In this document: piece by piece, positions 1 to 64,000 of the stretch
Layout: every line of letters starts with the position of its first letter
How positions within the stretch are numbered: position 1 is the first letter of the stretch
NCBI RefSeq assembly: GCF_005938225.1
Contig: NZ_VCPC01000003.1
Span: 1 to 64,000, forward strand
Length of the DNA: 64,000 nt
DNA from: Arenibacterium halophilum
GTDB taxonomy: Bacteria > Pseudomonadota > Alphaproteobacteria > Rhodobacterales > Rhodobacteraceae
Direction of reading: 5' to 3'
Translations under genes and position numbers: made by a program
Notes under the pieces: model-generated
Databases searched by the model: none
The model's input: the letters and a program-made list of their open reading frames with translations, nothing else
What the model was told of the DNA's origin: nothing

Positions 1-109
1 ATCATAGCAAGAGCAAAACACCCAGAACCATCCCGAACCCGGAAGTTAAGTGCCTTCGCGCCAATGGTACTGCGGCTCAAGTCGTGGGAGAGTAGGTCAT
101 CGCCAAACC
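1..109 (+). rRNA. rrf: 5S ribosomal RNA, 3' part
   Basis: This is the distal end of a 5S rRNA gene and so the end of an rRNA operon whose 16S and 23S genes lie left of the window. The recognisable parts are the loop around CCATCCCGAAC, the GGTACTGC segment and the final GTGGGAGAGTAGGTC block, all typical of bacterial 5S rRNA. The first few bases of the molecule are missing. It is followed closely by an intrinsic terminator, and no tRNA lies between them. Confidence 0.93.
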
Positions 110-156
110 TAGTAAATGCCCCTTGCTTTGTATCGATCTATATGATGCCCAATTCA

Positions 157-194
157 AACGCCCCGGTCGGTAACGACCGGGGCGTTGTCTTTTC
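157..194 (+). terminator. Intrinsic terminator of the rRNA operon
   Basis: A perfect 13-bp stem (157-169 with 174-186) with a GTAA loop is followed by a T-rich tail. It lies about 50 bases after the end of the 5S gene and points with it, so it most likely ends the rRNA transcript. Confidence 0.88.
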
Positions 195-214
195 CGTCAG
201 ATGTTATATTGCCT

Positions 215-230
215 TTATGTCTAAGCATAA
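215..230. promoter_or_regulatory. Candidate autoregulatory operator of the GntR gene
   Basis: Inverted repeat TTATG-N6-CATAA ends 12 bases before the start codon of the GntR-family regulator. GntR/HutC regulators commonly repress their own genes from such palindromes. The arms are only 5 bp, so this is an inference from position and symmetry. Confidence 0.35.
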
Positions 231-242
231 TGGTGATTTTGC

Positions 243-953
243 ATGGCTGATCAGCCCGAAAAACGTGGCGTGACCTTTCGTGAGATCAAATCCGACTTGT
301 TGGAGCGCATCGCCGCAGGCGAATGGGCCGCGGATGGGATCGTACCGGGTGAAGTCGAACTGGCCGCAGAATACGGCTGCGCCCGAGCAACGGTGAACCG
401 AGCACTCCGCGATCTGGCTGAAGACGGTGTGGTTGAACGCAAGCGACGGGCAGGAACACGCATATTGGCCCAGCCTGTGCGCAAGGCGCGGTTCGATATT
501 CCGATCAGCCGAACCGAGATCGAGGCCACGGGGGCCCGCTATCGTTACGCCCTTGTCGATCGCGCTATTGTCGAAGCGCCGGGCTGGCTGCGCGCGCGCC
601 TTGCCTTGGACCGCGGTGCGCGAGTTCTGCATTTGACGTGCATGCATTATGGCGACGGCGCGCCTTTCCAGTTTGAAGATCGCTGGATCAACCTTTCGGC
701 TTTGCCCAAAGCTGAAAGCCAGAATTTCGAAGCGCAGGGACCGAATGAATGGCTGGTTGAAACGGTGCCCTATTCTGACGCGGAAATTGCATTTTCAGCG
801 ATTGGGGCCAGTCCGGACGTGGCAGAGCACCTGTCGTGCGATCCAAACACACCCTTGTTCCGGATCGAGCGCACGACGTGGTGGCAGGATGTGGCGATCA
901 CCCATGTGGCGCTCATGTTCCGGCCGGGTCACCGGATGACAACCCGCTACTGA
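243..953 (+). CDS. GntR-family transcriptional regulator with UTRA domain (HutC-like)
   Basis: This is a DNA-binding repressor of the GntR/HutC subfamily. Residues about 10-75 form the winged helix-turn-helix (ATVNRALRDLAEDGVVERK is the recognition part). Residues about 90-232 form a UTRA ligand-binding domain that ends in the family-typical RTTWW...HVALMFRPGHR stretch. The layout matches the histidine-utilisation repressor HutC, but no hut gene is present in the window, so the ligand is unknown. The length of 236 residues is normal. The 3' end overlaps the 3' end of the convergent DMT transporter gene by 7 bases. A short palindrome before the start may be its own operator. Confidence 0.85.
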   Translation: MADQPEKRGVTFREIKSDLLERIAAGEWAADGIVPGEVELAAEYGCARATVNRALRDLAEDGVVERKRRAGTRILAQPVRKARFDIPISRTEIEATGARYRYALVDRAIVEAPGWLRARLALDRGARVLHLTCMHYGDGAPFQFEDRWINLSALPKAESQNFEAQGPNEWLVETVPYSDAEIAFSAIGASPDVAEHLSCDPNTPLFRIERTTWWQDVAITHVALMFRPGHRMTTRY

Positions 954-1858
954 CGTGCAAGTGCCTGCCGTTTCAGTCGGCGTTCGCGCCAGAGTACCAG
1001 CGCCCCGCCAAATACGATGAACAACACGCCGGGGAAGAGATCGTCAATCGGCGCTTCGTCGAAGAACAGCCAGCCAAGGACAAAAGCCGTAAGGATTCCG
1101 AAATAGGTGAAGGGGGCAAGATTGCTTTGCTCGGCCATGCGATAGGCCACCACCATGCATAGAACCGCGAGCCCGCCAAAGGCGCCCATCCCGCCGATGT
1201 ACCAGAAATCGCTTGCCTGTCCGACCTGGGAAAAGCCCCCTGTCGCGAAGACCAGTATGAAGGACCCGATCAGCGCGACGGCATTCGAATAGATATTGGC
1301 CAGCGCGCTTGGCAGATCGTCGTCGAGCCGCCGGGCCAGCACCCCGGAAAGGGCATACAGGAAAGCCGCGCCCAAAGGCGCCAGCGCGTCGAGCGTAAAG
1401 CTGTCGCTGCCCGGTCCGACGATCAGCACAACCCCCAGGAACCCGATCAACACCGCCGACCAGCGCAGCGCGCCTACCCTTTCGCCCAGCAGGGGAACGG
1501 CAAGGGCGGTCATGAAGAAGGCGTTGCAATAGGTGATCGTGTTGGCCGTGGCAAAGGCCAGCTTGCCTAGCGAGTAATAGAACAGGACTTGTGCCAGTGC
1601 GACGCAGAGACCGCGCAGGCTGGCCAGTTTCCATTGGCGAATGCGCCATGGGCGCCCTTGCCGGTGCCATGCGCGGGCCGAATACAGGGCGATCAGGCTG
1701 GGCGGAACGCCGAAAAGATTGCGATAGGCCGAGAGTTCGATGGCGCGGTAATTGTCCGACAGGAACTTGATCAGCAGTCCCATGAAATCGAACAGCACGA
1801 TCGATACGATGGTCAGCAGGATAGCAAGGCCAACGCGATCCGTGGCTTTGACGCTCAT
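947..1858 (-). CDS. DMT-superfamily (EamA) membrane transporter
   Basis: This is a 303-residue inner-membrane protein with about ten hydrophobic segments arranged as two EamA repeats (about 12-148 and 160-292), the architecture of drug/metabolite exporters. The N-terminal repeat carries the usual LRGLCVALAQVLFYYSL-type helix, and the C-terminal one ends in a positively charged tail (RERRLKRQ). Its ATG overlaps the stop codon of the upstream ABC ATPase gene by 4 bases, so it is translationally coupled to the peptide-type transporter operon. The substrate cannot be read from sequence. Placement behind an importer hints at export of a related metabolite, but that is inference. Confidence 0.85.
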   Translation of the reverse strand: MSVKATDRVGLAILLTIVSIVLFDFMGLLIKFLSDNYRAIELSAYRNLFGVPPSLIALYSARAWHRQGRPWRIRQWKLASLRGLCVALAQVLFYYSLGKLAFATANTITYCNAFFMTALAVPLLGERVGALRWSAVLIGFLGVVLIVGPGSDSFTLDALAPLGAAFLYALSGVLARRLDDDLPSALANIYSNAVALIGSFILVFATGGFSQVGQASDFWYIGGMGAFGGLAVLCMVVAYRMAEQSNLAPFTYFGILTAFVLGWLFFDEAPIDDLFPGVLFIVFGGALVLWRERRLKRQALARQ

Positions 1859-3465
1859 GCCGGAAGCTCGGCCAGCAGCGCTTCGCGATCCGGCAGAACC
1901 GGGGCCGCGTCAATCAGGCTTTGCGTATAGGGATGCTGCGGGCTGGAGAACACGGCCTCGGTTTCACCCTGCTCGACGATCTCGCCGGATTTCATGACAA
2001 GCACCCTGTCCGTGATGGTACGCACCACGGAAAGATCGTGGCTGATGAACAGGTAGGTCAGCACGTAAGCCTTGCAAAGGTCGGCAAGCAGATCGAGGAT
2101 TTGCGCCCGCACCGAGACATCCAGCGCGCTGACGGCTTCGTCAAACAGGATAAGTTGCGGACGGGTGATCAGCGCGCGCGCGATGGCGATGCGCTGGCGC
2201 TGGCCGCCTGAAAATTCGTGAATGAATTTGCCAGCATCCGCCGGAGAAAGCCCCACGTCTGTCAGCGCCTTGTCAATCGCGCGTGTCCGCTCGGAGCCGG
2301 TCGGCGGCGTGTCGAGCAGGTGGAAGGGCTCGGTGATCAGCCGGTCGACCCGGTGGCGAGGGTTGAAGCTGCCAAAGGGATCTTGAAACACCACCTGCAT
2401 CTTGCGGCGCACTTCGCGCCGGGGTGTGTTGCCTGACAGAACCGGATCGCCATCCAGCGTGATGGTGCCGCCCTGAATGGGCTCGAGCCCCAGGATAGCT
2501 CGGGTCAGGGTGGATTTGCCGCAGCCGCTTTCGCCGACCAGACCCAGCCGTTCGCCCCGGTTCAAGGTAAAGCTGACGCCTTTGACCGCGCGGAAGTGGC
2601 CCGGCGGGGCGAACAGCTTGGTTCGGGGAAGGCGGTAATCGCGCACCACGTTTTCCACCCGCAGCAGCGGTTCGGGCGGAGGCGCGGGAGGCAGGATCAC
2701 GCGGTGCGCCGAGGCGGCAAAGAGCGCGCGGGTATAGGGGTGGCGCATATGGGCCAGCACCTGCCGGGTCGCGCCGGTTTCGACGACCTCGCCATGACGC
2801 ATCACCACGATGCGGTCGGCCAGGTCGGCCACCACGGCAAGGTCATGGGTGATCATCAGCAGGCCCATGCCGAATTCGGCCACCAGCCCCTTGAGCAGCT
2901 CGAGGATTTGGGCCTGAGTTGTCACGTCCAGCGCGGTTGTAGGTTCATCCGCAATCAACAGCTTGGGCCGCAGCGCGATGGCCATTGCGATCACCACGCG
3001 CTGGCGTTGCCCGCCCGAGAGTTCATGCGGATAGCGGGTCAGCGGAAAGCGCTCTTCGGGCAGGCCAACGCGGTCCAGCACCTCGCGCGCGCGGGCGCGG
3101 GCCTGTTCGGGGGGCATCGCCTTGTGCACAAGGATCGTCTCGGCCACCTGATCGCCGATGGTGCGCACAGGGTTCAGCGCGGTCATCGGTTCCTGAAACA
3201 CCATGCCCACCGCATTGCCACGCAATGCGCACAGATTGCGTTCGGGAAGGGCCAGCATATCCTGTCCGTCCAGCCTTATCGCGCCCTTCGCCTCCATACG
3301 GTCAGGCAGCAGGCCGATGACCGACAGCGCCGTCATGGATTTGCCCGATCCGCTTTCGCCGGTGACGGCGACGATCTCGCCCGCATCCACGGTCAGCGAC
3401 ACGCCATGCAGGATCGGCGTTTTATGAATCGCCAGCGACAGGTTTTCGACGGACAGCAAGGTCAT
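1855..3465 (-). CDS. Peptide-type ABC transporter, duplicated ATP-binding subunit (DppD-DppF fusion type)
   Basis: This cytoplasmic ATPase powers the two permeases encoded just upstream. It contains two complete ABC cassettes in 536 residues. The first has Walker A GESGSGKS at 36-43, signature LSGGQRQR and Walker B LLIADEPT. The second has Walker A GESGCGKS near 310, signature FSGGQRQR and Walker [13 protein letters not shown]. Each half ends with the oligopeptide-type C-terminal extension. Single-chain tandem ATPases of this kind (YejF/GsiA-like) are common in alphaproteobacteria. The gene overlaps its neighbours on both sides by 4 bases, showing a tightly coupled operon. Confidence 0.93.
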
Positions 3466-4277
3466 GCGCGCGACACCCGCAGCCGTGGGTCAAGGTGATC
3501 GCGCAGCCCGTCGCCCATCAGGTTCAATCCCAGCACCGTCAGTATGATGGCAAGGCCGGGGATCAGCGCCAGATGCGGGGCAATGGCGACCAGAGTTTGC
3601 GCATCGGCCAGCATCCGGCCCCAGCTGGGTGTGGGCGGCTGGGCGCCAAGCCCGACATAGGACAGCCCGGCCTCGGCCAGAATGCCAAGGCTGAACTGGA
3701 TGGTGCCCTGCACGATCAGAAGGTTGGTGACATTCGGCAGGATATGTTCGGCCGAGATGCGCGCCGCGGATTTGCCCGCCACACGGGCGGCCATGATGAA
3801 CTCCCGCTCCCACAGCGACAGGGCGGCACCCCGCGTGATGCGGGCAAAAACGGGGATATTGAAGATACCAATGGCGATGATCGCATTCACCGCGCCTGCG
3901 CCGAACACGGCGGTGATCAGGATCGCGATCACCAGCGAGGGGAAGGCAAAGACCAGATCGTTGCCGCGCATGATCAGCTCGTCCAGGAACGACCCGCGCA
4001 GCGCGGCGGCAGTCAGCCCCAGCGGCACGCCAAGCGCCATGCCGATCCCCACGGCGACCAAAGCCACCGCGATCGAGGTACGCGCACCCACCATGATCAT
4101 GCTGAAAATGTCGCGCCCGTATTGATCGGTGCCCAGCCAATGCACCCCGTCGGGGCGTTGCAGCTTGGCCGGGATGTCCATCACGGTATGGTCAAACGGC
4201 GTCCAGACAAAGGATACCAGCGCGGCGGCCAGAAACAGCGCGGACAGCAGCGCGCCAAGGATCAGGTTACGGTTCAT
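3462..4277 (-). CDS. Peptide-type ABC transporter permease (DppC-like)
   Basis: This is an inner-membrane permease of 271 residues with the N-terminal OppC-like segment and about six membrane helices. The EAA-loop region (REFIMAARVAGKSAARI) contacts the ATPase. The RPDGVHWLGTDQYGRDIFS stretch after the first helix is characteristic of DppC/OppC proteins. It pairs with the upstream DppB-like permease and overlaps both flanking genes by 4 bases. Confidence 0.92.
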   Translation of the reverse strand: MNRNLILGALLSALFLAAALVSFVWTPFDHTVMDIPAKLQRPDGVHWLGTDQYGRDIFSMIMVGARTSIAVALVAVGIGMALGVPLGLTAAALRGSFLDELIMRGNDLVFAFPSLVIAILITAVFGAGAVNAIIAIGIFNIPVFARITRGAALSLWEREFIMAARVAGKSAARISAEHILPNVTNLLIVQGTIQFSLGILAEAGLSYVGLGAQPPTPSWGRMLADAQTLVAIAPHLALIPGLAIILTVLGLNLMGDGLRDHLDPRLRVSRA

Positions 4278-5221
4278 GTCCGGGACCTCAGGCGCGGATC
4301 GACCAGCGCATAAGCGATGTCGACAAGGAAGTTCACGGTGATGACGGCAAAGACCAGCAGCATCACGACCGATTCCACCACGATCAGGTCACGGGCGGAA
4401 ATCGCCTGAAACACCAGCCGCCCGAGCCCGGGCAGATAGAACACCTGTTCGATGATGATCGAGCCCGCCAGAAGGAAGGAAAATTGCAGCCCGATGATCG
4501 TCAGCACCGGGATCAGCGCGTTGCGCACGCCATGCCGCCACAGCGCCTGCCGCCGGGTCAGACCTTTGGCGCGGGCGGTGCGCATGAAATCCTCGCCCAG
4601 AATGTCGATCAGTGCCGACCGCATGACTCGCGCCAAAATTGCCGCCTGCGGCAGCGCCAGCGCGATGGCGGGCAGAGTCAGCGCGTGCAGGCCCGCCCAC
4701 AGGCCCTTGTCCCAGCCCGGGAACCCTCCGGCCCCGAACCAGCGCAGGTTGATGGCAAATAGCAGAACCAGCATCATGGCGAACCAGAAATTCGGCACGG
4801 CCACGCCCAGCTGGGTCGCGCCCATCACCGCCATGTCGCCACCGCGCCCGCGCCGGGCAGCGGCGTAGATACCGGCTGGAAAGGCGATCAGGGTCGAAAG
4901 TGTCAGCGCGTAAAGCGCCAGCGGCAGCGATACCTGCATCCGCGCGGCGATCATGTCGGCCACGGGCGTGCGATAGGTATAGGAAGTCCCGAAATCGCCC
5001 TGCACCATGCCGCCGACCCAATTCAGGTAGCGTTCCCATTTCGGCACGTCCAGCCCCAGCTCTGCCCGGAGAGAGGCCAACGTATCGGGCTGCGCGTTGA
5101 TGCCCAGCATGATGGCGGCGGGGTCGCCGGGCGCCACCTCGATCACCAGAAAGATCACGACGCTGGCCACCGCCAGGCTGATCAACAGCGATAACAGACG
5201 TTTCAGCGAATAGCGCAGCAT
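4274..5221 (-). CDS. Peptide-type ABC transporter permease (DppB-like)
   Basis: This 315-residue inner-membrane permease begins with the typical DppB start (MLRYSLKRLLSLL followed by a hydrophobic helix and APGDPAA). Its EAA-type cytoplasmic loop contains DFMRTARAKGLTRRQALWRH. It forms the transmembrane channel together with the following DppC-like protein. It lies 138 bases downstream of the binding-protein gene, separated from it by a hairpin. The family transports di- or oligopeptides, nickel, opines or similar compounds; the specific substrate is not evident. Confidence 0.92.
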   Translation of the reverse strand: MLRYSLKRLLSLLISLAVASVVIFLVIEVAPGDPAAIMLGINAQPDTLASLRAELGLDVPKWERYLNWVGGMVQGDFGTSYTYRTPVADMIAARMQVSLPLALYALTLSTLIAFPAGIYAAARRGRGGDMAVMGATQLGVAVPNFWFAMMLVLLFAINLRWFGAGGFPGWDKGLWAGLHALTLPAIALALPQAAILARVMRSALIDILGEDFMRTARAKGLTRRQALWRHGVRNALIPVLTIIGLQFSFLLAGSIIIEQVFYLPGLGRLVFQAISARDLIVVESVVMLLVFAVITVNFLVDIAYALVDPRLRSRT

Positions 5222-5316
5222 GGCCGGACGTTAGGCGCGCGCGCGGGCAGGGTCCAGAGGTTAACGTTTGTCGATCAGGGCAAGAAGACGCATTTGAAAT
5301 TCCAAGGTAAGAAAAT

Positions 5317-5340
5317 GGCCCCGCACCGTGGTGCGAGGCC
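5317..5340 (-). terminator. Intra-operon hairpin between binding protein and permease genes
   Basis: The stem-loop has arms GGCCCCGCAC and GTGCGAGGCC (one mismatch). On the minus strand it is followed by ATTTTCTT. Its position just after the binding-protein stop codon suggests partial termination or mRNA protection, which would give more binding protein than permease. That role is inferred. Confidence 0.6.
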
Positions 5341-5359
5341 TTGTGACGTGGGGGCCGGG

Positions 5360-6841
5360 TTAATCGGCCCAGCTGACTCCGGTCAGGTCGGTCGCCTGTG
5401 TCGGCGCGTTGACCCAAAGACCCTGAATGCCGGCCTTGGCGACGGTGGTGAAGGCCAGTTCAAAAAGGTAGGCGTTCACGTAATCACCGGCGATCATTTC
5501 CTGCGCTTCCTGCAGGATCGCGGTGCGGCCCTCGGTGTCGGTGGTGCCGTTCAGCTTGGTCATCAGATCCTGGAACGCTTTGCTGTCATACTGGAAATAG
5601 TAATCCGGTCGGGCGTAGATGTTGATGTCCATCGGCTCGGTGTGGCTGACAATGGTCAGGCCGAAATCCTTGCCCCGGAACACTGATTCCAGCCATTGAG
5701 CCCATTCCACGTTGATGATTTCCGCCGTGATCCCGACGGCGGCCAGCTGCGCGGCGATGATCTCGCCTCCGCGACGGGCATAGGACGGGGGCGGCAGGTG
5801 CAGCGTGGTTTCAAAGCCATCGGCCAGACCGGCCTCGGCCAGTAGCGCCTTGGCCTTTTCCGGGTCATAGTTCGACATGCCGGTCAGGTCGACATAGGCC
5901 GGGTTGTGCGGCGCGAAATGGGTGCCGATGGGCGTGCCAAGGCCGAACATGGCGCCGTCGATGATCGCTTGGCGGTCGATGGCGTGCGACACGGCTTCGC
6001 GCACCTTCACGTTGTCGAACGGCGCGGCCTTGTTGTTCATCGCAAGGATGGTTTCGCCCTCGGTCGACCCGTTCAGGACCTGAAAGCGGGGGTCGGCCTC
6101 GAACTGGGGCAGGTTTTCCGGCGCGGGAAACCCGGCGAAGGCGTCGATGTCTTCGGCCATCACGGCGGCAAAAGCGGCGGTCGGGTCCGAGATGAACTTG
6201 ATCGTCGCCTTGTCCAGCTTGGCGGGCGTGCCCCAGTAGTCGGGGTTCTTTTCCATCACCACGCTGTCGCCCTGCGTCCAGTTGACGAACTTGAAAGCGC
6301 CGGTGCCGATGGGGGTGGATTTGATATTCTCGATGCTTTCCGGCGCGACGATCACCGCGTCGCCCCAGGCCATGTTGAACAGAAAGCTGCCATCGGGCGC
6401 GCCCAGCGTCACCTTGACGGTGGTCGGGTCAACCACATCGACCGACTGGATGCCCGCGAACAGCGCCTTCTGCGCGTTGGTGCTGTCTTCGGCGCGGGCG
6501 CGGTCGAGGCTGAACTTCACGTCTTCCGCGTCCATCGTGGTGCCGTCGTGGAACATCACGCCATCGTGCAGGGTGAACGTGTAGGTGGTGCCGTCCTCGG
6601 AAATCTCCCAGCTTTCGGCCAGCCCCGGAATGATCGAGCCGTCCGAGGCAAAGCGGGTCAGACCCTCGAAGATATTGGCATAAACGACCGAGTCGATGGC
6701 CCCGGCAGCGGCGCTGGTCGGGTCCAGATGCGGCGGTTCCAGCTGGATGGCGACGGTGATTTCGCCTTGGGCCAGCGCTGCGCCGGTGCCGGCGCTGATG
6801 GCCAGGGCGCTGGCAAGGGCCAGGCGGGTGAAATGGTGCAT
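5360..6841 (-). CDS. Peptide-type ABC transporter substrate-binding protein (family 5)
   Basis: This is the periplasmic binding protein of the operon, 493 residues long with a clear signal peptide (about residues 1-24, ending AALA before QGEITVAI). The SBP_bac_5 hallmarks are present: the FEGLTRF region after the first strand, an ESWEISEDGTTYTFTL stretch, and FHDGTTMDAEDVKFSLDRA. It is the first gene of a five-gene minus-strand operon: binding protein, two permeases, double ATPase and DMT exporter. Family members bind peptides, glutathione, nickel chelates or opines. No residue seen here decides among them. Confidence 0.92.
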   Translation of the reverse strand: MHHFTRLALASALAISAGTGAALAQGEITVAIQLEPPHLDPTSAAAGAIDSVVYANIFEGLTRFASDGSIIPGLAESWEISEDGTTYTFTLHDGVMFHDGTTMDAEDVKFSLDRARAEDSTNAQKALFAGIQSVDVVDPTTVKVTLGAPDGSFLFNMAWGDAVIVAPESIENIKSTPIGTGAFKFVNWTQGDSVVMEKNPDYWGTPAKLDKATIKFISDPTAAFAAVMAEDIDAFAGFPAPENLPQFEADPRFQVLNGSTEGETILAMNNKAAPFDNVKVREAVSHAIDRQAIIDGAMFGLGTPIGTHFAPHNPAYVDLTGMSNYDPEKAKALLAEAGLADGFETTLHLPPPSYARRGGEIIAAQLAAVGITAEIINVEWAQWLESVFRGKDFGLTIVSHTEPMDINIYARPDYYFQYDSKAFQDLMTKLNGTTDTEGRTAILQEAQEMIAGDYVNAYLFELAFTTVAKAGIQGLWVNAPTQATDLTGVSWAD

Positions 6842-6991
6842 GTTCAGAACTCCCCATCGTCTTGATGTGCCGGGAACCGGCGTTTTGCGCCCACCAGTCT
6901 TGGCCGAGATTCGTTGTGATACAAGATGTTTATGGGGAAATCGGCGGGCAGACGGCTATGGGCTGGAAGCGGGGGGGCATCCATGTCTAAT

Positions 6992-7001
6992 CTAGCGCTA
7001 A
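6992..7001. promoter_or_regulatory. LacI-type operator-like palindrome upstream of glpK
   Basis: The core CTAGCGCTAA lies about 20 bases before the glpK start and contains the perfect palindrome TAGCGCTA. It resembles the TTAGCGCTAA core recognised by LacI-family sugar regulators in this bacterial group (from memory). No LacI-family gene is in the window. Confidence 0.35.
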
Positions 7002-7021
7002 CGGGCCAAGGGGAGGCAGCG

Positions 7022-8509
7022 ATGACATACGTACTGGCAATCGATCAGGGAACCACATCCAGCCGGGCGATCCTGTTCGATGCGCAGATGCGCCCCGCCG
7101 TCACGGCGCAGCGCGAATTCACCCAGCATTTTCCGCAGGCCGGGTGGGTTGAGCACGATGCCGAGGAGATCTGGGACACCACGCTGGCCGTCTGCCGCGA
7201 GGCGATGGACAAGGCCGGTGCCACGCCCGGTGACATCGCGGCCATCGGCATCACCAATCAGCGCGAAACCACCGTTGTCTGGGACAAGGACACCGGCAAA
7301 CCCGTACATCGCGCGATTGTCTGGCAGGATCGGCGCACCGCCAGTATCTGCGCCGATCTGCGGGCGGGAGGGAATGAACAGGCGGTCACGGAAACCACCG
7401 GCCTGCTGCTGGATCCCTATTTCTCGGGGACCAAGGTCAAGTGGATCCTGGACCAGACCGGCACGCTGGAGCAGGCCCGCGCGGGCAAGCTGCTGTTCGG
7501 CACCATCGACAGTTTTCTGATCTGGCGCCTGACCGAGAGCCGCGTGCACGCGACCGATGCCACCAATGCCGCGCGCACGTTGATGTTCGACATCGCCAAG
7601 GGCGAATGGAGCGCGGCGATGTGCGACATGCTGGACGTGCCCGCTCAAATGCTGCCCGAGGTGCGCGATTGCGCCGCCGATTTCGGCGAAACCACGCTGC
7701 TGGGCGGCTCGATCCCGATTTGCGGCGTGGCGGGTGACCAGCAGGCGGCGACCATCGGGCAGGCGTGCTTCAAGCCGGGGATGATGAAATCGACCTATGG
7801 CACCGGCTGTTTCGCGCTGCTCAACACGGGCGACACGCCGGTTCTGTCGCGCAACCGGATGCTGACGACGGTGGCCTATCAGCTGGGCGGCAAACGGTCC
7901 TACGCGCTGGAAGGGTCGATTTTCATCGCCGGGGCCGTGGTGCAATGGCTGCGCGACGCGCTGGGGTTGATCGAGCGGGCGGATCAGGCGGGCGGCATGG
8001 CGCGCAAGGCCGATCCCGCGCAAGAGGTGATGATCGTGCCCGCCTTCACGGGCCTTGGTGCGCCCTATTGGCAGCCCGAGTGCCGCGGCGCGATGTTCGG
8101 GCTGACGCGGGGCAGCGGCGCGGCGGAATTCGCGCGTGCTGCGCTGGACAGCGTGGCCTTCCAGACCCGTGATCTGGTCGAGGCAATGCACGCCGACTGG
8201 CAGGCCGATGCCGACACGATCCTGCGCGTCGACGGCGGGATGAGCGCCAGCAACTACACGATGCAAAGCCTGTCGGATCTGCTGGGTGCGCCGGTCGACC
8301 GGCCCGTGATGCAGGAAACCACCGCACTTGGCGCGGCCTGGCTGGCCGGGATGCACAAGGGCGTGTTCCCCGGGCAGGACGGGTTCGCCGAGACATGGGC
8401 GCTGGACAAACGGTTCGAACCCGCGATGGATGCCGAAACCCGCGAGGCGCGTTATGGCCGGTGGAAACGCGCGGTTGCCTCGGCGATGGCCTATTCCGAG
8501 CCGGATTGA
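7022..8509 (+). CDS. glpK: Glycerol kinase
   Basis: This enzyme phosphorylates glycerol with ATP to glycerol 3-phosphate in the cytoplasm. The 495-residue protein (family norm about 500) shows the FGGY-kinase signatures: [15 protein letters not shown] at the N-terminus, [47 protein letters not shown] and [11 protein letters not shown]. The start at 7022 is chosen because GGGGAGG precedes it at the right spacing and the protein then begins [10 protein letters not shown]; an in-frame start further upstream would add about 32 unconserved residues. No glpD or glycerol facilitator gene is adjacent. The 3' end overlaps the convergent idi gene by 19 bases. Confidence 0.96.
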
Positions 8510-9045
8510 TCCGGGCCAAAGATCGCGGTGGCGTACCGCTCCAGATAGATGCGCAGCCACGGTGTGAACCGCTCGGGCTGCGCGGCAATCTCGGCATGCA
8601 GATCGGGCAGGGCGATCCAGCGGGTCGCCATCACTTCGGCCGGGTCGGGGTTCAGCGCCAGGGGGGCAGGCACGCGGGCGAGGTAAACCTCGACCACCTC
8701 ATGCTCGGTCAGCCCGCCGCCCACATCGGCGCGGTATTCGATCTGTTGCCGCCAGTCGGGCGCAAGACCGGTCAGGCCCAACTCCTGCCCCAGCCGCCGG
8801 ACGGCGCAATCGGCCGGGTCTTCGCCCCACAGGGGATGCGTGCAGCAGGTGTTCGCCCACAGCCCCGGCGTATGGTATTTGCCCAGCGCGCGCTGCTGCA
8901 TCAGCAGGTGGTCGCCATGACACACGAAGACCGACACCGCCGGATGCCGCAGGCCCCTTTGATGCACATCCAGCTTGTCAAAGGGCACAAGTGCCCCGTC
9001 GACCCATGCGGGGATCATCTGGCCGCTTGCGGCCTCTTGCGTCAA
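8491..9045 (-). CDS. idi: Isopentenyl-diphosphate delta-isomerase, type I
   Basis: This enzyme interconverts isopentenyl and dimethylallyl diphosphate in isoprenoid synthesis. The Nudix-fold protein carries the catalytic-cysteine motif NTCCTHP, the preceding KYHTPGLWA, and TEHEVVEVY with the catalytic glutamate. The N-terminal segment [11 protein letters not shown] resembles Rhodobacter Idi from memory. The TTG at 9045 has GAAAGG upstream at normal spacing and is the chosen start. The ATG at 9018 (MIPAWV) is a plausible shorter start. The gene follows the cytochrome c2 gene by 16 bases in the same direction. Confidence 0.92.
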
Positions 9046-9061
9046 ACCGATGGCCTTTCGA

Positions 9062-9469
9062 TCAGTTCGACACGCTTTCGATATAGGCAAAGATGTCTTC
9101 GGCGCCGGATTTCAACTTGAACGCCATTTTCGATTTGGCGCCGCTGTCGTCCAGGTATTCCTTCAGGAATTCACGCGGATCGGCGGTATAGGCGGCAAAG
9201 GTTTCGGCATCCCACGTCAGGCCCTTTTCTCCCGCGGCCACCATGTCATCGCCATAGTTAAAGTCTTCGGCGGTGCCGGCCTGACGCCCCGCAAGGCCAT
9301 AAAGGTTCGGCCCCGTGCGCCCGCCCTTCACGATGAAATCGCCCGCGTCAGTCTGGATCGAATGGCATGCGCGGCATTTCTTGAATCCGTTTTCGCCCTT
9401 TGCGGCGTCTTGCGCGTGAAGCGGCGCAGCCATGCAAAGTGCGGCAAGGGTCAGGGCGATACGGGTCAT
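9062..9469 (-). CDS. cycA: Cytochrome c2-type periplasmic cytochrome c
   Basis: This is a soluble electron carrier between the bc1 complex and oxidases or other acceptors in the periplasm. The 135-residue precursor has a signal peptide (MTRIALTLAALCMAAPLHAQ), the haem-attachment motif CRACH, TGPNLYGLAGR, and a C-terminal region GAKSKMAFKLK holding the axial methionine. This pattern matches Rhodobacter cytochrome c2 from memory, including the FLKEYL stretch. The start at 9469 is supported by AAGGAG at good spacing. No photosynthesis gene lies nearby, so a respiratory role is inferred. Confidence 0.85.
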   Translation of the reverse strand: MTRIALTLAALCMAAPLHAQDAAKGENGFKKCRACHSIQTDAGDFIVKGGRTGPNLYGLAGRQAGTAEDFNYGDDMVAAGEKGLTWDAETFAAYTADPREFLKEYLDDSGAKSKMAFKLKSGAEDIFAYIESVSN

Positions 9470-9551
9470 GGGTTGGCTCCTTCGGTGCGGCTTTTCACTG
9501 GCCAACCTTTGCCGGTTGGCCGGAACTGTCAACGCGCAAGAGTGACGCGGG

Positions 9552-10568
9552 TTAACCATTACCCGGATTCAACTCGTGCCAGGTGGGCAGCAGATCGCCC
9601 GCGCGCGCGGAGGCGTTGTAGACGCCGCGCGCGATGGCCCGCGCAAGGCAGAGCGATGCGGCGTGGCCGATGGCGTTCACATCTGGCGGTGTTGCGTGGG
9701 TGCCAGTGGCCAGCGCAAAGACGATATCGCCGTCATGCGGTGTGTGCGCGGGCACGATGGCGCGGCCAATCCCATCATGCGCGGCAACCGACACGCGGTG
9801 GCATTCGGCCTTGGTCAGCGGGGCGTCGGTGGCGACGATGGCGATGGTGGTGTTCGCGCCTTGCGCCGCGCCGCCCGCCATCGCGGCGGATTTGCGGCTG
9901 GGTCCGGGCCAGCCCAAACCGGCATCGGGGCAGGGGCCGTGGCCGCCGAATTCGCGGTTCTGTTCGAACGGGGCGGCCCAGAAATGTGCATCGTCCGGTG
10001 TGGTCACGCTGCCTACCGGGTTGGCGGCGACCAGCGCGCCGACAGTCGTACCGTCGGGCAAGACCAGAGAGGCCGAGCCAAGCCCGCCTTTCGTCATCGC
10101 TGCCATCGCCCCGGTGCCCGCGCCGTGGCTGCCCAATTCAAAAGTCTCGGCGGCGGCGTGAAAGGCATCCGCCCCCAGCGCGCGATAGGGGTTTTCGGGC
10201 CAGCCCTTCAGCCCGCCGTTCAGAAGATCGAACAGGATCGCGCCGGGCACGATCGGCACCCGCGCCGCGCCAACGGCCAGCCCCCGCCCCTGGTTGAACA
10301 GCGCCTGCATCACGCCGGAACAGGCATCCAGCCCAAAGGCAGACCCGCCCGACAGCACCAGCGCATCGATCTGCGACACCGATTTGTCGGGCGCCAGCAG
10401 GTCGGTTTCGCGGGTGCCCGGCGCGCCACCCATGACGTGAACCGAGGCGACAAAGGGCGCGGCCGCCGTCACCACCGACACGCCCGAGCGAATTTCATGA
10501 TCCTGCGCATTGCCGACCAGAAGGCCCGGCACATCGGTGATCAGGTTCCGCGCTCCGGTCGCGATCAT
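9552..10568 (-). CDS. P1-family (DmpA/NylC-like) autoprocessing amidohydrolase
   Basis: This 338-residue protein belongs to the S58/P1 peptidase family, whose members self-cleave to create an N-terminal nucleophile and hydrolyse N-terminal residues of peptides or cyclic/linear amides. The ITDVPGLLVGNAQ opening, LSGGSAFGLDA and TKGGLGSAS are family marks. The GANTTIAIVATDA segment contains the Asn-Thr bond expected at the autocleavage site, as in 6-aminohexanoate oligomer hydrolase NylC. The start at 10568 is the only ATG consistent with the conserved N-terminus; its ribosome site is weak. The natural substrate is unknown. Confidence 0.85.
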   Translation of the reverse strand: MIATGARNLITDVPGLLVGNAQDHEIRSGVSVVTAAAPFVASVHVMGGAPGTRETDLLAPDKSVSQIDALVLSGGSAFGLDACSGVMQALFNQGRGLAVGAARVPIVPGAILFDLLNGGLKGWPENPYRALGADAFHAAAETFELGSHGAGTGAMAAMTKGGLGSASLVLPDGTTVGALVAANPVGSVTTPDDAHFWAAPFEQNREFGGHGPCPDAGLGWPGPSRKSAAMAGGAAQGANTTIAIVATDAPLTKAECHRVSVAAHDGIGRAIVPAHTPHDGDIVFALATGTHATPPDVNAIGHAASLCLARAIARGVYNASARAGDLLPTWHELNPGNG

Positions 10569-10672
10569 GCCCGGCCCCGGGCGAAAATTCCGCGTGTCAT
10601 GAAGTGCTTGCCCATGGTGCCCCCTTTTGGGCGCACCCTGCCGCGCCGCGCCACTGGCTGCAAGCCCTTGCG

Positions 10673-11092
10673 CTAGGGGTCTTCGACCTTGCCGCGCAGC
10701 GCCTTCACCTCTCCGCGTCGCGTCTTTGCGTCCAGCCGTCGCCGGATCGACCCCTTGGTGGGCCGCGTGCGGATGCGTTTCTTGGGCGGGGTCAGGGCCG
10801 AGGCGATCAGCTCGGCGAGCCGGGTTCGCGCGATCTCGCGGTTGCGGGCCTGGCTGCGGGTTTCGTCGCACTGGATCACCAGCGCGCCCTCTTTCGTCCA
10901 GCGCCGCCCGGCCAGTCGTTTCAGCCGCGCCTTGACCGGTGGCGTCAGATTGGGCGAGCGCGCGGCCTCGAACCGCAGTTCAACCGCGCTCGACACCTTG
11001 TTCACGTTCTGCCCGCCCGGCCCCGAGGCGCGCACGAACTGTTCGGTCAGCTCCCAATCCTCGATGGCGGTCTTGTCGTCGATTCTAAGCAT
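10673..11092 (-). CDS. arfB: Alternative ribosome-rescue factor ArfB (YaeJ)
   Basis: This peptidyl-tRNA hydrolase rescues ribosomes stalled on non-stop mRNA. The 139-residue protein has the GGQ catalytic motif in SGPGGQNVNK, an RSQARNREIA segment, and a basic C-terminal tail (KKRIRTRPTKGSIRRRLDAK) that inserts into the empty mRNA channel. The length matches E. coli ArfB (140). The start at 11092 gives the usual MLRIDD beginning. An intrinsic terminator faces the gene from upstream, so transcription may depend on readthrough or on a promoter within 11093-11122. Confidence 0.92.
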   Translation of the reverse strand: MLRIDDKTAIEDWELTEQFVRASGPGGQNVNKVSSAVELRFEAARSPNLTPPVKARLKRLAGRRWTKEGALVIQCDETRSQARNREIARTRLAELIASALTPPKKRIRTRPTKGSIRRRLDAKTRRGEVKALRGKVEDP

Positions 11093-11122
11093 GGTCTGGT
11101 TGTAACGGGCAGCGTCTCCGTC

Positions 11123-11155
11123 AAAAAGGGCCGCCCTGCACAAGCGGGGCGGCCC
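11123..11155 (-). terminator. Intrinsic terminator facing arfB
   Basis: A perfect 9-bp GC stem (11128-11136 with 11147-11155) is followed on the minus strand by five T residues. It ends a minus-strand transcript for which there is no conventional upstream gene, pointing to a small RNA or leader transcript in 11156-11340. Confidence 0.75.
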
Positions 11156-11531
11156 TGATCGAAAGTTGATTTGGAGGCAGGCGCGGGTCATCCCGATGTA
11201 GGATCACCTGCCGGGGGCGGTTCCGCCCGGGTTTGCCCTAACGGCGCATCTCCCGGCTGTTTCCGACACCTCGCTCCAATACCTTTCTCGACACTGGACC
11301 ACCTCCTTTCAGTTGTTTCGGTTACCTTGATGCTGGCAGACGTGTGGCCGATCTGGCAAGCACCGATTTCGCCCAAAGCGATTTTCTGCATTTTGCTGCC
11401 TGATTTTTCATCACAGCCGCCACGCGCCCGATCGGGCCGACTGTTTGCGCCAACGACATTGAAATGTTGCCTTGCCCGCGCAAAAGTGGCGGGGCGCACC
11501 GTATTTCGCGCGATTTTTCAGGGGGAATTTT
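11156..11531. other. Intergenic region between arfB and the RTX gene
   Basis: No conventional gene is seen. The left part holds the putative minus-strand RNA with its micro-ORF described separately. The right part (about 11400-11531) must contain the promoter of the RTX gene but shows no strong sigma-70 match. Its start is preceded by GGGGGA. A 103-residue minus-strand ORF spans much of the region, but its composition is not protein-like. Confidence 0.6.
11238..11294 (-). CDS. 18-residue micro-ORF with consensus ribosome-binding site
   Basis: A GTG codon 7 bases after AGGAGG opens an ORF encoding MSRKVLERGVGNSREMRR, followed by TAG. The product is strongly basic with no hydrophobic segment, so it is unlikely to be a membrane peptide. 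The Shine-Dalgarno AAAGGAGGTG is fully complementary to the 16S tail, which is rare by chance in GC-rich DNA. It could be a leader peptide whose translation controls the downstream terminator. The function is unknown. Confidence 0.4.
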   Translation of the reverse strand: MSRKVLERGVGNSREMRR

Positions 11532-12794
11532 ATGAGCGACGTAACTGCAACGGTCTATGACCACACGTTTTTCTACAGCAACTACAACATGCCCTGGCAG
11601 GGGGTGATTGCCCAAACCCTGCGTGGGGCGTTGCGCAAGTCGGTCTCGGGTGACGACATAATCTACAAAGACGCCTGGTCAGGTCTGACGGTGACGGTGA
11701 CGAAAACCGGACAATTCGTGACTGGTCTGGTCATCGAAGGCCCAATTCCCGATGGGGCGGGGGGCATGACGGACAAGGTGCTGGTCGACGCCAGCTTCGA
11801 CACCGGCGTGCTGAAGGCGTGGAAGCTGAAAGACGTCTTCAACAGCTATCATGCCACCAGCGGGGACGATGCCCGGATCGAACGGATGTTCGACAACTTC
11901 ACCTACGACACTACAACCGTCAACACCCGCGAGATCGACGCGCATATTTTCAACCCGATCATCACCGGGGGACGCGGAGACGACACCTTTGTTTTTGGCC
12001 CGGGGCCGCACAGCGTTTATGCCAGCGCCGGCAACGACAGTTACACCGGCGGCGGACAGCACAACACGATCAGCTATGAAAAGTTCAGAGACGGGCTGAC
12101 CCTGTCGCGGTCGGGCACCGAACTGACCGTCGAGAAAAGCGAAGATGAAAGTGACACGCTGACCAATTTCCGGTGGATGATCGGGTCGAAGGGCAACGAC
12201 GATTTCAAGGTCGGGCTCGGGAACCAGACCGGAACGCTTTATGGCTGGGGCGGTCGCGACAAGCTGGGTGGCGGGTCCGATGCCGACTATCTGGACGGGG
12301 GCAACGGATCGGACGTGATCTGGGGCCGTGGCGGTAACGACCTGCTGATCGGCGGCAACGGCAACGACCGCATCATCGGCGGCGCCGGGGCCGACATCAT
12401 CGTGGGAAATAACGGCTACGGTTATGGAAGTGGTGTGACCACCGCCACCGGAGGCAAGGGGCGTGATCTGTTTGTGCTCGAAGCCGGATCGCCCTATGCC
12501 CAGACCTCGGCCATGATGGTGATCACCGATTTCCGCGATGGCGTTGATTTTCTTGGCCTGATCGGAAACGGGTTCCAGATCATGAACTACGGCAGCTATG
12601 GAACGAATTTCGACGATCTGACGATTGCCGACAGCGTCGATGGCGCCGTGATTTCAGTTGGCGCGCAGCAGATCGCGCTGGTCGAAGGCATCGATGCCTC
12701 AGACCTTACACGCCGCGATTTCGTCGAGATGCTGGATGTCGAGGCGCTGCGATCGCAACTCTACTACGACAACGACGCCTACTTTTACTACTAA
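11532..12794 (+). CDS. RTX-type calcium-binding secreted protein
   Basis: The 420-residue protein carries glycine-aspartate nonapeptide repeats in a block near residues 236-293 (GGSDADYLDGGNGSDVIWG and GGNGNDRIIGGAGADIIVG are examples) plus an earlier isolated repeat (GGRGDDTFVFG). These form a calcium-binding parallel beta-roll typical of type I-secreted proteins. There is no N-terminal signal peptide, as expected for a C-terminal secretion signal. The last 16 residues are unusually rich in Tyr and Asp (YYDNDAYFYY). The first 130 residues match no domain I recognise. No type I secretion genes lie in the window. The start at 11532 follows GGGGGA. Confidence 0.85.
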   Translation: MSDVTATVYDHTFFYSNYNMPWQGVIAQTLRGALRKSVSGDDIIYKDAWSGLTVTVTKTGQFVTGLVIEGPIPDGAGGMTDKVLVDASFDTGVLKAWKLKDVFNSYHATSGDDARIERMFDNFTYDTTTVNTREIDAHIFNPIITGGRGDDTFVFGPGPHSVYASAGNDSYTGGGQHNTISYEKFRDGLTLSRSGTELTVEKSEDESDTLTNFRWMIGSKGNDDFKVGLGNQTGTLYGWGGRDKLGGGSDADYLDGGNGSDVIWGRGGNDLLIGGNGNDRIIGGAGADIIVGNNGYGYGSGVTTATGGKGRDLFVLEAGSPYAQTSAMMVITDFRDGVDFLGLIGNGFQIMNYGSYGTNFDDLTIADSVDGAVISVGAQQIALVEGIDASDLTRRDFVEMLDVEALRSQLYYDNDAYFYY

Positions 12795-12800
12795 GCGGCA

Positions 12801-12826
12801 CCGGCCCCCGCCTGTGCGGGGGCCGG
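12801..12826. terminator. Convergent hairpin terminator between the RTX gene and the queuosine transporter gene
   Basis: A perfect 11-bp GC stem (12801-12811 with 12816-12826) and a 4-base loop sit just past the RTX stop codon and 6 bases from the convergent gene's stop. A short T tract follows only on the plus strand. It probably serves both directions. Confidence 0.7.
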
Positions 12827-12831
12827 GCCTT

Positions 12832-13458
12832 TCAGGCCAGCGCGCGGCCTTGCAACTGCTGCACGATCATGCGGAACGGAATCAGCGCGATCAGCGCCAG
12901 TGACAGTTTCACCATCCAGTCCGCCACGGCGAGCGAGACCCAAAGCGGCACCATCGGCCCGACGCCCAGCAGCGGCAGAACCTCGGTCGCCCAGCTGACA
13001 TCGTTGGCCGGTTCGATCCAGATCAGACTGGCCGAAAAGGCGATGGTGAAGAACAGCGCGGTGTCCAGAGTCGAGCCGACCAGGGTCGAGGCCAGCGGCG
13101 CGCGCCACCATTTGCCCGACCGCAGCGCGGAAAAGATCGCAACGTCGCTCAGCTGTGCGACAAGGAAGGCGATGCCCGAGCCGATGGCGATGCGCAGCGT
13201 GACCAGCGGGCCGAATTCGCCCATGATCTGCGTGCCGATCAGCGAACAGATCACGCCGGTCACGAACCCGGCCAGCACCACACGGCGCGCGGCGGGCGCG
13301 CCATAGACGCGGTTCATCACATCGGTGATCAGGAACGCGATAGGATAGGTAAATGCCCCCCAGGTCAGCCATTGGCCGAACAGGAACTGCACGAGGATAT
13401 TCGAGGCCACCACGACGGCAGCCATGGCAAGAATGCCAGGAAGGTAGGAACGTGTCAT
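12832..13458 (-). CDS. yhhQ: Queuosine-precursor transporter (YhhQ/VUT family)
   Basis: This 208-residue inner-membrane protein of the COG1738 family imports queuosine precursors (preQ0/preQ1 or queuine). It shows about six hydrophobic helices, the FLITDVMNRVYG motif after helix two, and an SDVAIFSALR stretch in the middle helix, all typical of YhhQ. The assignment is strongly supported by the preQ1-I riboswitch immediately upstream. It stands alone on the minus strand, converging with the RTX gene. Confidence 0.92.
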   Translation of the reverse strand: MTRSYLPGILAMAAVVVASNILVQFLFGQWLTWGAFTYPIAFLITDVMNRVYGAPAARRVVLAGFVTGVICSLIGTQIMGEFGPLVTLRIAIGSGIAFLVAQLSDVAIFSALRSGKWWRAPLASTLVGSTLDTALFFTIAFSASLIWIEPANDVSWATEVLPLLGVGPMVPLWVSLAVADWMVKLSLALIALIPFRMIVQQLQGRALA

Positions 13459-13465
13459 TTTCAGA

Positions 13466-13495
13466 GCCCGTTTTTACAAGGTAGCGGCGACTTGG
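13466..13495 (-). promoter_or_regulatory. PreQ1-I riboswitch aptamer
   Basis: In the minus-strand leader, starting 8 bases before the start codon, the RNA reads stem CCAAG, loop UCGCCGCUAC, stem CUUG, then an A-rich tail UAAAAACGGGC. This is the class I preQ1 aptamer plan: a short hairpin whose loop carries UCGC-N-G-N-N-AC, followed by an A-run and a tail that pairs back with the loop (CCG with CGG). It aligns well from memory with the Thermoanaerobacter tengcongensis aptamer. The tail holds the only purine-rich ribosome-site candidate, so control is probably translational. Confidence 0.8.
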
Positions 13496-13560
13496 CCCAG
13501 CCGGCGCGGCTGGGCAGATCGCGTGCTAGTCCTTTCGGGCGCATTTTGCAACCCCGGGCG

Positions 13561-14442
13561 CTAGTTCGATCGCAGCACTGCCGAACATTGCTGGGGCAGG
13601 TCAGCCAGCACGTATTCGCGGCGCGGCTTGGGTTTGGGCGCGTTCGGGTCACGCGGCTTCGCCTTGGGCGGATTCAGGATGTCGCGCGCCCATTTGCGCG
13701 CCTCATCACAGCCATCGCCCGGCGGCGGGGCAGCCTGATCCTCGCAGCCGCGCATCCCGCGCGGGCAGGCAAGGCGGACGTGGAAATGATAGTGATGCCC
13801 CCACCACGGCCGGATCTTGCGCAGATAGCGGCGGTTGCCCTTTTCGTCGTTGCACATCTGCACCTTGGCGCCCGGGAACACGAAGATGCGGGCGACACGC
13901 TTGTCCTTGGCGGCCTCGCGCAGGATCTCGTGATGCGCGCGGCTCCAGTTGTCGTTCACATAGGCGCCGTTCGCCCGGCGCAGCGAGATGGACGAGATGT
14001 TTTCGCGTTCATTCCGCGTCAGGTTCAGGCGCGAGGCGGGCAGCATCCAGATATCGGCGTCCAGCCCCATCTGGTGGCTGCGGTGGCCTGACAGCATCGG
14101 CCCGCCCCTTGGCTGGCTGATGTCGCCGACATACAGCCCCTTCCACCCCGGCTGACGCGCGGCGAACCGGCTGAGATCATTGATGAAATCCACCAGTTCC
14201 GGCTGACCCCAGTTGCGGTTGCGCGACAGGCGCATTGCCTGCCATGTCGGCCCGGTTTCAGGTAGTTGCACGCCGCCGGCCATGCAGCCCTTGGCATAGC
14301 TGCCGAAGGCGGCGGATTGCTGGCGCGATGGTGTGGACTTGCCGCCGAACAACTGTTTCGCCAGCGGCTCGGCCAATGCGCCAGTCGGCAAGGCCAGCGC
14401 GAGCGCGACAGCAAGGCGCGCACAGAGTCGGGTGAGTGTCAT
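13561..14442 (-). CDS. mepA: Penicillin-insensitive murein endopeptidase
   Basis: This is a periplasmic zinc endopeptidase (LAS/M74 family) that cleaves D-Ala-mDAP cross-links of peptidoglycan. The 293-residue precursor has a signal peptide ending ALAEP, the zinc/catalytic motif SGHRSHQMGLDADIW, and the second metal site in HHYHFHVRLACP. Cysteines near the C-terminus (GCEDQ, GDGCDEA) resemble the disulphide pattern of E. coli MepA. Its ATG overlaps the stop of the upstream MFS gene by 4 bases, so the two are co-expressed. Confidence 0.93.
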   Translation of the reverse strand: MTLTRLCARLAVALALALPTGALAEPLAKQLFGGKSTPSRQQSAAFGSYAKGCMAGGVQLPETGPTWQAMRLSRNRNWGQPELVDFINDLSRFAARQPGWKGLYVGDISQPRGGPMLSGHRSHQMGLDADIWMLPASRLNLTRNERENISSISLRRANGAYVNDNWSRAHHEILREAAKDKRVARIFVFPGAKVQMCNDEKGNRRYLRKIRPWWGHHYHFHVRLACPRGMRGCEDQAAPPPGDGCDEARKWARDILNPPKAKPRDPNAPKPKPRREYVLADLPQQCSAVLRSN

Positions 14443-15806
14443 GTGGTCTGATCTCCCTCGGCTTTGACCCAGGCTAGCAGAAACAACCCCAGCGCGAAAA
14501 GGGCGATCACCGGGGCCACGCCAATTCGTGCGCTTTCGGTCGCCGCCGTGGTCAATCCGATCAGCGACGGCGCGATGAACGCGGTGGCACGGCCCGACAG
14601 GCCATACAGCCCGAAATTCTCGGTCGGGTGGGCCGGGTCGGTGTGGCGCGACATCAGCGACCGGCTTGCTGATTGCAGCACGCCGCCCATGCCGCCAATC
14701 AGCACGCCGCAGCCGAAAAAGATCGCATCGGGCAGGGTCGATCCGGGTGCAAGCGGGATGCCGAACAGCTGGTCACGCGACATGCCCACGATTACGATGC
14801 ACACGGCCATCAGGATCAGGATCGAGCCGATGATGATCGGTTTCGGTCCCATCCGCGAATCGGCCTTGCCGCCCAGCCACGAAAACAGCGCCGAGGAGAT
14901 CAGCGCGACGATGCCGAAGATGCCGATGGCGGTCAGCTCCCAATCCAGCACCAGCCGGGCATAGACGCCTCCGAACCCGTACAGCCCGTTCAACGCATCG
15001 CGGTAGAACATCGACGAGCCAAGGTAGGACGCAAGGCTGAGCCGGTGCCGCAACCCGGCGATCGAGCCCAGAACCTGCCGAAGTGCGGCCGCAAAACTCG
15101 CCTGTCCGCGCGGGCGGGGCGCTTCGCGGAACCACAGGAAATAGGGCACCATGAACAACGCGAACCAGATCGCGGTAAGTGGCCCGATGGCGCGGGTGCC
15201 TTCGTTCGCGGCAGCGTCCAACCCCAGCACGGGGGCCAATCCAACCAGCGTGCGCCCGTTTGGCTGTTCCACGAACAGCGCCAGCGCGATCACCAGCGCG
15301 ACCAGCCCGCCAAGGTAGCCGAAGGCAAAGGCGCTGCCCGAAATCTCGCCCACTTCCTCGGGCGTGCCAAGGTCGGGCAGTTGCGAGTTGATGAAGATCA
15401 GCGCGTATTCCGCGCCCACGAACCCGATGCCGAAGGCCAGCAGCGACACCCACATATTGCCGCCATCCGGGGTCAGCACCCAAAGCCCCCAGGCCCCGAC
15501 GACGTACATCGCGCAGAACGCCACGATCCAGCGCATCCGGTTACCGGAAATATCGGCCATCGCCCCGATCAGCGGCGCGCCGAACCCGATCACCAGCCCG
15601 CTGACGGCAAGGCACAGCGACCAGACCGCCTGCGCGCGGGCGTCGGCGGTGGGCTCGGCCAGACCGGAGGCCATGAAATACTCTGCCGCGACCCCGGCGA
15701 AATAGGGACCGAAGACGAAGGTCACCAACAGCGTGTGATAAGGCTGGCTGGCCCAGTCGAAGAAATTCCAGCCCCAGATCCGCTTGCGCCGTGAAATCTC
15801 TGCCAT
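14439..15806 (-). CDS. UMF1/Atg22-type major facilitator transporter
   Basis: This is a 455-residue inner-membrane protein with about 12 hydrophobic helices. The start region WGWNFFDWASQPYHTLLVTF and the following FGPYFA are the hallmark of the UMF1 family of MFS permeases, related to fungal Atg22, which releases amino acids from the vacuole. The substrate in bacteria is not established. The start at 15806 gives the conserved MAEISRRKRIWGW opening. It is the first gene of a two-gene unit with mepA; a link to recycling of wall amino acids is a reasonable guess only. Confidence 0.87.
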   Translation of the reverse strand: MAEISRRKRIWGWNFFDWASQPYHTLLVTFVFGPYFAGVAAEYFMASGLAEPTADARAQAVWSLCLAVSGLVIGFGAPLIGAMADISGNRMRWIVAFCAMYVVGAWGLWVLTPDGGNMWVSLLAFGIGFVGAEYALIFINSQLPDLGTPEEVGEISGSAFAFGYLGGLVALVIALALFVEQPNGRTLVGLAPVLGLDAAANEGTRAIGPLTAIWFALFMVPYFLWFREAPRPRGQASFAAALRQVLGSIAGLRHRLSLASYLGSSMFYRDALNGLYGFGGVYARLVLDWELTAIGIFGIVALISSALFSWLGGKADSRMGPKPIIIGSILILMAVCIVIVGMSRDQLFGIPLAPGSTLPDAIFFGCGVLIGGMGGVLQSASRSLMSRHTDPAHPTENFGLYGLSGRATAFIAPSLIGLTTAATESARIGVAPVIALFALGLFLLAWVKAEGDQTT

Positions 15807-15961
15807 ATCTGTCCCGCCCGGTTTGCCCCTTGGCGCGATATGACAGGGGTTTACCCTGTCGTTCAAGCGCGGGTTGCGCCGGGCATGGGTGCGGCGCCTC
15901 GACACTTGCTCTTTCGCGGCGCTGTGCTTAGGTCAGGGACGACCTGAAAGGAACCTGCCGC

Positions 15962-16249
15962 ATGACCTCGATTTTTCAGATCCTGATGCTTCTGCTCGAC
16001 ATCGTGTGGTTCGTCATCATCGCCCATGTCATCATGAGCTGGCTGATCAACTTTCAGGTCCTCAACCTGCATCAGGATCTGGTCCGCCAGATCTGGTACG
16101 GGCTGAACCGCCTGCTGGAACCGCTCTATGGCCCGGTGCGCCGGGTGCTGCCGCAGATGGGCGGGCTTGATCTGGCGCCGCTGGTGGTGCTCATCGGCGT
16201 GGCGGTGCTGCGCATCATCCTGATCAACAATGCTGCGGCGTTTTATTGA
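15962..16249 (+). CDS. YggT-family membrane protein
   Basis: This small inner-membrane protein of 95 residues has two hydrophobic segments flanking a conserved amphipathic linker (LNRLLEPLYGPVRRVLP), the complete YggT/CcmB3 domain. The family is linked to cell shape, ion homeostasis and chloroplast cytochrome assembly, but its bacterial role is unsettled. It is followed after 90 bases by recQ. Confidence 0.9.
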   Translation: MTSIFQILMLLLDIVWFVIIAHVIMSWLINFQVLNLHQDLVRQIWYGLNRLLEPLYGPVRRVLPQMGGLDLAPLVVLIGVAVLRIILINNAAAFY

Positions 16250-16339
16250 CGCACGGGCCCCGGCCGCCACTTGTTCACCGAATCTTAGTGTGTGAAACTG
16301 CCCGATAAGAGCAGATAACAAACAACACACAGGGCCCTC

Positions 16340-18382
16340 ATGAGTGCTGCCAGCCCTCTGCTGCGCGATGTTTTCGGATTCGACGGATTTCGCCCCGGTC
16401 AGCAGGCCATTGTCGAGGCGGTGACCGCCGGGCAGAACGTGCTGGCGATCATGCCCACCGGCGGCGGTAAATCCCTGTGTTTTCAGCTTCCTGCCCTGCT
16501 GCGCGAGGGCGTGACCGTGGTGGTTTCCCCGCTGATTGCGCTGATGCGTGACCAGGTGCGCGGGCTGCAAGAGGCCGGCGTAAGCGCGGGTGCCCTGACC
16601 TCGGCCAACACGCCCGAGGAAAACGATGCCGTCTGGGCCGCGATGGGCGCGGGCGAGCTGAAGTTGCTGTATCTTGCGCCGGAACGGCTGGCTTCGGGCG
16701 GAACGGTGCCGATGCTGCGCCGCGCGGGCGTGTCGCTGATCGCCGTGGACGAGGCGCACTGCGTCAGCCAATGGGGCCACGATTTCCGCCCTGACTACTT
16801 GCGCATTGGCGCGCTGCGGCAGGCGCTGAACGTGCCGCTGGCCGCCTTCACCGCGACGGCCGACGCTGAAACCCGCGCCGAGATCGTGGAAAAGCTGTTC
16901 GACAACCACGCGCCAGAAACCTTTCTGCACGGGTTCGATCGGCCCAACATCCACCTAGCCTTTTCCGCGAAAAACAACCCGCGCCAGCAAATCCTGACGT
17001 TTGCGGGCGCGCGGCGGGGGCAGTCGGGCATCGTCTATTGCGGCACGCGCAACAAGACGGAAACGCTGTCCAAAGGGCTGGCCGACGAAGGCCATAACGC
17101 CTGTTTCTATCACGGCGGAATGGACCCGGACGACCGCCGCGCCGTGGAAACCCGCTTCGCGCGCGAGGATGGGTTGATCGTGGTCGCCACCGTGGCCTTT
17201 GGCATGGGCGTCGACAAGCCCGACATCCGCTGGGTCGCCCATGCCGATCTGCCCAAGTCGATCGAGGCCTATTACCAGGAAATCGGCCGCGCCGGGCGTG
17301 ATGGCGGGCCTGCCGAAACGCTGACGTTGTTCGGCCCCGATGACATTCGCCTGCGCCGCTCGCAGATCGACGAAGGGCTGGCCCCGCCGGAACGCCGCGC
17401 CGCCGACCACGCGCGGCTGAACGCGCTGCTGGGGCTGGCCGAGGCGCTGGGCTGTCGGCGTCAGTTGCTGCTGGGCTACTTCGGCGAAACGTCTGAACCT
17501 TGCGGGCACTGCGACCTGTGCGAAACGCCGCCCGATGTGTTCGACGGTACAACAGCGGTGCGCAAGGCGCTGTCGGCGATCCTGCGGACCGAGGAATGGT
17601 TCGGCGCGGGCCACCTGATCGACATTCTGACTGGCACGGACACCGACAAGATCCGCCAGCGCGGGCACGACAGCCTGCCAACCTATGGCGTGGGCACCGA
17701 ATACGACCGGCGGCAGTGGCAGGCGGTGTTCCGGCAGATGATGGGCCACGATCTGGTGCGCCCCGATCCCGAACGCCACGGCGCGCTGCGCATGACCGAT
17801 ACCGCCCGTCCCATTCTGCGCGGCGAGGCCGAAATTTCCCTGCGCCGCGATACCCTTAGCCGCGCCGCCACGCGCCGCCCCGCTGCGCGCGAGATGGTGT
17901 CGGAGGAAGACGCGCCGCTGCTGTCGGCGCTCAAGGCCAAGCGGCGTGCCCTTGCGGAAGCGGCGCGGGTTCCGGCCTATGTCATCTTTCCCGACCGCAC
18001 GCTGGTGGAAATGGCCGAAAAACGCCCCGCCACGCTGGACGCGATGGCCGGAATCGGCGGGGTCGGCGCGAAAAAACTGGAACGCTATGGCGCGATGTTC
18101 CTCGAGGTGATTACCGGCGCCACCGAAACCCTGCACCCGGCGCGGCGGCGTCTGGCGGGGCGCGAGGCAGGCACGGTCTATGACCGGCTTTTGCAGGTGC
18201 AGGCCGATCTGGCGCGCGGCGAAGATGGCGGGGAAAAACCGCTGTCGTGTTCCTCGGCGCAACTGGCCAAGGTGGCGCAGCTGCGCGCGGGCGATGAACG
18301 CGGGCTGACCCGGCTGCTGGGCGACCGGCGGGCCGAACGGTTTGGCGCGGCCTTTCTGGATGTGCTGCGCGCCGAGGCGTAA
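16340..18382 (+). CDS. recQ: ATP-dependent DNA helicase RecQ
   Basis: This 3'-5' superfamily 2 helicase acts in recombinational repair. The 680 residues contain the Walker A motif PTGGGKSLCFQLP, the DEAH box in VDEAHCVSQWGHDFRPDY, the arginine-finger motif QEIGRAGRDG, the zinc-binding cluster RRQLLLGYFGE plus CGHCDLCETP, a winged-helix region, and a C-terminal HRDC domain (about 515-600). A further C-terminal segment after HRDC resembles a second degenerate HRDC-like region. It starts 90 bases after yggT. Confidence 0.97.
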   Translation: MSAASPLLRDVFGFDGFRPGQQAIVEAVTAGQNVLAIMPTGGGKSLCFQLPALLREGVTVVVSPLIALMRDQVRGLQEAGVSAGALTSANTPEENDAVWAAMGAGELKLLYLAPERLASGGTVPMLRRAGVSLIAVDEAHCVSQWGHDFRPDYLRIGALRQALNVPLAAFTATADAETRAEIVEKLFDNHAPETFLHGFDRPNIHLAFSAKNNPRQQILTFAGARRGQSGIVYCGTRNKTETLSKGLADEGHNACFYHGGMDPDDRRAVETRFAREDGLIVVATVAFGMGVDKPDIRWVAHADLPKSIEAYYQEIGRAGRDGGPAETLTLFGPDDIRLRRSQIDEGLAPPERRAADHARLNALLGLAEALGCRRQLLLGYFGETSEPCGHCDLCETPPDVFDGTTAVRKALSAILRTEEWFGAGHLIDILTGTDTDKIRQRGHDSLPTYGVGTEYDRRQWQAVFRQMMGHDLVRPDPERHGALRMTDTARPILRGEAEISLRRDTLSRAATRRPAAREMVSEEDAPLLSALKAKRRALAEAARVPAYVIFPDRTLVEMAEKRPATLDAMAGIGGVGAKKLERYGAMFLEVITGATETLHPARRRLAGREAGTVYDRLLQVQADLARGEDGGEKPLSCSSAQLAKVAQLRAGDERGLTRLLGDRRAERFGAAFLDVLRAEA

Positions 18383-18441
18383 CGATTGAGCCGCGCGCCC
18401 GGTCGCGATACACCCCTGCAAGCAGATGAAGGAGAACGGGT

Positions 18442-19212
18442 ATGCTGGTGGTGATCTCTCCGGCCAAGCGGCTGGACTGGGCCGAACGCGACGTGGCGAT
18501 GACCGAACCGGAGTTCGCCGAGGAGTCGCGGCGGCTGGCCAAGACCATGCGCAACCTGACGCTGGGCGCCTTGCAGGGGCTGATGGATCTTAGCCCCGAT
18601 CTGGCGCGGCTGAACCGCGACCGCTATCGCGACTTTGCCGATGCCCCCGAGGCCGAGGCGCTGCGCCCCGCCGCGCTGGCTTTTGCGGGCGACACCTATC
18701 AGGGGCTCGAGGCCACGTCGCTCGACCCGGATGAGTTGGCCTGGGCGCAGGACCATCTGCGCATTTTGTCGGGGCTTTACGGCGTGCTGCGCCCGCTGGA
18801 CGGGATTCAACCCTATCGTCTGGAAATGGGCAGCCGACTGAAAACCCGGCGCGGCGCGTCGCTGTACGACTACTGGAAAGACGCGCCGGCCAAGGCGCTG
18901 AACGCGCAGGCGCAGGCGACGGGAGCTGACGTGCTGGTGAACTGCGCCAGCCAGGAATATTTCGGCGCGGTGGCGCCCAAGGCGCTGAAGCTGCGGGTCA
19001 TCACGCCGGTGTTCATGGAAGACAAGGGCGGCACCCCCAAGATCGTCAGCTTCTTCGCCAAACGGGCGCGCGGAGCCATGGCGCGGTTCATCGTGCAGAA
19101 CCGGCTGACCGACCCTGCCGCGCTGACGGACTTCGACAGCGGCGGCTACAGTTATCGCGCGGACCTGTCGGAACCGGATAAACCCGTGTTCGTGCGCCCC
19201 TATAGCGCCTGA
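18442..19212 (+). CDS. yaaA: Peroxide stress resistance protein YaaA
   Basis: This 256-residue cytoplasmic protein of the YaaA/DUF328 family lowers free iron and protects against oxidative DNA damage in E. coli. Hallmarks are the start MLVVISPAKRLDW, LYGVLRPLDGIQPYRLEMG, and NCASQEYFGAV. AAGGAG precedes the ATG. It lies 59 bases after recQ. Its end overlaps the end of the convergent histidine kinase gene by 13 bases. Confidence 0.96.
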   Translation: MLVVISPAKRLDWAERDVAMTEPEFAEESRRLAKTMRNLTLGALQGLMDLSPDLARLNRDRYRDFADAPEAEALRPAALAFAGDTYQGLEATSLDPDELAWAQDHLRILSGLYGVLRPLDGIQPYRLEMGSRLKTRRGASLYDYWKDAPAKALNAQAQATGADVLVNCASQEYFGAVAPKALKLRVITPVFMEDKGGTPKIVSFFAKRARGAMARFIVQNRLTDPAALTDFDSGGYSYRADLSEPDKPVFVRPYSA

Positions 19213-21440
19213 CGGTCTGGCTCGGGCTGCGCGTCCGACTTTGACAAAGCAACGGGCCGGGCGTCCGCCGGTTGGAATTCGGCGATCAGGTTCAAAATCT
19301 CGGCCTTGCGCAGGGGTTTCGACATGAACCTGTCCATGCCCGCGCTCATGATGCGGTCGGAATCGCCATTCATGGCGTGGGCGGTCAACGCGATAATCGG
19401 CACATGCGTGCCAAGTGCTTGTTCCAACTCTCGGATTTCCCGTGTCGCAGCGCATCCGTCCTTACGGGGCATCGACACGTCCATGAAGATCAGATCGGGT
19501 GGGGCCGATTGAAAGGCAGCAACCGCCTCTTCCCCGTTGCTGGCGAAATCAAGCGATATGTCGAGCGATTTGACCATCTTGCGGAACACCAGTTGATTGG
19601 TCTTGTTGTCTTCGGCCGACAGGATCCGCATCTGTCGCAAGGCGTCGGACGAGTTTGGCAAAGGACTATCGGTGTCGGCACCCGCTTCCGGCAGTGGCGC
19701 CCGGGCATCGCAGCCTGTCATCGCCTCGACAAGCCGATCCAGAAGTTCCGAGCGCTGATAGGGCCGTTGCAAACTGCCCTGAACCAGCCTGAACGCCGGA
19801 TCGGATCGCGCTGCGCTGCCGTTCAACGACACCAGAAGAAACGGAAGATCCTCCCATCCGGCGGCGCGCAGTGCCTCGACCAGTTCAAGCCCGTCCATTC
19901 CGGCCATGGCGTGTTCGCTGATGACAAGGTCGATGTCCGAGGTCATTGCCTGCAGCGCGTCGGGTCCGGTGAGACAGCTTTCAATTTGCAGGCCCAGCTG
20001 TTCAAGCTGTTTTGACAGGATCGACTGGGTCGGTTCGGGCTGGCCCACGATCATCACCCGGCGCAGCGAATCCGGCATCGACACCGGCATCGGCGTATCC
20101 GGATCAGCCAGCGGCAGGGTCAACCGGACCCCGAATACCGAGCCCTTGCCGGGTGTGCTGTCCACCCAGATGTGGCCCTGCATCAGGTCAACCAGTCGCC
20201 GGGTGATCGCAAGGCCAAGGCCGGTGCCTTCGAATTCGCGGTTCGCCTCGGATGCAACCTGCTGAAATTCGCCGAAGATTTGGGCCTGTTCCTCTGGCGA
20301 CATGCCAACGCCGGTGTCTTCGACAGTGATATGCACGGTGCAGTCGGTTTCGCCGGGATTGGCCAATCCGGTCACGCGAACGGCGACATGCCCTTTGCGC
20401 GTGAATTTCACCGCGTTGCCAACAAGATTGATCAGAATCTGGCGCACGCGGCCCGGATCGGCGATGAAGCGGGTCGGCAGGAACAGATCGTAATCGACCA
20501 GCAAATCGACATCCTTGCCGTGGGTCACCGGCTGCAACATCGTGACGATATCGTGCACGCAATGCTCCAGGTCGAAATCCTGCGGATGCAGAACCAGTTT
20601 TTCCGCCTCGATCTTGGAATAGTCCAGAATGTCGTTGATGATCCGCAACAGCGCCTCGGCCGAGGTGTGGATCGTGCTGGCATACAGGCGCTGTTCTTCG
20701 CTCAGGTCGGACTCCATGAGCAGCTCCGCCATGCCGACGACCCCGTTCATCGGCGTGCGGATTTCGTGGGACATATTGGCCAGAAACGACGATTTCGCCC
20801 GGCTGGCGGTTTCCGCAGCATCGCGCGCCGCTTTCAGCTGTTCCTCGTAGCGCACCGTCGCCGTGATATCGAGAGCGATGCTGACCATGTCGCCGCCGGG
20901 GCCGCGCTGATCGATCAGGCGAAACGACATCCCGTTCCACCAGCGGATCACGATGGGCTCGGGCGCCTCGCTGGCCCAACGGTCCAGCATCATGGCGCGC
21001 CAGTCCTTCGGCCCCATCTGTTCGGTATCTACCAAACCTTCGTCTGTCAGCAGTTGCAGGATGCGCGGATAGGACACGCCCGGTGCGATTTCCTCAAGAC
21101 CGTCGAAGGCCGCGATATAGGCCGAATTCGCCGCGATCATCAGCCCATCGGCATCGAAAAACGCGAACCCGTCCTGAATTGTCCGTATCGAATGCCAAAG
21201 CCGCCGTTCGGCCACCTGAATTTTCTGGTTGGCGACCGAGAGGTCGGACTTCACCCGTTCGTTTTCATCGCGCACGGTGGCGACTTCGGCGCGGGTTTCA
21301 CCAATTTCGCGCGTCAATGCCAGCGCGTGCCGCCCAAGTTTGCGGTTCGCGGCAGACAGTTCGGCTTCTTTCAGCTCCAGCTTTCGCTCGGCCGCGAGGC
21401 GGGCGCGGCGTTCTTCAGACAGCATGTTGGCAAGGTTCAT
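19200..21440 (-). CDS. Hybrid sensor histidine kinase with PAS, HisKA, HATPase and two receiver domains
   Basis: This is a cytoplasmic-looking sensor of 746 residues with no membrane segment. It comprises an N-terminal coiled coil (about 5-85), a PAS domain (about 90-220), a dimerisation/phosphoacceptor domain with histidine in SFLANMSHEIRTPMNG (about 255), an HATPase domain (N box and G boxes VEDTGVGM, GTGLGLAI), a first receiver-like domain (about 465-590), and a second receiver (about 620-735) with phosphoacceptor aspartate in DLIFMDVSMPRKDG. The first receiver has Glu where the phosphorylated Asp should be (LVISEHAMAGMDG) and lacks the acidic pair, so it is probably inactive. The start at 21440 follows GGAG. 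No partner response regulator is adjacent. Confidence 0.93.
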   Translation of the reverse strand: MNLANMLSEERRARLAAERKLELKEAELSAANRKLGRHALALTREIGETRAEVATVRDENERVKSDLSVANQKIQVAERRLWHSIRTIQDGFAFFDADGLMIAANSAYIAAFDGLEEIAPGVSYPRILQLLTDEGLVDTEQMGPKDWRAMMLDRWASEAPEPIVIRWWNGMSFRLIDQRGPGGDMVSIALDITATVRYEEQLKAARDAAETASRAKSSFLANMSHEIRTPMNGVVGMAELLMESDLSEEQRLYASTIHTSAEALLRIINDILDYSKIEAEKLVLHPQDFDLEHCVHDIVTMLQPVTHGKDVDLLVDYDLFLPTRFIADPGRVRQILINLVGNAVKFTRKGHVAVRVTGLANPGETDCTVHITVEDTGVGMSPEEQAQIFGEFQQVASEANREFEGTGLGLAITRRLVDLMQGHIWVDSTPGKGSVFGVRLTLPLADPDTPMPVSMPDSLRRVMIVGQPEPTQSILSKQLEQLGLQIESCLTGPDALQAMTSDIDLVISEHAMAGMDGLELVEALRAAGWEDLPFLLVSLNGSAARSDPAFRLVQGSLQRPYQRSELLDRLVEAMTGCDARAPLPEAGADTDSPLPNSSDALRQMRILSAEDNKTNQLVFRKMVKSLDISLDFASNGEEAVAAFQSAPPDLIFMDVSMPRKDGCAATREIRELEQALGTHVPIIALTAHAMNGDSDRIMSAGMDRFMSKPLRKAEILNLIAEFQPADARPVALSKSDAQPEPDRQAL

Positions 21441-21601
21441 GCCCAAAGCTCCGCCGGGGGACCGGCACGGGGGTGAAATCAATGACGGTTAAAATCCTGC
21501 GACTCGGTGAAGAAGTGCTTAATCACCGGGGCATGGCCGCAGAACTTGCCGAATCCCGCGCCCCCATGCGACGATTTTTCGACGTAACGAGGAGATTGGG
21601 C

Positions 21602-24600
21602 ATGGCACGGGTTCTGATAGCGATTCTGGCGTGGATCGCCATGGCAGTCGGCAGCACAGCGGTGGCACAGCAGGCCCTGCCCGAGTTTCGGTACATCGCC
21701 ACGCGCGATATGGATTTCTACGGCGCTGATCTCGATTCGCTTTTCGGCACCGATCTGCAAAGCTGCGTGCGGGCCTGTTCGGCCAATCCGCAATGCGGCG
21801 CCTTTACCTTCAACAGCCGCTCGAATGCCTGTTTCCCGAAACGTGGCGTGCAGGATATGACGCCCTTCGTGGGCGCGGTTTCGGCGCGCAAGATCGCGAC
21901 AGAGGCTGGCATTTCCGCCGTCGCAGACACCCGCGCGCAGGCCTTGCCGGACCTCCGTGGAGAGGTGATCGACGATGCCCGCGCCTTGGCCCGTGACATC
22001 GGCCTGCGCCACTTCGCGGGCGACGAAAACCTGCAACTGATGATCGAGGCCGCAATCAATTCGCGCGCGCGCAACGATACCGCCGCTGCGCGCAATTGGA
22101 TCGGTGCGGCGATTTCGCTGGCCGACCGCGCCGATCTGTGGGTGGAATACGCGCGCCTGTCGCTGCGGTTGAAACCCAATCGTGGCGCGGATCAGCGCCG
22201 CGCAGAGGCCGACGCGCTGTCGGCCGCCATCAACGGCTACCTGCGCGATCCGGCCCCGGCGGGCCGCGCCAGCGCGCTGCTGATCGCCTCGCAGGCGCTG
22301 GAACGCATGGGCCGCGGGCGCGAGATGATCCCGATCCTGCGGCTGGCCGTCAGCGAACAGCCCCGGGCCGAGCTGGAAGAGGCGCTGGACACGGCCATCG
22401 GCAAATACGGGTTCCGCATCACCGATACCGAGGTGGAAAGCGACAGCGCCGCGCCGCGCATCTGTGCCCGGTTCAGCGAACCGCTGGTCAACGCGGGCGT
22501 CGATTACGACCTCTTCGTACGGCTTGATGACCAGACGCTGGTGGTACAGCCGAACGACACCCAGCTGTGCATCGACGGCGTCAGCCACGGCAGCCGCTAT
22601 CGCGTGACCTTTCGCGCCGGGCTGCCTGCGGCCAGTGGCGAAACGCTGGCGCGTGAAGTGACCATCACCCAATACGTGCGCGACCGGGCGCCCTCGGTCG
22701 CCTTTCCGGGCCGCGCCTATGTGCTGCCGCGTGCCGCCGACGCCGCGCTGCCGGTGGAAACGGTGAACCTGACCGCGCTGGACCTGACCCTGCGCCGCGT
22801 GAGCGACAGGAACCTGCTGCGCGCCATGCAACAGGGGTATTTCGCGCGGCCGCTTTCACAATGGGAGCTTGACGATTTTTCCGACAATGTGGCGCAGGAC
22901 GTGTGGTCCGGCAGCGCCGATGTGCCGTCCGAGTTGAATCGGTCGATGACAGTACGCTTGCCGATGGGGCAGGCCATCGCCGATCAGCCGCCGGGGATTT
23001 ACGCCCTGACCGCGCGGGTGCCGGGTGCCGATCCCTATGACGATCCGGGTGCCACGCAGTGGTTCGTGCTGTCCGATCTGGGCATTTCCACCATGTCGGG
23101 CACCGATGGGCTGCATGTCGATGTGCGGGGGCTGTCCGATGCCGCCGCCCGCGAAGGGATCGAGGTCACGCTGGTGTCGCGCGCCAATGCGGTGCTGGGC
23201 ACGGCCACCACCGATGCCGAGGGCCGCGTGGATTTTGCCGCCGGGCTGACGCGCGGAACCGGGGCGGCCGCGCCCGCGCTGGTGCTGGCCAGCGATGGCG
23301 AGAGCGATCTTGGCTTCCTGTCGCTGATCGACCCGGCCTTCGACCTGTCCGATCGCGGCGTCGAAGGCCGCGCACCGGCCGGTCCGGTCGACGTGTTCTT
23401 GACGACGGATCGGGGCGCCTATCGTGCGGGCGAAACCATCAACGCCACCGTTCTCGCCCGCGACGCCGGGGCTACTGCCATCGAGGGGCTGCCCCTGATG
23501 GCCGTGCTCTCGCGCCCCGATGGCGTGGAATACCGCCGTCTGATTTCCGACGGCGGCGATGCGGGCGGGCATGTATTTTCCTTTGCCACCGGCGGCGGCG
23601 TGCCGCGGGGCACCTGGCGGCTGGACATCAAGACTGACCCGAAGTCTGAAACTCTGGCCAGCCAGACGGTGCTGGTCGAGGATTTCCTGCCCGAACGGAT
23701 TGATTTTGATCTGAGCCTGCCCGATGCGCCGATTTTTCCGGGCGACCGGCCCGCGCTGGGCATCGATGCGCGTTACCTGTTCGGCGCGCCGGGCGCTGAT
23801 TTGACCATCGAGGGCTTTGCCACCCTGCGCGCCGCCGACAGCGTGGCGGGCTGGGACGGCTATCGCTTTGGTCGGTTCGACGATGAAAGCCAGTCGCGCA
23901 CCAACCGCTTTGGCGGAGAGCGCACCGATGCCGCCGGGCAGGCGCGCGTGGCGCTGGAGCTGCCCGAACCCGATACGAAGGGCCGCCCCCTGACGCTGGA
24001 CGTGGTGGCACGGCTGGCCGATGGCTCGGCCCGGCCGGTGGAGCGCCGCATCTCGGCCCCGGTGCGCCCGGATGGCCCGGTGATTGGCATCCGCCCGATG
24101 TTCGACGATGTGGTCGCCGAAGGCAGCGCGGCGCAGTTCCGCGTGATCGCGCTGTCCCCTGATCTGACGCCAGCGCCAATGCGCGTGAAGTGGACGCTGA
24201 ACCGGCTGAACACGCGCTATCAATGGTATCAGCTGTACGGCGAATGGAATTACGAACGCACCACCCGCCGCAGCCGTGTCGCCAGTGGCGAGGTCGAGAT
24301 TGGCACCGATCCGCTGGCGTTGGAAACACCCGTCGACTGGGGCCAGTACGAATTGGTCGTGGAACGGGTCGGGGGCGATTACACCGCCTCGTCGGTTGAT
24401 TTCTACGCGGGTTGGTATGCGCCCGCTGCCGGATCCGACACGCCCGACCGGCTTCAGGTCTCGCTGGATCGCGCCGACTACGGGGTGGGCGATACGGCCC
24501 GGCTGCGCGTGGTGGCACGCCATGCGGGAACGGCGCTGGTCTCGGTCCTGTCGGATCACGTGATCGCGCGGCAGGTGGTGGACCTTCCCGAGGGCGACTC

Positions 24601-27043
24601 GGTCATCCCGCTGACGGTCGAGGAAAGCTGGGGCGCGGGGGCCTATGTGGCCGTTTCGCTGATCCGCCCGATGGATGTGGCCGCCGGGCAAAACCCGGCG
24701 CGCAGCCTTGGCATTGCCCACGCCAGCGTCGCCCCCGGTGAGAAGGCGCTGAGCGTGTCGATTGATGCGCCCGAAGTGGCACGCCCCCGGCAGACCCAGA
24801 CCATTGGCGTGCAGGTCGATGGTGCACGCGAGGGCGAAGAGGTCTGGCTGACGCTGGCCGCCGTCGACCTGGGCATCCTGAACCTGACCGGCTATCAGGC
24901 GCCCGATCCGCAGGGCTATTACTTTGGCCAGCGCCGCCTTGGCGTCGATCTGCGCGATGTTTACGGGCGGCTGATCGACGGCATGTCGGGCGCGATGGCC
25001 GATGTGCGATCCGGCGGGGATGCCGATCAGGGCGCGCGGATGCAATCGCCGCCGCCGACGCAGGATCTGATGGCCGTTTTCAGCGGCCCGGTCCAGGTCG
25101 GCCCCGATGGCCGCGCCGAGGTGGATGTGAAGCTGCCGCCGTTCAATGGCACCGTGCGCCTGATGGCTGTGGCGTGGTCGCGCACCGGCGTCGGGCAGGC
25201 CAGCCGCGACATGATCGTGCGCGACCCGGTGGTGGTGACGGCCTCGGTTCCGAACTTTCTTGCGCCCGGCGACACCAGCCGCATCCGGCTGGACGTGGCC
25301 CATGCCGATGGCCCAGCAGGCGGGATGGGTCTGGCGATCACCCGCGTCGGGGGCGAGCTGACCGTGGGCGCGGTGGCCACCACGCTGACCCTGGCCGAGG
25401 GCCAGCGCACCAGCCTGTCGGTTCCCGTTACGGGCATTCGCGTGGGTGACCCCACTTTCGACGTGGTTCTGACCACGCCGGACGGGCAGGCGCTGACCCA
25501 GACGCTGCGCCTGCCGGTGCGCGCCAACGATCCGGTCGTGGCGCAGACCCGGCAGTTCGCTTTGGCGGGGGGCAGCAGCTTTGCCTTTACGCCCGACGTG
25601 TTCGACGGGCTGCGCCCGGGCACCGGCAAGGCAATCCTGTCCGCCGGGCCGATCGCGCGGTTTAACGCGCCCGCGCTGCTGGAGCAGTTGGACCGCTACC
25701 CCTATGGCTGCACCGAACAGGTGACTTCGGCGGCGATGCCTCTGCTGTACCTGTCGTCGGTGGCGCGCGCCACGGGGCTGGGCGATGGCCCGGCGGTGGA
25801 AGACAGGATCGACGCCGCGATTGCGCGCGTTCTGGCGCGGCAGGCGCCCAACGGCGCGTTTGGCTTGTGGCGCGCCGAAGCGGGGAATTTCTGGCTGGAT
25901 GCCTATGTCTCGGACTTCCTGTCACGGGCGCGCGATCAGGGCCATGCGGTGCCTGATCTGGCCTATCGGCTGGCGATGGACAACCTGCGCAACCGCATCA
26001 GCTATGCCGCCGATTTCGACAGCGGGGGCGAGGATATCGCCTATGCGCTGATGATCCTGGCACGCGAAGGCACGGCGGCGATGGGCGACCTGCGCTATTA
26101 CGCCGACGTGAAGGGCGATGCGTTCTCGACCCCGCTGGCGGCGGCGCAAGTGGGCGCGGCGCTGGCGTCTTACGGCGACCAGATGCGTGCCGATGCGATG
26201 TTCGCCCGCGCGGCCCGCATGATCGCCGCCGATGCCGCCAAGGCCGCCGAGGTGCCTGTCTGGCGTGCCGATTTCGGTACCGACCTGCGCGATAGCGCCG
26301 CCGTTCTGGCGCTGGCGACCGAAGCCGGCAGCACGGCCATCGACCGCACCGCGCTGCTGACCCGCGTGACCGCGCCGGGGGCGAACCTGTCGACGCAGGA
26401 AGCGGCATGGACGCTGATGGCGGCGCGCGCGCTGATCGCCGCGCCGGGGTCGGGGCTTCAGGTCAACGGCGCTCCGGTCGAGGGGCCGTTCGTGCGCGTG
26501 CTGGAAGACGACGCAGGCGATGGTGGGTTGTCGATTGCAGCCGCCGATGGGCAGACAACTGATGTGACGCTGACCACCTTCGGCGTACCCGTTGTCGCAC
26601 CCGAGGCGGGCGGCACCGGCTATCGGATCGAGCGCAGCTATCTGACCCCCGAGGGCGCGCCGCTGGATGTGACGTCCCTGACGGTCGGGCAGCGGTTCGT
26701 GACCGTGCTGCGGGTCACGCCGTTTGAAGACGGCGGCGCGCGGTTGATGATCGACGATCCGCTTCCGGCGGGAGTGGAAATCGACAACCCCAACTTGCTG
26801 CGCGCGGGGGATATGGGCGCGCTGGACGGGCTGAGCCTGTCCGATGCCACGCACAGCGAATTCCGCAGTGATCGCTTCCTGTCAGCCATCGACCTGCGCG
26901 ACGGGCAGACGATCACGCTGGCCTATGTGGCGCGGGCGGTGACCCCGGGCGATTTTTACCACCCGGCGGCCTCGGTCGAGGATATGTACCGCCCGCGCTA
27001 TCGTGCCCGCACCGACACGGGGCGCGTGGTGATCGCGGAATGA
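21602..27043 (+). CDS. Bacterial alpha-2-macroglobulin with N-terminal PAN/Apple domain
   Basis: This periplasmic protease-trapping protein has 1813 residues. A signal peptide (MARVLIAILAWIAMAVGSTAVAQ) is followed by a cysteine-rich PAN/Apple-like module (SCVRACSANPQCGAFTF, about residues 60-85). A long run of macroglobulin beta-domains follows, then the thioester motif GCTEQ with its cysteine at residue 1370, and the helical thioester domain after it. It corresponds to E. coli YfhM-type (ECAM) proteins. Its stop overlaps the pbpC start by 4 bases, the pairing expected for a system that guards and repairs the wall after attack by proteases. GAGGAG precedes the chosen start. Confidence 0.93.
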   Translation: MARVLIAILAWIAMAVGSTAVAQQALPEFRYIATRDMDFYGADLDSLFGTDLQSCVRACSANPQCGAFTFNSRSNACFPKRGVQDMTPFVGAVSARKIATEAGISAVADTRAQALPDLRGEVIDDARALARDIGLRHFAGDENLQLMIEAAINSRARNDTAAARNWIGAAISLADRADLWVEYARLSLRLKPNRGADQRRAEADALSAAINGYLRDPAPAGRASALLIASQALERMGRGREMIPILRLAVSEQPRAELEEALDTAIGKYGFRITDTEVESDSAAPRICARFSEPLVNAGVDYDLFVRLDDQTLVVQPNDTQLCIDGVSHGSRYRVTFRAGLPAASGETLAREVTITQYVRDRAPSVAFPGRAYVLPRAADAALPVETVNLTALDLTLRRVSDRNLLRAMQQGYFARPLSQWELDDFSDNVAQDVWSGSADVPSELNRSMTVRLPMGQAIADQPPGIYALTARVPGADPYDDPGATQWFVLSDLGISTMSGTDGLHVDVRGLSDAAAREGIEVTLVSRANAVLGTATTDAEGRVDFAAGLTRGTGAAAPALVLASDGESDLGFLSLIDPAFDLSDRGVEGRAPAGPVDVFLTTDRGAYRAGETINATVLARDAGATAIEGLPLMAVLSRPDGVEYRRLISDGGDAGGHVFSFATGGGVPRGTWRLDIKTDPKSETLASQTVLVEDFLPERIDFDLSLPDAPIFPGDRPALGIDARYLFGAPGADLTIEGFATLRAADSVAGWDGYRFGRFDDESQSRTNRFGGERTDAAGQARVALELPEPDTKGRPLTLDVVARLADGSARPVERRISAPVRPDGPVIGIRPMFDDVVAEGSAAQFRVIALSPDLTPAPMRVKWTLNRLNTRYQWYQLYGEWNYERTTRRSRVASGEVEIGTDPLALETPVDWGQYELVVERVGGDYTASSVDFYAGWYAPAAGSDTPDRLQVSLDRADYGVGDTARLRVVARHAGTALVSVLSDHVIARQVVDLPEGDSVIPLTVEESWGAGAYVAVSLIRPMDVAAGQNPARSLGIAHASVAPGEKALSVSIDAPEVARPRQTQTIGVQVDGAREGEEVWLTLAAVDLGILNLTGYQAPDPQGYYFGQRRLGVDLRDVYGRLIDGMSGAMADVRSGGDADQGARMQSPPPTQDLMAVFSGPVQVGPDGRAEVDVKLPPFNGTVRLMAVAWSRTGVGQASRDMIVRDPVVVTASVPNFLAPGDTSRIRLDVAHADGPAGGMGLAITRVGGELTVGAVATTLTLAEGQRTSLSVPVTGIRVGDPTFDVVLTTPDGQALTQTLRLPVRANDPVVAQTRQFALAGGSSFAFTPDVFDGLRPGTGKAILSAGPIARFNAPALLEQLDRYPYGCTEQVTSAAMPLLYLSSVARATGLGDGPAVEDRIDAAIARVLARQAPNGAFGLWRAEAGNFWLDAYVSDFLSRARDQGHAVPDLAYRLAMDNLRNRISYAADFDSGGEDIAYALMILAREGTAAMGDLRYYADVKGDAFSTPLAAAQVGAALASYGDQMRADAMFARAARMIAADAAKAAEVPVWRADFGTDLRDSAAVLALATEAGSTAIDRTALLTRVTAPGANLSTQEAAWTLMAARALIAAPGSGLQVNGAPVEGPFVRVLEDDAGDGGLSIAAADGQTTDVTLTTFGVPVVAPEAGGTGYRIERSYLTPEGAPLDVTSLTVGQRFVTVLRVTPFEDGGARLMIDDPLPAGVEIDNPNLLRAGDMGALDGLSLSDATHSEFRSDRFLSAIDLRDGQTITLAYVARAVTPGDFYHPAASVEDMYRPRYRARTDTGRVVIAE

Positions 27044-29088
27044 TCAGGCCCGCGCGCTGGCTGTTCGGGCTTGCGCTGGCGTTGGGCCTTGGCGCGGGGC
27101 TGCGCGCTGGCGTCGACGATTGGATCGACGCCACCCGGCTTCCGCCGGCGTTCTCGGAAACCTCGGTTGAAATGCACGACCGCGCGGGTGTGCCTCTGCG
27201 CGTCTGGCAGGTGGGCGACGGGCTGTGGCGCATGGCGGTGCGGGTCGCGGATGTGGACCCGGAGTTCATCGCCATGCTGGTGCGCTATGAGGACAAGCGG
27301 TTCTGGCAGCACGCCGGAGTCGACCCGCTGGCGTTGCTGCGGGCGGCGGGGCAGGCGGTTCTACACGGGCGCGCGGTGTCGGGAGGGTCCACGCTCACCA
27401 TGCAGGTGGCGCGGCTGCTTGAAGACGGCAGCACGGGGCGCTGGGCGGGCAAGCTGCGCCAGATCCGCGTGGCGCTGGCGCTGGAGCGACGGATGGACAA
27501 GGCGTCGATCCTGCAGCTTTACCTGACTAATGCGCCCTATGGCGGCAATGTCGAAGGCATCCGTGCTGCCGCCTACGGCTGGTTCGGCAAGCCGCCGCGC
27601 CGGTTGACACCTGCGCAGGCGGCGCTGCTGGTCGCGCTGCCGCAATCGCCAGAAACGCGGCGGCCCGACCGCCACCCCGAGGCCGCGCGCGCGGCGCGTG
27701 ATGCGGTGCTGGCGCGGATGGTGGACGCAGGTGTTCTAAGCGAAGTTGTGGCGCAAGTGGAACAGCGCGCGCCGCTGCCAGACGGTCTGCGCGCCTTTCC
27801 CCGGCTGGCGGCGCATCTGGGCGATACCCTGCGCGCTGAGGCCCCGGGCGCACCGCTGATCGCGACCGTGCTTGAGTCGCGCGCGCAGGCCGCGATGGAG
27901 GATCTGGCCCGCGCGGCGGCACGCCGGGCGGGGGCGCGGATATCCACCGCCATCGTGGTGGCGGACCGGGCGACCGGCGATGTCATCGCGTCGGTCGGGT
28001 CGGCGGATTATGCGGGCAGCCCGGGGCGCGAGGGCTATGTCGACATGACCCGCGCAATACGGTCTCCGGGGTCTTTGCTGAAACCGGTGATCTATGGTCT
28101 GGCTTTCGACCAGGGGCTGGCCCACCCCGAGACGATCATCCACGACGGACCCGTCCGGTTCGGTCAATACGCGCCTCAGAATTTCGACGGGCAGTTTCGC
28201 GGCGACATCCGCGTGCGCGAGGCATTGCAACAGTCGCTGAACATCCCGGTGGTCAAGCTGGCCGAGGCGCTGGGCCCTGCCCGCGTGGTTGCGGCGCTGC
28301 ATCGTGCGGGGGCGCAGGTGCGTATCCCCGGCGGGCGGCCCGGTCTGGCGATTTCGCTGGGCGGTCTGGGGATGAGCCTGCGCGATCTGGTGCAGGTCTA
28401 TGCGGCGCTGGCCAACGGCGGCACGGGGCCTGTGCTGCGCGAAGCGCAGGCGGCGCCGCGCGTGATGGGCGGCCGCGTCACCAGCCCCGAGGCGGCCTGG
28501 CAGGTTGGCAATATCCTGGCCGGGTTGGCGCCACCGCCGGGCGCGCCTGCGGGTGTGCTGGCCTACAAGACAGGTACGTCCTATGGGCACCGCGATGCCT
28601 GGGCCATCGGCTATGACGGGGCGCATGTGATTGGCGTGTGGATGGGGCGGCCCAACGGCACGCCGGTGCCGGGCGCCTTTGGTGGCAGCCTGGCCGCGCC
28701 GGTGCTGTTCGAGGCCTTCGGGCGGTTGAAACCGGCGTTCGACCGTTTGCCGCCACCGCCACCCTCCACGCTGATCGTGTCGGGTGCGGATCTGCCCATG
28801 CCGCTGCGCCGGTTCGAGGCGCGCGGTGGCGACATGGCAGAGGCGTCGGCGCCGGAACTGGCCTTTCCACCCGATGGCGCGCGCGTGCTGGTGGAGCCGG
28901 GCGCTCCACTGACGCTGCGCCTGCGCGGTGGGACCGAACCGTTTTCGGTGTTGGCCAATGGCGCACCTGTTGCACGCGGGGTTCGAGCGCGCGAGATCGA
29001 CATTGGTGTGCCGGGGCCGGGATTTTCCACGCTTGTGGTGATCGACGGGGCGGGCCGGTCGGACCGGGTGACGATCCGGCTGGATTGA
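27040..29088 (+). CDS. pbpC: Penicillin-binding protein 1C (bifunctional transglycosylase/transpeptidase)
   Basis: This membrane-anchored class A PBP has 682 residues. After an N-terminal membrane helix, the GT51 domain has EDKRFWQHAGVDPLA and GGSTLTMQVARLLE. The transpeptidase domain has the serine motif SPGSLLKP, QQSLNIPVV and KTGTSYGHRDAW. The C-terminal region (about 575-682) is the BiPBP_C beta domain characteristic of PBP1C. It is translationally coupled to the alpha-2-macroglobulin gene by a 4-base overlap. Confidence 0.95.
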   Translation: MIRPARWLFGLALALGLGAGLRAGVDDWIDATRLPPAFSETSVEMHDRAGVPLRVWQVGDGLWRMAVRVADVDPEFIAMLVRYEDKRFWQHAGVDPLALLRAAGQAVLHGRAVSGGSTLTMQVARLLEDGSTGRWAGKLRQIRVALALERRMDKASILQLYLTNAPYGGNVEGIRAAAYGWFGKPPRRLTPAQAALLVALPQSPETRRPDRHPEAARAARDAVLARMVDAGVLSEVVAQVEQRAPLPDGLRAFPRLAAHLGDTLRAEAPGAPLIATVLESRAQAAMEDLARAAARRAGARISTAIVVADRATGDVIASVGSADYAGSPGREGYVDMTRAIRSPGSLLKPVIYGLAFDQGLAHPETIIHDGPVRFGQYAPQNFDGQFRGDIRVREALQQSLNIPVVKLAEALGPARVVAALHRAGAQVRIPGGRPGLAISLGGLGMSLRDLVQVYAALANGGTGPVLREAQAAPRVMGGRVTSPEAAWQVGNILAGLAPPPGAPAGVLAYKTGTSYGHRDAWAIGYDGAHVIGVWMGRPNGTPVPGAFGGSLAAPVLFEAFGRLKPAFDRLPPPPPSTLIVSGADLPMPLRRFEARGGDMAEASAPELAFPPDGARVLVEPGAPLTLRLRGGTEPFSVLANGAPVARGVRAREIDIGVPGPGFSTLVVIDGAGRSDRVTIRLD

Positions 29089-29118
29089 CCCGCAGCTTTT
29101 GCATGTGCCGCGCGCGGC

Positions 29119-29153
29119 GGATTTGAGTGATTTTTCCGAAAAGAAGCAGGGGG
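29119..29153 (+). repeat. Dispersed intergenic repeat, copy 1
   Basis: This short motif has a GAGTGATTTTTCC core followed by GAAAAGAAGCAGGGGG. Close relatives occur at 49661-49696 (minus strand) and 56435-56466. It sits between the convergent ends of pbpC and the amidotransferase-like gene. Confidence 0.55.
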
Positions 29154-29160
29154 TGGCGGG

Positions 29161-31209
29161 TCAGCGGCGGCCTTCGCGCAGCCAGCCGCCGGTGATCAGC
29201 AGCGCCGCCAGCAGCAGCACCAGCCAGGGCGGCAGCAGCGCGGTTTGGGTGACGTCGCTGGTTTCATAGGCGTTGCGCGGGGTCAGCCCGATCCAGCCGC
29301 GCCCAGAGGCCGGGCGGCCGGGGCGGATGTCGCGCAGCGAGGGCGTGCCATCTTCGAGTGCCATGATGCCGCCGCGTTGCGGGGCGATCACCGGGGCGAG
29401 GATGTCGCCCGTGGAGATGGTTTCTTCGAACTCGCGGGGGGCAGCCGGGCCCAGGCCGATGACGGTTTCCAAATCGCCCTCGGCCAGGCGGTAGAGGCCG
29501 ATCTCGTTCCCGCGGTAGAGCGTTTCGAACCGGCCCGGCGCGGTTTCGCGCAGCTCGACCGTTTCGGTCTGCCCGTCGGGGCGGGTGACCGTGACTGGGC
29601 CCACGCTGTCAGACAGGGTGCGGCGGATGATGCGCATGGTCTGGCCTTGCGGTACTTCGGCGACCAGCGCCTCTTCTTCAAGCTCGGGTTCCTTCATCAT
29701 CCAGTGGGCGAGGCGGCGCAGCAGTTCCAACTGCGGGCCGCCTCCTTCGTAGCCGCGATTCCAAAGCCACGCATGGTCAGACGCGAGAAGGGCGACGCGG
29801 CCTTCGCCGACACGGTCAAGCACCAGCAGCGGGCGATCGTCCAGCCCCGACATCAGGGTATTGCCGGACGTCGGGGTCACCTCGATCTGACGCAGCCATC
29901 CTCCCCAGGTTTCCGGATCGCCCAGATCGCCGGTTACGGGGTGGCGCTGGCCCATGTCGGTCACCTGCGGGCGATAGCGCTGTTCCAGCACGCGTGCGGT
30001 GGGTTCGGCCGGGATCACCGGGCCAAGAGGAGAGCGGAAGATGCTGTCGGCGCTGGCGAAATCGGGGCCCGCTGCCACCAGAACGGCGCCGCCGCGGGCG
30101 ACATATTGCGCCACGTTGTCAAGGTAGAGCGCAGGCAGGATGCCGCGCCGCTTGTAGCGGTCGAAGATGATCAGGTCGAAATCATCAATCTTCTCCATGA
30201 ACAGTTCGCGCGTGGGGAAGGCGATCAGCGAGAGTTCGGCCACCGGCACGCCATCCTGTTTTTCAGGCGGGCGCAGGATGGTGAAATGCACCAGATCGAC
30301 CGAACTGTCGGATTTCAGCAGGTTGCGCCATGTGCGCCCGCCCGGATGCGGCTCGCCCGAGACGAGCAGCACCCGCAGCCGATCGCGCACGCCGTTCATC
30401 TGGATCAAGGCGGTATTGTTGCGGTCGGTCAATTCACCATCGGCGGTGGGGACCGAGAAGCGGATCACGTTGTTGCCGCCGTGGCCGAGCGTTACGGGCA
30501 GGTCGATGTCCTGTCCCACGGGCACATCATAGCGGGCAGGCTCTCCGCCATCGACCGAGATTTCGAGCGGCGCGGTCGCGCCGATGGCGTCGGGAACCGC
30601 GCCGCTGTCTTCGATCCGCAGGGTCAGGGTGACGGGTTCGCCAATGATCGCGAAGGCGGGGGCGTTGGCGACGATCAGGCGACGGTCCCAATCGGAATCG
30701 CGCCCGGTTATCAGCAGATGCAGCGGCGCGGGCAGATCGGGGGCCAGATCGGCATCGTGCACGCGGCCGTCCGACAGCGCGATAATTCCGGCGACCCGTG
30801 CGCTGGGCTCTTCGGCCAGCGCCTCGGACAGGGCGGCCATCAGCCGGGTGCCTTCGTCGCCTTCGCCGTCGGGCACCGGGACGCGGCGCACTTCGGTATT
30901 GGGGCGGCTTGCCAGTTCGCTTTCCAACTCTTCCAGCGCTTCGGCAGTCTGTGCGGGGCGGTCGGACAGGGATTGGCTGGCGCTGGTGTCTTCCAGCAGC
31001 AGAACGATGTCGGACAGCGGATCGCGATCTTCTTGTTGATAGACCGGACCGGCCAGCGCGCCCAGCAGGACCAGCGCCGCCAGCGTGCGCAGGGGCCAGC
31101 CCGCAAGCCCGCGCCAAAGCGCAAGCGCCAGCCCGGCAAAGGCTAGCACGGCAATCGCCACCAGCAGCGGCAGCGGCACAAGCGGGTCGAAGATCAGCGT
31201 TCCGGTCAT
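29161..31209 (-). CDS. Membrane protein with glutamine-amidotransferase-like domain (MoxR operon)
   Basis: This is a 682-residue protein with two N-terminal hydrophobic helices (about 10-55), a large extracytoplasmic region and a C-terminal membrane helix (WLVLLLAALLITGGWL). The middle contains a vWA-like fold start (IVLLLEDTSASQS) and then a class I glutamine-amidotransferase-like core (DLIIFDRYKRRGILPA...VARGGAVLVAAGP) without an evident catalytic cysteine. Such proteins regularly accompany MoxR/DUF58 genes in alphaproteobacteria; the function is unknown. The start at 31209 overlaps the upstream gene's stop by 4 bases. It is the last gene of the four-gene operon. Confidence 0.8.
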   Translation of the reverse strand: MTGTLIFDPLVPLPLLVAIAVLAFAGLALALWRGLAGWPLRTLAALVLLGALAGPVYQQEDRDPLSDIVLLLEDTSASQSLSDRPAQTAEALEELESELASRPNTEVRRVPVPDGEGDEGTRLMAALSEALAEEPSARVAGIIALSDGRVHDADLAPDLPAPLHLLITGRDSDWDRRLIVANAPAFAIIGEPVTLTLRIEDSGAVPDAIGATAPLEISVDGGEPARYDVPVGQDIDLPVTLGHGGNNVIRFSVPTADGELTDRNNTALIQMNGVRDRLRVLLVSGEPHPGGRTWRNLLKSDSSVDLVHFTILRPPEKQDGVPVAELSLIAFPTRELFMEKIDDFDLIIFDRYKRRGILPALYLDNVAQYVARGGAVLVAAGPDFASADSIFRSPLGPVIPAEPTARVLEQRYRPQVTDMGQRHPVTGDLGDPETWGGWLRQIEVTPTSGNTLMSGLDDRPLLVLDRVGEGRVALLASDHAWLWNRGYEGGGPQLELLRRLAHWMMKEPELEEEALVAEVPQGQTMRIIRRTLSDSVGPVTVTRPDGQTETVELRETAPGRFETLYRGNEIGLYRLAEGDLETVIGLGPAAPREFEETISTGDILAPVIAPQRGGIMALEDGTPSLRDIRPGRPASGRGWIGLTPRNAYETSDVTQTALLPPWLVLLLAALLITGGWLREGRR

Positions 31210-33977
31210 TGGCCCAGCCTGTCCAGCAGCGCAGGCACGTGCACCTGATCGGATTTGTAATTGCCGGTCAGCACGTGCATCACAAGGTTCACCCCAAAAC
31301 GGAAGGCCAGTTCGCGCTGGCGTTCGCCGGAAAAGCCACGCCCCACGGGCAGCAGCGCGCGCCCCTCTCGATCCACCGCCCAAGCGGCGGCCCAGTCGTT
31401 GCCGCCGATCACCACCGGGGTCACTCCGTCGTTGAGGTTACGGAACGGCATGCCTTCGATCTGTTCGGCATCCGGCGGCGCGGCTTCGACCCAGACCTCG
31501 CGCCCGGCGTGGCGGCCCGGAAAATCCTGAAGCAGGTAGAAGGTGCGCGTCAGCACATGGTCGGAGGGCAGCGGTTCCAGCGGGGGAATATCCAGCGGCG
31601 CGGCCAGCTGTTGCAGCTTGCGCCCCGTGGGACTGGCGGCGCCAAAGCGCGACACATCGGCATCGCGGGTGTCGAACAGGATCATCCCGCCCGAGCGCAG
31701 GTAGGCATTCAGCTTGGCATAGGCCTCGTCCGAGGGGATCGGCTGATCCGGCGTGACCGGCCAGTAGAGCAGCGGGAAAAACGCCAGTTCGTCCGTTTCC
31801 AGATTGATGCTCATCGGAAGCGAGGGTTCAACCGATGTGCGGAAATACAGCGTATCGGCAAGGCCGCGCAGCCCGGCCAACGCGATGTCGTCAACTTGGG
31901 GATTGCCGGTGATGACATGAGCCAGCACCAGTTCAGACGTGGCGGCAAGGGCGAAATCCTCGGGGTCGTCCTGCGCCTGCGCGGCCTGGGGCATGGCCAT
32001 CACCGCGGCAAGGGCGATTGCGGCGGTGGTGCCTGCGCCAGCGGGCGACAGGCGGCCCGACAGTGCCAGCGAGGCGACGATATCGCCCACCAGAAGCGCC
32101 AGCGCCAGCACCAGCAACGCGCCGCCCAGTGGCCATTCGGCGGCCACCGCCAGCCCGGTCACGGGAATACTGGCGGGCCAGGCGGCTGGCGCAAGCGTGG
32201 TATCCGCGGTCAGCACGTTGCGGGCCAGCCGCCGGTCGCCGCTGCGGTAGAGGCCCGGTTGCAGATCGGGGCCGACCGGCGCATCGGCCAGCGCGGGGCC
32301 CGCGACTCCGGGCAGGGTGCCCGCGTCCGACAGGGTGCCAAAGCCGTCCATCACCTGAACCGGCGTCCATGTCGTGCCTTCCAGATCGGCGGCGCTGGGG
32401 CGTTTTGCGGCCGAAGACACAGCCAACCGTTCCAGCATTTCGACAAACAGACCCGACAGCGGCAGCGATGACCATTCGGCATTGGCGGTGACATGGAACA
32501 GCACCACCTGCCCCTGACCAATAGCCTTGCGCGTCACCAGCGGTGTGCCATCCGAGAGTGACGCGATCACGCGGTTAGCAAGGTTCGGATCGGGCTGGGC
32601 CATGACCTGCGCGGTCACCGTCACATCCTCGGGCACCGGAAGGCCATAAAAGGGCGACTCTTCGGCAAAGGGCGCAAGCATCTTGGGTTCGCCCCAGCTC
32701 ATCGCGCCGCCGACACTGCGGCCACCGGCCCGCAGGCGCACGGGCATCAGCGGATCTTCCTCATCGCGACTGACATCACTGGCGGCAAGGCGCGGCCCGG
32801 CAAAGCGCAGAAGCATCCCGCCGCCGTCGATCCATTCCGCCAATGCATCGGATTCCGCCGGGGACAGTGTCGCGATATCGGCCAGCACGACCACATCGGG
32901 ATTCGCAGGCAGCAGATCGCCCAACGCGCCGGTCAGCAGGTCTGCCGAAGGGGCCAGTGCCTGTTCCAGGTAGTGCAGCGGCGACAGCAGTTCGAGCCCT
33001 TCACGGTCGTCCCGCCCGGCAATCAGAGCAACCTCGCGGCGGCGCAGAGCGTCGTCGGTCATCGAGAGCGCACCGGCCGAGCGAAGCCCGCGCAGCTCGA
33101 ACCGGGTAATGCGGGCGCGCAGCTCGGCAGGCAGCGACAGGGCGGCGGTGGTCTCGGTTGCGCCTGACTCGAACGCGGCGGGCACCTGCGCCAGCACGCG
33201 GGTGTTACCTGCCGGGTCGCGGCCCTGAGCGATGATATCGACCGTGCGTTCCGGCCCACCGACAGACCGGCGGGCGGTCAGCTGGATGGCGTTGTCCTCG
33301 AAACTCGCCGGGCCAAGGCCCAGCACCTCGGCCTGGGTCTGATAGGCGGAAACAGTGCCGCGCTCTTGCAACGCGGCGATCAGCGTGTCGCGCCCGTCGT
33401 AGGCCAGCCCGTCGCCGAACCAATGGGTGTCGAAATCGCCCTCGACCGCGGCCAGCGCCTCTGTCGCGCGATCGATCATCGCGTCCGAAGGCGACCACGG
33501 CATCGGTTTCAGCCCGGGCAGGCGGCTGGCGGCGGCATTCGCGGCCTGAAAGCTGACCGGTTCGGGCGCGGTCAGTTGCAAAATGCCGACAGGGCGGCCC
33601 GCGCGCCCGGCCTCTTGCAGCTGCGACTGGATCAGTCCGATCTTGTCACCCCAATGCCCGGCCCCGGCCCATGTGCCATCCAGCACGATCAGCAACGGCC
33701 CGTTCCCGTCACGATTCACGGTGGGGTTCAGAACCGGACCGGCCAGACCGACGATCATCGCGGCCACCGCCAGCATCCGCAACAGCAACAACCACCACGG
33801 CGTGCGGTCGGTCACGGTTTCGTCGTCGCGCAGGCCCAGAAGCAGGGCGACCCCCGGGAACCGGCGCCGGATTGGCGCGGGCGGTACGGCGCGCAGGATG
33901 ATCCACAGCACCGGCAGCGCCAGAAGCCCCAACAGCAGCCAGGGCGCGGTAAATCCAATGCCGCCCAGAACGGTCAC
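31206..33977 (-). CDS. BatA-like/DUF4159 membrane protein (MoxR operon)
   Basis: This 923-residue protein begins with two hydrophobic helices and an aerotolerance/BatA-type N-terminus (FTAPWLLLGLLALPVLWIILR). A long periplasmic region with amidotransferase-like folds follows, then a further pair of membrane helices near 650-710, and a C-terminal DUF4159 domain (about 715-920; FFPLLYWPVTPDQP, RSGGMILFDTRD, HVLTRTFYLL). The start is a GTG overlapping the DUF58 stop codon (GTGA). The family function is unknown; the operon suggests an envelope-associated complex remodelled by the MoxR ATPase. Confidence 0.85.
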   Translation of the reverse strand: MTVLGGIGFTAPWLLLGLLALPVLWIILRAVPPAPIRRRFPGVALLLGLRDDETVTDRTPWWLLLLRMLAVAAMIVGLAGPVLNPTVNRDGNGPLLIVLDGTWAGAGHWGDKIGLIQSQLQEAGRAGRPVGILQLTAPEPVSFQAANAAASRLPGLKPMPWSPSDAMIDRATEALAAVEGDFDTHWFGDGLAYDGRDTLIAALQERGTVSAYQTQAEVLGLGPASFEDNAIQLTARRSVGGPERTVDIIAQGRDPAGNTRVLAQVPAAFESGATETTAALSLPAELRARITRFELRGLRSAGALSMTDDALRRREVALIAGRDDREGLELLSPLHYLEQALAPSADLLTGALGDLLPANPDVVVLADIATLSPAESDALAEWIDGGGMLLRFAGPRLAASDVSRDEEDPLMPVRLRAGGRSVGGAMSWGEPKMLAPFAEESPFYGLPVPEDVTVTAQVMAQPDPNLANRVIASLSDGTPLVTRKAIGQGQVVLFHVTANAEWSSLPLSGLFVEMLERLAVSSAAKRPSAADLEGTTWTPVQVMDGFGTLSDAGTLPGVAGPALADAPVGPDLQPGLYRSGDRRLARNVLTADTTLAPAAWPASIPVTGLAVAAEWPLGGALLVLALALLVGDIVASLALSGRLSPAGAGTTAAIALAAVMAMPQAAQAQDDPEDFALAATSELVLAHVITGNPQVDDIALAGLRGLADTLYFRTSVEPSLPMSINLETDELAFFPLLYWPVTPDQPIPSDEAYAKLNAYLRSGGMILFDTRDADVSRFGAASPTGRKLQQLAAPLDIPPLEPLPSDHVLTRTFYLLQDFPGRHAGREVWVEAAPPDAEQIEGMPFRNLNDGVTPVVIGGNDWAAAWAVDREGRALLPVGRGFSGERQRELAFRFGVNLVMHVLTGNYKSDQVHVPALLDRLGQ

Positions 33978-34852
33978 GCGGTGCCTCCGTCCAGCGCACG
34001 ATACAGCCACAGCAGCGCCGATTGCGCGCTGTCGCCGGTATGGTGCAGGCCAAATTGCCAGCCGGTGGCGCGGCACAGCTGCGCCAGTTCGTCCCGGCGT
34101 TCGGCCAGCCGGGCAAGGTAGCGGTCACGCAGGTCTGATGCCTTCAGCGTTTCATGCCGCAGGCTGCCGCCGACGCTTTCGAAAATGGTGCGCCCGCGAA
34201 AGGGAAACTGTTCTTCGGCCGGGTCCAGCACCTGATAGACCACGCCGCGCACGCCACGGTCGGCGGCCTTGGTCAGCGCAAGCCGGACCTCGGCCATGTC
34301 GCCAAGGAAGTCAGAGATAAACACCGCGCGGGCATGGGGTAGCATGGCACGGTGTTCGGGTGGCGCGTAATCGGCATCGGCATCCACCACCAGCGCCTGC
34401 GCCAGGCGCATGATCTGCGCATTGCCGCGCCGGGGCGGAAGGCTGGTTCCGGTCAGGCCCACGCGTTCGCCGCCGCGCACCAGCAGCACGGCGATCGCCA
34501 GCCCCAGCAGGCGGGCGCGATCGGCCTTGGTGCCCAAGGTTTTCGGATCTGACGCAAAGCGCATCGACGCGCCCTGATCGACCCAGAGCATCACAGATTG
34601 CGCGATCTGCCATTCGCGTTCGCGCACGAATTGCTGATCGCCATGGGCGCTGCGCCGGTGATCGATCATGCGGCGGCTGTCGCCGAATTGCGCCGGGCGG
34701 TATTGCCAGAAATCATCGCCCATGCCAGCGCGCCGCCGCCCGTGATCGCCCAACAGGACCGTTCCGGCCAGATGCTCGGCCCGGGCCAGCAGCGCGGGCA
34801 GGCGCGCGGCTTCGGCTTCGGCGCTGTGGCGTAGGGCGGTGTCTGGTGTCAC
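33974..34852 (-). CDS. DUF58 domain protein (MoxR operon)
   Basis: This 292-residue protein of the DUF58 family has a vWA-related fold. The typical motifs [25 protein letters not shown] (split here: residues about 45-69) and [13 protein letters not shown] with the degenerate metal-site DxGxS are visible. DUF58 proteins are the usual partners of MoxR AAA+ ATPases and probably adaptors for their targets. It starts with GTG, overlapping the MoxR stop codon as GTGA, and itself overlaps the next gene in the same way. Confidence 0.9.
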
Positions 34853-35856
34853 GCCGCAGCCTCGGTTTTGCCAAGGGCGCGGGCGGTCTGGTCAATGAGC
34901 TCCGACAGGCTGTCGCCGCGCGCACGGGCGGCAAAGTTCAGCGCCATCCGATGGCTGAGTACGGGGCGCGCCATTGCCAGCACATCCTCGGCATTGGGGG
35001 CGAGCCGCCCCTGCAGCATCGCACGGGCGCGCACCGTCAGCATCAGCGCCTGCGCGGCACGCGGGCCGGGGCCCCATGCGACGGTGTCACGCACCTTGTC
35101 CGAGGCGTCGGGTTCGTCGGGGCGGAAGGCGCGGACAAGATCAAGGATCATTTCCACCACCGAATCGCCCACTGGCATCCGGCGCAGCAGCTTCTGCGCG
35201 GCCAACAGTTCCTCTCGGGTAAAGACGGCAACGGCCTCGTCTTCGGCGACGCCGGTGGTGGCCAGCAGGATCGCACGTTCGGTGTCACGGTCGGGATAGG
35301 CGACGTCGATCTGCACAAGGAAACGGTCAAGCTGGGCCTCGGGCAGGGGGTAGGTGCCTTCCTGTTCAATCGGGTTCTGCGTGGCAAGAACGTGGAACGC
35401 CGCGCCCAGATCGCGGTTTTCGCCCGCGACCGTGACCATGCGTTCCTGCATCGCCTGCAACAGCGCCGATTGCGTGCGCGGGCTGGCGCGGTTGATTTCA
35501 TCGGCCATCAGAAGTTCGCAAAAGATCGGGCCTTGAACAAAGCGGAAGTTCCGTGTGCCATCGGCAGCGGTGTCGAGAACTTCGGAACCAAGGATGTCGG
35601 CCGGCATCAGATCGGGCGTGAACTGGATACGGTTGCCGTGCAGACCCATCACAGTCGACAAGGTTTCCACCAGCCGCGTCTTGCCCAGCCCGGGCAGGCC
35701 GATCAGCAGGGCATGACCGCCGCAGAGCAGCGCCGTCAACGTGAGGTCAACCACCTGTTCCTGGCCGATGAATCGCCGTGTGATCGAGGCTTTCGCCTCG
35801 GCCAGCTTGGCCTCGACCGTTTCGATCGCGGCGACCAGATCCTCCGACTCGGGCAT
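34849..35856 (-). CDS. moxR: MoxR-family AAA+ ATPase
   Basis: This is a cytoplasmic AAA+ chaperone-like ATPase of 335 residues. Walker A is GLPGLGKT, Walker B is [15 protein letters not shown], sensor 1 is [20 protein letters not shown], and the arginine finger and lid follow. It is the first gene of a four-gene minus-strand operon whose members overlap by 4 bases each, with AAAGGA upstream of the ATG. MoxR proteins help assemble or activate protein complexes, and its partners here should be the three downstream membrane-associated products. Confidence 0.93.
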
Positions 35857-35913
35857 GACTTTCCTTTCATCGCACATATATGCTTTCCTAAGAGTGTACC
35901 CCGAGCGAAGGAA

Positions 35914-36507
35914 ATGGCAAAAGCAATGAGCGGACAAAATGCCGTGACCCCATCCGCCGAAGGCATCGCCGCCTCGGTCCGCGCCGCCGGAAAATCGCGT
36001 GGCCTGCCGCCTGTGCATCTGTGGAATCCCGAGTTCTGTGGCGATCTGGACATGCGTATCGCCCGTGACGGCACATGGTTCTATCTGGGCACGCCCATCG
36101 GCCGACCCGAACTTGTGCGTTTGTTTTCAACGATCCTGAAGAAGGAAGGCGACGATTATTTTCTTGTCACGCCGGTTGAAAAGGTCGGGATCACGGTGGA
36201 TGACGCGCCCTTTGTCGCGGTTGATTTCGAGGCGACGGGCGAGGGCCGCGATCAGGTTCTGACATTTGCCACAAATGTGGGCGACAAGGTCAGTGCCGGG
36301 GCAGACGCGCCATTGCGTGTGGAACGGGATGCCGAAACCGGGGAACCGTCGCCCTATGTTCTGGTGCGCGCCAACCTCGAAGCGTTGATTGATCGCAAGA
36401 GCTTTTACCGGCTGGTCGAGATCGGAGAGCATCACGACGGTTGGTTCGGGCTGTGGTCGGGCGGCGACTTCTTTCCGGTGATCCCATCCAAGGAACTGCC
36501 GACCTAG
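35914..36507 (+). CDS. DUF1285 domain protein
   Basis: This 197-residue soluble protein shows the DUF1285 signature: [24 protein letters not shown] (residues about 32-55), [16 protein letters not shown], and a C-terminal [10 protein letters not shown]...WFGLWS. The function of the family is unknown. It is transcribed divergently from the MoxR operon across a 57-base gap. Two in-frame ATG codons (35914 and 35926) compete; AAGGA is too close to the first, so the second may be the real start. Confidence 0.85.
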
Positions 36508-36541
36508 GCGCGAGTGGTTGATATTCCTGCCGGAGTATGAT

Positions 36542-36555
36542 TGTTAGCGGTAACA
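36542..36555. promoter_or_regulatory. LacI/GntR-type operator upstream of edd
   Basis: The perfect inverted repeat TGTTAGCGGTAACA lies 41 bases before the edd start codon. It closely matches the gluconate-repressor (LacI-family GntR) operator TGTTACCGGTAACA of enterobacteria, from memory. It fits repression of the Entner-Doudoroff genes in the absence of gluconate or 6-phosphogluconate. The regulator gene is not in the window. Confidence 0.65.
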
Positions 36556-36596
36556 TAGCGGCGTAACTGCCGCTGCGCCAGCTTCGGGAGGCCTCC

Positions 36597-38411
36597 ATGC
36601 CAACGCCATTGAACGACACCATCGCCCGCGTCACCGACCGGATCATCGCCCGCAGCGAGGCAACGCGCCGCCCCTATCTGGACCGGATGCGCGATGCGGT
36701 CTCGAAGGGGCCGGCGCGGGCGCATCTGTCGTGTTCGGGGCAGGCCCATGCCTTTGCCGCTGCCGGGCCGGACCAGCGCGCACTGGCGCAGGGTACTGCG
36801 GGCAACCTTGGCATCGTCACCGCCTATAACGACATGCTTTCGGCGCATCAGCCGTTTGAACGCTACCCCGATCTGATCCGCGCGGCGGCCCGTGCGGCGG
36901 GCGGCACCGCGCAGGTGGCCGGTGGCGTGCCCGCCATGTGCGATGGTGTGACCCAGGGCGAACCGGGTATGGAGCTGAGCCTGTTTTCCCGCGATGCGAT
37001 TGCCATGTCGGCGGGGATCGCGCTGACCCACAACACCTTTGACGCCGCCGTATTCCTGGGCGTCTGCGACAAGATCGTGCCGGGCCTCGTGATTGCGGCG
37101 CAGGCCTTCGGGCACCTGCCCATCGTCTTTCTGCCCGCCGGGCCGATGACCAGCGGCATCAGCAACGATGAAAAGGCCAAGGTGCGGCAGCAGTTCGCTG
37201 CCGGGGAATGCGGGCGCGACACGCTGATGGCGGCAGAGATGGCGGCCTATCATGGCCCCGGCACCTGCACGTTCTACGGCACCGCCAACACCAACCAGAT
37301 GCTGATGGAGTTCATGGGCCTGCACCTTCCGGGCAGCAGCTTCGTGAACCCCAACACCCCGCTGCGCGATGCGCTGACGGTGGAAGGCGCCCGGCGTGCG
37401 CTGGCGCTGTCGGCGCTGGGCAACGATTACACACCGACCTGCGACATCCTTGACGAACGCGCCTTCGTGAACGGGATCGTGGGGCTGAACGCGACGGGTG
37501 GCTCGACCAACCTGCTGATCCACCTTGTCGCCATGGCGCGCGCGGGGGGCATCGTGCTGGACTGGGAAGATTTTTCCGACCTCTCCGATGTGACCCCGCT
37601 GATGGCGCGTGTTTACCCCAACGGACTGGCCGATGTGAACCATTTCCACGCCGCTGGTGGCCTCGGCTATATGATCGGTGATCTGCTGAAATCTGGCCTT
37701 CTGCACCCCGATACGCGCACCGTGGCGGGGCAGGGGCTGGAACATTACACCGCCGAGCCCAAGCTGATCGGCGATGCGCTGGAATGGCAGCCCGGTGCGG
37801 GCCACAGCCTGAACGACAAGATCCTGCGCCCCGCCGCCGATCCGTTCCAGCCGACCGGCGGGTTGAAGCGCCTCAAGGGCAGCCTGGGCACCGGGGTCAT
37901 GAAAATCTCGGCTGTCGCGCCGGAACATCGCGTGGTCGAGGCGCGCGCGCGTATCTTCCACGACCAGGAGGCGGTGAAAGAGGCCTTCAAAGCGGGCGAA
38001 TTCACCGAAGACACCATTGTTGTCGTGCGTTTCCAAGGACCCAAGGCCAACGGGATGCCTGAACTCCACAGCCTGACGCCGGTTCTGTCGGTGCTGCAAT
38101 CGCGCGGGCTGAAGGTCGCGCTGGTGACTGACGGGCGCATGTCGGGTGCCTCCGGCAAGGTGCCCGCCGCGATCCACGTCTGCCCCGAGGCGCTGGACGG
38201 CGGCCCGATCGCGCGGCTTCAGGATGGCGATCTGCTGCGCGTCGATGCCGAGGCCGGTGTGCTCGACATCCTGACCGAGGGCGTGGCCGACCGCCCCGCC
38301 GCCACCCCCGACCTGAGCGCGAATGAAACCGGCCTTGGCCGCGAGCTGTTCGCCGTTTTCCGCCAGACTGTCGGCTCTGCCGACACTGGCGCCACCGTAT
38401 TCGGAGCCTGA
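36597..38411 (+). CDS. edd: 6-phosphogluconate dehydratase
   Basis: This enzyme converts 6-phosphogluconate to 2-keto-3-deoxy-6-phosphogluconate, the first committed Entner-Doudoroff step. The 604-residue cytoplasmic protein belongs to the IlvD/Edd family. Iron-sulfur ligands lie in [10 protein letters not shown] and [11 protein letters not shown], with a third in [19 protein letters not shown]-like [18 protein letters not shown] and [15 protein letters not shown] are conserved. GGGAGG precedes the ATG. It is followed after 3 bases by eda, forming the classic pair. Confidence 0.97.
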
Positions 38412-38414
38412 CCC

Positions 38415-39062
38415 ATGCCCCTTTCCGCCAAAGACGCCAGCCGCCGCACCCGCGAAATTTGCGCGATGGCCCCCATCGTTCCGGTCTTGGTGGTGAAGGA
38501 TGCCGCCCAAGCCCGCCCGCTGGCCGAGGCGCTGGTGGCCGGTGGCCTGCCCGCGCTGGAAGTGACGCTGCGCACGCCGGCCGCGCTGAACGTGATCCGC
38601 GAGATGGCACAGGTGCCGGGCGGGGTCGTGGGTGCGGGTACGCTGGTCACGCCGCAGGACGTGCGCGATGCAGTGGCTGCCGGGGCAACCTTTGGCGTGT
38701 CGCCCGGTGCGACCGACGAATTGCTTGCCGCCTGCGAAGCCGAGGGCCTGCCGTTGCTGCCCGGCGCTGCCACCGCCACCGAGGCAATGCATCTGCTGGC
38801 GCGCGGCTATGACATGATGAAGTTCTTCCCCGCCGAAGCCTCGGGCGGGGCACCGGCGCTCAAGGCCATTGGCGCGCCCTTGCCGCAGATTACATTCTGC
38901 CCAACGGGCGGTGTGTCGGCCGACAATGCGCTGTCGTACCTGTCGCTGGCGAACGTCGCCTGCGCCGGGGGCAGCTGGGTTGCCCCGGCGGAGGCTGTCG
39001 AGCGCGGCGATTGGGCACGGATTCAAAAGCTTGCGTCCGATGCTGCAACGCTTGGCAAATGA
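38415..39062 (+). CDS. eda: KDPG aldolase (2-dehydro-3-deoxy-6-phosphogluconate aldolase)
   Basis: This enzyme cleaves KDPG to pyruvate and glyceraldehyde 3-phosphate, completing the Entner-Doudoroff pathway. The 215-residue protein has the catalytic glutamate in LEVTLRTPAAL, VGAGTLVTPQDV, and the Schiff-base lysine in YDMMKFFPAE, followed by the phosphate-binding FCPTGGVS. It begins 3 bases after edd and is surely co-transcribed with it. Confidence 0.97.
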   Translation: MPLSAKDASRRTREICAMAPIVPVLVVKDAAQARPLAEALVAGGLPALEVTLRTPAALNVIREMAQVPGGVVGAGTLVTPQDVRDAVAAGATFGVSPGATDELLAACEAEGLPLLPGAATATEAMHLLARGYDMMKFFPAEASGGAPALKAIGAPLPQITFCPTGGVSADNALSYLSLANVACAGGSWVAPAEAVERGDWARIQKLASDAATLGK

Positions 39063-39111
39063 GGTAATGCAAGGCTAGGTTGTGCTGAACGCCGGTGTTC
39101 AGGGAGAGCCC

Positions 39112-39873
39112 ATGCTGCGATTTTCTGCAAACCTGTCGATGCTGTTCACTGAACTGCCCTTCGAGGACCGGTTCCGCGCGGCCGCCGCCGCCGGATTCGA
39201 GGCGGTGGAAATCCCCTCTCCCTATGATGGCGCCGCGCGTGACATTCGTCGTGCCCTGCTGTCGAACGGGCTGTTACTGAGCCAGATTGGCGCGCCGCCG
39301 CCCAACTACACCGGAGGCCGCCCGGGATACGCCGGTGAACCCGAAAGCGAAGCACGATTTCAGGGCGACATGCGCCGCGCCATGCGGGTCGCGGCCGAGC
39401 TGAGCCCGGAGATCGTTCATATTGCGGTCGGCAACGCCGAAGTGGCAGAGGCCGAAGAGAGGCTGGTCACCAATCTGCGCTGGGCGGCGCAGCAATGGCC
39501 AAGTCAGGTCTTTGTCGTGTCGCCGTTGAACGCGCGCGAACATCCCGGCTGTGCGCTGCCCGACTACGACGCGACGGCGCGGGTGCTGGACAAGGTCGGG
39601 TTCACCAACATGGGGCTGCAATTCGATACTTACCACGCCGCGATGATCACGGGCGACGCGCTGGCCGTCTGAACGGCGCACAAGGCGCGCATTCGCTATG
39701 TCCAGGTCGCCGACATGCCCCGCCGCACCGAACCCGGCGCTGGCCGCATCGACTTTCCTGCGCTGTTCACCGCCATGCAGGCCGACGGCTACAAGGGGTG
39801 GATCGCGGCGGAATACCTGCCCACTACACGCAGCAGTACGGACAGTCTGACGTGGCGACCGGAACCGGCGTGA
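39112..39873 (+). pseudogene. hyi: Hydroxypyruvate isomerase-like gene interrupted by an in-frame TGA
   Basis: The reading frame encodes a TIM-barrel Hyi/IolE-family protein (start MLRFSANLSMLFTELPF; FDTYHAAMITGDAL). It meets TGA at codon 187 (39670-39672), then continues in the same frame for 66 more codons with perfect family sequence (RYVQVADMPRRTEPGAGRID; GYKGWIAAEYLP) to a TGA at 39871. A TGG-to-TGA change would explain it, since Trp commonly precedes the HK pair. The region where Hyi has its first catalytic Glu reads VVSPLN here, so it may have lost activity earlier or be a divergent paralogue. It follows eda by 49 bases, with AGGGAGA before the start. Confidence 0.85.
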
Positions 39874-39900
39874 TCCGGGAATTGGCAATATTTTGAAATC

Positions 39901-39977
39901 TGGTCGGAGTGAGAGGATTCGAACCTCCGGCCCCTGCCTCCCGAAGACAGTGCTCTACCAGGCTGAGCTACACTCCG
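39901..39977 (-). tRNA. tRNA-Pro (anticodon CGG)
   Basis: On the minus strand a 77-base cloverleaf begins CGGAGTGTAGCTCAG. It has a 7-bp acceptor stem (CGGAGTG with CACTCCG), anticodon stem CTGTC/GGCAG with loop TTCGGGA (anticodon CGG, reading CCG codons), the TTCGAAT T-loop, and an encoded CCA end. Confidence 0.97.
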
Positions 39978-40034
39978 ACCGTGGGGCGCGGGATATATCG
40001 GCGGCGCGGCTTTGGCAAGAGGCAGAATGCAGCC

Positions 40035-40988
40035 TTAGCGGCCCAGCCCCAACATGCGGCGCGCGGTCGAAATGCGCGGGGCCGAAGGGGTGGCGGCGCG
40101 GCTGCGGGTGCGCAGGACAGGGGTGTTTTCAGATGCGCCCCCGCGCGCCTCGCGGAACACGATATAAAGCCCCGAGGCGATGATCAGAGTGACGCCCGCG
40201 AAGGTCGCTGTGCCCGGCCATTCGTCGAACAGCAGCCAGCCATAGAACACGGCCCAGAGCATCTGGGAATATTGCATCGGCGCGATCAGCGCGGCTTCGG
40301 CGCGTTTGTAGGCCTCGATCGTCAGCAGCATGGCGGCAAAGGCCAGCAGGGCGATCAGTGCGTTCAAGCCGAAATCAAGGCCCGACATCGGCGTATAGAC
40401 AAAGGGCAGCGCCGTGCCCATCACCACGAAGGTGGCGACCGAGGGGTAGATCAGCATCGCCACGTTGCGTTCATCGCGCCCGATGCGGCGCACGATGGTG
40501 GCCGCCGTGGCCGAGCCAAGCGCCGAGATCAGCGCAGCCAGATGGCCCAGCGACAGCTCGGCCTGGCCCGGTTGCAACACGATGCCCACGCCGATCAGCC
40601 CGACGGCGATGGCGACGCCCCGGCGCAGGCGGACCCGTTCGCCCAGGATCGGGATCGCCAGCAGGGTAATCAGGATCGGCATCGCGAACAAGATCGCATA
40701 GGTATCGGCCAGCGGCAGCACCGAGAAGGCATAGAAACACGCCGCCGAGGAGATCACGATGGCCACGGTGCGCGCCGCCATCCAGCCGGGATGCACGGGC
40801 CGCAGGCTGCGCGGCTCGCGGTCGCCGATCAGCATCAGGGTGGACAGGGGAAAGGCGAAGAGGACGGTGAAGAACACGATCTGGAACGGCGCGTGACGCC
40901 CGCCCAGCAGCTTCACCAATGTGTCATGCCCCGCGTAAAGCGCGAAAGCCAGCAGCGCCAGAACAATGCCACGGGCCTGAGGTGTCAT
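40035..40988 (-). CDS. DMT-superfamily (EamA) transporter
   Basis: This 317-residue inner-membrane protein has ten hydrophobic segments in two EamA repeats (about 8-140 and 150-285). The first repeat contains AFALYAGHDTLVKLL and the second contains LIAPMQYSQMLWAVFYGWLLFDEWP, both typical of this RhaT/EamA group. A positively charged tail of about 35 residues follows the last helix. The substrate is unknown. It stands alone between tRNA-Pro and leuB. Confidence 0.86.
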   Translation of the reverse strand: MTPQARGIVLALLAFALYAGHDTLVKLLGGRHAPFQIVFFTVLFAFPLSTLMLIGDREPRSLRPVHPGWMAARTVAIVISSAACFYAFSVLPLADTYAILFAMPILITLLAIPILGERVRLRRGVAIAVGLIGVGIVLQPGQAELSLGHLAALISALGSATAATIVRRIGRDERNVAMLIYPSVATFVVMGTALPFVYTPMSGLDFGLNALIALLAFAAMLLTIEAYKRAEAALIAPMQYSQMLWAVFYGWLLFDEWPGTATFAGVTLIIASGLYIVFREARGGASENTPVLRTRSRAATPSAPRISTARRMLGLGR

Positions 40989-41045
40989 GACGCCCTCCGC
41001 GAGGTGGATGGGCGCGGGCCGGGGTCGGCCAGCGCCCGTGTGGTT

Positions 41046-42152
41046 TCAGAGGCTCGCGTCCAGCGCGGCCAGGATCGCATCGCCCATTTCGCTGGTCGAC
41101 ACCGGCGTCACGCCTTCTTCGCCCAGCAGGTCGGCCGTGCGCTTGCCATCGGCCAGCACGGCTTCGACTGCCTTTTCGACACGGGTGGCTTCGTCGCCCA
41201 TGTCGAAGGAGTAGCGCAGCGCCATCGCGAAGGACAGGATGCAGGCGATGGGGTTCGCCTTGCCCTGGCCGGCGATGTCGGGGGCCGACCCGTGGACGGG
41301 CTCGTACAGCGCCTTGGGGCGGCCGTTTTCCGTCGGCGCACCCAGCGAGGCCGAGGGCAGCATCCCGAGCGAGCCGGTCAGCATCGCGGCCAGATCCGAC
41401 AGCATGTCGCCGAACAGGTTGTCGGTGACGATCACGTCGAACTGCTTGGGCCAGCGGGTCAGCTGCATGGCGCCGGCGTCGGCATACATGTGGGTCAGTT
41501 CGACATCGCTGTATTCGGCTTCATGCACCTCGGTCACGACGTCGCGCCACAGGATGCCCGATTCCATCACGTTGGCCTTTTCCATCGAGCACAGCTTGTT
41601 GTTGCGCTTGCGGGCCAGTTCGAAGGCGCTGCGTGCCACGCGGGCGATTTCCGACTCGGTATAGCGCTGGGTGTTGATGCCCACGCGCTCGTTGCCTTCC
41701 TTGAAGATGCCGCGCGGCTCGCCAAAGTAGACGCCGCTGGTCAGCTCGCGCACGATCATGATGTCGAGGCCCGCAACCACGTCCTTTTTCAGCGAGCTGA
41801 AGTCGGCCAGCGCGTCAAAGCACTGGGCGGGGCGCAGGTTGGAAAACAGGTCCATTTCCTTGCGCAGGCGCAGCAGGCCGCGTTCGGGCTTCACGCTGAA
41901 GTCGAGCTTGTCGTATTTCGGGCCGCCCACGGCGCCCAGCAGGACGGCATCGACCTCGAGCGCCTTCGCCATCGTGTCGTCGTGCAGCGGGGTACCGTGC
42001 TTGTCATAGGCGCACCCGCCGACCAGATCCTCGCTCACGTCGAAGGCGATGCCGCGTTTGGCGCCGAACCAGTCGATGATGCGGGTGACCTCGGCCATAA
42101 CCTCGGGGCCGATGCCGTCGCCCGGCAGGATCAGAAGGGAAGGGTTGGACAT
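41046..42152 (-). CDS. leuB: 3-isopropylmalate dehydrogenase
   Basis: This NAD-dependent oxidative decarboxylase carries out the third step of leucine synthesis. The 368-residue protein begins with [17 protein letters not shown] and carries VGGPKYD, the substrate arginines around [21 protein letters not shown] (split: about 94-114), the metal/NAD loop [20 protein letters not shown] (split across two lines of the fold), and [22 protein letters not shown] precedes the ATG. leuC and leuD lie 2.5 kb away on the same strand, separated by two unrelated genes. Confidence 0.97.
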
Positions 42153-42243
42153 GAGCGCGCTCCATTGAATATGCCGCGACGGGGGTAGCGCGCCGGGGCG
42201 GCATGGTCAATGGAGGGCGGGCGTTCGCCCCTGTTTTGCGGGG

Positions 42244-43335
42244 CTAGGGCGCGTCGATGTCGACCCAGACCAGCCGGTGCCGGCTGGCCGTAGTGGCCGC
42301 ATCGTACCCCGGTTCGTCGGGCGCGGGCCAGAACACGCCGGCCCCTGTCACGCGCAGATCAGCGGACGGCAGAACGTAATCCACGCGCAGCCGCCCGATG
42401 CCGTCCCAATCGACGGTGTCCAGCGCATCTGGCCCGGTGTGGCCGGGCGTGGGCGCGGTTTCGGCGCCGGGGCTGGCGGGGCGTGGATCGGTCAGGCGCG
42501 GGTCGTTCAACAGGGTGGTTATTGCCTCTCGGCGGCCATCGCTGTCGTGCGGGTCAAGGTTCGCGTCGCCCGCGATGATGAACCGCTCATCGGGTGCCGG
42601 GCCGAACGCGCCATCTAGATAGGCGCGCCAGAACAGGATTTCATCGGCATTGCGGCGCCCGTTCCTGTCTTCGGGGCCGTCGAACACGGGCGGGGTGGCG
42701 TGGAACGTCAGCACCGTCAGGGTTTGACCCGAGGGCAGGCGGACCGGCACCGCCCAATGCGCGACCGAGCTGAGCCTTTGCGCTGCCTGCGCTTCGACGG
42801 TCGGAAAAGCGGAGCCGTCGGGATGGGTCGGCAACTGCGCGCCGGGCAGGTCGCGCCACAAAACCGCGCTGAAATCGCGGATGTCGTCACGGTCGATCGG
42901 TAAGCGCGACAGGATCGCCATACCGTCCGCACCGGTGAATTCGCCATAGCCCTGCATGTCTTCGGGCTCGTCCAGCCGCCCGTCGCCGTCCATGTCATGC
43001 CCGCTGGGCAGGCCGGTGTTGGGCTGCGCGGAAAAGGTATGCGCGTACACTGCTCCGGCGCGGGTCAGCGCCTGTTGCAAAGCGGCCAGCGCCAGCCCGT
43101 CCAGATCCCAGTCAATGCCTTGAAGGGCCAGCACATCGGGCTGCACGGTGGCAATCACCTCGATCACGGCAGCGATCTTCGGATCTTCGCCGCGCGAAAT
43201 GTCGCGCAGCAGGATGCCAGGGCCCCGGCGCGACACTTCGATATTATAAGTGGCGACGCGCAGCGTTTCGGCTGTTGCGGGCATGGCAAGGGCAAGGGAC
43301 AGGACAAGACAGGCGACAGCGCGCCGGGCCGTCAT
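42244..43335 (-). CDS. Secreted endonuclease/exonuclease/phosphatase-family protein
   Basis: This 363-residue precursor has a signal peptide (ACLVLSLALAMPATAET). It also has the DNase-I-like fold motifs LRVATYNIEV, VLALQGIDWD (usual Glu replaced in the QE motif, here QG), FIIAGDANLDPHD with the catalytic DxN, and RLRVDYVLPSADLRV. It is a periplasmic or secreted phosphoesterase of unknown substrate. An EF-hand-like GHDMDGDGRLDEPED stretch is present, suggesting calcium binding. It overlaps the stop of the upstream membrane-protein gene by 4 bases. Confidence 0.85.
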   Translation of the reverse strand: MTARRAVACLVLSLALAMPATAETLRVATYNIEVSRRGPGILLRDISRGEDPKIAAVIEVIATVQPDVLALQGIDWDLDGLALAALQQALTRAGAVYAHTFSAQPNTGLPSGHDMDGDGRLDEPEDMQGYGEFTGADGMAILSRLPIDRDDIRDFSAVLWRDLPGAQLPTHPDGSAFPTVEAQAAQRLSSVAHWAVPVRLPSGQTLTVLTFHATPPVFDGPEDRNGRRNADEILFWRAYLDGAFGPAPDERFIIAGDANLDPHDSDGRREAITTLLNDPRLTDPRPASPGAETAPTPGHTGPDALDTVDWDGIGRLRVDYVLPSADLRVTGAGVFWPAPDEPGYDAATTASRHRLVWVDIDAP

Positions 43336-44165
43336 GCGGTTTGCGCCGCCTCGGAATTGGCGTAGACGCGCCGGCGCTTTTCCTCGATCAGCTGGGCGAT
43401 GCGTGTCATGGCGATGCCGCGCATGATCATGCTGGTCGGCAGGAAGGCCCACGCGGCCACCACCCAAATGCGGGTCTGGGGATCTTGCAAAGGTATCGGA
43501 TTCAGGAAATCCGAGGCCAGTTTCAGCAGCGCGGGTATGATGAACGGCAACAGGAAGCCGACGATCATGTTCACCCGCCCGTCGCGTTTCAGACGCATCA
43601 CCACGTCGCCGCCCTTGGTCGGATCGAACAGAGGCAGGTTGATCCAGACGTTGAAAGCGCCGTTCCCCGCGGGCCAGTTCAAGACGCGCACGATGAACAG
43701 GAAGGAAAGAACCGTGAGTGACGCTATGACATAGGCCATCCCGGCGGCGATGCGCATGCTGTCGATCGTAAAGGGAGTCGATCCATCGGGCAGTACAAGG
43801 ATCATCAGCCGCACGGGCGAATAGGGAAAATCGGTCAAATATCCGATCAGCCCGCCAAACCCGGCGATCAACCCGGTCAGGTGGGTCGGTTCATAGGCGT
43901 GTTTGGCGATAACGGTCAGCAGGAAAAAGATCAGGAACAACGCGATAAATCGTAGCCGGTTCACCGGCGGGGCATCGCGGAATTCGATAAAGCTGGGGTA
44001 GTCGGTGTTATATTCGGCAAAGGTCAACCCGCCGGCCAGAATGGCAAGCAACGCGATCATTTCTGTCGCATCGGTGGTGAAACCCGGCAGGAGCAGCGAC
44101 GGAGTCGCCACCAGCAGGGCCACCAATATGCCACGCATTGCTGCGCCCGTGATCCGTGCGAACAC
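43332..44165 (-). CDS. Multi-pass membrane protein of unknown function
   Basis: I do not recognise a family. The 277-residue protein has about six to seven hydrophobic helices, including VALLVATPSLLLPG, FIALFLIFFLLTVIA, AGMAYVIASLTVLSFLFIV and MIVGFLLPFIIPALL. A polar, basic C-terminus (IEEKRRRVYANSE) follows. The start is a GTG with AGGG upstream; the ATG nine codons later is an alternative. It is translationally coupled to the downstream secreted phosphoesterase gene. A full CtrA box lies about 255 bases upstream, hinting at cell-cycle or motility-linked control. Confidence 0.75.
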   Translation of the reverse strand: MFARITGAAMRGILVALLVATPSLLLPGFTTDATEMIALLAILAGGLTFAEYNTDYPSFIEFRDAPPVNRLRFIALFLIFFLLTVIAKHAYEPTHLTGLIAGFGGLIGYLTDFPYSPVRLMILVLPDGSTPFTIDSMRIAAGMAYVIASLTVLSFLFIVRVLNWPAGNGAFNVWINLPLFDPTKGGDVVMRLKRDGRVNMIVGFLLPFIIPALLKLASDFLNPIPLQDPQTRIWVVAAWAFLPTSMIMRGIAMTRIAQLIEEKRRRVYANSEAAQTA

Positions 44166-44419
44166 TGTTCGATCCCTTCAAACTGGACAGGATCGGTTCA
44201 TTGCCGGTCCTTGTTCCACCTTGATCCCACCCGATCCGGGTGGCGTGCCTCATTTTGGCCTCATTTGTGCCGCTATTCCGCCCACCACTCAAGCCGTAGG
44301 ACGACGTGACCCGAGGATTAGGGCGAAAACGTGATAAAACTGGTGCGACTTTGCATCAATTTTGAAGCATCCCGGTGGCAGAGCAGGGAAAACGCCTACA
44401 TTTTGTGGATCCGCAACAT

Positions 44420-44434
44420 TTAACTACAATTTAA
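44420..44434. promoter_or_regulatory. Full CtrA-binding box (TTAA-N7-TTAA)
   Basis: The sequence TTAACTACAATTTAA is an exact match to the alphaproteobacterial CtrA consensus with the correct 7-base spacer, in an otherwise GC-rich genome. The nearest gene in a position to be regulated is the minus-strand membrane protein starting at 44165. Confidence 0.6.
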
Positions 44435-44581
44435 TGCTTTGGGCAGCGGCGCGGAGTTTGCGCGGTTTCTAGGCGCCCGTGCCGACTGCGCGGGCGGCCG
44501 TCCGGCCCGCCGGGTGGCAGGCTTTTGCCAATTGTGGCGGCGACACTGGCGCAAATTCGCCGATACATGCCTGCGCCATGC

Positions 44582-44610
44582 AAAAAGGGCCGGGAAATCC
44601 CGGCCCTTTC
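44582..44610 (-). terminator. Intrinsic terminator after leuD
   Basis: A strong hairpin (GGGCCGGGA with TCCCGGCCC, extended by AAA/TTT) lies 19 bases past the leuD stop. On the minus strand it is followed by a run of T residues. The symmetry could also let it act on the plus strand. Confidence 0.87.
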
Positions 44611-44628
44611 AATCACGTTTGAATTGGC

Positions 44629-45233
44629 TCAGACCCAGGGGCGCGCCTGCGCGGCCTGTGCCTCGTAGCTGTCGATCGACGCCTCCTTGGCCATCGTCAG
44701 CCCGATATCGTCGAGACCTTCCATCAGGCAGTGCTTCTTGAAGCTGTCGAGTTCGAAGGTGAACACCTCGCCGTCCGAGGTGGTCACGGTCTGGGCTTCA
44801 AGGTCGACGCTCATCCGCGCGTTCGATCCTTTTTCCGCGTCCTTCATCAGCACATCAACGGCCTCTTGCGGCAGCGCGATGGGCAGGATGCCGTTCTTGA
44901 AGCAGTTGTTGTAGAAGATGTCGGCAAAGCTGGGCGCGATCACGCAGCGGATGCCAAAATCCTTGATCGCCCAAGGTGCATGTTCGCGCGACGACCCGCA
45001 GCCAAAGTTTTCGCCAGCCACCAGAATTTCCGCCTCGCGGTAGGCGGGCTGGTTGAGCACGAAATCCGGGACTTCGTTGCCTTCTCGGTCGTACCGCATC
45101 TCGTCAAACAGGTTCGCCCCAAGTCCCGAGCGCTGGATCGTCTTCAGGAACTGTTTCGGGATGATCATGTCGGTGTCGATGTTGACCAGCGGCATGGGCG
45201 CCGCAACGCCGGTGAGTTTGTCGAACTTGTCCA

Positions 45234-45234
<1 letters not shown>
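44629..45234 (-). CDS. leuD: 3-isopropylmalate dehydratase, small subunit
   Basis: This is the swivelling domain of isopropylmalate isomerase, the second step of leucine synthesis. The 201 residues include [20 protein letters not shown] near the N-terminus, [18 protein letters not shown], and [12 protein letters not shown]. The start at 45234 is the conserved MDKFDKLTG, and its first base is the last base of the leuC stop codon (TAATG), showing tight coupling with leuC. A terminator follows. Confidence 0.97.
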
Positions 45235-46640
<1,406 letters not shown>

Positions 46641-47236
46641 CGGTTCTTTCCTCGAATGTCGGAAGCAGTAGCTGTTCGGCGCAAGCCGGTGGCAGTCCCG
46701 TCAGGGAAGCAGGCGCGTCAGGCGCGCGCCAGAATGGCGCGGGTCGCACCATAAAAGCGCCAGGGCAGGCGCGAATGATCGGCAATGTCGAATACACGGC
46801 TCATGACAAGGGCAGATACGCCTGTCCCGCCTTGCGATCAAGTGCCGTCAGCGCCCTACGAAACAGGCTGCCGGGGGAGGGGCGGCCTTTCTGGGCGCAT
46901 CGCAACCATCAACCCCGCTTGCGCCGCCGCATTCGCGCCATCGCTCCGACACCTGCCGCCAGCAGCGGCAGAGAGGCACGGAGCCCGTTGGGTGCCGACC
47001 GACGGAGTTGGGTTCACCTTCTCGCCAATCACCACCTTCAGCCCATTGTTGGCCGTCGTGTGGCAGTAGGTTGCGTTTGTCAGCGTCATGCCAGCCAGAG
47101 TCTTGTTGTTGTGCTTCGACGAACTGGTTACCGCGATCAGGTTTGCGCGCATCGCCTCTGGGGTAAGATCGGGATCGCCCGGCTTGCCTTGTGAGACCAC
47201 CGGGATAAACTTGTTCCAAGGAGGAGCCGCGCCCGC
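46641..47236. other. 596-base region between leuC and mscS
   Basis: No intact gene is supported. Several overlapping ORFs of 60-186 codons exist in different frames without good ribosome sites. On the minus strand a possible remnant of a VPLPA-CTERM-type surface protein is noted separately. The leuC promoter must lie in the left part; I could not place it with confidence. AAGGAGG for mscS is at the right end. Confidence 0.5.
46909..47200 (-). pseudogene. Possible remnant of a VPLPA-CTERM sorted surface protein
   Basis: On the minus strand the C-terminal part reads VPL in one frame and then, after a frame change, LPLLAAGVGAMARMRRRKRG and a stop at 46909. That is the layout of a VPLPA-CTERM exosortase-sorting tail: motif, hydrophobic helix, basic cluster. 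The upstream frame (LIAVTSSSKHNNKTLAGM) has no signal peptide and runs out against the mscS start. A frameshifted, truncated gene fits, but chance resemblance in GC-rich DNA is possible. Confidence 0.3.
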
Positions 47237-48586
47237 ATGGAAGAATTCGCCGCGCTACAGTCGTTTGCCGAGGTCGCCCAATGGCTCTGGGACGAAGTTG
47301 TGCGCTGGGTGATGCTATTCATTTCGCCCGGCTGGCGGCAGTACCAGCTGTTCATCATCATCGGCTTGATCGGCGCGGCATTCCTGCTGCGGCTGATCGT
47401 GGCGCCCCGGGTCGAGGCCTGGGCGCGCTCGCGCAGCGGCTGGGACAAATGGCAGCTTCGGATGCTGGTGCAACTGCGCCGCATGCTGGGGCTGATCTGC
47501 TATGCGGTGCTGGCCTGGGCCGTCTATCTGGTGATGCAGCAGGCCACATGGCCCTCGCGCAGCTACCTGATCGGGGTGGCGGCCACGCTGGTTACGCTCT
47601 GGATCGTGGTGGCCTTCGTCACGCGGCTGGTGGCCAATGCCTTCCTGCGTCGCATCGTGGCCTGGGCCCTGTGGATCTACGGCACGCTTTATGCGCTGAA
47701 CGTGTCCGACGATGTGGCCGAGTTCCTCGACAGCCTGACCTTCGGGATCGGCGAGGTGCGGCTTTCGGTGCTGACAGTGCTGCAGGCGGCGGTGCTGATC
47801 GCGGTGTTGCTGGCGATTGCTCGGCTGGCCACAACCCGCGCCTCAGGCGCACTGCGCCGCAACGAAGACATCTCGCCCTCGATGCAGGTGCTGGCGGTCA
47901 AAGCGGTGCAGGCGCTGGTCTACGGCATCGTGCTGATGATCGCGATTCGCGCGCTGGGCTTCGACCTGACCGGGCTTGCGGTGCTGTCGGGGGCTATCGG
48001 GCTTGGCATCGGGTTCGGGTTGCAGAAAGTGGTATCGAACCTTGTCTCGGGTATTATCATTCTGCTCGACAAATCGATCAAGCCGGGCGACGTGATCTCG
48101 CTTGGCGATACCTTCGGCTGGATCGACAGCCTTGGCGCGCGCTATGTGTCCGTCGTCACCCGCGACGGCAAGGAATACCTGATCCCGAACGAGGATCTGA
48201 TTACCAGCCAGGTGGTGAACTGGTCGCATACCAACAAGCTGGTGCGCCTCGATCTTCATTTCGGCGTGTCCTATGGCGACGATCCGCACCGCGTGCGCAA
48301 GCTGGCCATCGAAGCGGCCGCCGGGGTGCGCCGCGTGCTGTCGAACCCCAATCCGCCCGTTTGCCATATCACGGGCTTCGGCGACAGCAGCGTCGATTAC
48401 ATCCTGCGCTTCTGGATCACCGATCCCTCGGACGGGCTGACCAACATCAAGGGTAACGTTTACCTGGCCCTCTGGGACAGCTTCGCCGCCAACGGCGTGT
48501 CATTCCCCTTCCCCCAGCGCGAGGTGCGCGTGTTGCCGGGCTCGACGCTGGAAACCACGGCCACCGCACCGGGGGCAAAGGAATGA
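47237..48586 (+). CDS. Mechanosensitive channel, MscS family
   Basis: This 449-residue inner-membrane channel protects cells from hypo-osmotic shock. Five or six hydrophobic helices precede the pore-lining helix (LSGAIGLGIGFGLQKVVSNL), which is followed by the MscS beta-domain (DKSIKPGDVISLGDTFGWID, RDGKEYLIPNEDLIT) and a C-terminal alpha/beta domain (YILRFWITDPSDG). The extra N-terminal helices place it with the larger MscS-like proteins (YbdG/MSC-K type). AAGGAGG lies upstream of the ATG. Confidence 0.93.
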   Translation: MEEFAALQSFAEVAQWLWDEVVRWVMLFISPGWRQYQLFIIIGLIGAAFLLRLIVAPRVEAWARSRSGWDKWQLRMLVQLRRMLGLICYAVLAWAVYLVMQQATWPSRSYLIGVAATLVTLWIVVAFVTRLVANAFLRRIVAWALWIYGTLYALNVSDDVAEFLDSLTFGIGEVRLSVLTVLQAAVLIAVLLAIARLATTRASGALRRNEDISPSMQVLAVKAVQALVYGIVLMIAIRALGFDLTGLAVLSGAIGLGIGFGLQKVVSNLVSGIIILLDKSIKPGDVISLGDTFGWIDSLGARYVSVVTRDGKEYLIPNEDLITSQVVNWSHTNKLVRLDLHFGVSYGDDPHRVRKLAIEAAAGVRRVLSNPNPPVCHITGFGDSSVDYILRFWITDPSDGLTNIKGNVYLALWDSFAANGVSFPFPQREVRVLPGSTLETTATAPGAKE

Positions 48587-48639
48587 TGCCCATCAATCCG
48601 GCAGTTGCCACGTGCCCGGCTTTCGTCACGGTGGTTTCA

Positions 48640-48668
48640 TTGAATTGTCGCGGTCAAAATGCTATGTT
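48640..48668 (+). promoter_or_regulatory. Sigma-70-type promoter for rsfS-rlmH
   Basis: TTGAAT (48640-48645) and TATGTT (48663-48668) are separated by exactly 17 bases, about 75 bases before the rsfS coding region. Both boxes are close to housekeeping consensus and stand out against GC-rich surroundings. Confidence 0.6.
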
Positions 48669-48745
48669 AAGGGCACCCCGGCGCCCGGGGTTCAGGGCGC
48701 GCCACCTAGGAGGACATCGTCCTGACACCACAAGCAGAGGCGGCA

Positions 48746-49123
48746 ATGCCCGCCGATGACCGGGCCGCGCTGATGGCCGCCCAAACCCAGCCCGACAGCG
48801 AAACGCTGCTGGCACGAATCCTTTCCTCACTCGATGACGACAAGGCCGAAGATGTCGTGCAGATCGACCTGCGTGGCAAGACAGCCATTGGCGACTACAT
48901 GGTCATCGCTTCGGGCCGCTCGACCCGGCAGGTCGCCGCCATGGCGGAAAAGCTGGTTGATCGACTGAAGCAGGACTATGGGCGCCTGTGCCGCGTCGAA
49001 GGCAAGGATACGGGCGACTGGGTGCTGATCGATACGGGCGACGTGGTCGTGCATATCTTCCGTCCGGAAGTGCGCGAATTCTACCAGCTCGAAAAGATGT
49101 GGGCCCCTACCACGACGAACTGA
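48746..49123 (+). CDS. rsfS: Ribosomal silencing factor RsfS
   Basis: This protein binds ribosomal protein L14 and blocks subunit joining in stationary phase. The 125 residues show the DUF143 core: [40 protein letters not shown], and [30 protein letters not shown] (residues about 88-118, quoted in part). The ATG at 48746 has only a weak site (AGAGG). A strong AGGAGG at 48708-48713 instead lies 8 bases before an in-frame CTG at 48722, which may be the true start. It is followed by rlmH. Confidence 0.95.
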
Positions 49124-49182
49124 CGACGACGAACGGGCGCCCCGCCGCGCGAGGGCCGGAACCGAAACGGGGGCACCCCACC

Positions 49183-49653
49183 ATGCGCGTGCATATTTGC
49201 GCGGTCGGGCGCCTGCGCAAGGGGCCGGAAAAGGCCCTGCTCGACGACTACCTCACCCGGTTCGACCGCACCGGCCGCGCCCTGGGCCTTGGCCCTGCAA
49301 ATGTGATCGAGGTCGAAGACCGCAAGGGCGGCGGCATGGCGGCCGAAGCAAATTTGCTGCGCCGCGCCATCCCGCAGGGCGCGGTGACTCTGGCGCTCGA
49401 CGAACGCGGCAAACCCATGACATCGCCTGATTTCGCCACCCGCCTTGCCGACTGGCGCGATCAGGGCCGGGGCGATCTGGCGCTGCTGATCGGCGGCGCC
49501 GATGGGCTGGATCCATCCTTGCGCGACGAGGCCGATGCGCTCCTGTCCTTCGGGGCAATGGTCTGGCCGCATATGCTGGTCCGGGTCATGCTCAGCGAGC
49601 AGCTATACCGCGCCGCGACCATCCTTGCCGGAACGCCCTATCATCGCGTCTGA
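49183..49653 (+). CDS. rlmH: 23S rRNA pseudouridine-1915 N3-methyltransferase RlmH
   Basis: This SPOUT-class enzyme methylates pseudouridine 1915 of 23S rRNA in the assembled ribosome. The 156-residue protein (usual length 155) has the start [16 protein letters not shown], the knot-forming cofactor site [29 protein letters not shown] and the C-terminal GTPYHR. It lies 59 bases after rsfS, the standard gene order in alphaproteobacteria. Confidence 0.97.
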
Positions 49654-49660
49654 CGCGGAA

Positions 49661-49696
49661 CCCCCTGCTTCTTCTTTGTCCAAATACTCAAATTCC
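49661..49696 (-). repeat. Dispersed intergenic repeat, copy 2
   Basis: On the minus strand it contains TTTGAGTATTTGG followed by ACAAAGAAGAAGCAGGGGG, closely matching the element at 29119-29153. It lies between the convergent rlmH and DUF599 genes and reaches into the DUF599 3' end. Confidence 0.55.
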
Positions 49697-50422
49697 GTTT
49701 CCAGCCCCACGCGGTTCGGGTGGCGATGACAGCAACACGCTGCGCGAATGGGACGCGAACTCGCGCCGCCACAGCATTGCAACCGTCGCAAGCGCCGCCA
49801 GCGCCAGCATGGCAGGCCCGATCAGCCACGCACAGACCGCCAGTGCGAAATAGGTCGCGCGCATCCCGCGGTTGAAGCTGCGCGCCGCCGTGATGTTCAA
49901 CTCGGCCGCCTGCCGCGCCCGCGGGGCAGCTTGCCCATGTTCGGGGTCGTTTGGCACGGCGGCCATCGCTACCGCGCAATAGCCGAACAGCCGATGCGCC
50001 CAGACGTATTTCAGAAACGCATTGGCCTGAAACAGCACGATCACCAGTATCTTGATTTCCCAGACCAGAGGCGGCGTGTCGCCCAGCGTCAGGTCTTCGG
50101 CCAGACCGGCCAGGGGATCGGTGTTCCCGATCAGCGCCAGCCCCCCGCCAATCGCGATCATCGAGGCCGAGGCAAAGAACGATGCGCCCTGTCGCAGGGT
50201 GCCCAGTAGGTGCGCGTCAAATATCCGCGGTTGCCGCGTCACCATCTGCTGCATCCATTCCCGCCGGAAGCCCTGCATCAGGATGCTGACCGAAGGCCGG
50301 GCCTTCGACGGATGCTCGATCCGCCAGCCGATTGCCAGATAGCACAGCCACAGAAGCGCCAGCGCCGCTGCGTCGGCCCATGAAAACACCGCGAGCACAT
50401 CGCTCCACCGCATGGTCATCAT
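49688..50422 (-). CDS. DUF599 membrane protein
   Basis: This inner-membrane protein of 244 residues has four hydrophobic segments. The family pattern shows in RREWMQQMVTRQPRIFDAHLLG (about residues 53-74, over two conserved blocks), FFASASMIAIGGGLALIG, and SFNRGMRATYFALA. The function of DUF599 is unknown. The start at 50422 follows GAGGG; two more ATG codons occur within the next four codons. It is transcribed divergently from glcD. Confidence 0.87.
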   Translation of the reverse strand: MMTMRWSDVLAVFSWADAAALALLWLCYLAIGWRIEHPSKARPSVSILMQGFRREWMQQMVTRQPRIFDAHLLGTLRQGASFFASASMIAIGGGLALIGNTDPLAGLAEDLTLGDTPPLVWEIKILVIVLFQANAFLKYVWAHRLFGYCAVAMAAVPNDPEHGQAAPRARQAAELNITAARSFNRGMRATYFALAVCAWLIGPAMLALAALATVAMLWRREFASHSRSVLLSSPPEPRGAGNGI

Positions 50423-50493
50423 GTCGCGGCCCTCGTTTTTGCTTGCGTCACCGCGTAGTTGGTCATATTTTTTTACCAAACCGGAGATATGCC

Positions 50494-51945
50494 ATGGACA
50501 TGCCACAGCCGAACCCGGCCATTGTGTCGCGAAAAGCCGAACTGGTCGAGCGGTTGCACAGGGTTTTGCCCGACCGCGCGGTGATTTCCGACCCCATGGA
50601 AACCCGCGCCTATGAATGCGACGCGCTGACGGCCTATGCCTGCCCGCCTTTGGTCGCAGTGCTGCCGGCCACCACCGAAGAGGTCGCCGGCGTGCTGCGC
50701 ATCTGTCACGACATGGGCGTGCCCGTGGTGCCGCGCGGCTCGGGCACTTCGCTGGCGGGCGGGGCGTTGCCCACGGCCGATTGCGTGGTGCTGGGCGTGT
50801 CGCGCATGACCGAGGTGCTGGAAACCGATTACGACAACCGCTTCATCCGGGTGCAGACCGGGCGGACCAACCTGTCGGTCACCGGCGCAATCGAAGGCGA
50901 CGGGTTCTTTTACGCCCCCGATCCCTCCAGCCAATTGGCCTGTGCCATCGCGGGCAATATCGCGATGAATTCCGGTGGCGCGCATTGCCTGAAATACGGT
51001 GTCACCACCAACAACCTGCTGGGGGTGCGCATGGTCACCATGCAGGGCGAGGTTCTGGATATCGGCGGCGCGCATCTGGACGCGGGCGGGCTGGACCTGC
51101 TGGGCGTGATCTGCGGATCCGAAGGCCAGCTTGGCGTGGTGACAGAGGCGACGCTGCGCATCCTGCCCAAGCCGGAAGGCGCGCGGCCCGTGCTGATCGG
51201 GTTCGACAGCAACGAGGTGGCCGGGGCCTGCGTGTCCGACATCATCCGCGCGGGCGTCCTGCCCGTCGCCATCGAATTCATGGACCGCCCCTGCATCGAG
51301 GCCTGCGAGGCCTTCGCCAAGGCCGGATATCCGATGTGCGAGGCGCTGCTGATCGTCGAGGTCGAAGGATCGCCACAGGAAATCGCCCATCAGCTGCGCC
51401 TGATCGGCGACATCGCCCGCCGCCACAACCCGGTCGAGCTGCGCGAGGCTGCCGATGCCGACGAAGCCGGGCGCATCTGGCTGGGCCGCAAAAGCGCGTT
51501 CGGCGCGATGGGCCAGATCAACGATTACATGTGCCTCGACGGCACGATCCCGGTCAGCCAGCTTCCGCTGGTGCTGCGCCGCATCGGCGAGCTTTCGGGC
51601 GAATACGGGCTGCGCGTCGCCAACGTGTTCCACGCGGGCGATGGCAACATGCACCCGCTGATCCTGTTCGATGCCAATACGCCGGGCCAGCTGGAAACCT
51701 GCGAGGCGCTGGGCGCCGAAATCCTGAAGCTCTGTGTCGAGGTCGGCGGCTGCCTGACCGGCGAACACGGCGTGGGCATCGAAAAACGCGACCTGATGAC
51801 GGTGCAATACAGCCCCGCCGACCTCGAGGCGCAGATGCGCGTGAAGGACGTGTTCGATCCTGACTGGCTTCTGAACCCGGCCAAGGTCTTCCCGCTGGGC
51901 GCCAGCGAGGCACGCCGCCAGACGCCCCGCGCCAGCGCCGCCTGA
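50494..51945 (+). CDS. glcD: Glycolate oxidase, FAD-linked subunit GlcD
   Basis: This flavoprotein subunit of glycolate dehydrogenase oxidises glycolate to glyoxylate. Its 483 residues contain the PCMH-type FAD-binding domain (VPVVPRGSGTSLAGGALPT; SSQLACAIAGNIAMNSGG) and the FAD-oxidase C-terminal domain with NVFHAGDGNMHPLILFD and GGCLTGEHGVGIEKRDLM. The start at 50494 gives the conserved MDMPQPNPAIVSRKAELV. It leads the glcDEF operon, whose TTG-started glcE follows after 23 bases. Confidence 0.95.
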   Translation: MDMPQPNPAIVSRKAELVERLHRVLPDRAVISDPMETRAYECDALTAYACPPLVAVLPATTEEVAGVLRICHDMGVPVVPRGSGTSLAGGALPTADCVVLGVSRMTEVLETDYDNRFIRVQTGRTNLSVTGAIEGDGFFYAPDPSSQLACAIAGNIAMNSGGAHCLKYGVTTNNLLGVRMVTMQGEVLDIGGAHLDAGGLDLLGVICGSEGQLGVVTEATLRILPKPEGARPVLIGFDSNEVAGACVSDIIRAGVLPVAIEFMDRPCIEACEAFAKAGYPMCEALLIVEVEGSPQEIAHQLRLIGDIARRHNPVELREAADADEAGRIWLGRKSAFGAMGQINDYMCLDGTIPVSQLPLVLRRIGELSGEYGLRVANVFHAGDGNMHPLILFDANTPGQLETCEALGAEILKLCVEVGGCLTGEHGVGIEKRDLMTVQYSPADLEAQMRVKDVFDPDWLLNPAKVFPLGASEARRQTPRASAA

Positions 51946-51968
51946 CCCGCGACAAGAAGGATGCCGCC

Positions 51969-53123
51969 TTGCTGACACCAAAAGACGAACGCGATCTGGC
52001 GCAGGCCGTCGCCGATGCCAAGGGCCCGTTGTGGGTGCAGGGCGGTGGCACCCGTGCCAGCGGGCGCACGCCGCAAGGCGAGGTGCTGTCGGTCGCGGGG
52101 CTGACCGGCATCACACTGTACGAACCCGGCGCGCTGACCATGGTGGCACAGGCCGGCACCCCGCTGGCCGAGATCGAAGCCGCGCTGGAGGCCGAGGGCC
52201 AGATGCTGCCGTTCGAGCCCTACAGCCTTGGTGGCGTGACGGGCGTCAGCGGTGACACGACCATTGGCGGCGTGTTTGCCACCAACGCCTCGGGCGCGCG
52301 GCGGGTGCAGGTGGGCGCGGCGCGCGATCTGCTGCTGGGCGTACGGTTCGTCGATGGCCGGGGCGAGGTGCTGCGCAACGGCGGGCGCGTGATGAAGAAC
52401 GTCACCGGCTACGATCTGGTCAAACTGCTGGCCGGATCGCGCGGTGCGCTAGGCGTGCTGACCGAAGTGGCCTTCAAGGTGCTGCCCAAGCCCGAGGCCG
52501 TGGGCCATGTCACTCTGACCGGGCTGACAGATGCCGAGGCGGTTCAGGCCATGGCGGCGGCGATGGGATCCCCTTTTGATGTCAGCGGTGCAGTCCACGC
52601 ACCAGCAGGGATCGAGGAAGAGCCGACAACCCTGCTGCGCGTCGAAGGATTCGCCGACTCGGTCACTTATCGCACAGAACGCCTGCGCGACCTGCTGTCT
52701 CGCTTTGGCGCAGGCCAGATCGGTACCAGCGTCGAGCCATGGCAGGCCGGGCGCGCGCTGTCGGCCTTTTCGCAAACGGTGCGCGGGCCGGGCGGGGCGA
52801 CATGGTTCGTCTCGGTCAAGCCGGGCGATGCGCCCGCGCTGATGGCCCGGATCGCGGGCGCGCATGACTGCCTGTATGATTACGACTGGGCCGGGGGGCG
52901 CATCCGCATCCACGCGATGGCGGACCAGCGTGCCCTGCACGATGCCCTGCGCGCCGAGGTGGCAGCCATTGGCGGCCATGCCACGCTGATCCACGCGCCG
53001 TCCGATCTGGCCGATGCCGTCCCGCTGACCCAGCCGGAGCCCGCGCCGCTGGCAGCGCTCTCTGAACGGTTGCGGGCGCAGTTCGACCCGCGCGGCATTC
53101 TGAACCCGGGGGTAATGGGCTGA
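51969..53123 (+). CDS. glcE: Glycolate oxidase subunit GlcE
   Basis: This second FAD-binding subunit of the glycolate dehydrogenase complex has 384 residues. It retains the FAD-site pattern in abbreviated form: LWVQGGGTRASGRTP, GGVTGVSGDTTIGGVFATNASG (shortened here to its core, about 84-103), and NVTGYDLVKLLAGSRGALGVL. The C-terminal segment RAQFDPRGILNPGVMG is typical. The start codon is TTG with AAGG at good spacing. The stop overlaps the glcF ATG by one base (TGATG). Confidence 0.94.
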   Translation: MLTPKDERDLAQAVADAKGPLWVQGGGTRASGRTPQGEVLSVAGLTGITLYEPGALTMVAQAGTPLAEIEAALEAEGQMLPFEPYSLGGVTGVSGDTTIGGVFATNASGARRVQVGAARDLLLGVRFVDGRGEVLRNGGRVMKNVTGYDLVKLLAGSRGALGVLTEVAFKVLPKPEAVGHVTLTGLTDAEAVQAMAAAMGSPFDVSGAVHAPAGIEEEPTTLLRVEGFADSVTYRTERLRDLLSRFGAGQIGTSVEPWQAGRALSAFSQTVRGPGGATWFVSVKPGDAPALMARIAGAHDCLYDYDWAGGRIRIHAMADQRALHDALRAEVAAIGGHATLIHAPSDLADAVPLTQPEPAPLAALSERLRAQFDPRGILNPGVMG

Positions 53124-54424
53124 TGCAGACGAATTTTACCGGCGCCCAGCTGAAGGATCCGGGCACCGAGCGCGCGAATGAAATCCTGCGCGCCTGCGTG
53201 CATTGCGGGTTTTGCACCGCGACCTGCCCGACCTATCAGGTGCTGGGCGACGAATTGGACAGCCCGCGCGGCCGCATCTACCTGATCAAGGATATGCTGG
53301 AAAACGAGCGGGTGCCGGACGAAAAGACCGTCAAGCATATCGACCGTTGCCTCAGCTGCCTGGCCTGCATGACAACTTGCCCATCGGGCGTGCATTACAT
53401 GCATCTGGTCGATCACGCCCGCGCCTATATCGAGAAGAACTATCGCCGCCCCTTCACCGATCGCGCCCTGCGCTGGGTGCTTGCGGGGATCCTGCCCTAT
53501 CCGACGCGGTTTCGCCTTGCGCTGCTGGCGGCACGGCTCGCGCGCCCGTTCCGAGGGCTGCTGCCCGACCCGCGCCTGCGCGCGATGCTGGATATGGCGC
53601 CGCGCCACATCCCGCCGGTCAGCCGCCACGACGATCCGCAAAGTTTCGCACCTAATGCGCCGCGCCGGATGCGCGTGGCGCTGATGACGGGCTGCGCGCA
53701 GAAGGCGCTGAACACCGATATCAACGATGCCACCATTCGCCTGCTGACCCGTCTGGGCGCCGAGGTGGTGGTGGCCAGGGGCGCGGGCTGCTGCGGTGCG
53801 CTGACCCACCACATGGGGCGCGAGGATGAAAGCCACGCCTCGGCTGCGCGCAACATCCGCGCCTGGTGTCACGAGATTGACGGCGCCGGGCTGGATGCCA
53901 TCGTCATCAACACGTCGGGCTGCGGCACCACGGTTAAGGACTATGGCCACATGTTCCGCACCGATCCGCTGGCCGCCGACGCCGCCCGCGTGTCCGACCG
54001 CGCCAAGGACATCAGCGAAGTGCTGGTGACGCTTATGGCCGATGCGCCCGTCGTGACCCACGCACCGCTGCGCGTGGCCTATCACGCCGCCTGCTCGCTC
54101 CAGCACGGGCAAAAGATCAAGGATCACCCCAAGGCCCTGCTGAAAGCCGCCGGGTTCGAGGTGGTCGAACCCGCCGACAGCCACCTGTGCTGTGGGTCCG
54201 CCGGCACCTACAACCTGATGCAGCCCGAGATCTCGGGCCAACTGAAGGCGCGCAAGGTGCAAACGCTCGAAGCCCGCAAGCCCGATGTGATCGCCGCCGG
54301 GAACATCGGCTGCATGATGCAGATCGGGTCTGGCACCGGGGTGCCGGTGGTGCATACGGTCGAGCTGCTGGATTGGGCGACCGGCGGGCCACGGCCCCGC
54401 GCGCTGGGCGACGGCCCGACCTAG
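53123..54424 (+). CDS. glcF: Glycolate oxidase iron-sulfur subunit GlcF
   Basis: This electron-transfer subunit of glycolate dehydrogenase has 433 residues. Two ferredoxin-type clusters are visible (CVHCGFCTATCPTY near residue 25 and CLSCLACMTTCPSG near 77), followed by two cysteine-rich CCG domains (GAGCCGALTHHMG; HLCCGSAGTYNLM). It is translationally coupled to glcE and completes the glcDEF operon. Confidence 0.96.
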   Translation: MQTNFTGAQLKDPGTERANEILRACVHCGFCTATCPTYQVLGDELDSPRGRIYLIKDMLENERVPDEKTVKHIDRCLSCLACMTTCPSGVHYMHLVDHARAYIEKNYRRPFTDRALRWVLAGILPYPTRFRLALLAARLARPFRGLLPDPRLRAMLDMAPRHIPPVSRHDDPQSFAPNAPRRMRVALMTGCAQKALNTDINDATIRLLTRLGAEVVVARGAGCCGALTHHMGREDESHASAARNIRAWCHEIDGAGLDAIVINTSGCGTTVKDYGHMFRTDPLAADAARVSDRAKDISEVLVTLMADAPVVTHAPLRVAYHAACSLQHGQKIKDHPKALLKAAGFEVVEPADSHLCCGSAGTYNLMQPEISGQLKARKVQTLEARKPDVIAAGNIGCMMQIGSGTGVPVVHTVELLDWATGGPRPRALGDGPT

Positions 54425-54500
54425 ACCGACCTTTTTGCCGCCGCATTTTCGCCCTATCAGGGGCCTACGAATCCTCGGGATAAATGGGCAGGAGCGCGGC

Positions 54501-55313
54501 GTGCGGCGGCTGATCGGAACGATACTGGCACTACTCCTGCCGATGCAGGTCGCGGCGCAGGATGCGGCGCTGCAATCGCTGGAAACCACCGACGCAGGCC
54601 GCCAGTGGGAGGCCGTGGGCCGTCTGGATCTGAATGGACGCGGATTTTGTACCGGTGCGCTGATCGCGCCCGATCTGGTGCTGACGGCAGCGCATTGCCT
54701 CTACGACAAACGCAGCGGCCATCGGATCGACCCCGAAACCATCGAATTCCTCGCCGGCTGGCGCAACGGCCGCGCCTCGGCCTACCGCCAGGTGCGCCGC
54801 GCGGTGGCCCACCCCGACTATACGTTTGATCACGATCTCTCGGCCGACCGGGTCCGCAACGATGTGGCACTACTGGAATTGCAGCACCCGATCCGCAACA
54901 CCACCGTGGTGCCGTTTGAAACCGCCCGCCGCCCGGCTCCCGGCGATGCCATTGGTATCGTGTCCTATGCCCATGACCGGTCCGAGGCGCCCTCGCTGCA
55001 AGAGGTCTGCCATGTCATCTCGCGGCAGGAGGGCGTTCTTGTGATGTCCTGCGACGTCGATTTCGGATCGTCCGGCGCCCCGGTCTTTTCATTCGCAACA
55101 GGCACGCCGCAGATCGTATCGGTGGTCTCGGCCAAGGCCGAGGTGGGCGAGGGGCGCGTGGCGCTGGGCACCGATCTCGAACGCCCTCTGGCCACGCTGA
55201 TGACCCAACTGATTTCCGGTCGTGGTTTCAACACATCGGCCCCGCCCCGCGCAAACCGCGTGATGGTGGGGGAAGGCAAACGCAACACTGGCGCAAAGTT
55301 CATAAAACCATGA
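54501..55313 (+). CDS. Secreted trypsin-like serine protease
   Basis: This 270-residue precursor has a signal peptide (RRLIGTILALLLPMQVAAQ). The S1 catalytic triad is complete: His in VLTAAHCLYD, Asp in RNDVALLEL, and Ser in DFGSSGAPVFSF, where GSSGAP replaces the usual GDSGGP. The start is a GTG at 54501 with GGAG 6 bases upstream; upstream in-frame ATG codons would add a non-signal extension. It probably acts in the periplasm or outside the cell. Its stop overlaps the start of a small secreted protein gene. Confidence 0.88.
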   Translation: MRRLIGTILALLLPMQVAAQDAALQSLETTDAGRQWEAVGRLDLNGRGFCTGALIAPDLVLTAAHCLYDKRSGHRIDPETIEFLAGWRNGRASAYRQVRRAVAHPDYTFDHDLSADRVRNDVALLELQHPIRNTTVVPFETARRPAPGDAIGIVSYAHDRSEAPSLQEVCHVISRQEGVLVMSCDVDFGSSGAPVFSFATGTPQIVSVVSAKAEVGEGRVALGTDLERPLATLMTQLISGRGFNTSAPPRANRVMVGEGKRNTGAKFIKP

Positions 55314-55723
55314 TGAAACACCTATGCCTCGTCGCGGCGCTCTGCGCGCTTCCTCTCTCGGCATCGGCAGACGGCGCCGTTCCCTCACTGAGCAACGCCG
55401 CAGCGTTCACCCCCAAGGTTGGCCCGGTCGGGCGCGCATTGGGGCGCCCGGAGGCCCGCCAGCGCACGGCGCGCTACGATATCGGATGCTCCGAGATCCT
55501 GCGCGCCGGCGCCGTTGCCCCGAACTGCGCAATGGGATTTCGCCCAGCGCGCGCCACCGGCAAAGGAACCCGGAGCAAACCCGCCATCCTGGGCGATCTC
55601 ACGGCCTTTCCCATCGGCAGCGATGACCGTTTTGCCGTCGGCCTGCGGGCGCCGGGGTTGATCGAAACGCTGCGCGCAGGGCGCATGGCGTCCAGCGCAG
55701 ACACCGGCAAGGGGTCGCGCTAA
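55310..55723 (+). CDS. Small secreted protein of unknown function, coupled to the protease
   Basis: I do not recognise a family. The 137-residue protein has a signal peptide (MMKHLCLVAALCALPLSASA), and the mature part has two cysteines (IGCSEIL and APNCAMG) that could form a disulphide. It is basic and rich in Arg, Gly and Ala. Its ATG overlaps the protease stop codon by 4 bases, so the two proteins are made together. A substrate, cofactor or inhibitor of the protease are all possible. Confidence 0.65.
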   Translation: MMKHLCLVAALCALPLSASADGAVPSLSNAAAFTPKVGPVGRALGRPEARQRTARYDIGCSEILRAGAVAPNCAMGFRPARATGKGTRSKPAILGDLTAFPIGSDDRFAVGLRAPGLIETLRAGRMASSADTGKGSR

Positions 55724-55740
55724 CCTGCGACGGAGCGGGT

Positions 55741-55769
55741 CTTGACAGCCCCGCACAGCGTTCCCATCT
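55741..55769 (+). promoter_or_regulatory. RpoH (sigma-32)-type heat-shock promoter of hsp20
   Basis: CTTGAC (55741-55746) is followed after 15 bases by TCCCATCT (55762-55769), matching the heat-shock consensus CTTGAA-N13-15-CCCCATNT with few changes. It lies about 94 bases before the hsp20 start. Confidence 0.7.
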
Positions 55770-55778
55770 CCAGCGATA

Positions 55779-55862
55779 CCGGGATGCCAGATCGGGCCCG
55801 GTGATGAATTGCCCGTCCAATCGGAGGGCATGACACCATATCGCTCATGATGAGGATGACAC
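55779..55862 (+). promoter_or_regulatory. ROSE-type RNA thermometer in the hsp20 leader
   Basis: The leader forms three successive stem-loops: CCGGG/CCCGG (55779-55801), TGCCC/GGGCA (55810-55830), and a final one where TCGCT (55841-55845) pairs with the Shine-Dalgarno AGGA (55853-55856). The UYGCU/AGGA pairing with a bulged G is the defining element of ROSE thermometers, which unfold at heat-shock temperature to free the ribosome site of small heat-shock genes. Confidence 0.75.
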
Positions 55863-56336
55863 ATGCGTAGTTTTGATTTTGCACCCCTGCACCGTGCAAC
55901 CGTCGGCTTTGATCAATTCGCCGACCTGATGGACCGCCTGCTGACCAGCGACGTCAGCCAGCCGACCTACCCGCCCTACAACATAGAAAAGACCGCTGCC
56001 GATGCCTATCGCATCTCGATTGCCGTCGCGGGCTTTTCGGAGTCTGACCTTATGGTCGAAGTGAAGGAAAAGGCGCTCGTCGTGTCGGCCCGCAAAGCCG
56101 AGGAAGACACCAATCGCAGCTTCCTGCACCGCGGCATCGCGACCCGCGCGTTCGAACGTCGCTTCCACCTTGCCGACCATGTGCGCGTCACCGGCGCAAC
56201 CCATGTTGACGGGATGCTGCATATCGACCTGGAACGCGAAGTGCCCGAGGCGCTGAAACCGCGTCGCATCCAGATCGCCAGCACGACGCCGACCGCGCAG
56301 GAAACGGATGTCGTCGAGGCCAAATCGGTCAACTGA
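55863..56336 (+). CDS. Small heat-shock protein, Hsp20/IbpA family
   Basis: This ATP-independent chaperone binds unfolding proteins. The 157 residues match IbpA-type class A small heat-shock proteins: N-terminal LHRATVGFDQFADLMDRLL, the alpha-crystallin domain from YPPYNIEKTAADAYRISIAV through FLHRGIATRAFERRFHLADH, and the conserved DGMLHIDLEREVPEALKPR followed by an IQIA C-terminal anchoring motif. It is preceded by a heat-shock promoter and an RNA thermometer and followed by a strong terminator, so it is a single-gene unit. Confidence 0.95.
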   Translation: MRSFDFAPLHRATVGFDQFADLMDRLLTSDVSQPTYPPYNIEKTAADAYRISIAVAGFSESDLMVEVKEKALVVSARKAEEDTNRSFLHRGIATRAFERRFHLADHVRVTGATHVDGMLHIDLEREVPEALKPRRIQIASTTPTAQETDVVEAKSVN

Positions 56337-56366
56337 TCCCAGTCACTTGTTCAATGTGATGAAACG

Positions 56367-56396
56367 GCGCGAGGCTCAATTGCCTCGCGCTTTTTT
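56367..56396 (+). terminator. Intrinsic terminator of hsp20
   Basis: GCGCGAGGC (56367-56375) pairs perfectly with GCCTCGCGC (56382-56390), with a 6-base loop and six following T residues. It lies 30 bases after the hsp20 stop. Confidence 0.93.
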
Positions 56397-56399
56397 ATG

Positions 56400-56545
56400 G
56401 CTGGAAAATCTGGCTGCGCGCGTTGCCTGCCTGGCCGGGATATTTTTGCCTCAAGGAAACAGGGGCGCCTTCCCCCTTTCAATATTCCGAAAATACTCCG
56501 GGGGAGTCCCGCAGGGACGGGGGCCGCGCCCCCTCAATCCCCACG
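56400..56545. repeat. Composite intergenic repeat with GC palindrome, copy 3
   Basis: The region contains GATATTTTTGCCTCAAGGAAACAGGGG (quoted in two halves: GATATTTTTGCC at 56440 and TCAAGGAAACAGGGG to 56466), related to the copies at 29119 and 49661. It then has AATATTCCG/AAAATACTCC next to a palindromic GGGGGCCGCGCCCCC block (56519-56533). It has the look of a REP-like mobile intergenic element. No protein-coding potential is seen. Confidence 0.55.
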
Positions 56546-58462
56546 CTATTTCGCCTCGGTCAAGGATTTGGCAAGCCGCATCAGCTGCACCGCTTCGCCG
56601 CGATAGCCAAAGGAGTCGTCGCCCCTGTTGGCATTGGCAAGGGTGATGGCGTCGTTCCAACTCCAACCACCAAGGTAGTCCGATCCGCGCAGCAGTTGCC
56701 CGAACCCCGCAATCGCCTGGGCAAAGCCCGCATCGGGGGCCGGTAGAGCACTGGCCGTGATCGGCATCTCGATCAATTCGCTATCCGCGGCTCCGGGTGC
56801 CTTGTGGCGCAGTCGCAGAAAGCCAAGCTCTCCCTCGCCTGTCGGGGCAGGCGTCGCGCCGGATTGATAGCGCAGATCATCGGTCAGCCGTGCCGGTGAG
56901 CCAACCGGGGTTACTTCGTACAGCGCGGTGACTTGATGGCCCGCGCCGATTTCACCGGCATCCACGGCATCGTTGTTGAAATCTTCGCGCCGCAAGGCGC
57001 GGGTTTCATAGCCGATCAGCCGGTATTCGGCGACTTCGGCGGGGTTGAATTCAACCTGTACCTTTACATCATCCGCGATCGGGAACAATGCACCGGCGAC
57101 CTGATCCACCAGCACTTTCTGCGCCTCGGCAAGCGTGTCGATATAGGCGGCGGTGCCGTTGCCGTTCTGGGCCAGCGCCTGCATTGTCGCGTCATCAAGG
57201 TTGCCGCGCCCGAAGCCCAGAACGCTAAGGTATGTTCCCTGATCGCGTTTGGCAGCGATATACTGTTTCAGCATCTCGGGGTCCGACAGTCCGACGTTGA
57301 AATCCCCGTCGGTGGCCAGCACGATCCGGTTGACCTCGCCCTCTTCGGCCATGGCAGCGGCCACCGCGTAGGCCTGTTGCAGCCCTTCCTGACCGCCAGT
57401 GGAGCCGCCGGCCTCAAGCCGCGCCAGCGCTGCATGGATCGCCGCCTTGTCAGTGGCAGGGGTGGGCGCCAGCACCTGCCCGGCGCTGCCGGCATAGGCC
57501 ACGATCGCAACCTGATCGCGCGCGCCAAGCTGGCCCAGCAGCATCGAAAACGCCTGTTTCAGCAGCGGCAACTTATCGGGCTGGTTCATCGACCCAGAGG
57601 TGTCGATCAGGAACACAAGGTTCAGCGGAGGCCGATCTTCCACCGGGGGTGTCGCGCCCTGAATTCCGATCTGAACCAACCGCGTATCCGCATTCCACGG
57701 CGTCTGGCTGACCGAAACGGTTGGGCGGAAGGCGGCGCCCGGTTCGGGCAGAGGGTAGTCGTAGGGGAAATAGTTGATCATCTCCTCGATGCGCACCGCG
57801 TCGCGCGGTGGCAGTTGGCCCGCGTTCAGCGAATTTCGCACCACAGCATAGGAAAACGTGTCGACATCAATCGAGAAGGTCGAGACCGGATCGTCGGCGA
57901 CGATTTTCAGCGGCGAGTCGTCGTCGTTGGCAAACTCCTCGGTATCGGCCTCGGGGATCGGCATCGCGTCGGGCAGGGGCATCGGCCGTGCTGCCTGTTT
58001 TGCAAGTGCACCGACCGACCGCCCTGCCATTGGGGCGGGCATGGGCGACGGCATCGGCGCGGGTTCGGCGACGATGGCGGGCGCTTCAACGGCAAGGGCG
58101 TCGGCACCTGCATCATCCGCTTCGGTGTTTTCCTGCCGGGCGCGGGGCGCATCGGATGGCGCGCCAAGATCGCGCGGCAGCAGCGTTTCGCCCAGCGGCG
58201 TAAAGGCCACCATCGCCAATGCTACCAGTGCCGTGGTTGCGGCCAGACCGCCGCGGGTTGTCATCGTTGCAAACATCTTTCCAACTCCTCTCAACAGCCC
58301 CGAACGGGGGCGATCAGAGGTAGGACGCGGCTCGGGCGGCGTTTCTTGGCTCTCGCGGAAATTTTTTCGTGCCAGCGCCAGATCGGCGGCGCGTTTGCGG
58401 CGGTCGGGGGCGGGTGTGGCGGCATCCAAAGCCGCCTTCAGCCGTTCAAGATCGTCTCTCAT
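56546..58462 (-). CDS. Membrane-anchored von Willebrand factor A protein (YfbK-like)
   Basis: The 638-residue protein has a short basic cytoplasmic N-terminus (about 1-65), one membrane helix (about 70-88, AATTALVALAMVAFTPLG), a low-complexity linker, the vWA-N domain (VDTFSYAVVRNSLNAGQLPP), a vWA domain with an intact metal site (LVFLIDTSGSM), and a C-terminal DUF3520-type region. The ATG overlaps the stop of the ECF sigma gene by 4 bases. The topology (cytoplasmic tail, helix, extracytoplasmic sensor) suits an anti-sigma factor, but no known anti-sigma motif was recognised. Confidence 0.87.
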   Translation of the reverse strand: MRDDLERLKAALDAATPAPDRRKRAADLALARKNFRESQETPPEPRPTSDRPRSGLLRGVGKMFATMTTRGGLAATTALVALAMVAFTPLGETLLPRDLGAPSDAPRARQENTEADDAGADALAVEAPAIVAEPAPMPSPMPAPMAGRSVGALAKQAARPMPLPDAMPIPEADTEEFANDDDSPLKIVADDPVSTFSIDVDTFSYAVVRNSLNAGQLPPRDAVRIEEMINYFPYDYPLPEPGAAFRPTVSVSQTPWNADTRLVQIGIQGATPPVEDRPPLNLVFLIDTSGSMNQPDKLPLLKQAFSMLLGQLGARDQVAIVAYAGSAGQVLAPTPATDKAAIHAALARLEAGGSTGGQEGLQQAYAVAAAMAEEGEVNRIVLATDGDFNVGLSDPEMLKQYIAAKRDQGTYLSVLGFGRGNLDDATMQALAQNGNGTAAYIDTLAEAQKVLVDQVAGALFPIADDVKVQVEFNPAEVAEYRLIGYETRALRREDFNNDAVDAGEIGAGHQVTALYEVTPVGSPARLTDDLRYQSGATPAPTGEGELGFLRLRHKAPGAADSELIEMPITASALPAPDAGFAQAIAGFGQLLRGSDYLGGWSWNDAITLANANRGDDSFGYRGEAVQLMRLAKSLTEAK

Positions 58463-59046
58463 GCGCGGTCCTCCTTGGCACGCAGCGCGGCCAGGTGTCG
58501 TTTCGCCTCGTAAATGCGCCAGCTGACCGTGCCCTCTGAAATGCCCAGCACCTCGGCCGCTTGGCTGTGGGTGGCGTCGTCAAGGATCAGCGCCAGCGTG
58601 TCGCGCAGATCGTCCGGCAGGGCGCGCATTGTGGCGATCAGCCAGTCGACCTGTTCGGCGGTTTCCTTGGCCTCGTCGCGGCGGGCCAGTTCCCAGTCGC
58701 CCCAGCCTTCGGCCGCCTTGTCGTGGGCGGCGCGGCGACGACGCAGATCGTAGGCGGCGTTGACCATGATCCGGTACATCCACGTCGTAAACCGCGATTC
58801 CGCCCGGAAACTGCGGATTTTCGACGGCAGCGCGGCGCAGACATCCTGTGTCAGATCCTCGGCATCGGCGCGGCTGCCGGTCATGCGAAAGGCCAGCCCG
58901 AACAGCCTGTCGTAGTGGCGCGCCAGCAGGGTCGAGAAGGCGGCCCCATCCCCGTCCGAGGCCGCCCGGGCCAGATCGTCATCGCTGATATGTATGCGCT
59001 TCACGGTCTTCTGACGCGCGCGCGCCTGCAATCCTTGGCCGCCCAT
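58459..59046 (-). CDS. ECF-family RNA polymerase sigma factor
   Basis: This alternative sigma factor of 195 residues has region 2 (DAEDLTQDVCAALPSKIRSF, then FTTWMYRIMVNAAYDLRRR) and region 4 (LPDDLRDTLALILDDATHSQ, then AAEVLGISEGTVSWRIYEAKRHL). The annotated ATG lacks a good ribosome site; a GTG 14 codons later (VKRIHISDDD) is a possible start. It is coupled to the membrane vWA gene, which is likely its regulator or main target. An envelope-stress role is inferred from that partner. Confidence 0.9.
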   Translation of the reverse strand: MGGQGLQARARQKTVKRIHISDDDLARAASDGDGAAFSTLLARHYDRLFGLAFRMTGSRADAEDLTQDVCAALPSKIRSFRAESRFTTWMYRIMVNAAYDLRRRRAAHDKAAEGWGDWELARRDEAKETAEQVDWLIATMRALPDDLRDTLALILDDATHSQAAEVLGISEGTVSWRIYEAKRHLAALRAKEDRA

Positions 59047-59097
59047 GTGAATTTTTCTGACACATAAGGGGCCGTCGCGCCATTAAAAGCGCGTGGC

Positions 59098-60165
59098 TTA
59101 GTCTGTTGTGCCCCAATCCTTGTCCTGCATTTCGCGCAGGCGCGAGGCGGTGCGTTCAAATTCGAAGGTGCCTTCGCCTTCGACATACAGCATTTCGGGT
59201 TCCGCCGCCGCCGAGGCGATCAGGCGCACGCGCGCCTCGTAAAGCGCGTCGACCAAGGTCACAAAGCGCTTGGCTTCGTTGAAGTTCGACCGCGACAGGC
59301 GCGGAATATCCTCTAGCACCAGGACGCGCAGGGCATCGGCAATCGCCAGGAAATCGGCCGGGCCAAGCGGTTTGCCGCAAAGGTCGTAGAATTTCGCCCG
59401 GGCCACGCCGTTGCGATAGCGGGGCAGGGTCACCTCGCGCTTGTTCACCGTCAGCACCAGCGGCGTATCGGCACCGCCGGCCAGATCGTCCCACACCGCG
59501 TCGATATCGGCGCGGCTTTGCGGGCCGATCGGGGTGAAATAGACCTGCGAGCCCGACAGCCGGTTCTGGCGGTGGTCGGTGTCGCTGGCCAGTTCGCGCA
59601 CGGCCATACGGTTGTTGATCAGGTCGATGAAGGGCAGGAACAGCTGTCGGTTCAACCCGTTCTTGTACAAATCCTCGGGTGGACGGTTCGAGGTGGTTAC
59701 CACCGTCACGCCGGCCTCGAACAGTGCCTCGAACAGGCGGCCGACGATCATTGCATCAGTGATGTCGGTGATCTGCATTTCGTCAAACGCCAGTATGCGC
59801 AAATCTTGCACCAGCGCCTGCACCACGGGGGCCAGCGCATCCTGCGTATTGGCCTTGCGCGCGGCGTGCATCCCGGCGTGGATTTCCTGCATGAAGGCGT
59901 GGAAATGCACGCGCCGCACGGCCACGTCCGACAGGCTTTCGACAAACAGGTCCATCAGCATGGATTTGCCGCGCCCGACCCCGCCCCACAGGTACAGCCC
60001 TTTCACCGGCTCCGGCGTCGAACGGCGGAAAAACCCGCGCTTCACCGGCTGATCAAGGCCCGCGTGGATACGGTCGAATTCCTCCAGCACCGCCAGCTGG
60101 GCGGGATCGCGGGTCAGCTTTCCCTGGGCGATGCGCTGGTCATACAGGGTGGCAAGTTCACTCAT
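59098..60165 (-). CDS. zapE: Cell division protein ZapE (AFG1-family ATPase)
   Basis: This AAA+ ATPase of the AFG1/LACE1 family associates with the FtsZ ring in E. coli. The 355 residues carry Walker A in YLWGGVGRGKSMLMDLF, RRVHFHAFMQEIHAGMH, Walker B in ILAFDEMQITDITDAMI, and VVTTSNRPPEDLYKNGLNR. The chosen start at 60165 gives MSELATLYDQRIAQGKL, the normal N-terminus. It lies 51 bases upstream of the sigma gene in the same direction and may share its transcript. Confidence 0.93.
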   Translation of the reverse strand: MSELATLYDQRIAQGKLTRDPAQLAVLEEFDRIHAGLDQPVKRGFFRRSTPEPVKGLYLWGGVGRGKSMLMDLFVESLSDVAVRRVHFHAFMQEIHAGMHAARKANTQDALAPVVQALVQDLRILAFDEMQITDITDAMIVGRLFEALFEAGVTVVTTSNRPPEDLYKNGLNRQLFLPFIDLINNRMAVRELASDTDHRQNRLSGSQVYFTPIGPQSRADIDAVWDDLAGGADTPLVLTVNKREVTLPRYRNGVARAKFYDLCGKPLGPADFLAIADALRVLVLEDIPRLSRSNFNEAKRFVTLVDALYEARVRLIASAAAEPEMLYVEGEGTFEFERTASRLREMQDKDWGTTD

Positions 60166-60239
60166 GGTCCAGCGATAGCCCGCAGAAGTCGCAAAGGAAA
60201 GTGCTGGTGTGGGCACGATTTTCCGCGATGGATAAGATA

Positions 60240-60311
60240 TTTTGATGGGTGCCGTCAAAACTCCTGAATTGACGCCGGCCGCAGATGGGAATTAGGTCAA
60301 ATTTCCTGACC
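60240..60311. promoter_or_regulatory. Two inverted repeats in the MFS promoter region
   Basis: TTTTGA-N9-TCAAAA (60240-60260) and GGTCA-N7-TGACC (60295-60311) lie in the zapE/MFS divergent gap. A candidate promoter, TTGACG with a 17-base spacer to TTAGGT, ends within the second repeat, so a regulator bound there could block transcription. The regulator is unknown. Confidence 0.4.
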
Positions 60312-60323
60312 GGAGTCCACGTC

Positions 60324-61571
60324 ATGCCCAAGTCGCCGTCCATCTTTACGCCCGTGCTGATCACCGGCTGTCTGATCATCGTGATCAGCTTTGCGGTGCG
60401 ATCGTCCTTTGGCGTGTTCCAGATTCCGATTGCCGAGGAATTCAACTGGCTGCGGAGCGAATTTTCCCTGGCCATCGCCATCCAGAACCTGGCCTGGGGC
60501 ATCGGGCAGCCGATTTTCGGCGCCGTGGCGGAGAAGATCGGCGACCGGAAGGCGATCCTGATCGGCGCGGTGGTCTATGCGCTGGGGCTGGTGTTGTCGG
60601 CCTATTCCACGACTCCGCTGGCGCATCAGACTTACGCCTGGCTTGTTGGCTTTGGCGTGGCAGGCACCGGGTTTGGCGTGATCCTTGCGGTGGTGGGCCG
60701 CGCGGCGAGCGACGAAAACCGCTCGATGTCGCTGGCGATCGTTTCCGCCGCGGGCAGCGCCGGGCAGATTTTTGGCGCGCCGATGGCAGAGTGGATGCTG
60801 GGCTTTCTGACTTGGCAATCCGTGTTTCTGGTGTTTGCGGCGATCATGGTCGCCTCGATCCTGCTGTTGCCGTTCATGCGGGCGCCAACGCCGATTTCAC
60901 GCCCCGAGCTTGAAGAAAGCATGGGCACCATCGTGATGCGCGCCTTCCGCGATCCGTCTTACGCGATGATTTTCATGGGGTTCTTTTCCTGCGGCTATCA
61001 GCTGGCCTTTGTCACCGCGCATTTCCCCGCAATGGTGACCGAAATGTGCGGCCCGATCCTTGCAGGCGGTATCCTGCACAATATCGGGATCACCACGACT
61101 TCGGCGCTGGGCGCGGTGTCGCTGTCGCTGATCGGGGCGGCGAATGTGGCGGGCACGCTGCTGGCGGGCTGGCTGGGCAACCGCTATTCCAAGAAATACC
61201 TGCTGGCGGCGATCTACACAGGCCGCACCATCGCGGCCGCCGTGTTCATCCTGCTGCCGATCACCCCGGTGTCGGTGCTGGTGTTCTCGGCGGTGATGGG
61301 ATCGCTCTGGCTGGCGACGGTGCCGCTGACCTCGGGGCTTGTCGCGCATCTGTATGGGCTGCGCTACATGGGTACGCTCTATGGGTTCGTCTTCCTCAGC
61401 CACCAGCTGGGCAGCTTCCTTGGCGTCTGGCTGGGCGGGCGGATGTATGACCTTTATGGTGATTACACCATGGTCTGGTGGATCGGCGTGGGCATCGGTG
61501 CCTTCAGCGCCATTGTCCACCTGCCGATCCGTGAAGACCGGGGCCCCAAGCCGGTGCTGGGCGCGGCCTGA
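60324..61571 (+). CDS. Major facilitator superfamily transporter
   Basis: This is a 415-residue inner-membrane protein with 12 predicted helices. The first-half loop motif is seen as KIGDRKAILIGAVVYALG, and helix 1 starts after MPKSPSIFTPVLITGCLI. The N-terminal FAVRSSFGVFQIPIAEEF resembles monocarboxylate/oxalate-formate-type permeases of the MCT branch. GGAG lies upstream of the ATG at 60324. The substrate is not identifiable. The adjacent ornithine-cyclodeaminase-family gene converges with it. Confidence 0.87.
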   Translation: MPKSPSIFTPVLITGCLIIVISFAVRSSFGVFQIPIAEEFNWLRSEFSLAIAIQNLAWGIGQPIFGAVAEKIGDRKAILIGAVVYALGLVLSAYSTTPLAHQTYAWLVGFGVAGTGFGVILAVVGRAASDENRSMSLAIVSAAGSAGQIFGAPMAEWMLGFLTWQSVFLVFAAIMVASILLLPFMRAPTPISRPELEESMGTIVMRAFRDPSYAMIFMGFFSCGYQLAFVTAHFPAMVTEMCGPILAGGILHNIGITTTSALGAVSLSLIGAANVAGTLLAGWLGNRYSKKYLLAAIYTGRTIAAAVFILLPITPVSVLVFSAVMGSLWLATVPLTSGLVAHLYGLRYMGTLYGFVFLSHQLGSFLGVWLGGRMYDLYGDYTMVWWIGVGIGAFSAIVHLPIREDRGPKPVLGAA

Positions 61572-61587
61572 GGCAAGGGCCCGGCAA

Positions 61588-62508
61588 TCAGGCCGGGCTG
61601 TTCCAGCGATCCAGGATATAGCGGCTGGTCATCAGATCCAGATGGGCGCCGCCGCCGTTCTTGAACAGCGTGATGTCATCGGCGCCGGTGCGTGCAAAGC
61701 TGTCCAATGCGTAGAAATCGGCGACCAGATCGTCGCGGGTGATCGCGCCTTCGGCAATCGGGATCTTGATCTCGCCGATGTGGTCGACGGTGGTGTCGTA
61801 GCTGTCGACGAAGATTCGCGCCCGTTGCAGGGCGGTATCGTCGGTTTCGCGCATGTCGGGACGGTAGGCGCCGATCAGGTTCAGGTGCTGACCGGGGCGC
61901 AGCCATTCGCCACGGATCACCGGCTGGGTCGCCATGGTGGCCGAGACGATGATGTCTGCAGCGCGCACCGCCGCCTCGAGATCGTCGGCAACCGAGACGC
62001 CATCCAGCGTTGCGGCGAGGGCCTCGGCCTTGGACTTGGTGCGATTCCACAGGGTCTGTTGCGCATTCGGGAACCCGGCGCCGAAGGCCTCGCAGAGCGA
62101 GCGGCCCACGGTGCCCGCGCCCACGATCAGGATGTTGCGGCTGTCGGGATCGGCCAGCCGCAGCGCCCCCAACAGGCTGTCACCGGCTGTTTTCCACTTG
62201 GTGACAAGGTGGAAATCAACGAGCGCCTCCAGCGTGCCGTCCATGTCGGAGAACAGGCTGACCGACCCGTTGACCATCGGCTTGCCAGCATCCGGGTTGC
62301 CGGGGAACACGGTCGCGCTTTTGACGGCCAGCCCCATGCCGTCGATCCAGGCCGACCGCGACAGCAACGTATCGGGATCGCGGTACAGGAAGGTGTCCGC
62401 AATCTCGGCCTTGGGCAGGGCATGGCCCGCCGCCAGCGCCTCGGTCAGGCCGATCCAGTCCAGCCGGGCTTCGCCCTCGGCAAAGGGGATGATGGTGATG
62501 TCACTCAT
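61588..62508 (-). CDS. Ornithine cyclodeaminase / mu-crystallin family protein
   Basis: This NAD(P)-binding protein of 306 residues includes ornithine and lysine cyclodeaminases, alanine dehydrogenases and iminosuccinate reductase among its relatives. Visible motifs are GLAVKSATVFPGNPDAGKP, the Rossmann loop LIVGAGTVGRSLCEAFGAG, SATMATQPVIRGEWLRPGQH and IGAYRPDMRETDD. The exact reaction cannot be assigned. The ATG overlaps the upstream HAD gene's stop by 4 bases. Confidence 0.87.
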   Translation of the reverse strand: MSDITIIPFAEGEARLDWIGLTEALAAGHALPKAEIADTFLYRDPDTLLSRSAWIDGMGLAVKSATVFPGNPDAGKPMVNGSVSLFSDMDGTLEALVDFHLVTKWKTAGDSLLGALRLADPDSRNILIVGAGTVGRSLCEAFGAGFPNAQQTLWNRTKSKAEALAATLDGVSVADDLEAAVRAADIIVSATMATQPVIRGEWLRPGQHLNLIGAYRPDMRETDDTALQRARIFVDSYDTTVDHIGEIKIPIAEGAITRDDLVADFYALDSFARTGADDITLFKNGGGAHLDLMTSRYILDRWNSPA

Positions 62509-63125
62509 GCGGCGTCTTCCTTGGTCAGTAATCCGGCCTCTATCAGCCGGTCGGCCCAGCCCCGCGGACCTTCGAACAGATGGGTTTGCCAGCCACGGCT
62601 GGCGGCCATGGCAATATTGTCGGCCCGGTCGTCGGTGAACAGCAGCGCATCTGGCGCAATGCCGCTGGTCTCTTCCAGGCGGCGATAGATTTCGGGGTCG
62701 GGCTTGATCACGCCCATATGCCCCGAGATGAAATCGCGGTCGAATTCGCGCAGGAATGGGTAGAAGGTGGCGGCATGGTCATAGCTGCCGATGCCGAAAT
62801 TCGTCAGCGAAAACACCGGCACGCCGCGCGCCTGCAGCGCCCGCATCAGCCGCACCGAATGGTCGATGACCGGGCTTGCCATCTCGATCCAGTGGTCGTG
62901 CCACATGCGGATTTCATCGCGCCAGGCCGGGGTGGCCTCGGCCATGTCGTAGATCGTGCCGCGAAAGTTTCCTCCCAGATCGACGCGGTCGTTCATGCCA
63001 TGCAAATCGACCTCGGCGAACATGGCGCGGCGGCGATCAACCCCGATGCGGGAATCGTAGAACCGCTCGGGCTGCCATTCGATCAGCACGTTGCCGATAT
63101 CGAAAACCACCGCTTCAGGAGTCAT
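62505..63125 (-). CDS. HAD-superfamily hydrolase (subfamily IA)
   Basis: This 206-residue phosphatase-like protein has the HAD motifs VVFDIGNVLIEW (second Asp of DxD replaced by Gly, as in some epoxide-hydrolase- and dehalogenase-like members), FSLTNFGIGS, GVIKPDPEIYRR and LLFTDDRADNI. GGAGAGG lies upstream of the ATG at 63125. It is coupled to the ornithine-cyclodeaminase-family gene. Tandem hairpins sit between it and the DUF188 gene. Confidence 0.88.
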   Translation of the reverse strand: MTPEAVVFDIGNVLIEWQPERFYDSRIGVDRRRAMFAEVDLHGMNDRVDLGGNFRGTIYDMAEATPAWRDEIRMWHDHWIEMASPVIDHSVRLMRALQARGVPVFSLTNFGIGSYDHAATFYPFLREFDRDFISGHMGVIKPDPEIYRRLEETSGIAPDALLFTDDRADNIAMAASRGWQTHLFEGPRGWADRLIEAGLLTKEDAA

Positions 63126-63148
63126 GTCACACTTGCCTCTCCACGCGT

Positions 63149-63193
63149 AAAAATCTTTGCAAGATTTTTGATGCAAGTTTCGGGGAAACTTGC
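63149..63193 (-). terminator. Tandem perfect hairpins downstream of the DUF188 gene
   Basis: Two 9-bp perfect stems with 3-base loops are separated by 3 bases: GCAAGTTTC/GAAACTTGC (63173-63193) and AAAAATCTT/AAGATTTTT (63149-63169). On the minus strand the second ends in a T run, as in an intrinsic terminator. They lie between the DUF188 stop and the HAD ribosome site. Confidence 0.65.
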
Positions 63194-63198
63194 CCGCC

Positions 63199-63654
63199 TC
63201 ATGTCCGATGTGCCGCCCGGACTTCGCGTTCGAGCGCGTCCAGAAAACGGGAGCGATCTGCCTTTGTAAAGGGCTTGCCGCCGCCGCCCTGGCCCAGCGG
63301 GTTGGCGGCGCGCATGTCTGCCATCAGATCGCGCATTGCCAGCTGCTGGCCGATGTTCATTTCGTTGAACGCCTCGCCGTTATGGCGCAGCACACGCGCG
63401 CCCTGTTCGACACAGCGTGCGGCCAGCGGGATATCGGCGGTAATGACAACATCCGCAGGCCCGCAGGCGTCTGCGATCCATTTGTCGGCTTCGTCGGCAC
63501 CCGCCGAAACGATCATCGTTTCCACCAGCGGGTTCGGGGAGGGGCGGATGCCGCCGTTCGACACCACCACCAGAGGGATGCGGTGGCGGGTCGCCACGCG
63601 CTCGGCCTCGGCGCGGACGGGGCAGGCGTCGGCATCGACGAAGATGCGCGTCAT
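63199..63654 (-). CDS. YaiI/YqxD-family DUF188 protein
   Basis: This 151-residue cytoplasmic protein has the DUF188 (YaiI/YqxD) signature: the start MTRIFVDADACPVRAEAERV, VVVSNGG, VSAGADEADKWIADAC, DVVITADIPLAARC, and GPFTKADRSRF-like KPFTKADRSRFLDALE. The fold is PIN-like and the function is not established. It lies 7 bases after the fghA stop and is probably co-transcribed with it. Confidence 0.92.
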   Translation of the reverse strand: MTRIFVDADACPVRAEAERVATRHRIPLVVVSNGGIRPSPNPLVETMIVSAGADEADKWIADACGPADVVITADIPLAARCVEQGARVLRHNGEAFNEMNIGQQLAMRDLMADMRAANPLGQGGGGKPFTKADRSRFLDALEREVRAAHRT

Positions 63655-63661
63655 GCCCGGG

Positions 63662-64000
63662 TCACGCCCAGAGCGCGGCGGCGTGGAAGGCCACGTGATC
63701 TTCCATGAAAGACGACACGAAGAAATAGCTGTGGTCGTAGCCCGGCTGCAGGCGGAGCGTTGCCTGCTGGCGCTTTTCGGCGATGGCCGCGGCCAATGCC
63801 TCGGGGCGCAGCAGATCGATGAATTGATCGGTGGTGCCGGTGTCGACCAGAATTGGTCCGTCGAAGCCCTTGTCACGCATCAGCAGGCTGGCGTCATGTG
63901 CCGCCCATTTGGTTTCGTCCTCGCCCAGGTAGGCTGTCAGCTGTTTGCGGCCCCAGTCCGATCCGGTGGGGTTGGAGATCGGTGCAAAGGCCGAGACCGA
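63662..64000 (-). CDS. fghA: S-formylglutathione hydrolase, C-terminal part (runs off the window)
   Basis: This esterase-D-family serine hydrolase splits S-formylglutathione to formate and glutathione in formaldehyde detoxification. The 113 visible residues include FAPISNPTGSDWG, RKQLTAYLG, and the C-terminal catalytic region with Asp in DTGTTDQF and His in YDHSYFFVSSFMEDH. The nucleophile serine and the start codon lie beyond position 64000. Confidence 0.93.
   Translation of the reverse strand, partial: SVSAFAPISNPTGSDWGRKQLTAYLGEDETKWAAHDASLLMRDKGFDGPILVDTGTTDQFIDLLRPEALAAAIAEKRQQATLRLQPGYDHSYFFVSSFMEDHVAFHAAALWA

Follow-up and report, generated by a model that had tools for sequence, protein, structure and literature searches.

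The minus strand of the window (the whole 64,000-nt stretch of Arenibacterium halophilum DNA analyzed here) carries a 30-nt sequence directly before a transporter gene, which raises the question of whether this leader acts as a regulatory RNA and which metabolite it might sense. It spans positions 13495-13466 and reads CCAAGTCGCCGCTACCTTGTAAAAACGGGC, identical to the reading behind the original prediction of a preQ1-I riboswitch preceding a YhhQ transporter. Riboswitches of this kind sense preQ1, from which the tRNA modification queuosine is made. According to our analysis, that assignment is supported by the architecture of the element, its conservation, covariation in stem P1, the match of the ligand pocket and the linkage to yhhQ.

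The yhhQ locus and the distribution of its leader element

The downstream gene (12832-13458, minus strand) encodes a COG1738/QPTR queuosine-precursor transporter of 208 aa, with matches to Pfam Vut_1 (E 8e-29, 101 bits, above the cut-off) and to TIGR00697, the model for queuosine precursor transporters (92 bits, cutoff 51). Its ATG start codon (13458-13456, minus strand) follows 7 bases after the 30-nt element.

On the other side of yhhQ, between it and an arfB-like gene, the opposite strand carries an open reading frame with RTX calcium-binding repeats (11472-12794, plus strand). At locus L225, yhhQ and the arfB-like gene are closer together than in the window. The sequence GAAAGGAGGTGATCCA is common to about 75 loci 3' of yhhQ and has a near-match at window positions 11296-11309 (minus strand). 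At L225:2172-2245 (plus strand) it is followed by an ATG, an 18-codon mini-ORF and a hairpin, all before the arfB-like gene. GAAAGGAGGTGATCCA represents a near-complete Shine-Dalgarno sequence (the complement of the 16S 3' end) ahead of a tiny ORF, and its region displays a sub-threshold match to Rfam CC2171. This mini-ORF region could represent a small protein or a regulatory RNA.

Among the closest orthologues, 109/110 carry the pattern CAAGTCKCCGCWACCTTG-(1-4 nt)-AAAA-CGG with small variations directly 5' of the start codon, and 99 of these 109 leaders place CGG 7-11 nt before the ATG. Conservation per base across leaders amounts to about 1.4 bits in the stem-loop and 2.0 bits over AAAACGG (the latter partly by construction), compared with 0.06 bits further upstream. 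From 83 distinct elements we derived a covariance model (R1). Searched with R1, the 4.6-Mb genome of the strain itself gave a convincing match only at this place (E 7e-11; next best 0.08), well outside chance expectation. Within the Rhodobacteraceae it matched 239/296 genomes, each of a different genus. These matches comprise 239 of the 277 genomes with yhhQ and 0 of the 19 genomes without it (Fisher p about 1.5e-15, phylogeny ignored). The loop and the A-tract, by whose retention the original prediction could be judged, are thus kept upstream of orthologous yhhQ genes. About 20 of the 38 yhhQ genomes (38/277) that R1 does not match show no recognizable element, which counts against the riboswitch reading; roughly one in three of the 38 shows a diverged version.

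Outside the family, R1 returned nothing convincing among 385 genomes over the class, and the 22 matches among 398 genomes over the phylum were all in the same family. Nor was the element seen in front of yhhQ in 56 other alphaproteobacterial genomes, so that the range of the suggested compact alphaproteobacterial variant has to be narrowed to the Rhodobacteraceae.

Two groups of further matches were set aside. Second R1 matches in eight genomes (G012, G056, G064, G127, G243, G702, G678 and G683) lie away from yhhQ and miss the full core, and we took them as chance. Weak R1 matches elsewhere in the class (L122-L131) have no adjoining yhhQ and an incomplete core. In G163, a second good-looking copy of the aptamer, CAAGTCACCGCTACCTTGGATAAAAAACGG, is located at the very end of a contig (L264:1501-1533). 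The yhhQ leader of Roseovarius albus (L042) has its core replaced by GGGGGAATGTCCCCCCGACCCCC, where the element seems to have been rebuilt or lost.

Predicted aptamer architecture and ligand

The element begins with P1, formed by CAAG (13491-13494, minus strand) and CUUG (13477-13480, minus strand), with 13494-13491 pairing with 13480-13477. This stem had originally been drawn as CCAAG/CUUG. Its first C (13495) falls outside because it ends a 9-bp hairpin upstream, which leaves a P1 of 4 bp (CAAG/CTTG). The 10-nt loop UCGCCGCUAC (13481-13490, minus strand) corresponds to U6 C7 G8 C9 C10 G11 C12 U13 A14 C15 in the numbering of Thermoanaerobacter tengcongensis (Tte). In length and key residues it agrees with the Tte type II loop (PMC11625349, PMC10622847), and it is conserved in orthologues. 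The L3 linker and A-tract follow as UAAAAA (13471-13476, minus strand), with a linker that varies in length and sequence and a conserved A-tract. The 3' strand of P2, CGG plus a position y (13467-13470, minus strand), holds a Shine-Dalgarno-like GG(G), whose last G is 8 nt from the ATG. The minimal tail pairing CCG/CGG proposed at the outset was recovered as P2, in which CCG at 13487-13485 faces CGG at 13470-13468.

In most elements P1 reads CAAG/CUUG, with CAUG/CAUG, GAAG/CUUC and GAGG/CCUC as compensatory variants and, in addition, CGAG/CUUG with a G-U pair. We counted pairs on a 48-row alignment (A2) because the MAFFT alignment (A1) misplaces 9-nt loops and the variable tail. For A2, the variable linker was cut out, the A-tract was written as AAAA, and rows were chosen for CCG, CGG and at least three of the four P1 pairs, so that only changes within A2 are informative. 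The P1 covariation score of A2 lies above 500/500 shuffles and above all slid registers. At the end of P2, position y changes together with position 8 of the loop, U8 occurring with A in 17/19 rows and C8 with G in 6/6. Where position 8 is G (23/48 rows) this fourth P2 pair is mostly unformed, which counts against the riboswitch reading. The three core P2 pairs (CCG/CGG) are invariant and therefore lend no covariation support. Together with the conserved A-tract, the covariation of P1 and of the P2 end pair describes an H-type pseudoknot.

Across the family, the loop reads U6 C7 G/U/C8 C9 C10 G11 C12 N13 A14 C15, with G5-C16 closing it and A29 C30 G31 G32 y as the tail. In preQ1-I riboswitches, an L1 uridine and an L3 adenine read the minor-groove edge, G5-C16 forms the floor and C7-G11-C30 the ceiling of the pocket, A14 is the gatekeeper, and C9 pairs with a Shine-Dalgarno guanine (PMC11625349, PMC10622847). 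A residue-by-residue comparison with these published roles showed that the element has all the positions at which the Tte type II aptamer contacts its ligand, in a loop that is also 10 nt long. The likeness to the T. tengcongensis loop proposed at the outset thus holds position by position. U6 and A29 are presumably the L1 and L3 bases that read the ligand, and C15 (13481) is the predicted specificity base. The G5-C16 pair is found in 47/48 rows and G11-C30 in 48/48 (selected for), and C7 is present in most elements, 58/68 beginning with TC. Type II aptamers carry AC (not UC) before the P1 3' strand, with the C as specificity base (PMC11625349). The same position shows AC in 62/68 distinct elements and CC in 6/68, with the C being constant.

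The queuosine pathway was surveyed by a tblastn-type search with a joined query of E. coli QueC, D, E, F, Tgt and QueA. In the genome of the strain itself, this query found Tgt and QueA and no match to QueC/D/E/F. It does find QueC/D/E/F stretches in six relatives (G075, G089, G149, G176, G263 and G278). The absence of QueE and QueF is less certain than that of QueC, because both are detected weakly even in these six. Since QueA is present and genes for preQ1 synthesis were not detected, the host probably depends on imported preQ1. One of the six relatives, G075, has pathway and element together, and its only R1 match is at yhhQ. Three other members of the family (G017, G130 and G168) show matches to Tgt, QueA and a QueF-like sequence, none to QueC/D/E, and no yhhQ; they may import preQ0 by another transporter.

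The same RNA fold might have a physiological ligand other than preQ1, such as preQ0, queuine or guanine. The Tte type II aptamer also binds preQ0, with a Kd of 35 nM (PMC10622847), the substrates of the YhhQ family differ, with some members carrying queuine (PMC11130926), and a minority of elements have CC in place of AC at positions 14-15. We consider such a ligand unlikely, as C15 and the other pocket residues are those of preQ1 binders and the QueA encoded in the genome requires preQ1-tRNA. Moreover, preQ0 would be a dead end in this genome, where the tblastn-type search found neither QueF nor QueC/D/E.

Predicted promoter, P0 hairpin and proposed mode of control

Two features of the leader go beyond the original account, namely a hairpin (P0) and a predicted promoter. 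P0 (13495-13515, minus strand) is a 9-bp hairpin, GCCCAGCCG-CGC-CGGCTGGGC, which sits at the putative 5' terminus of the mRNA and abuts P1. In 87% of 131 distinct leaders, compared with 25% of shuffles, P1 is directly preceded by a perfect stem of 5 bp or more, and a control segment further upstream was no better than shuffles. The junction between P0 and P1 is gapless in 87/114. The predicted promoter consists of a -35 element, TTGCAA (13546-13551, minus strand), and a -10 element, TAGCAC (13523-13528, minus strand), with a GC-rich discriminator after the latter. It was delineated by the pattern TTG-N3-N17-TA in orthologous leaders, which occurs at a spacing of exactly 17 nt in 88% of the 131 distinct leaders, whereas other spacings mostly account for 0-6% (18 nt: 10%). 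Any such TTG/TA match was found in 131/131 leaders versus 5% of shuffles. A scan of the leader for a strict consensus promoter found none. Throughout the family, the yhhQ promoter (13517-13551, minus strand) shows absence of the final T of the -10 element and a strongly GC-rich discriminator, a form that may add growth-rate or stringent control to that exerted by the putative riboswitch.

The predicted transcription start lies near 13516, one base ahead of P0. The mRNA would therefore run from P0 through the aptamer to the AUG, with no room for a terminator. A scan of the leader for terminators found none, and a terminator-based expression platform was rejected. Since there is no terminator and the Shine-Dalgarno-like sequence lies within P2, control should be translational. 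In minimum-energy nested folding of the leader, P0 forms and P1 does not, P1 being weak alone, which counts against the riboswitch reading. The folding result is consistent with P0 helping P1 by stacking, a role that P0 may have.

These coordinates also bear on a reading in which the CAAG-N10-CTTG dyad is the DNA operator of a transcription factor and the A-tract and CGG are merely a ribosome-binding site. The dyad is a DNA inverted repeat between promoter and gene, but it is located downstream of the predicted start site. Its half-sites change jointly yet stay paired (CATG/CATG, GAAG/CTTC, GAGG/CCTC), a pattern incompatible with recognition by a specific protein. The centre of the loop is conserved as strongly as the arms, and position 8 shows covariation with a base outside the dyad, some 20 nt away. 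We regard an operator as very improbable on these grounds. Still less probable is a conserved translation-enhancing or mRNA-stability leader that combines a 5' hairpin with a fixed ribosome-binding site and senses no ligand. Such a leader would fit the predicted 5'-terminal position of P0, since hairpins placed there often protect mRNA, and a tail that serves as ribosome-binding site. It leaves unexplained why the residues are exactly those of the preQ1-I pocket, why pseudoknot pairing would cover the ribosome-binding site and why the link to a queuosine-precursor transporter is exclusive.

We posit that the leader is a Rhodobacteraceae-specific preQ1-I riboswitch, a type II/III hybrid that would act as a translational OFF switch and repress yhhQ when preQ1 is plentiful, and we assign this reading a probability of roughly 0.88. 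The architecture, the conservation, the covariation of P1 and in part of P2, the genomic linkage and the lack of detected de novo genes are supported by sequence data; the ligand and the sign of regulation we infer. Transcription would begin at or near P0, with the 4-bp P1 and its 10-nt loop coming directly after. The ligand preQ1 would rest on G5-C16 under the C7-G11-C30 ceiling, where C15, U6 and the final adenine of the A-tract would read it. Once bound, it would lock the loop CCG to the tail CGG in P2. P2 would then hide the only Shine-Dalgarno-like GG, 8 nt before the AUG, and less YhhQ would be made. When preQ1 is absent, the tail would be free, YhhQ would be made, and preQ1 would be imported for use by Tgt and QueA. 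An OFF switch on the importer that senses preQ1 would be a natural form of feedback.

Relation to known preQ1 riboswitches

The Rfam preQ1-I model RF00522, put forward as a check along with the original prediction, gave no match at its gathering threshold (39 bits) and none at E up to 10 in 401 nt. An Rfam search with 46 nt returned solely a spurious CRISPR match (9.8 bits), the RF00522 score being below 10 bits, and matches to preQ1-II and preQ1-III (RF01054, RF02680) were not found here. Of 100 family genomes, 0 exceeded the RF00522 cut-off; weak matches in relatives (e.g., G029, 25.5 bits, L270) were discarded, as none was seen at yhhQ. The yhhQ leader of E. coli K-12, TTGGGTTCCCTCACCCCAATGGTTAATCAAAAAGG, served as a control and was also missed by RF00522. 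Binding of preQ1 and a crystal structure have been published for this E. coli leader (PMC10622847). Because the model is blind to a validated type III riboswitch, its negative result is uninformative for preQ1-I RNAs associated with yhhQ, and we rejected it as arbiter. RF00522 needs type III and Rhodobacteraceae seeds.

As the only Rfam preQ1-I model cannot see the element, a regulator found in about four fifths of the genera sampled from a major marine bacterial family seems to have escaped annotation. The preQ1-I subtypes were reportedly defined in a survey by McCown et al. in 2014. The open-access literature on preQ1 in Rhodobacter, Rhodobacterales, Roseobacter or Alphaproteobacteria yielded no recognizable description of the element, although Rhodobacterales members may have been listed earlier, and the examined passages of PMC3766115 do not name preQ1 in Rhodobacterales. 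Type II riboswitches have been described in a number of phyla, Pseudomonadota contributing fewer sequences (PMC11625349). The yhhQ gene class is regulated by type III preQ1-I riboswitches in gammaproteobacteria, and reports of such control come almost only from this group (PMC10622847). Our analysis gives yhhQ of Rhodobacteraceae a predicted ligand (preQ1) and a control logic, and would connect the control of yhhQ in gamma- and alphaproteobacteria by way of different preQ1-I subtypes. We lean towards regarding the element as a fourth preQ1-I subtype, confined to Rhodobacteraceae, in which a type II pocket is combined with a P2 that buries the Shine-Dalgarno sequence in type III style and a 4-bp P1 is propped by the stacked 5' P0. 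It would control preQ1 import in bacteria several of which, among those examined, lack preQ1 synthesis.

PreQ1-II and preQ1-III riboswitches share with the element the predicted ligand and the control of queuosine-precursor transporters, but they are much larger and have other folds. With type II (T. tengcongensis, B. subtilis; PMC11625349) it has in common the H-type pseudoknot, U6 C7 C9 G11 A14 C15, the G5-C16 floor and AC before the P1 3' strand, and with Tte also the 10-nt loop and an A-tract followed by C30. The Tte tail reads C30 A31 A32 G33 with a partly non-canonical P2, whereas CGG forms a continuous canonical P2 here (C9-G32, C10-G31, G11-C30) and Tte's A31 A32 pair is missing. The element is therefore a variant and not a plain type II aptamer. 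It further differs from type II in its P1 of 4 bp, in the added abutting 5' hairpin P0, and in that RF00522 does not score it.

With the gammaproteobacterial type III riboswitch upstream of yhhQ (E. coli; PMC10622847), the element shares the transporter family, AC before the P1 3' strand and invisibility to RF00522. Both Shine-Dalgarno guanines are paired in a continuous P2 in either case; here CC pairs with the GG of CGG, which in most leaders lies 7-11 nt ahead of the ATG. In type III, the 5' P1 strand is followed by UU and the loop is pyrimidine-rich (UUCCCUCAC in E. coli), whereas our element has UC (58/68), a 10-nt loop containing G11 and often G8, and a ceiling pair of G-C rather than U-A. 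As a naturally occurring hybrid, it lends itself to the question of which pocket elements determine preQ1/preQ0 selectivity and Shine-Dalgarno burial. Given its type II pocket and its type III-like continuous P2, we describe the element as a type II/III hybrid.

Follow-up and report, generated by a model that had tools for sequence, protein, structure and literature searches.

The window analysed here, a stretch of 64,000 nt from Arenibacterium halophilum (contig NZ_VCPC01000003.1, positions 1 to 64,000), contains an hsp20 gene on the plus strand at 55863..56336. The 157 aa product is an IbpA-like alpha-crystallin chaperone (Pfam HSP20, 68.4 bits), and the best NCBIfam model for it is PRK10743 IbpA, with 147.8 bits, which is under the model cut-off of 212. 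A terminator-like hairpin with a T run lies 3′ of the gene (56366..56396, plus strand); two hairpins of this kind occur in the stretch, while 0.9 were expected from shuffled sequences. A trypsin-like protease is encoded upstream of hsp20 (54435-55313), and on the minus strand between 56546 and 59046 Pfam identified a YfbK-like von Willebrand factor A protein and an ECF-like sigma factor of the sigma-70 family. Rfam places a 5S rRNA on the plus strand at the very start of the window (1-108, cut at the window edge) and a tRNA on the minus strand at 39904-39977. The host is a marine-type bacterium of the Roseobacter clade within the Rhodobacteraceae.

In order to compare the region upstream of hsp20 among relatives, the gene was sought in 61 genomes. 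Matches came from 51 of them, and for the 30 best loci, that of the window among them, the leader was examined. All 30 share boxes of the RpoH (sigma-32) type at similar spacing, located 3-7 nt 5′ of the region of the first hairpin. In the window the −35 element is CTTGAC (55741..55746, plus strand) and the −10 element is CCCATCT (55763..55769, plus strand), 7 nt 5′ of the leader. The arrangement as aligned with the relatives, CTTGAC-N16-CCCATCT, is identical to the CTTGAC-N15-TCCCATCT of the original prediction, in which letters and positions (55741-55746 and, after N15, 55762-55769) were exact. The window promoter agrees with the sigma-32-type consensus of E. coli at 11 of 13 positions, a value that 14 of 2000 shuffles also reached; the mean over the 30 leaders is 11.7, compared to 8.0 in shuffles. 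Its boxes also conform to the published RpoH promoter consensus CTTGAA-N13-18-CNCCATAT (PMC3669281). The genome carries one match to the RpoH model TIGR02392 over the cut-off, and two more below it. Since the motif is conserved and RpoH-type genes are present, hsp20 is probably transcribed from the RpoH-type promoter at 55741-55769, and transcription would start near 55776.

The leader is 87 nt long, comprises three hairpins and ends at the hsp20 start codon; including this codon, the whole ROSE-type element spans 55776..55865 on the plus strand, as delimited by the covariance model R1 described below. Hairpin H1 (about 55778..55802, plus strand) has a conserved G55786 adjoining the loop-proximal CC/GG pairs, and in the window it contains one extra A (55784) compared to the consensus. 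H2 (55810..55830, plus strand) has a bulged G55815. Its 3′ arm (GGAGGG at 55823-55828, GGAAGG in many relatives) resembles a ribosome-binding site inside a stable hairpin and possibly acts as a standby or decoy site. H3 (55839..55858, plus strand), the putative thermosensing hairpin, encloses the Shine-Dalgarno sequence AGGA (55853..55856, plus strand): U55841, C55842, C55844 and U55845 pair with A55853, G55854, G55855 and A55856, leaving G55843 bulged. Both the three stem-loops and the pairing of UCGCU with AGGA around a single bulged G had been foreseen and are borne out by these letters. The terminal loop, predicted to have 7 bases, is shorter, since a C55846-G55852 pair closes the stem one step further and leaves 5 nt (3 in some folds), and its very short length, taken before as distinctive, is not special. 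By calculated energy H3 is the weakest of the three hairpins (−4.2 versus −12.6 and −12.1 kcal/mol).

Neither the short signature nor the folding energy can be used as evidence for the leader. The window has a single copy of the pattern TCGCT-N3-9-AGGA-N4-10-ATG (0.28 expected); 24 of 100 shuffled windows have at least one, and the whole genome has 15, compared to 3 in a reversed control. The UCGCU/AGGA signature alone was rejected as an indication of ROSE because it is this common in the shuffles and in the genome. The folding energy of the window leader is ordinary when compared to shuffles (z −0.37), and it was set aside as well.

A covariance model, R1, was trained on 29 of the 30 leaders, with the window held out. 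R1 detected the window leader with 57.1 bits (E 7.7e-10 in 64 kb), the next best match in the window having 10.3 bits, and up to E 10 this leader is the only match in its own 4.6 Mb genome. By this comparison, the leader as a whole is far beyond chance. The U(C/U)GCU/Shine-Dalgarno hairpin is present in all 30 leaders. At E ≤0.01, R1 found exactly one match each in 139 of 149 genomes of the family (110 of 120 among those that were not used for training). In 135 of the 139 genomes the match ends exactly on the ATG of hsp20; three others stop 5-7 nt short of the matched start, and the one left continues into an hsp20 gene cut by the contig end. Ten of the 149 genomes gave no R1 match. In two of them (G019 and G159) hsp20 itself was not matched at 1e-15, and the leaders of four others (G008, G017, G033 and G138) were fetched: by eye, an H3-like hairpin is still recognizable in G008 and G017, and G138 has a leader of the paralog type discussed below. 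When loci were instead chosen by similarity of the protein (Sedimentitalea xiamensis with 82%, Ruegeria with 80%, and other genera of the Roseobacter clade), the element ended on the ATG in 80 of 80 cases. The position is thus that of known ROSE elements, which lie in the 5′ leaders of small heat-shock genes.

The structure of the leader is conserved as well. In an alignment of 56 leaders, 97.3% of the cells in paired columns can pair, and 16 of 22 pairs have changed on both sides. Covariation amounts to 0.452; shuffles gave 0.198, and sliding the partner column gave no more than 0.150. For 80 named leaders the value is 0.341 versus 0.166, which the shuffles did not reach; the number of doubly changed pairs in this set (10) was not beyond the shuffles, 53 of 500 equalling it. 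Covariation is strongest in H1 and H2 and least in H3, which varies little because the Shine-Dalgarno sequence inside it fixes the sequence. ROSE elements consist of two to four stem-loops (PMC4166951); the window leader has three, with stems kept by compensatory change. In ROSE, U(U/C)GCU pairs imperfectly with the Shine-Dalgarno sequence and leaves a bulged G (PMC11342760), exactly as found in H3 of the window.

The bulged base is a G in all three hairpins. This holds for 56 of 56 leaders in each hairpin, and for 80/80 (H1), 78/79 (H2) and 80/80 (H3) of the leaders chosen by protein; other unpaired columns of the same 80 leaders, the start codon aside, reach 82.5% at best, with a median of 46%. 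Both alignments were fitted to the model and have some genomes in common. A plain MAFFT alignment, not fitted to any model, gave the bulged G in 29/29, 29/29 and 28/29 leaders, and the window leader keeps all three. According to the usual account, the bulged G of ROSE serves to weaken the Shine-Dalgarno hairpin. This account does not extend to H1 and H2, because neither touches the Shine-Dalgarno sequence. A near-invariant bulged G in all three hairpins, with covarying stems, appears to be new; the literature searched, which leaves most subscription journals outside, yielded no such description, and this is weak evidence that the feature is unreported.

We also compared the leader to the ROSE families of Rfam. 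None of the three models (RF00435, RF01832, RF02523) matched the window at any threshold tried, including E ≤10 on 401 bases, so that membership at the gathering cut-off does not apply; this is the very outcome that the original prediction had named as its refutation. The genome of the window likewise has no RF00435 match, and no RF02523 match over the cut-off. This negative result is not decisive, because RF00435 is insensitive in this family: of 100 family genomes, none gave a score above its cut-off, while R1 matched 139 of 149. In the class the corresponding numbers are 0 of 142 for RF00435 over the cut-off and 44 of 142 for R1. Rfam was therefore dismissed as a judge in this case. Full-length RF00435 matches below the threshold do occur at the hsp20 leaders of relatives.

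Homology to accepted ROSE elements became apparent from wider searches. In the class, R1 matched 44 of 142 genomes at E ≤0.1 and left 98 without match, counted regardless of whether hsp20 is present; 14 of 23 RF00435 places coincide with R1 places, as compared by reading. Over the phylum, 50 of 349 genomes were matched at 52 places, and 42 of 43 places checked lie before hsp20. The one false match (L250) precedes a reading frame that by reading only resembles an aldehyde dehydrogenase. R1 matches overlap Rfam matches over the cut-off of RF00435 (L242, 81.5 bits), ROSE_2 (L247-L249) and ROSE_3 (L251). One genome (G489) has two hsp20 leaders matched by R1 (L241 and L242), of which Rfam ROSE accepts only one; by eye, L242, which is of the RF00435 type, has no bulged G in H2. 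R1 also aligned with the entire leader of E. coli K-12 ibpA (33.1 bits, E 2.9e-6), where Rfam ROSE_2 scores 100.4 bits. Because R1 also recovers elements accepted by Rfam, we assign the window leader to the ROSE class by homology, and not to RF00435 as Rfam defines it, and conclude that the three ROSE families of Rfam would cover parts of one broader element. The comparison supports the prediction that a Rhodobacteraceae genome, here one of the Roseobacter clade, has a leader of the ROSE type with an RpoH-type promoter.

The individual elements show both likenesses to the window leader and differences from it. The ibpA ROSE of E. coli (RF01832, ROSE_2) also precedes a gene for an IbpA-type chaperone, has UCGCU opposite the Shine-Dalgarno sequence, and in the R1 alignment shows three hairpins with a bulged G in each; its sequence is distant, however, and the ROSE_2 model, which starts only 3′ of H1, gave no match in the window. 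The rhizobial ROSE (RF00435) occupies the same place and shares an unpaired G in H1 of the Rfam consensus and a UUGCU/AGGA hairpin, but differs in having no bulged G in H2 and a longer terminal hairpin, which extends to the start codon. The two-hairpin ROSE of Pseudomonas ibpA (PMC3669281; RF02523, ROSE_3) has the Shine-Dalgarno hairpin with bulged G, but lacks H2.

The Pseudomonas element rather resembles the leader of a second hsp20 gene in the genome of the window. This gene was matched on contig C9 (476858-477217) and probably starts with GTG. Its leader (L036, contig C9 476400-477600), which lies before about 476834, is ROSE-like with two hairpins and has an RpoH-like promoter. Among the paralog leaders fetched, UCGCUU is invariant (20/20) and the predicted folds mostly have a bulged G in both hairpins; none of the 20 was matched by Rfam at E ≤0.5.

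Considering these findings together, the window leader is very probably a ROSE-type RNA thermometer, by which hsp20 would be controlled at the levels of transcription and translation. Conservation of the sequence and of the covarying structure, a constant place ahead of hsp20, and homology to ROSE elements accepted by Rfam, that of E. coli ibpA among them, are shown by these data; promoter use, melting and the effect on translation we infer. Heat would raise RpoH activity, leading to transcription of hsp20 from 55741-55769. In the transcript, H1 and H2 would remain folded, while H3 would pair the Shine-Dalgarno sequence with UCGCU and hide the ribosome-binding site until warming. The bulged G is expected to keep H3 weak, so that it opens with increasing temperature and ribosomes can start. 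The RpoH promoter and the opening of H3 would thus result in two-level control of hsp20. When the bulged G of H3 was left out in the model, the Shine-Dalgarno sequence was locked (unpaired probability 0.005 at 42 °C), and this predicted locking fits the ROSE idea.

A further reading is that the ROSE-type leader is also bound by its own product: free Hsp20 would repress translation via the bulged-G hairpins, and heat would draw Hsp20 to aggregates and release the mRNA, a mechanism described for IbpA of E. coli. We regard this as plausible, at somewhat less than even chance, and as an addition to the ROSE thermometer more than an alternative to it. IbpA of E. coli represses its own translation by binding the ibpA 5′ UTR, for which R93 is needed and Y34, R97 and K98 are also important (PMC10474464). 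In the Hsp20 of the window, position 34 is Y, and positions 93, 97 and 98 are each R; both R93 and Y34 are thus kept, and they are present in 30/30 and 80/80 relatives. Recognition of the E. coli ibpA leader by R1 points in the same direction, and so do the bulged Gs of H1 and H2, which vary as little as that of H3 despite lying away from the Shine-Dalgarno sequence. On the other hand, Y34 and R93 may be kept for reasons of chaperone function. The idea is also not entirely new, since the authors of the E. coli study noted Arg93 and Tyr34 in alphaproteobacterial IbpAs and suggested conservation from this (PMC10474464). Because Tyr34 and Arg93 are kept and invariant bulged Gs are present outside the Shine-Dalgarno hairpin, self-repression at H1 and H2 may be considered as a testable idea, not as a result.

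It is improbable that the leader only represses constitutively, or directs decay or folding of the mRNA, with temperature acting via RpoH alone. The energy model for the window would agree with such a leader: owing to a competing register, ViennaRNA predicted no opening of the Shine-Dalgarno sequence with warming, and its mean unpaired probability went from 0.46 at 25 °C to 0.35 at 42 °C. Over the 30 leaders the median rose modestly, from 0.010 at 25 °C to 0.046 at 42 °C. Since these calculations give no proof, the expected thermal behaviour of the window leader is deduced from homology to ROSE elements including that of E. coli ibpA, which argues against a merely constitutive role. The thermal behaviour of the E. 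coli ibpA ROSE is published. The same is true for the ROSE of Pseudomonas ibpA (PMC3669281). That the UCGCU/AGGA resemblance arose by chance in an ordinary leader, for which the 15 genomic copies and the Rfam negative might speak, is already refuted by the held-out R1 match and the family-wide conservation, and we give it practically no weight.

If the ROSE thermometer and self-binding are considered jointly, the Rhodobacteraceae leaders that Rfam misses and all three of its ROSE families could be forms of one ancient proteobacterial element. This element would be built from two or three copies of a hairpin whose bulged G sits two or three pairs below the loop. In H1 and H2 the bulged Gs would not sense temperature but would form recognition sites, for which the encoded Hsp20 is the most likely partner, and the leader would integrate heat (H3) and chaperone demand (H1/H2). 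This wider view is speculative, and we consider it rather unlikely in its entirety.

The window leader was previously unannotated, yet ROSE-like leaders are already known in the clade. More than 40 alpha- and gammaproteobacterial ROSE candidates were predicted in 2005 (as cited in PMC4166951 and PMC3669281), two ROSE-like elements are described for Sinorhizobium meliloti (PMC2873474), and Rfam ROSE was found before Hsp20 in Gluconobacter oxydans (PMC5756330). A 2011 report on Nautella sp. R11, of the Roseobacter clade, mentions ROSE-like motifs ahead of ibpA and hspD (PMC3230580). This is the same clade and the same two-gene arrangement as found here, and the passage naming the motifs is one sentence, without alignment or structure. 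In view of the Nautella report and the predictions of 2005, the original expectation that the leader would extend the set is not supported.

For the Rhodobacteraceae these data mean that a probable thermometer, present nearly throughout a large bacterial family, is hidden by a gap in RNA-family annotation. By homology, they tie the alphaproteobacterial leaders to ibpA of E. coli, and the strictly kept bulged Gs outside the Shine-Dalgarno hairpin make the role of the upstream ROSE hairpins concretely testable.
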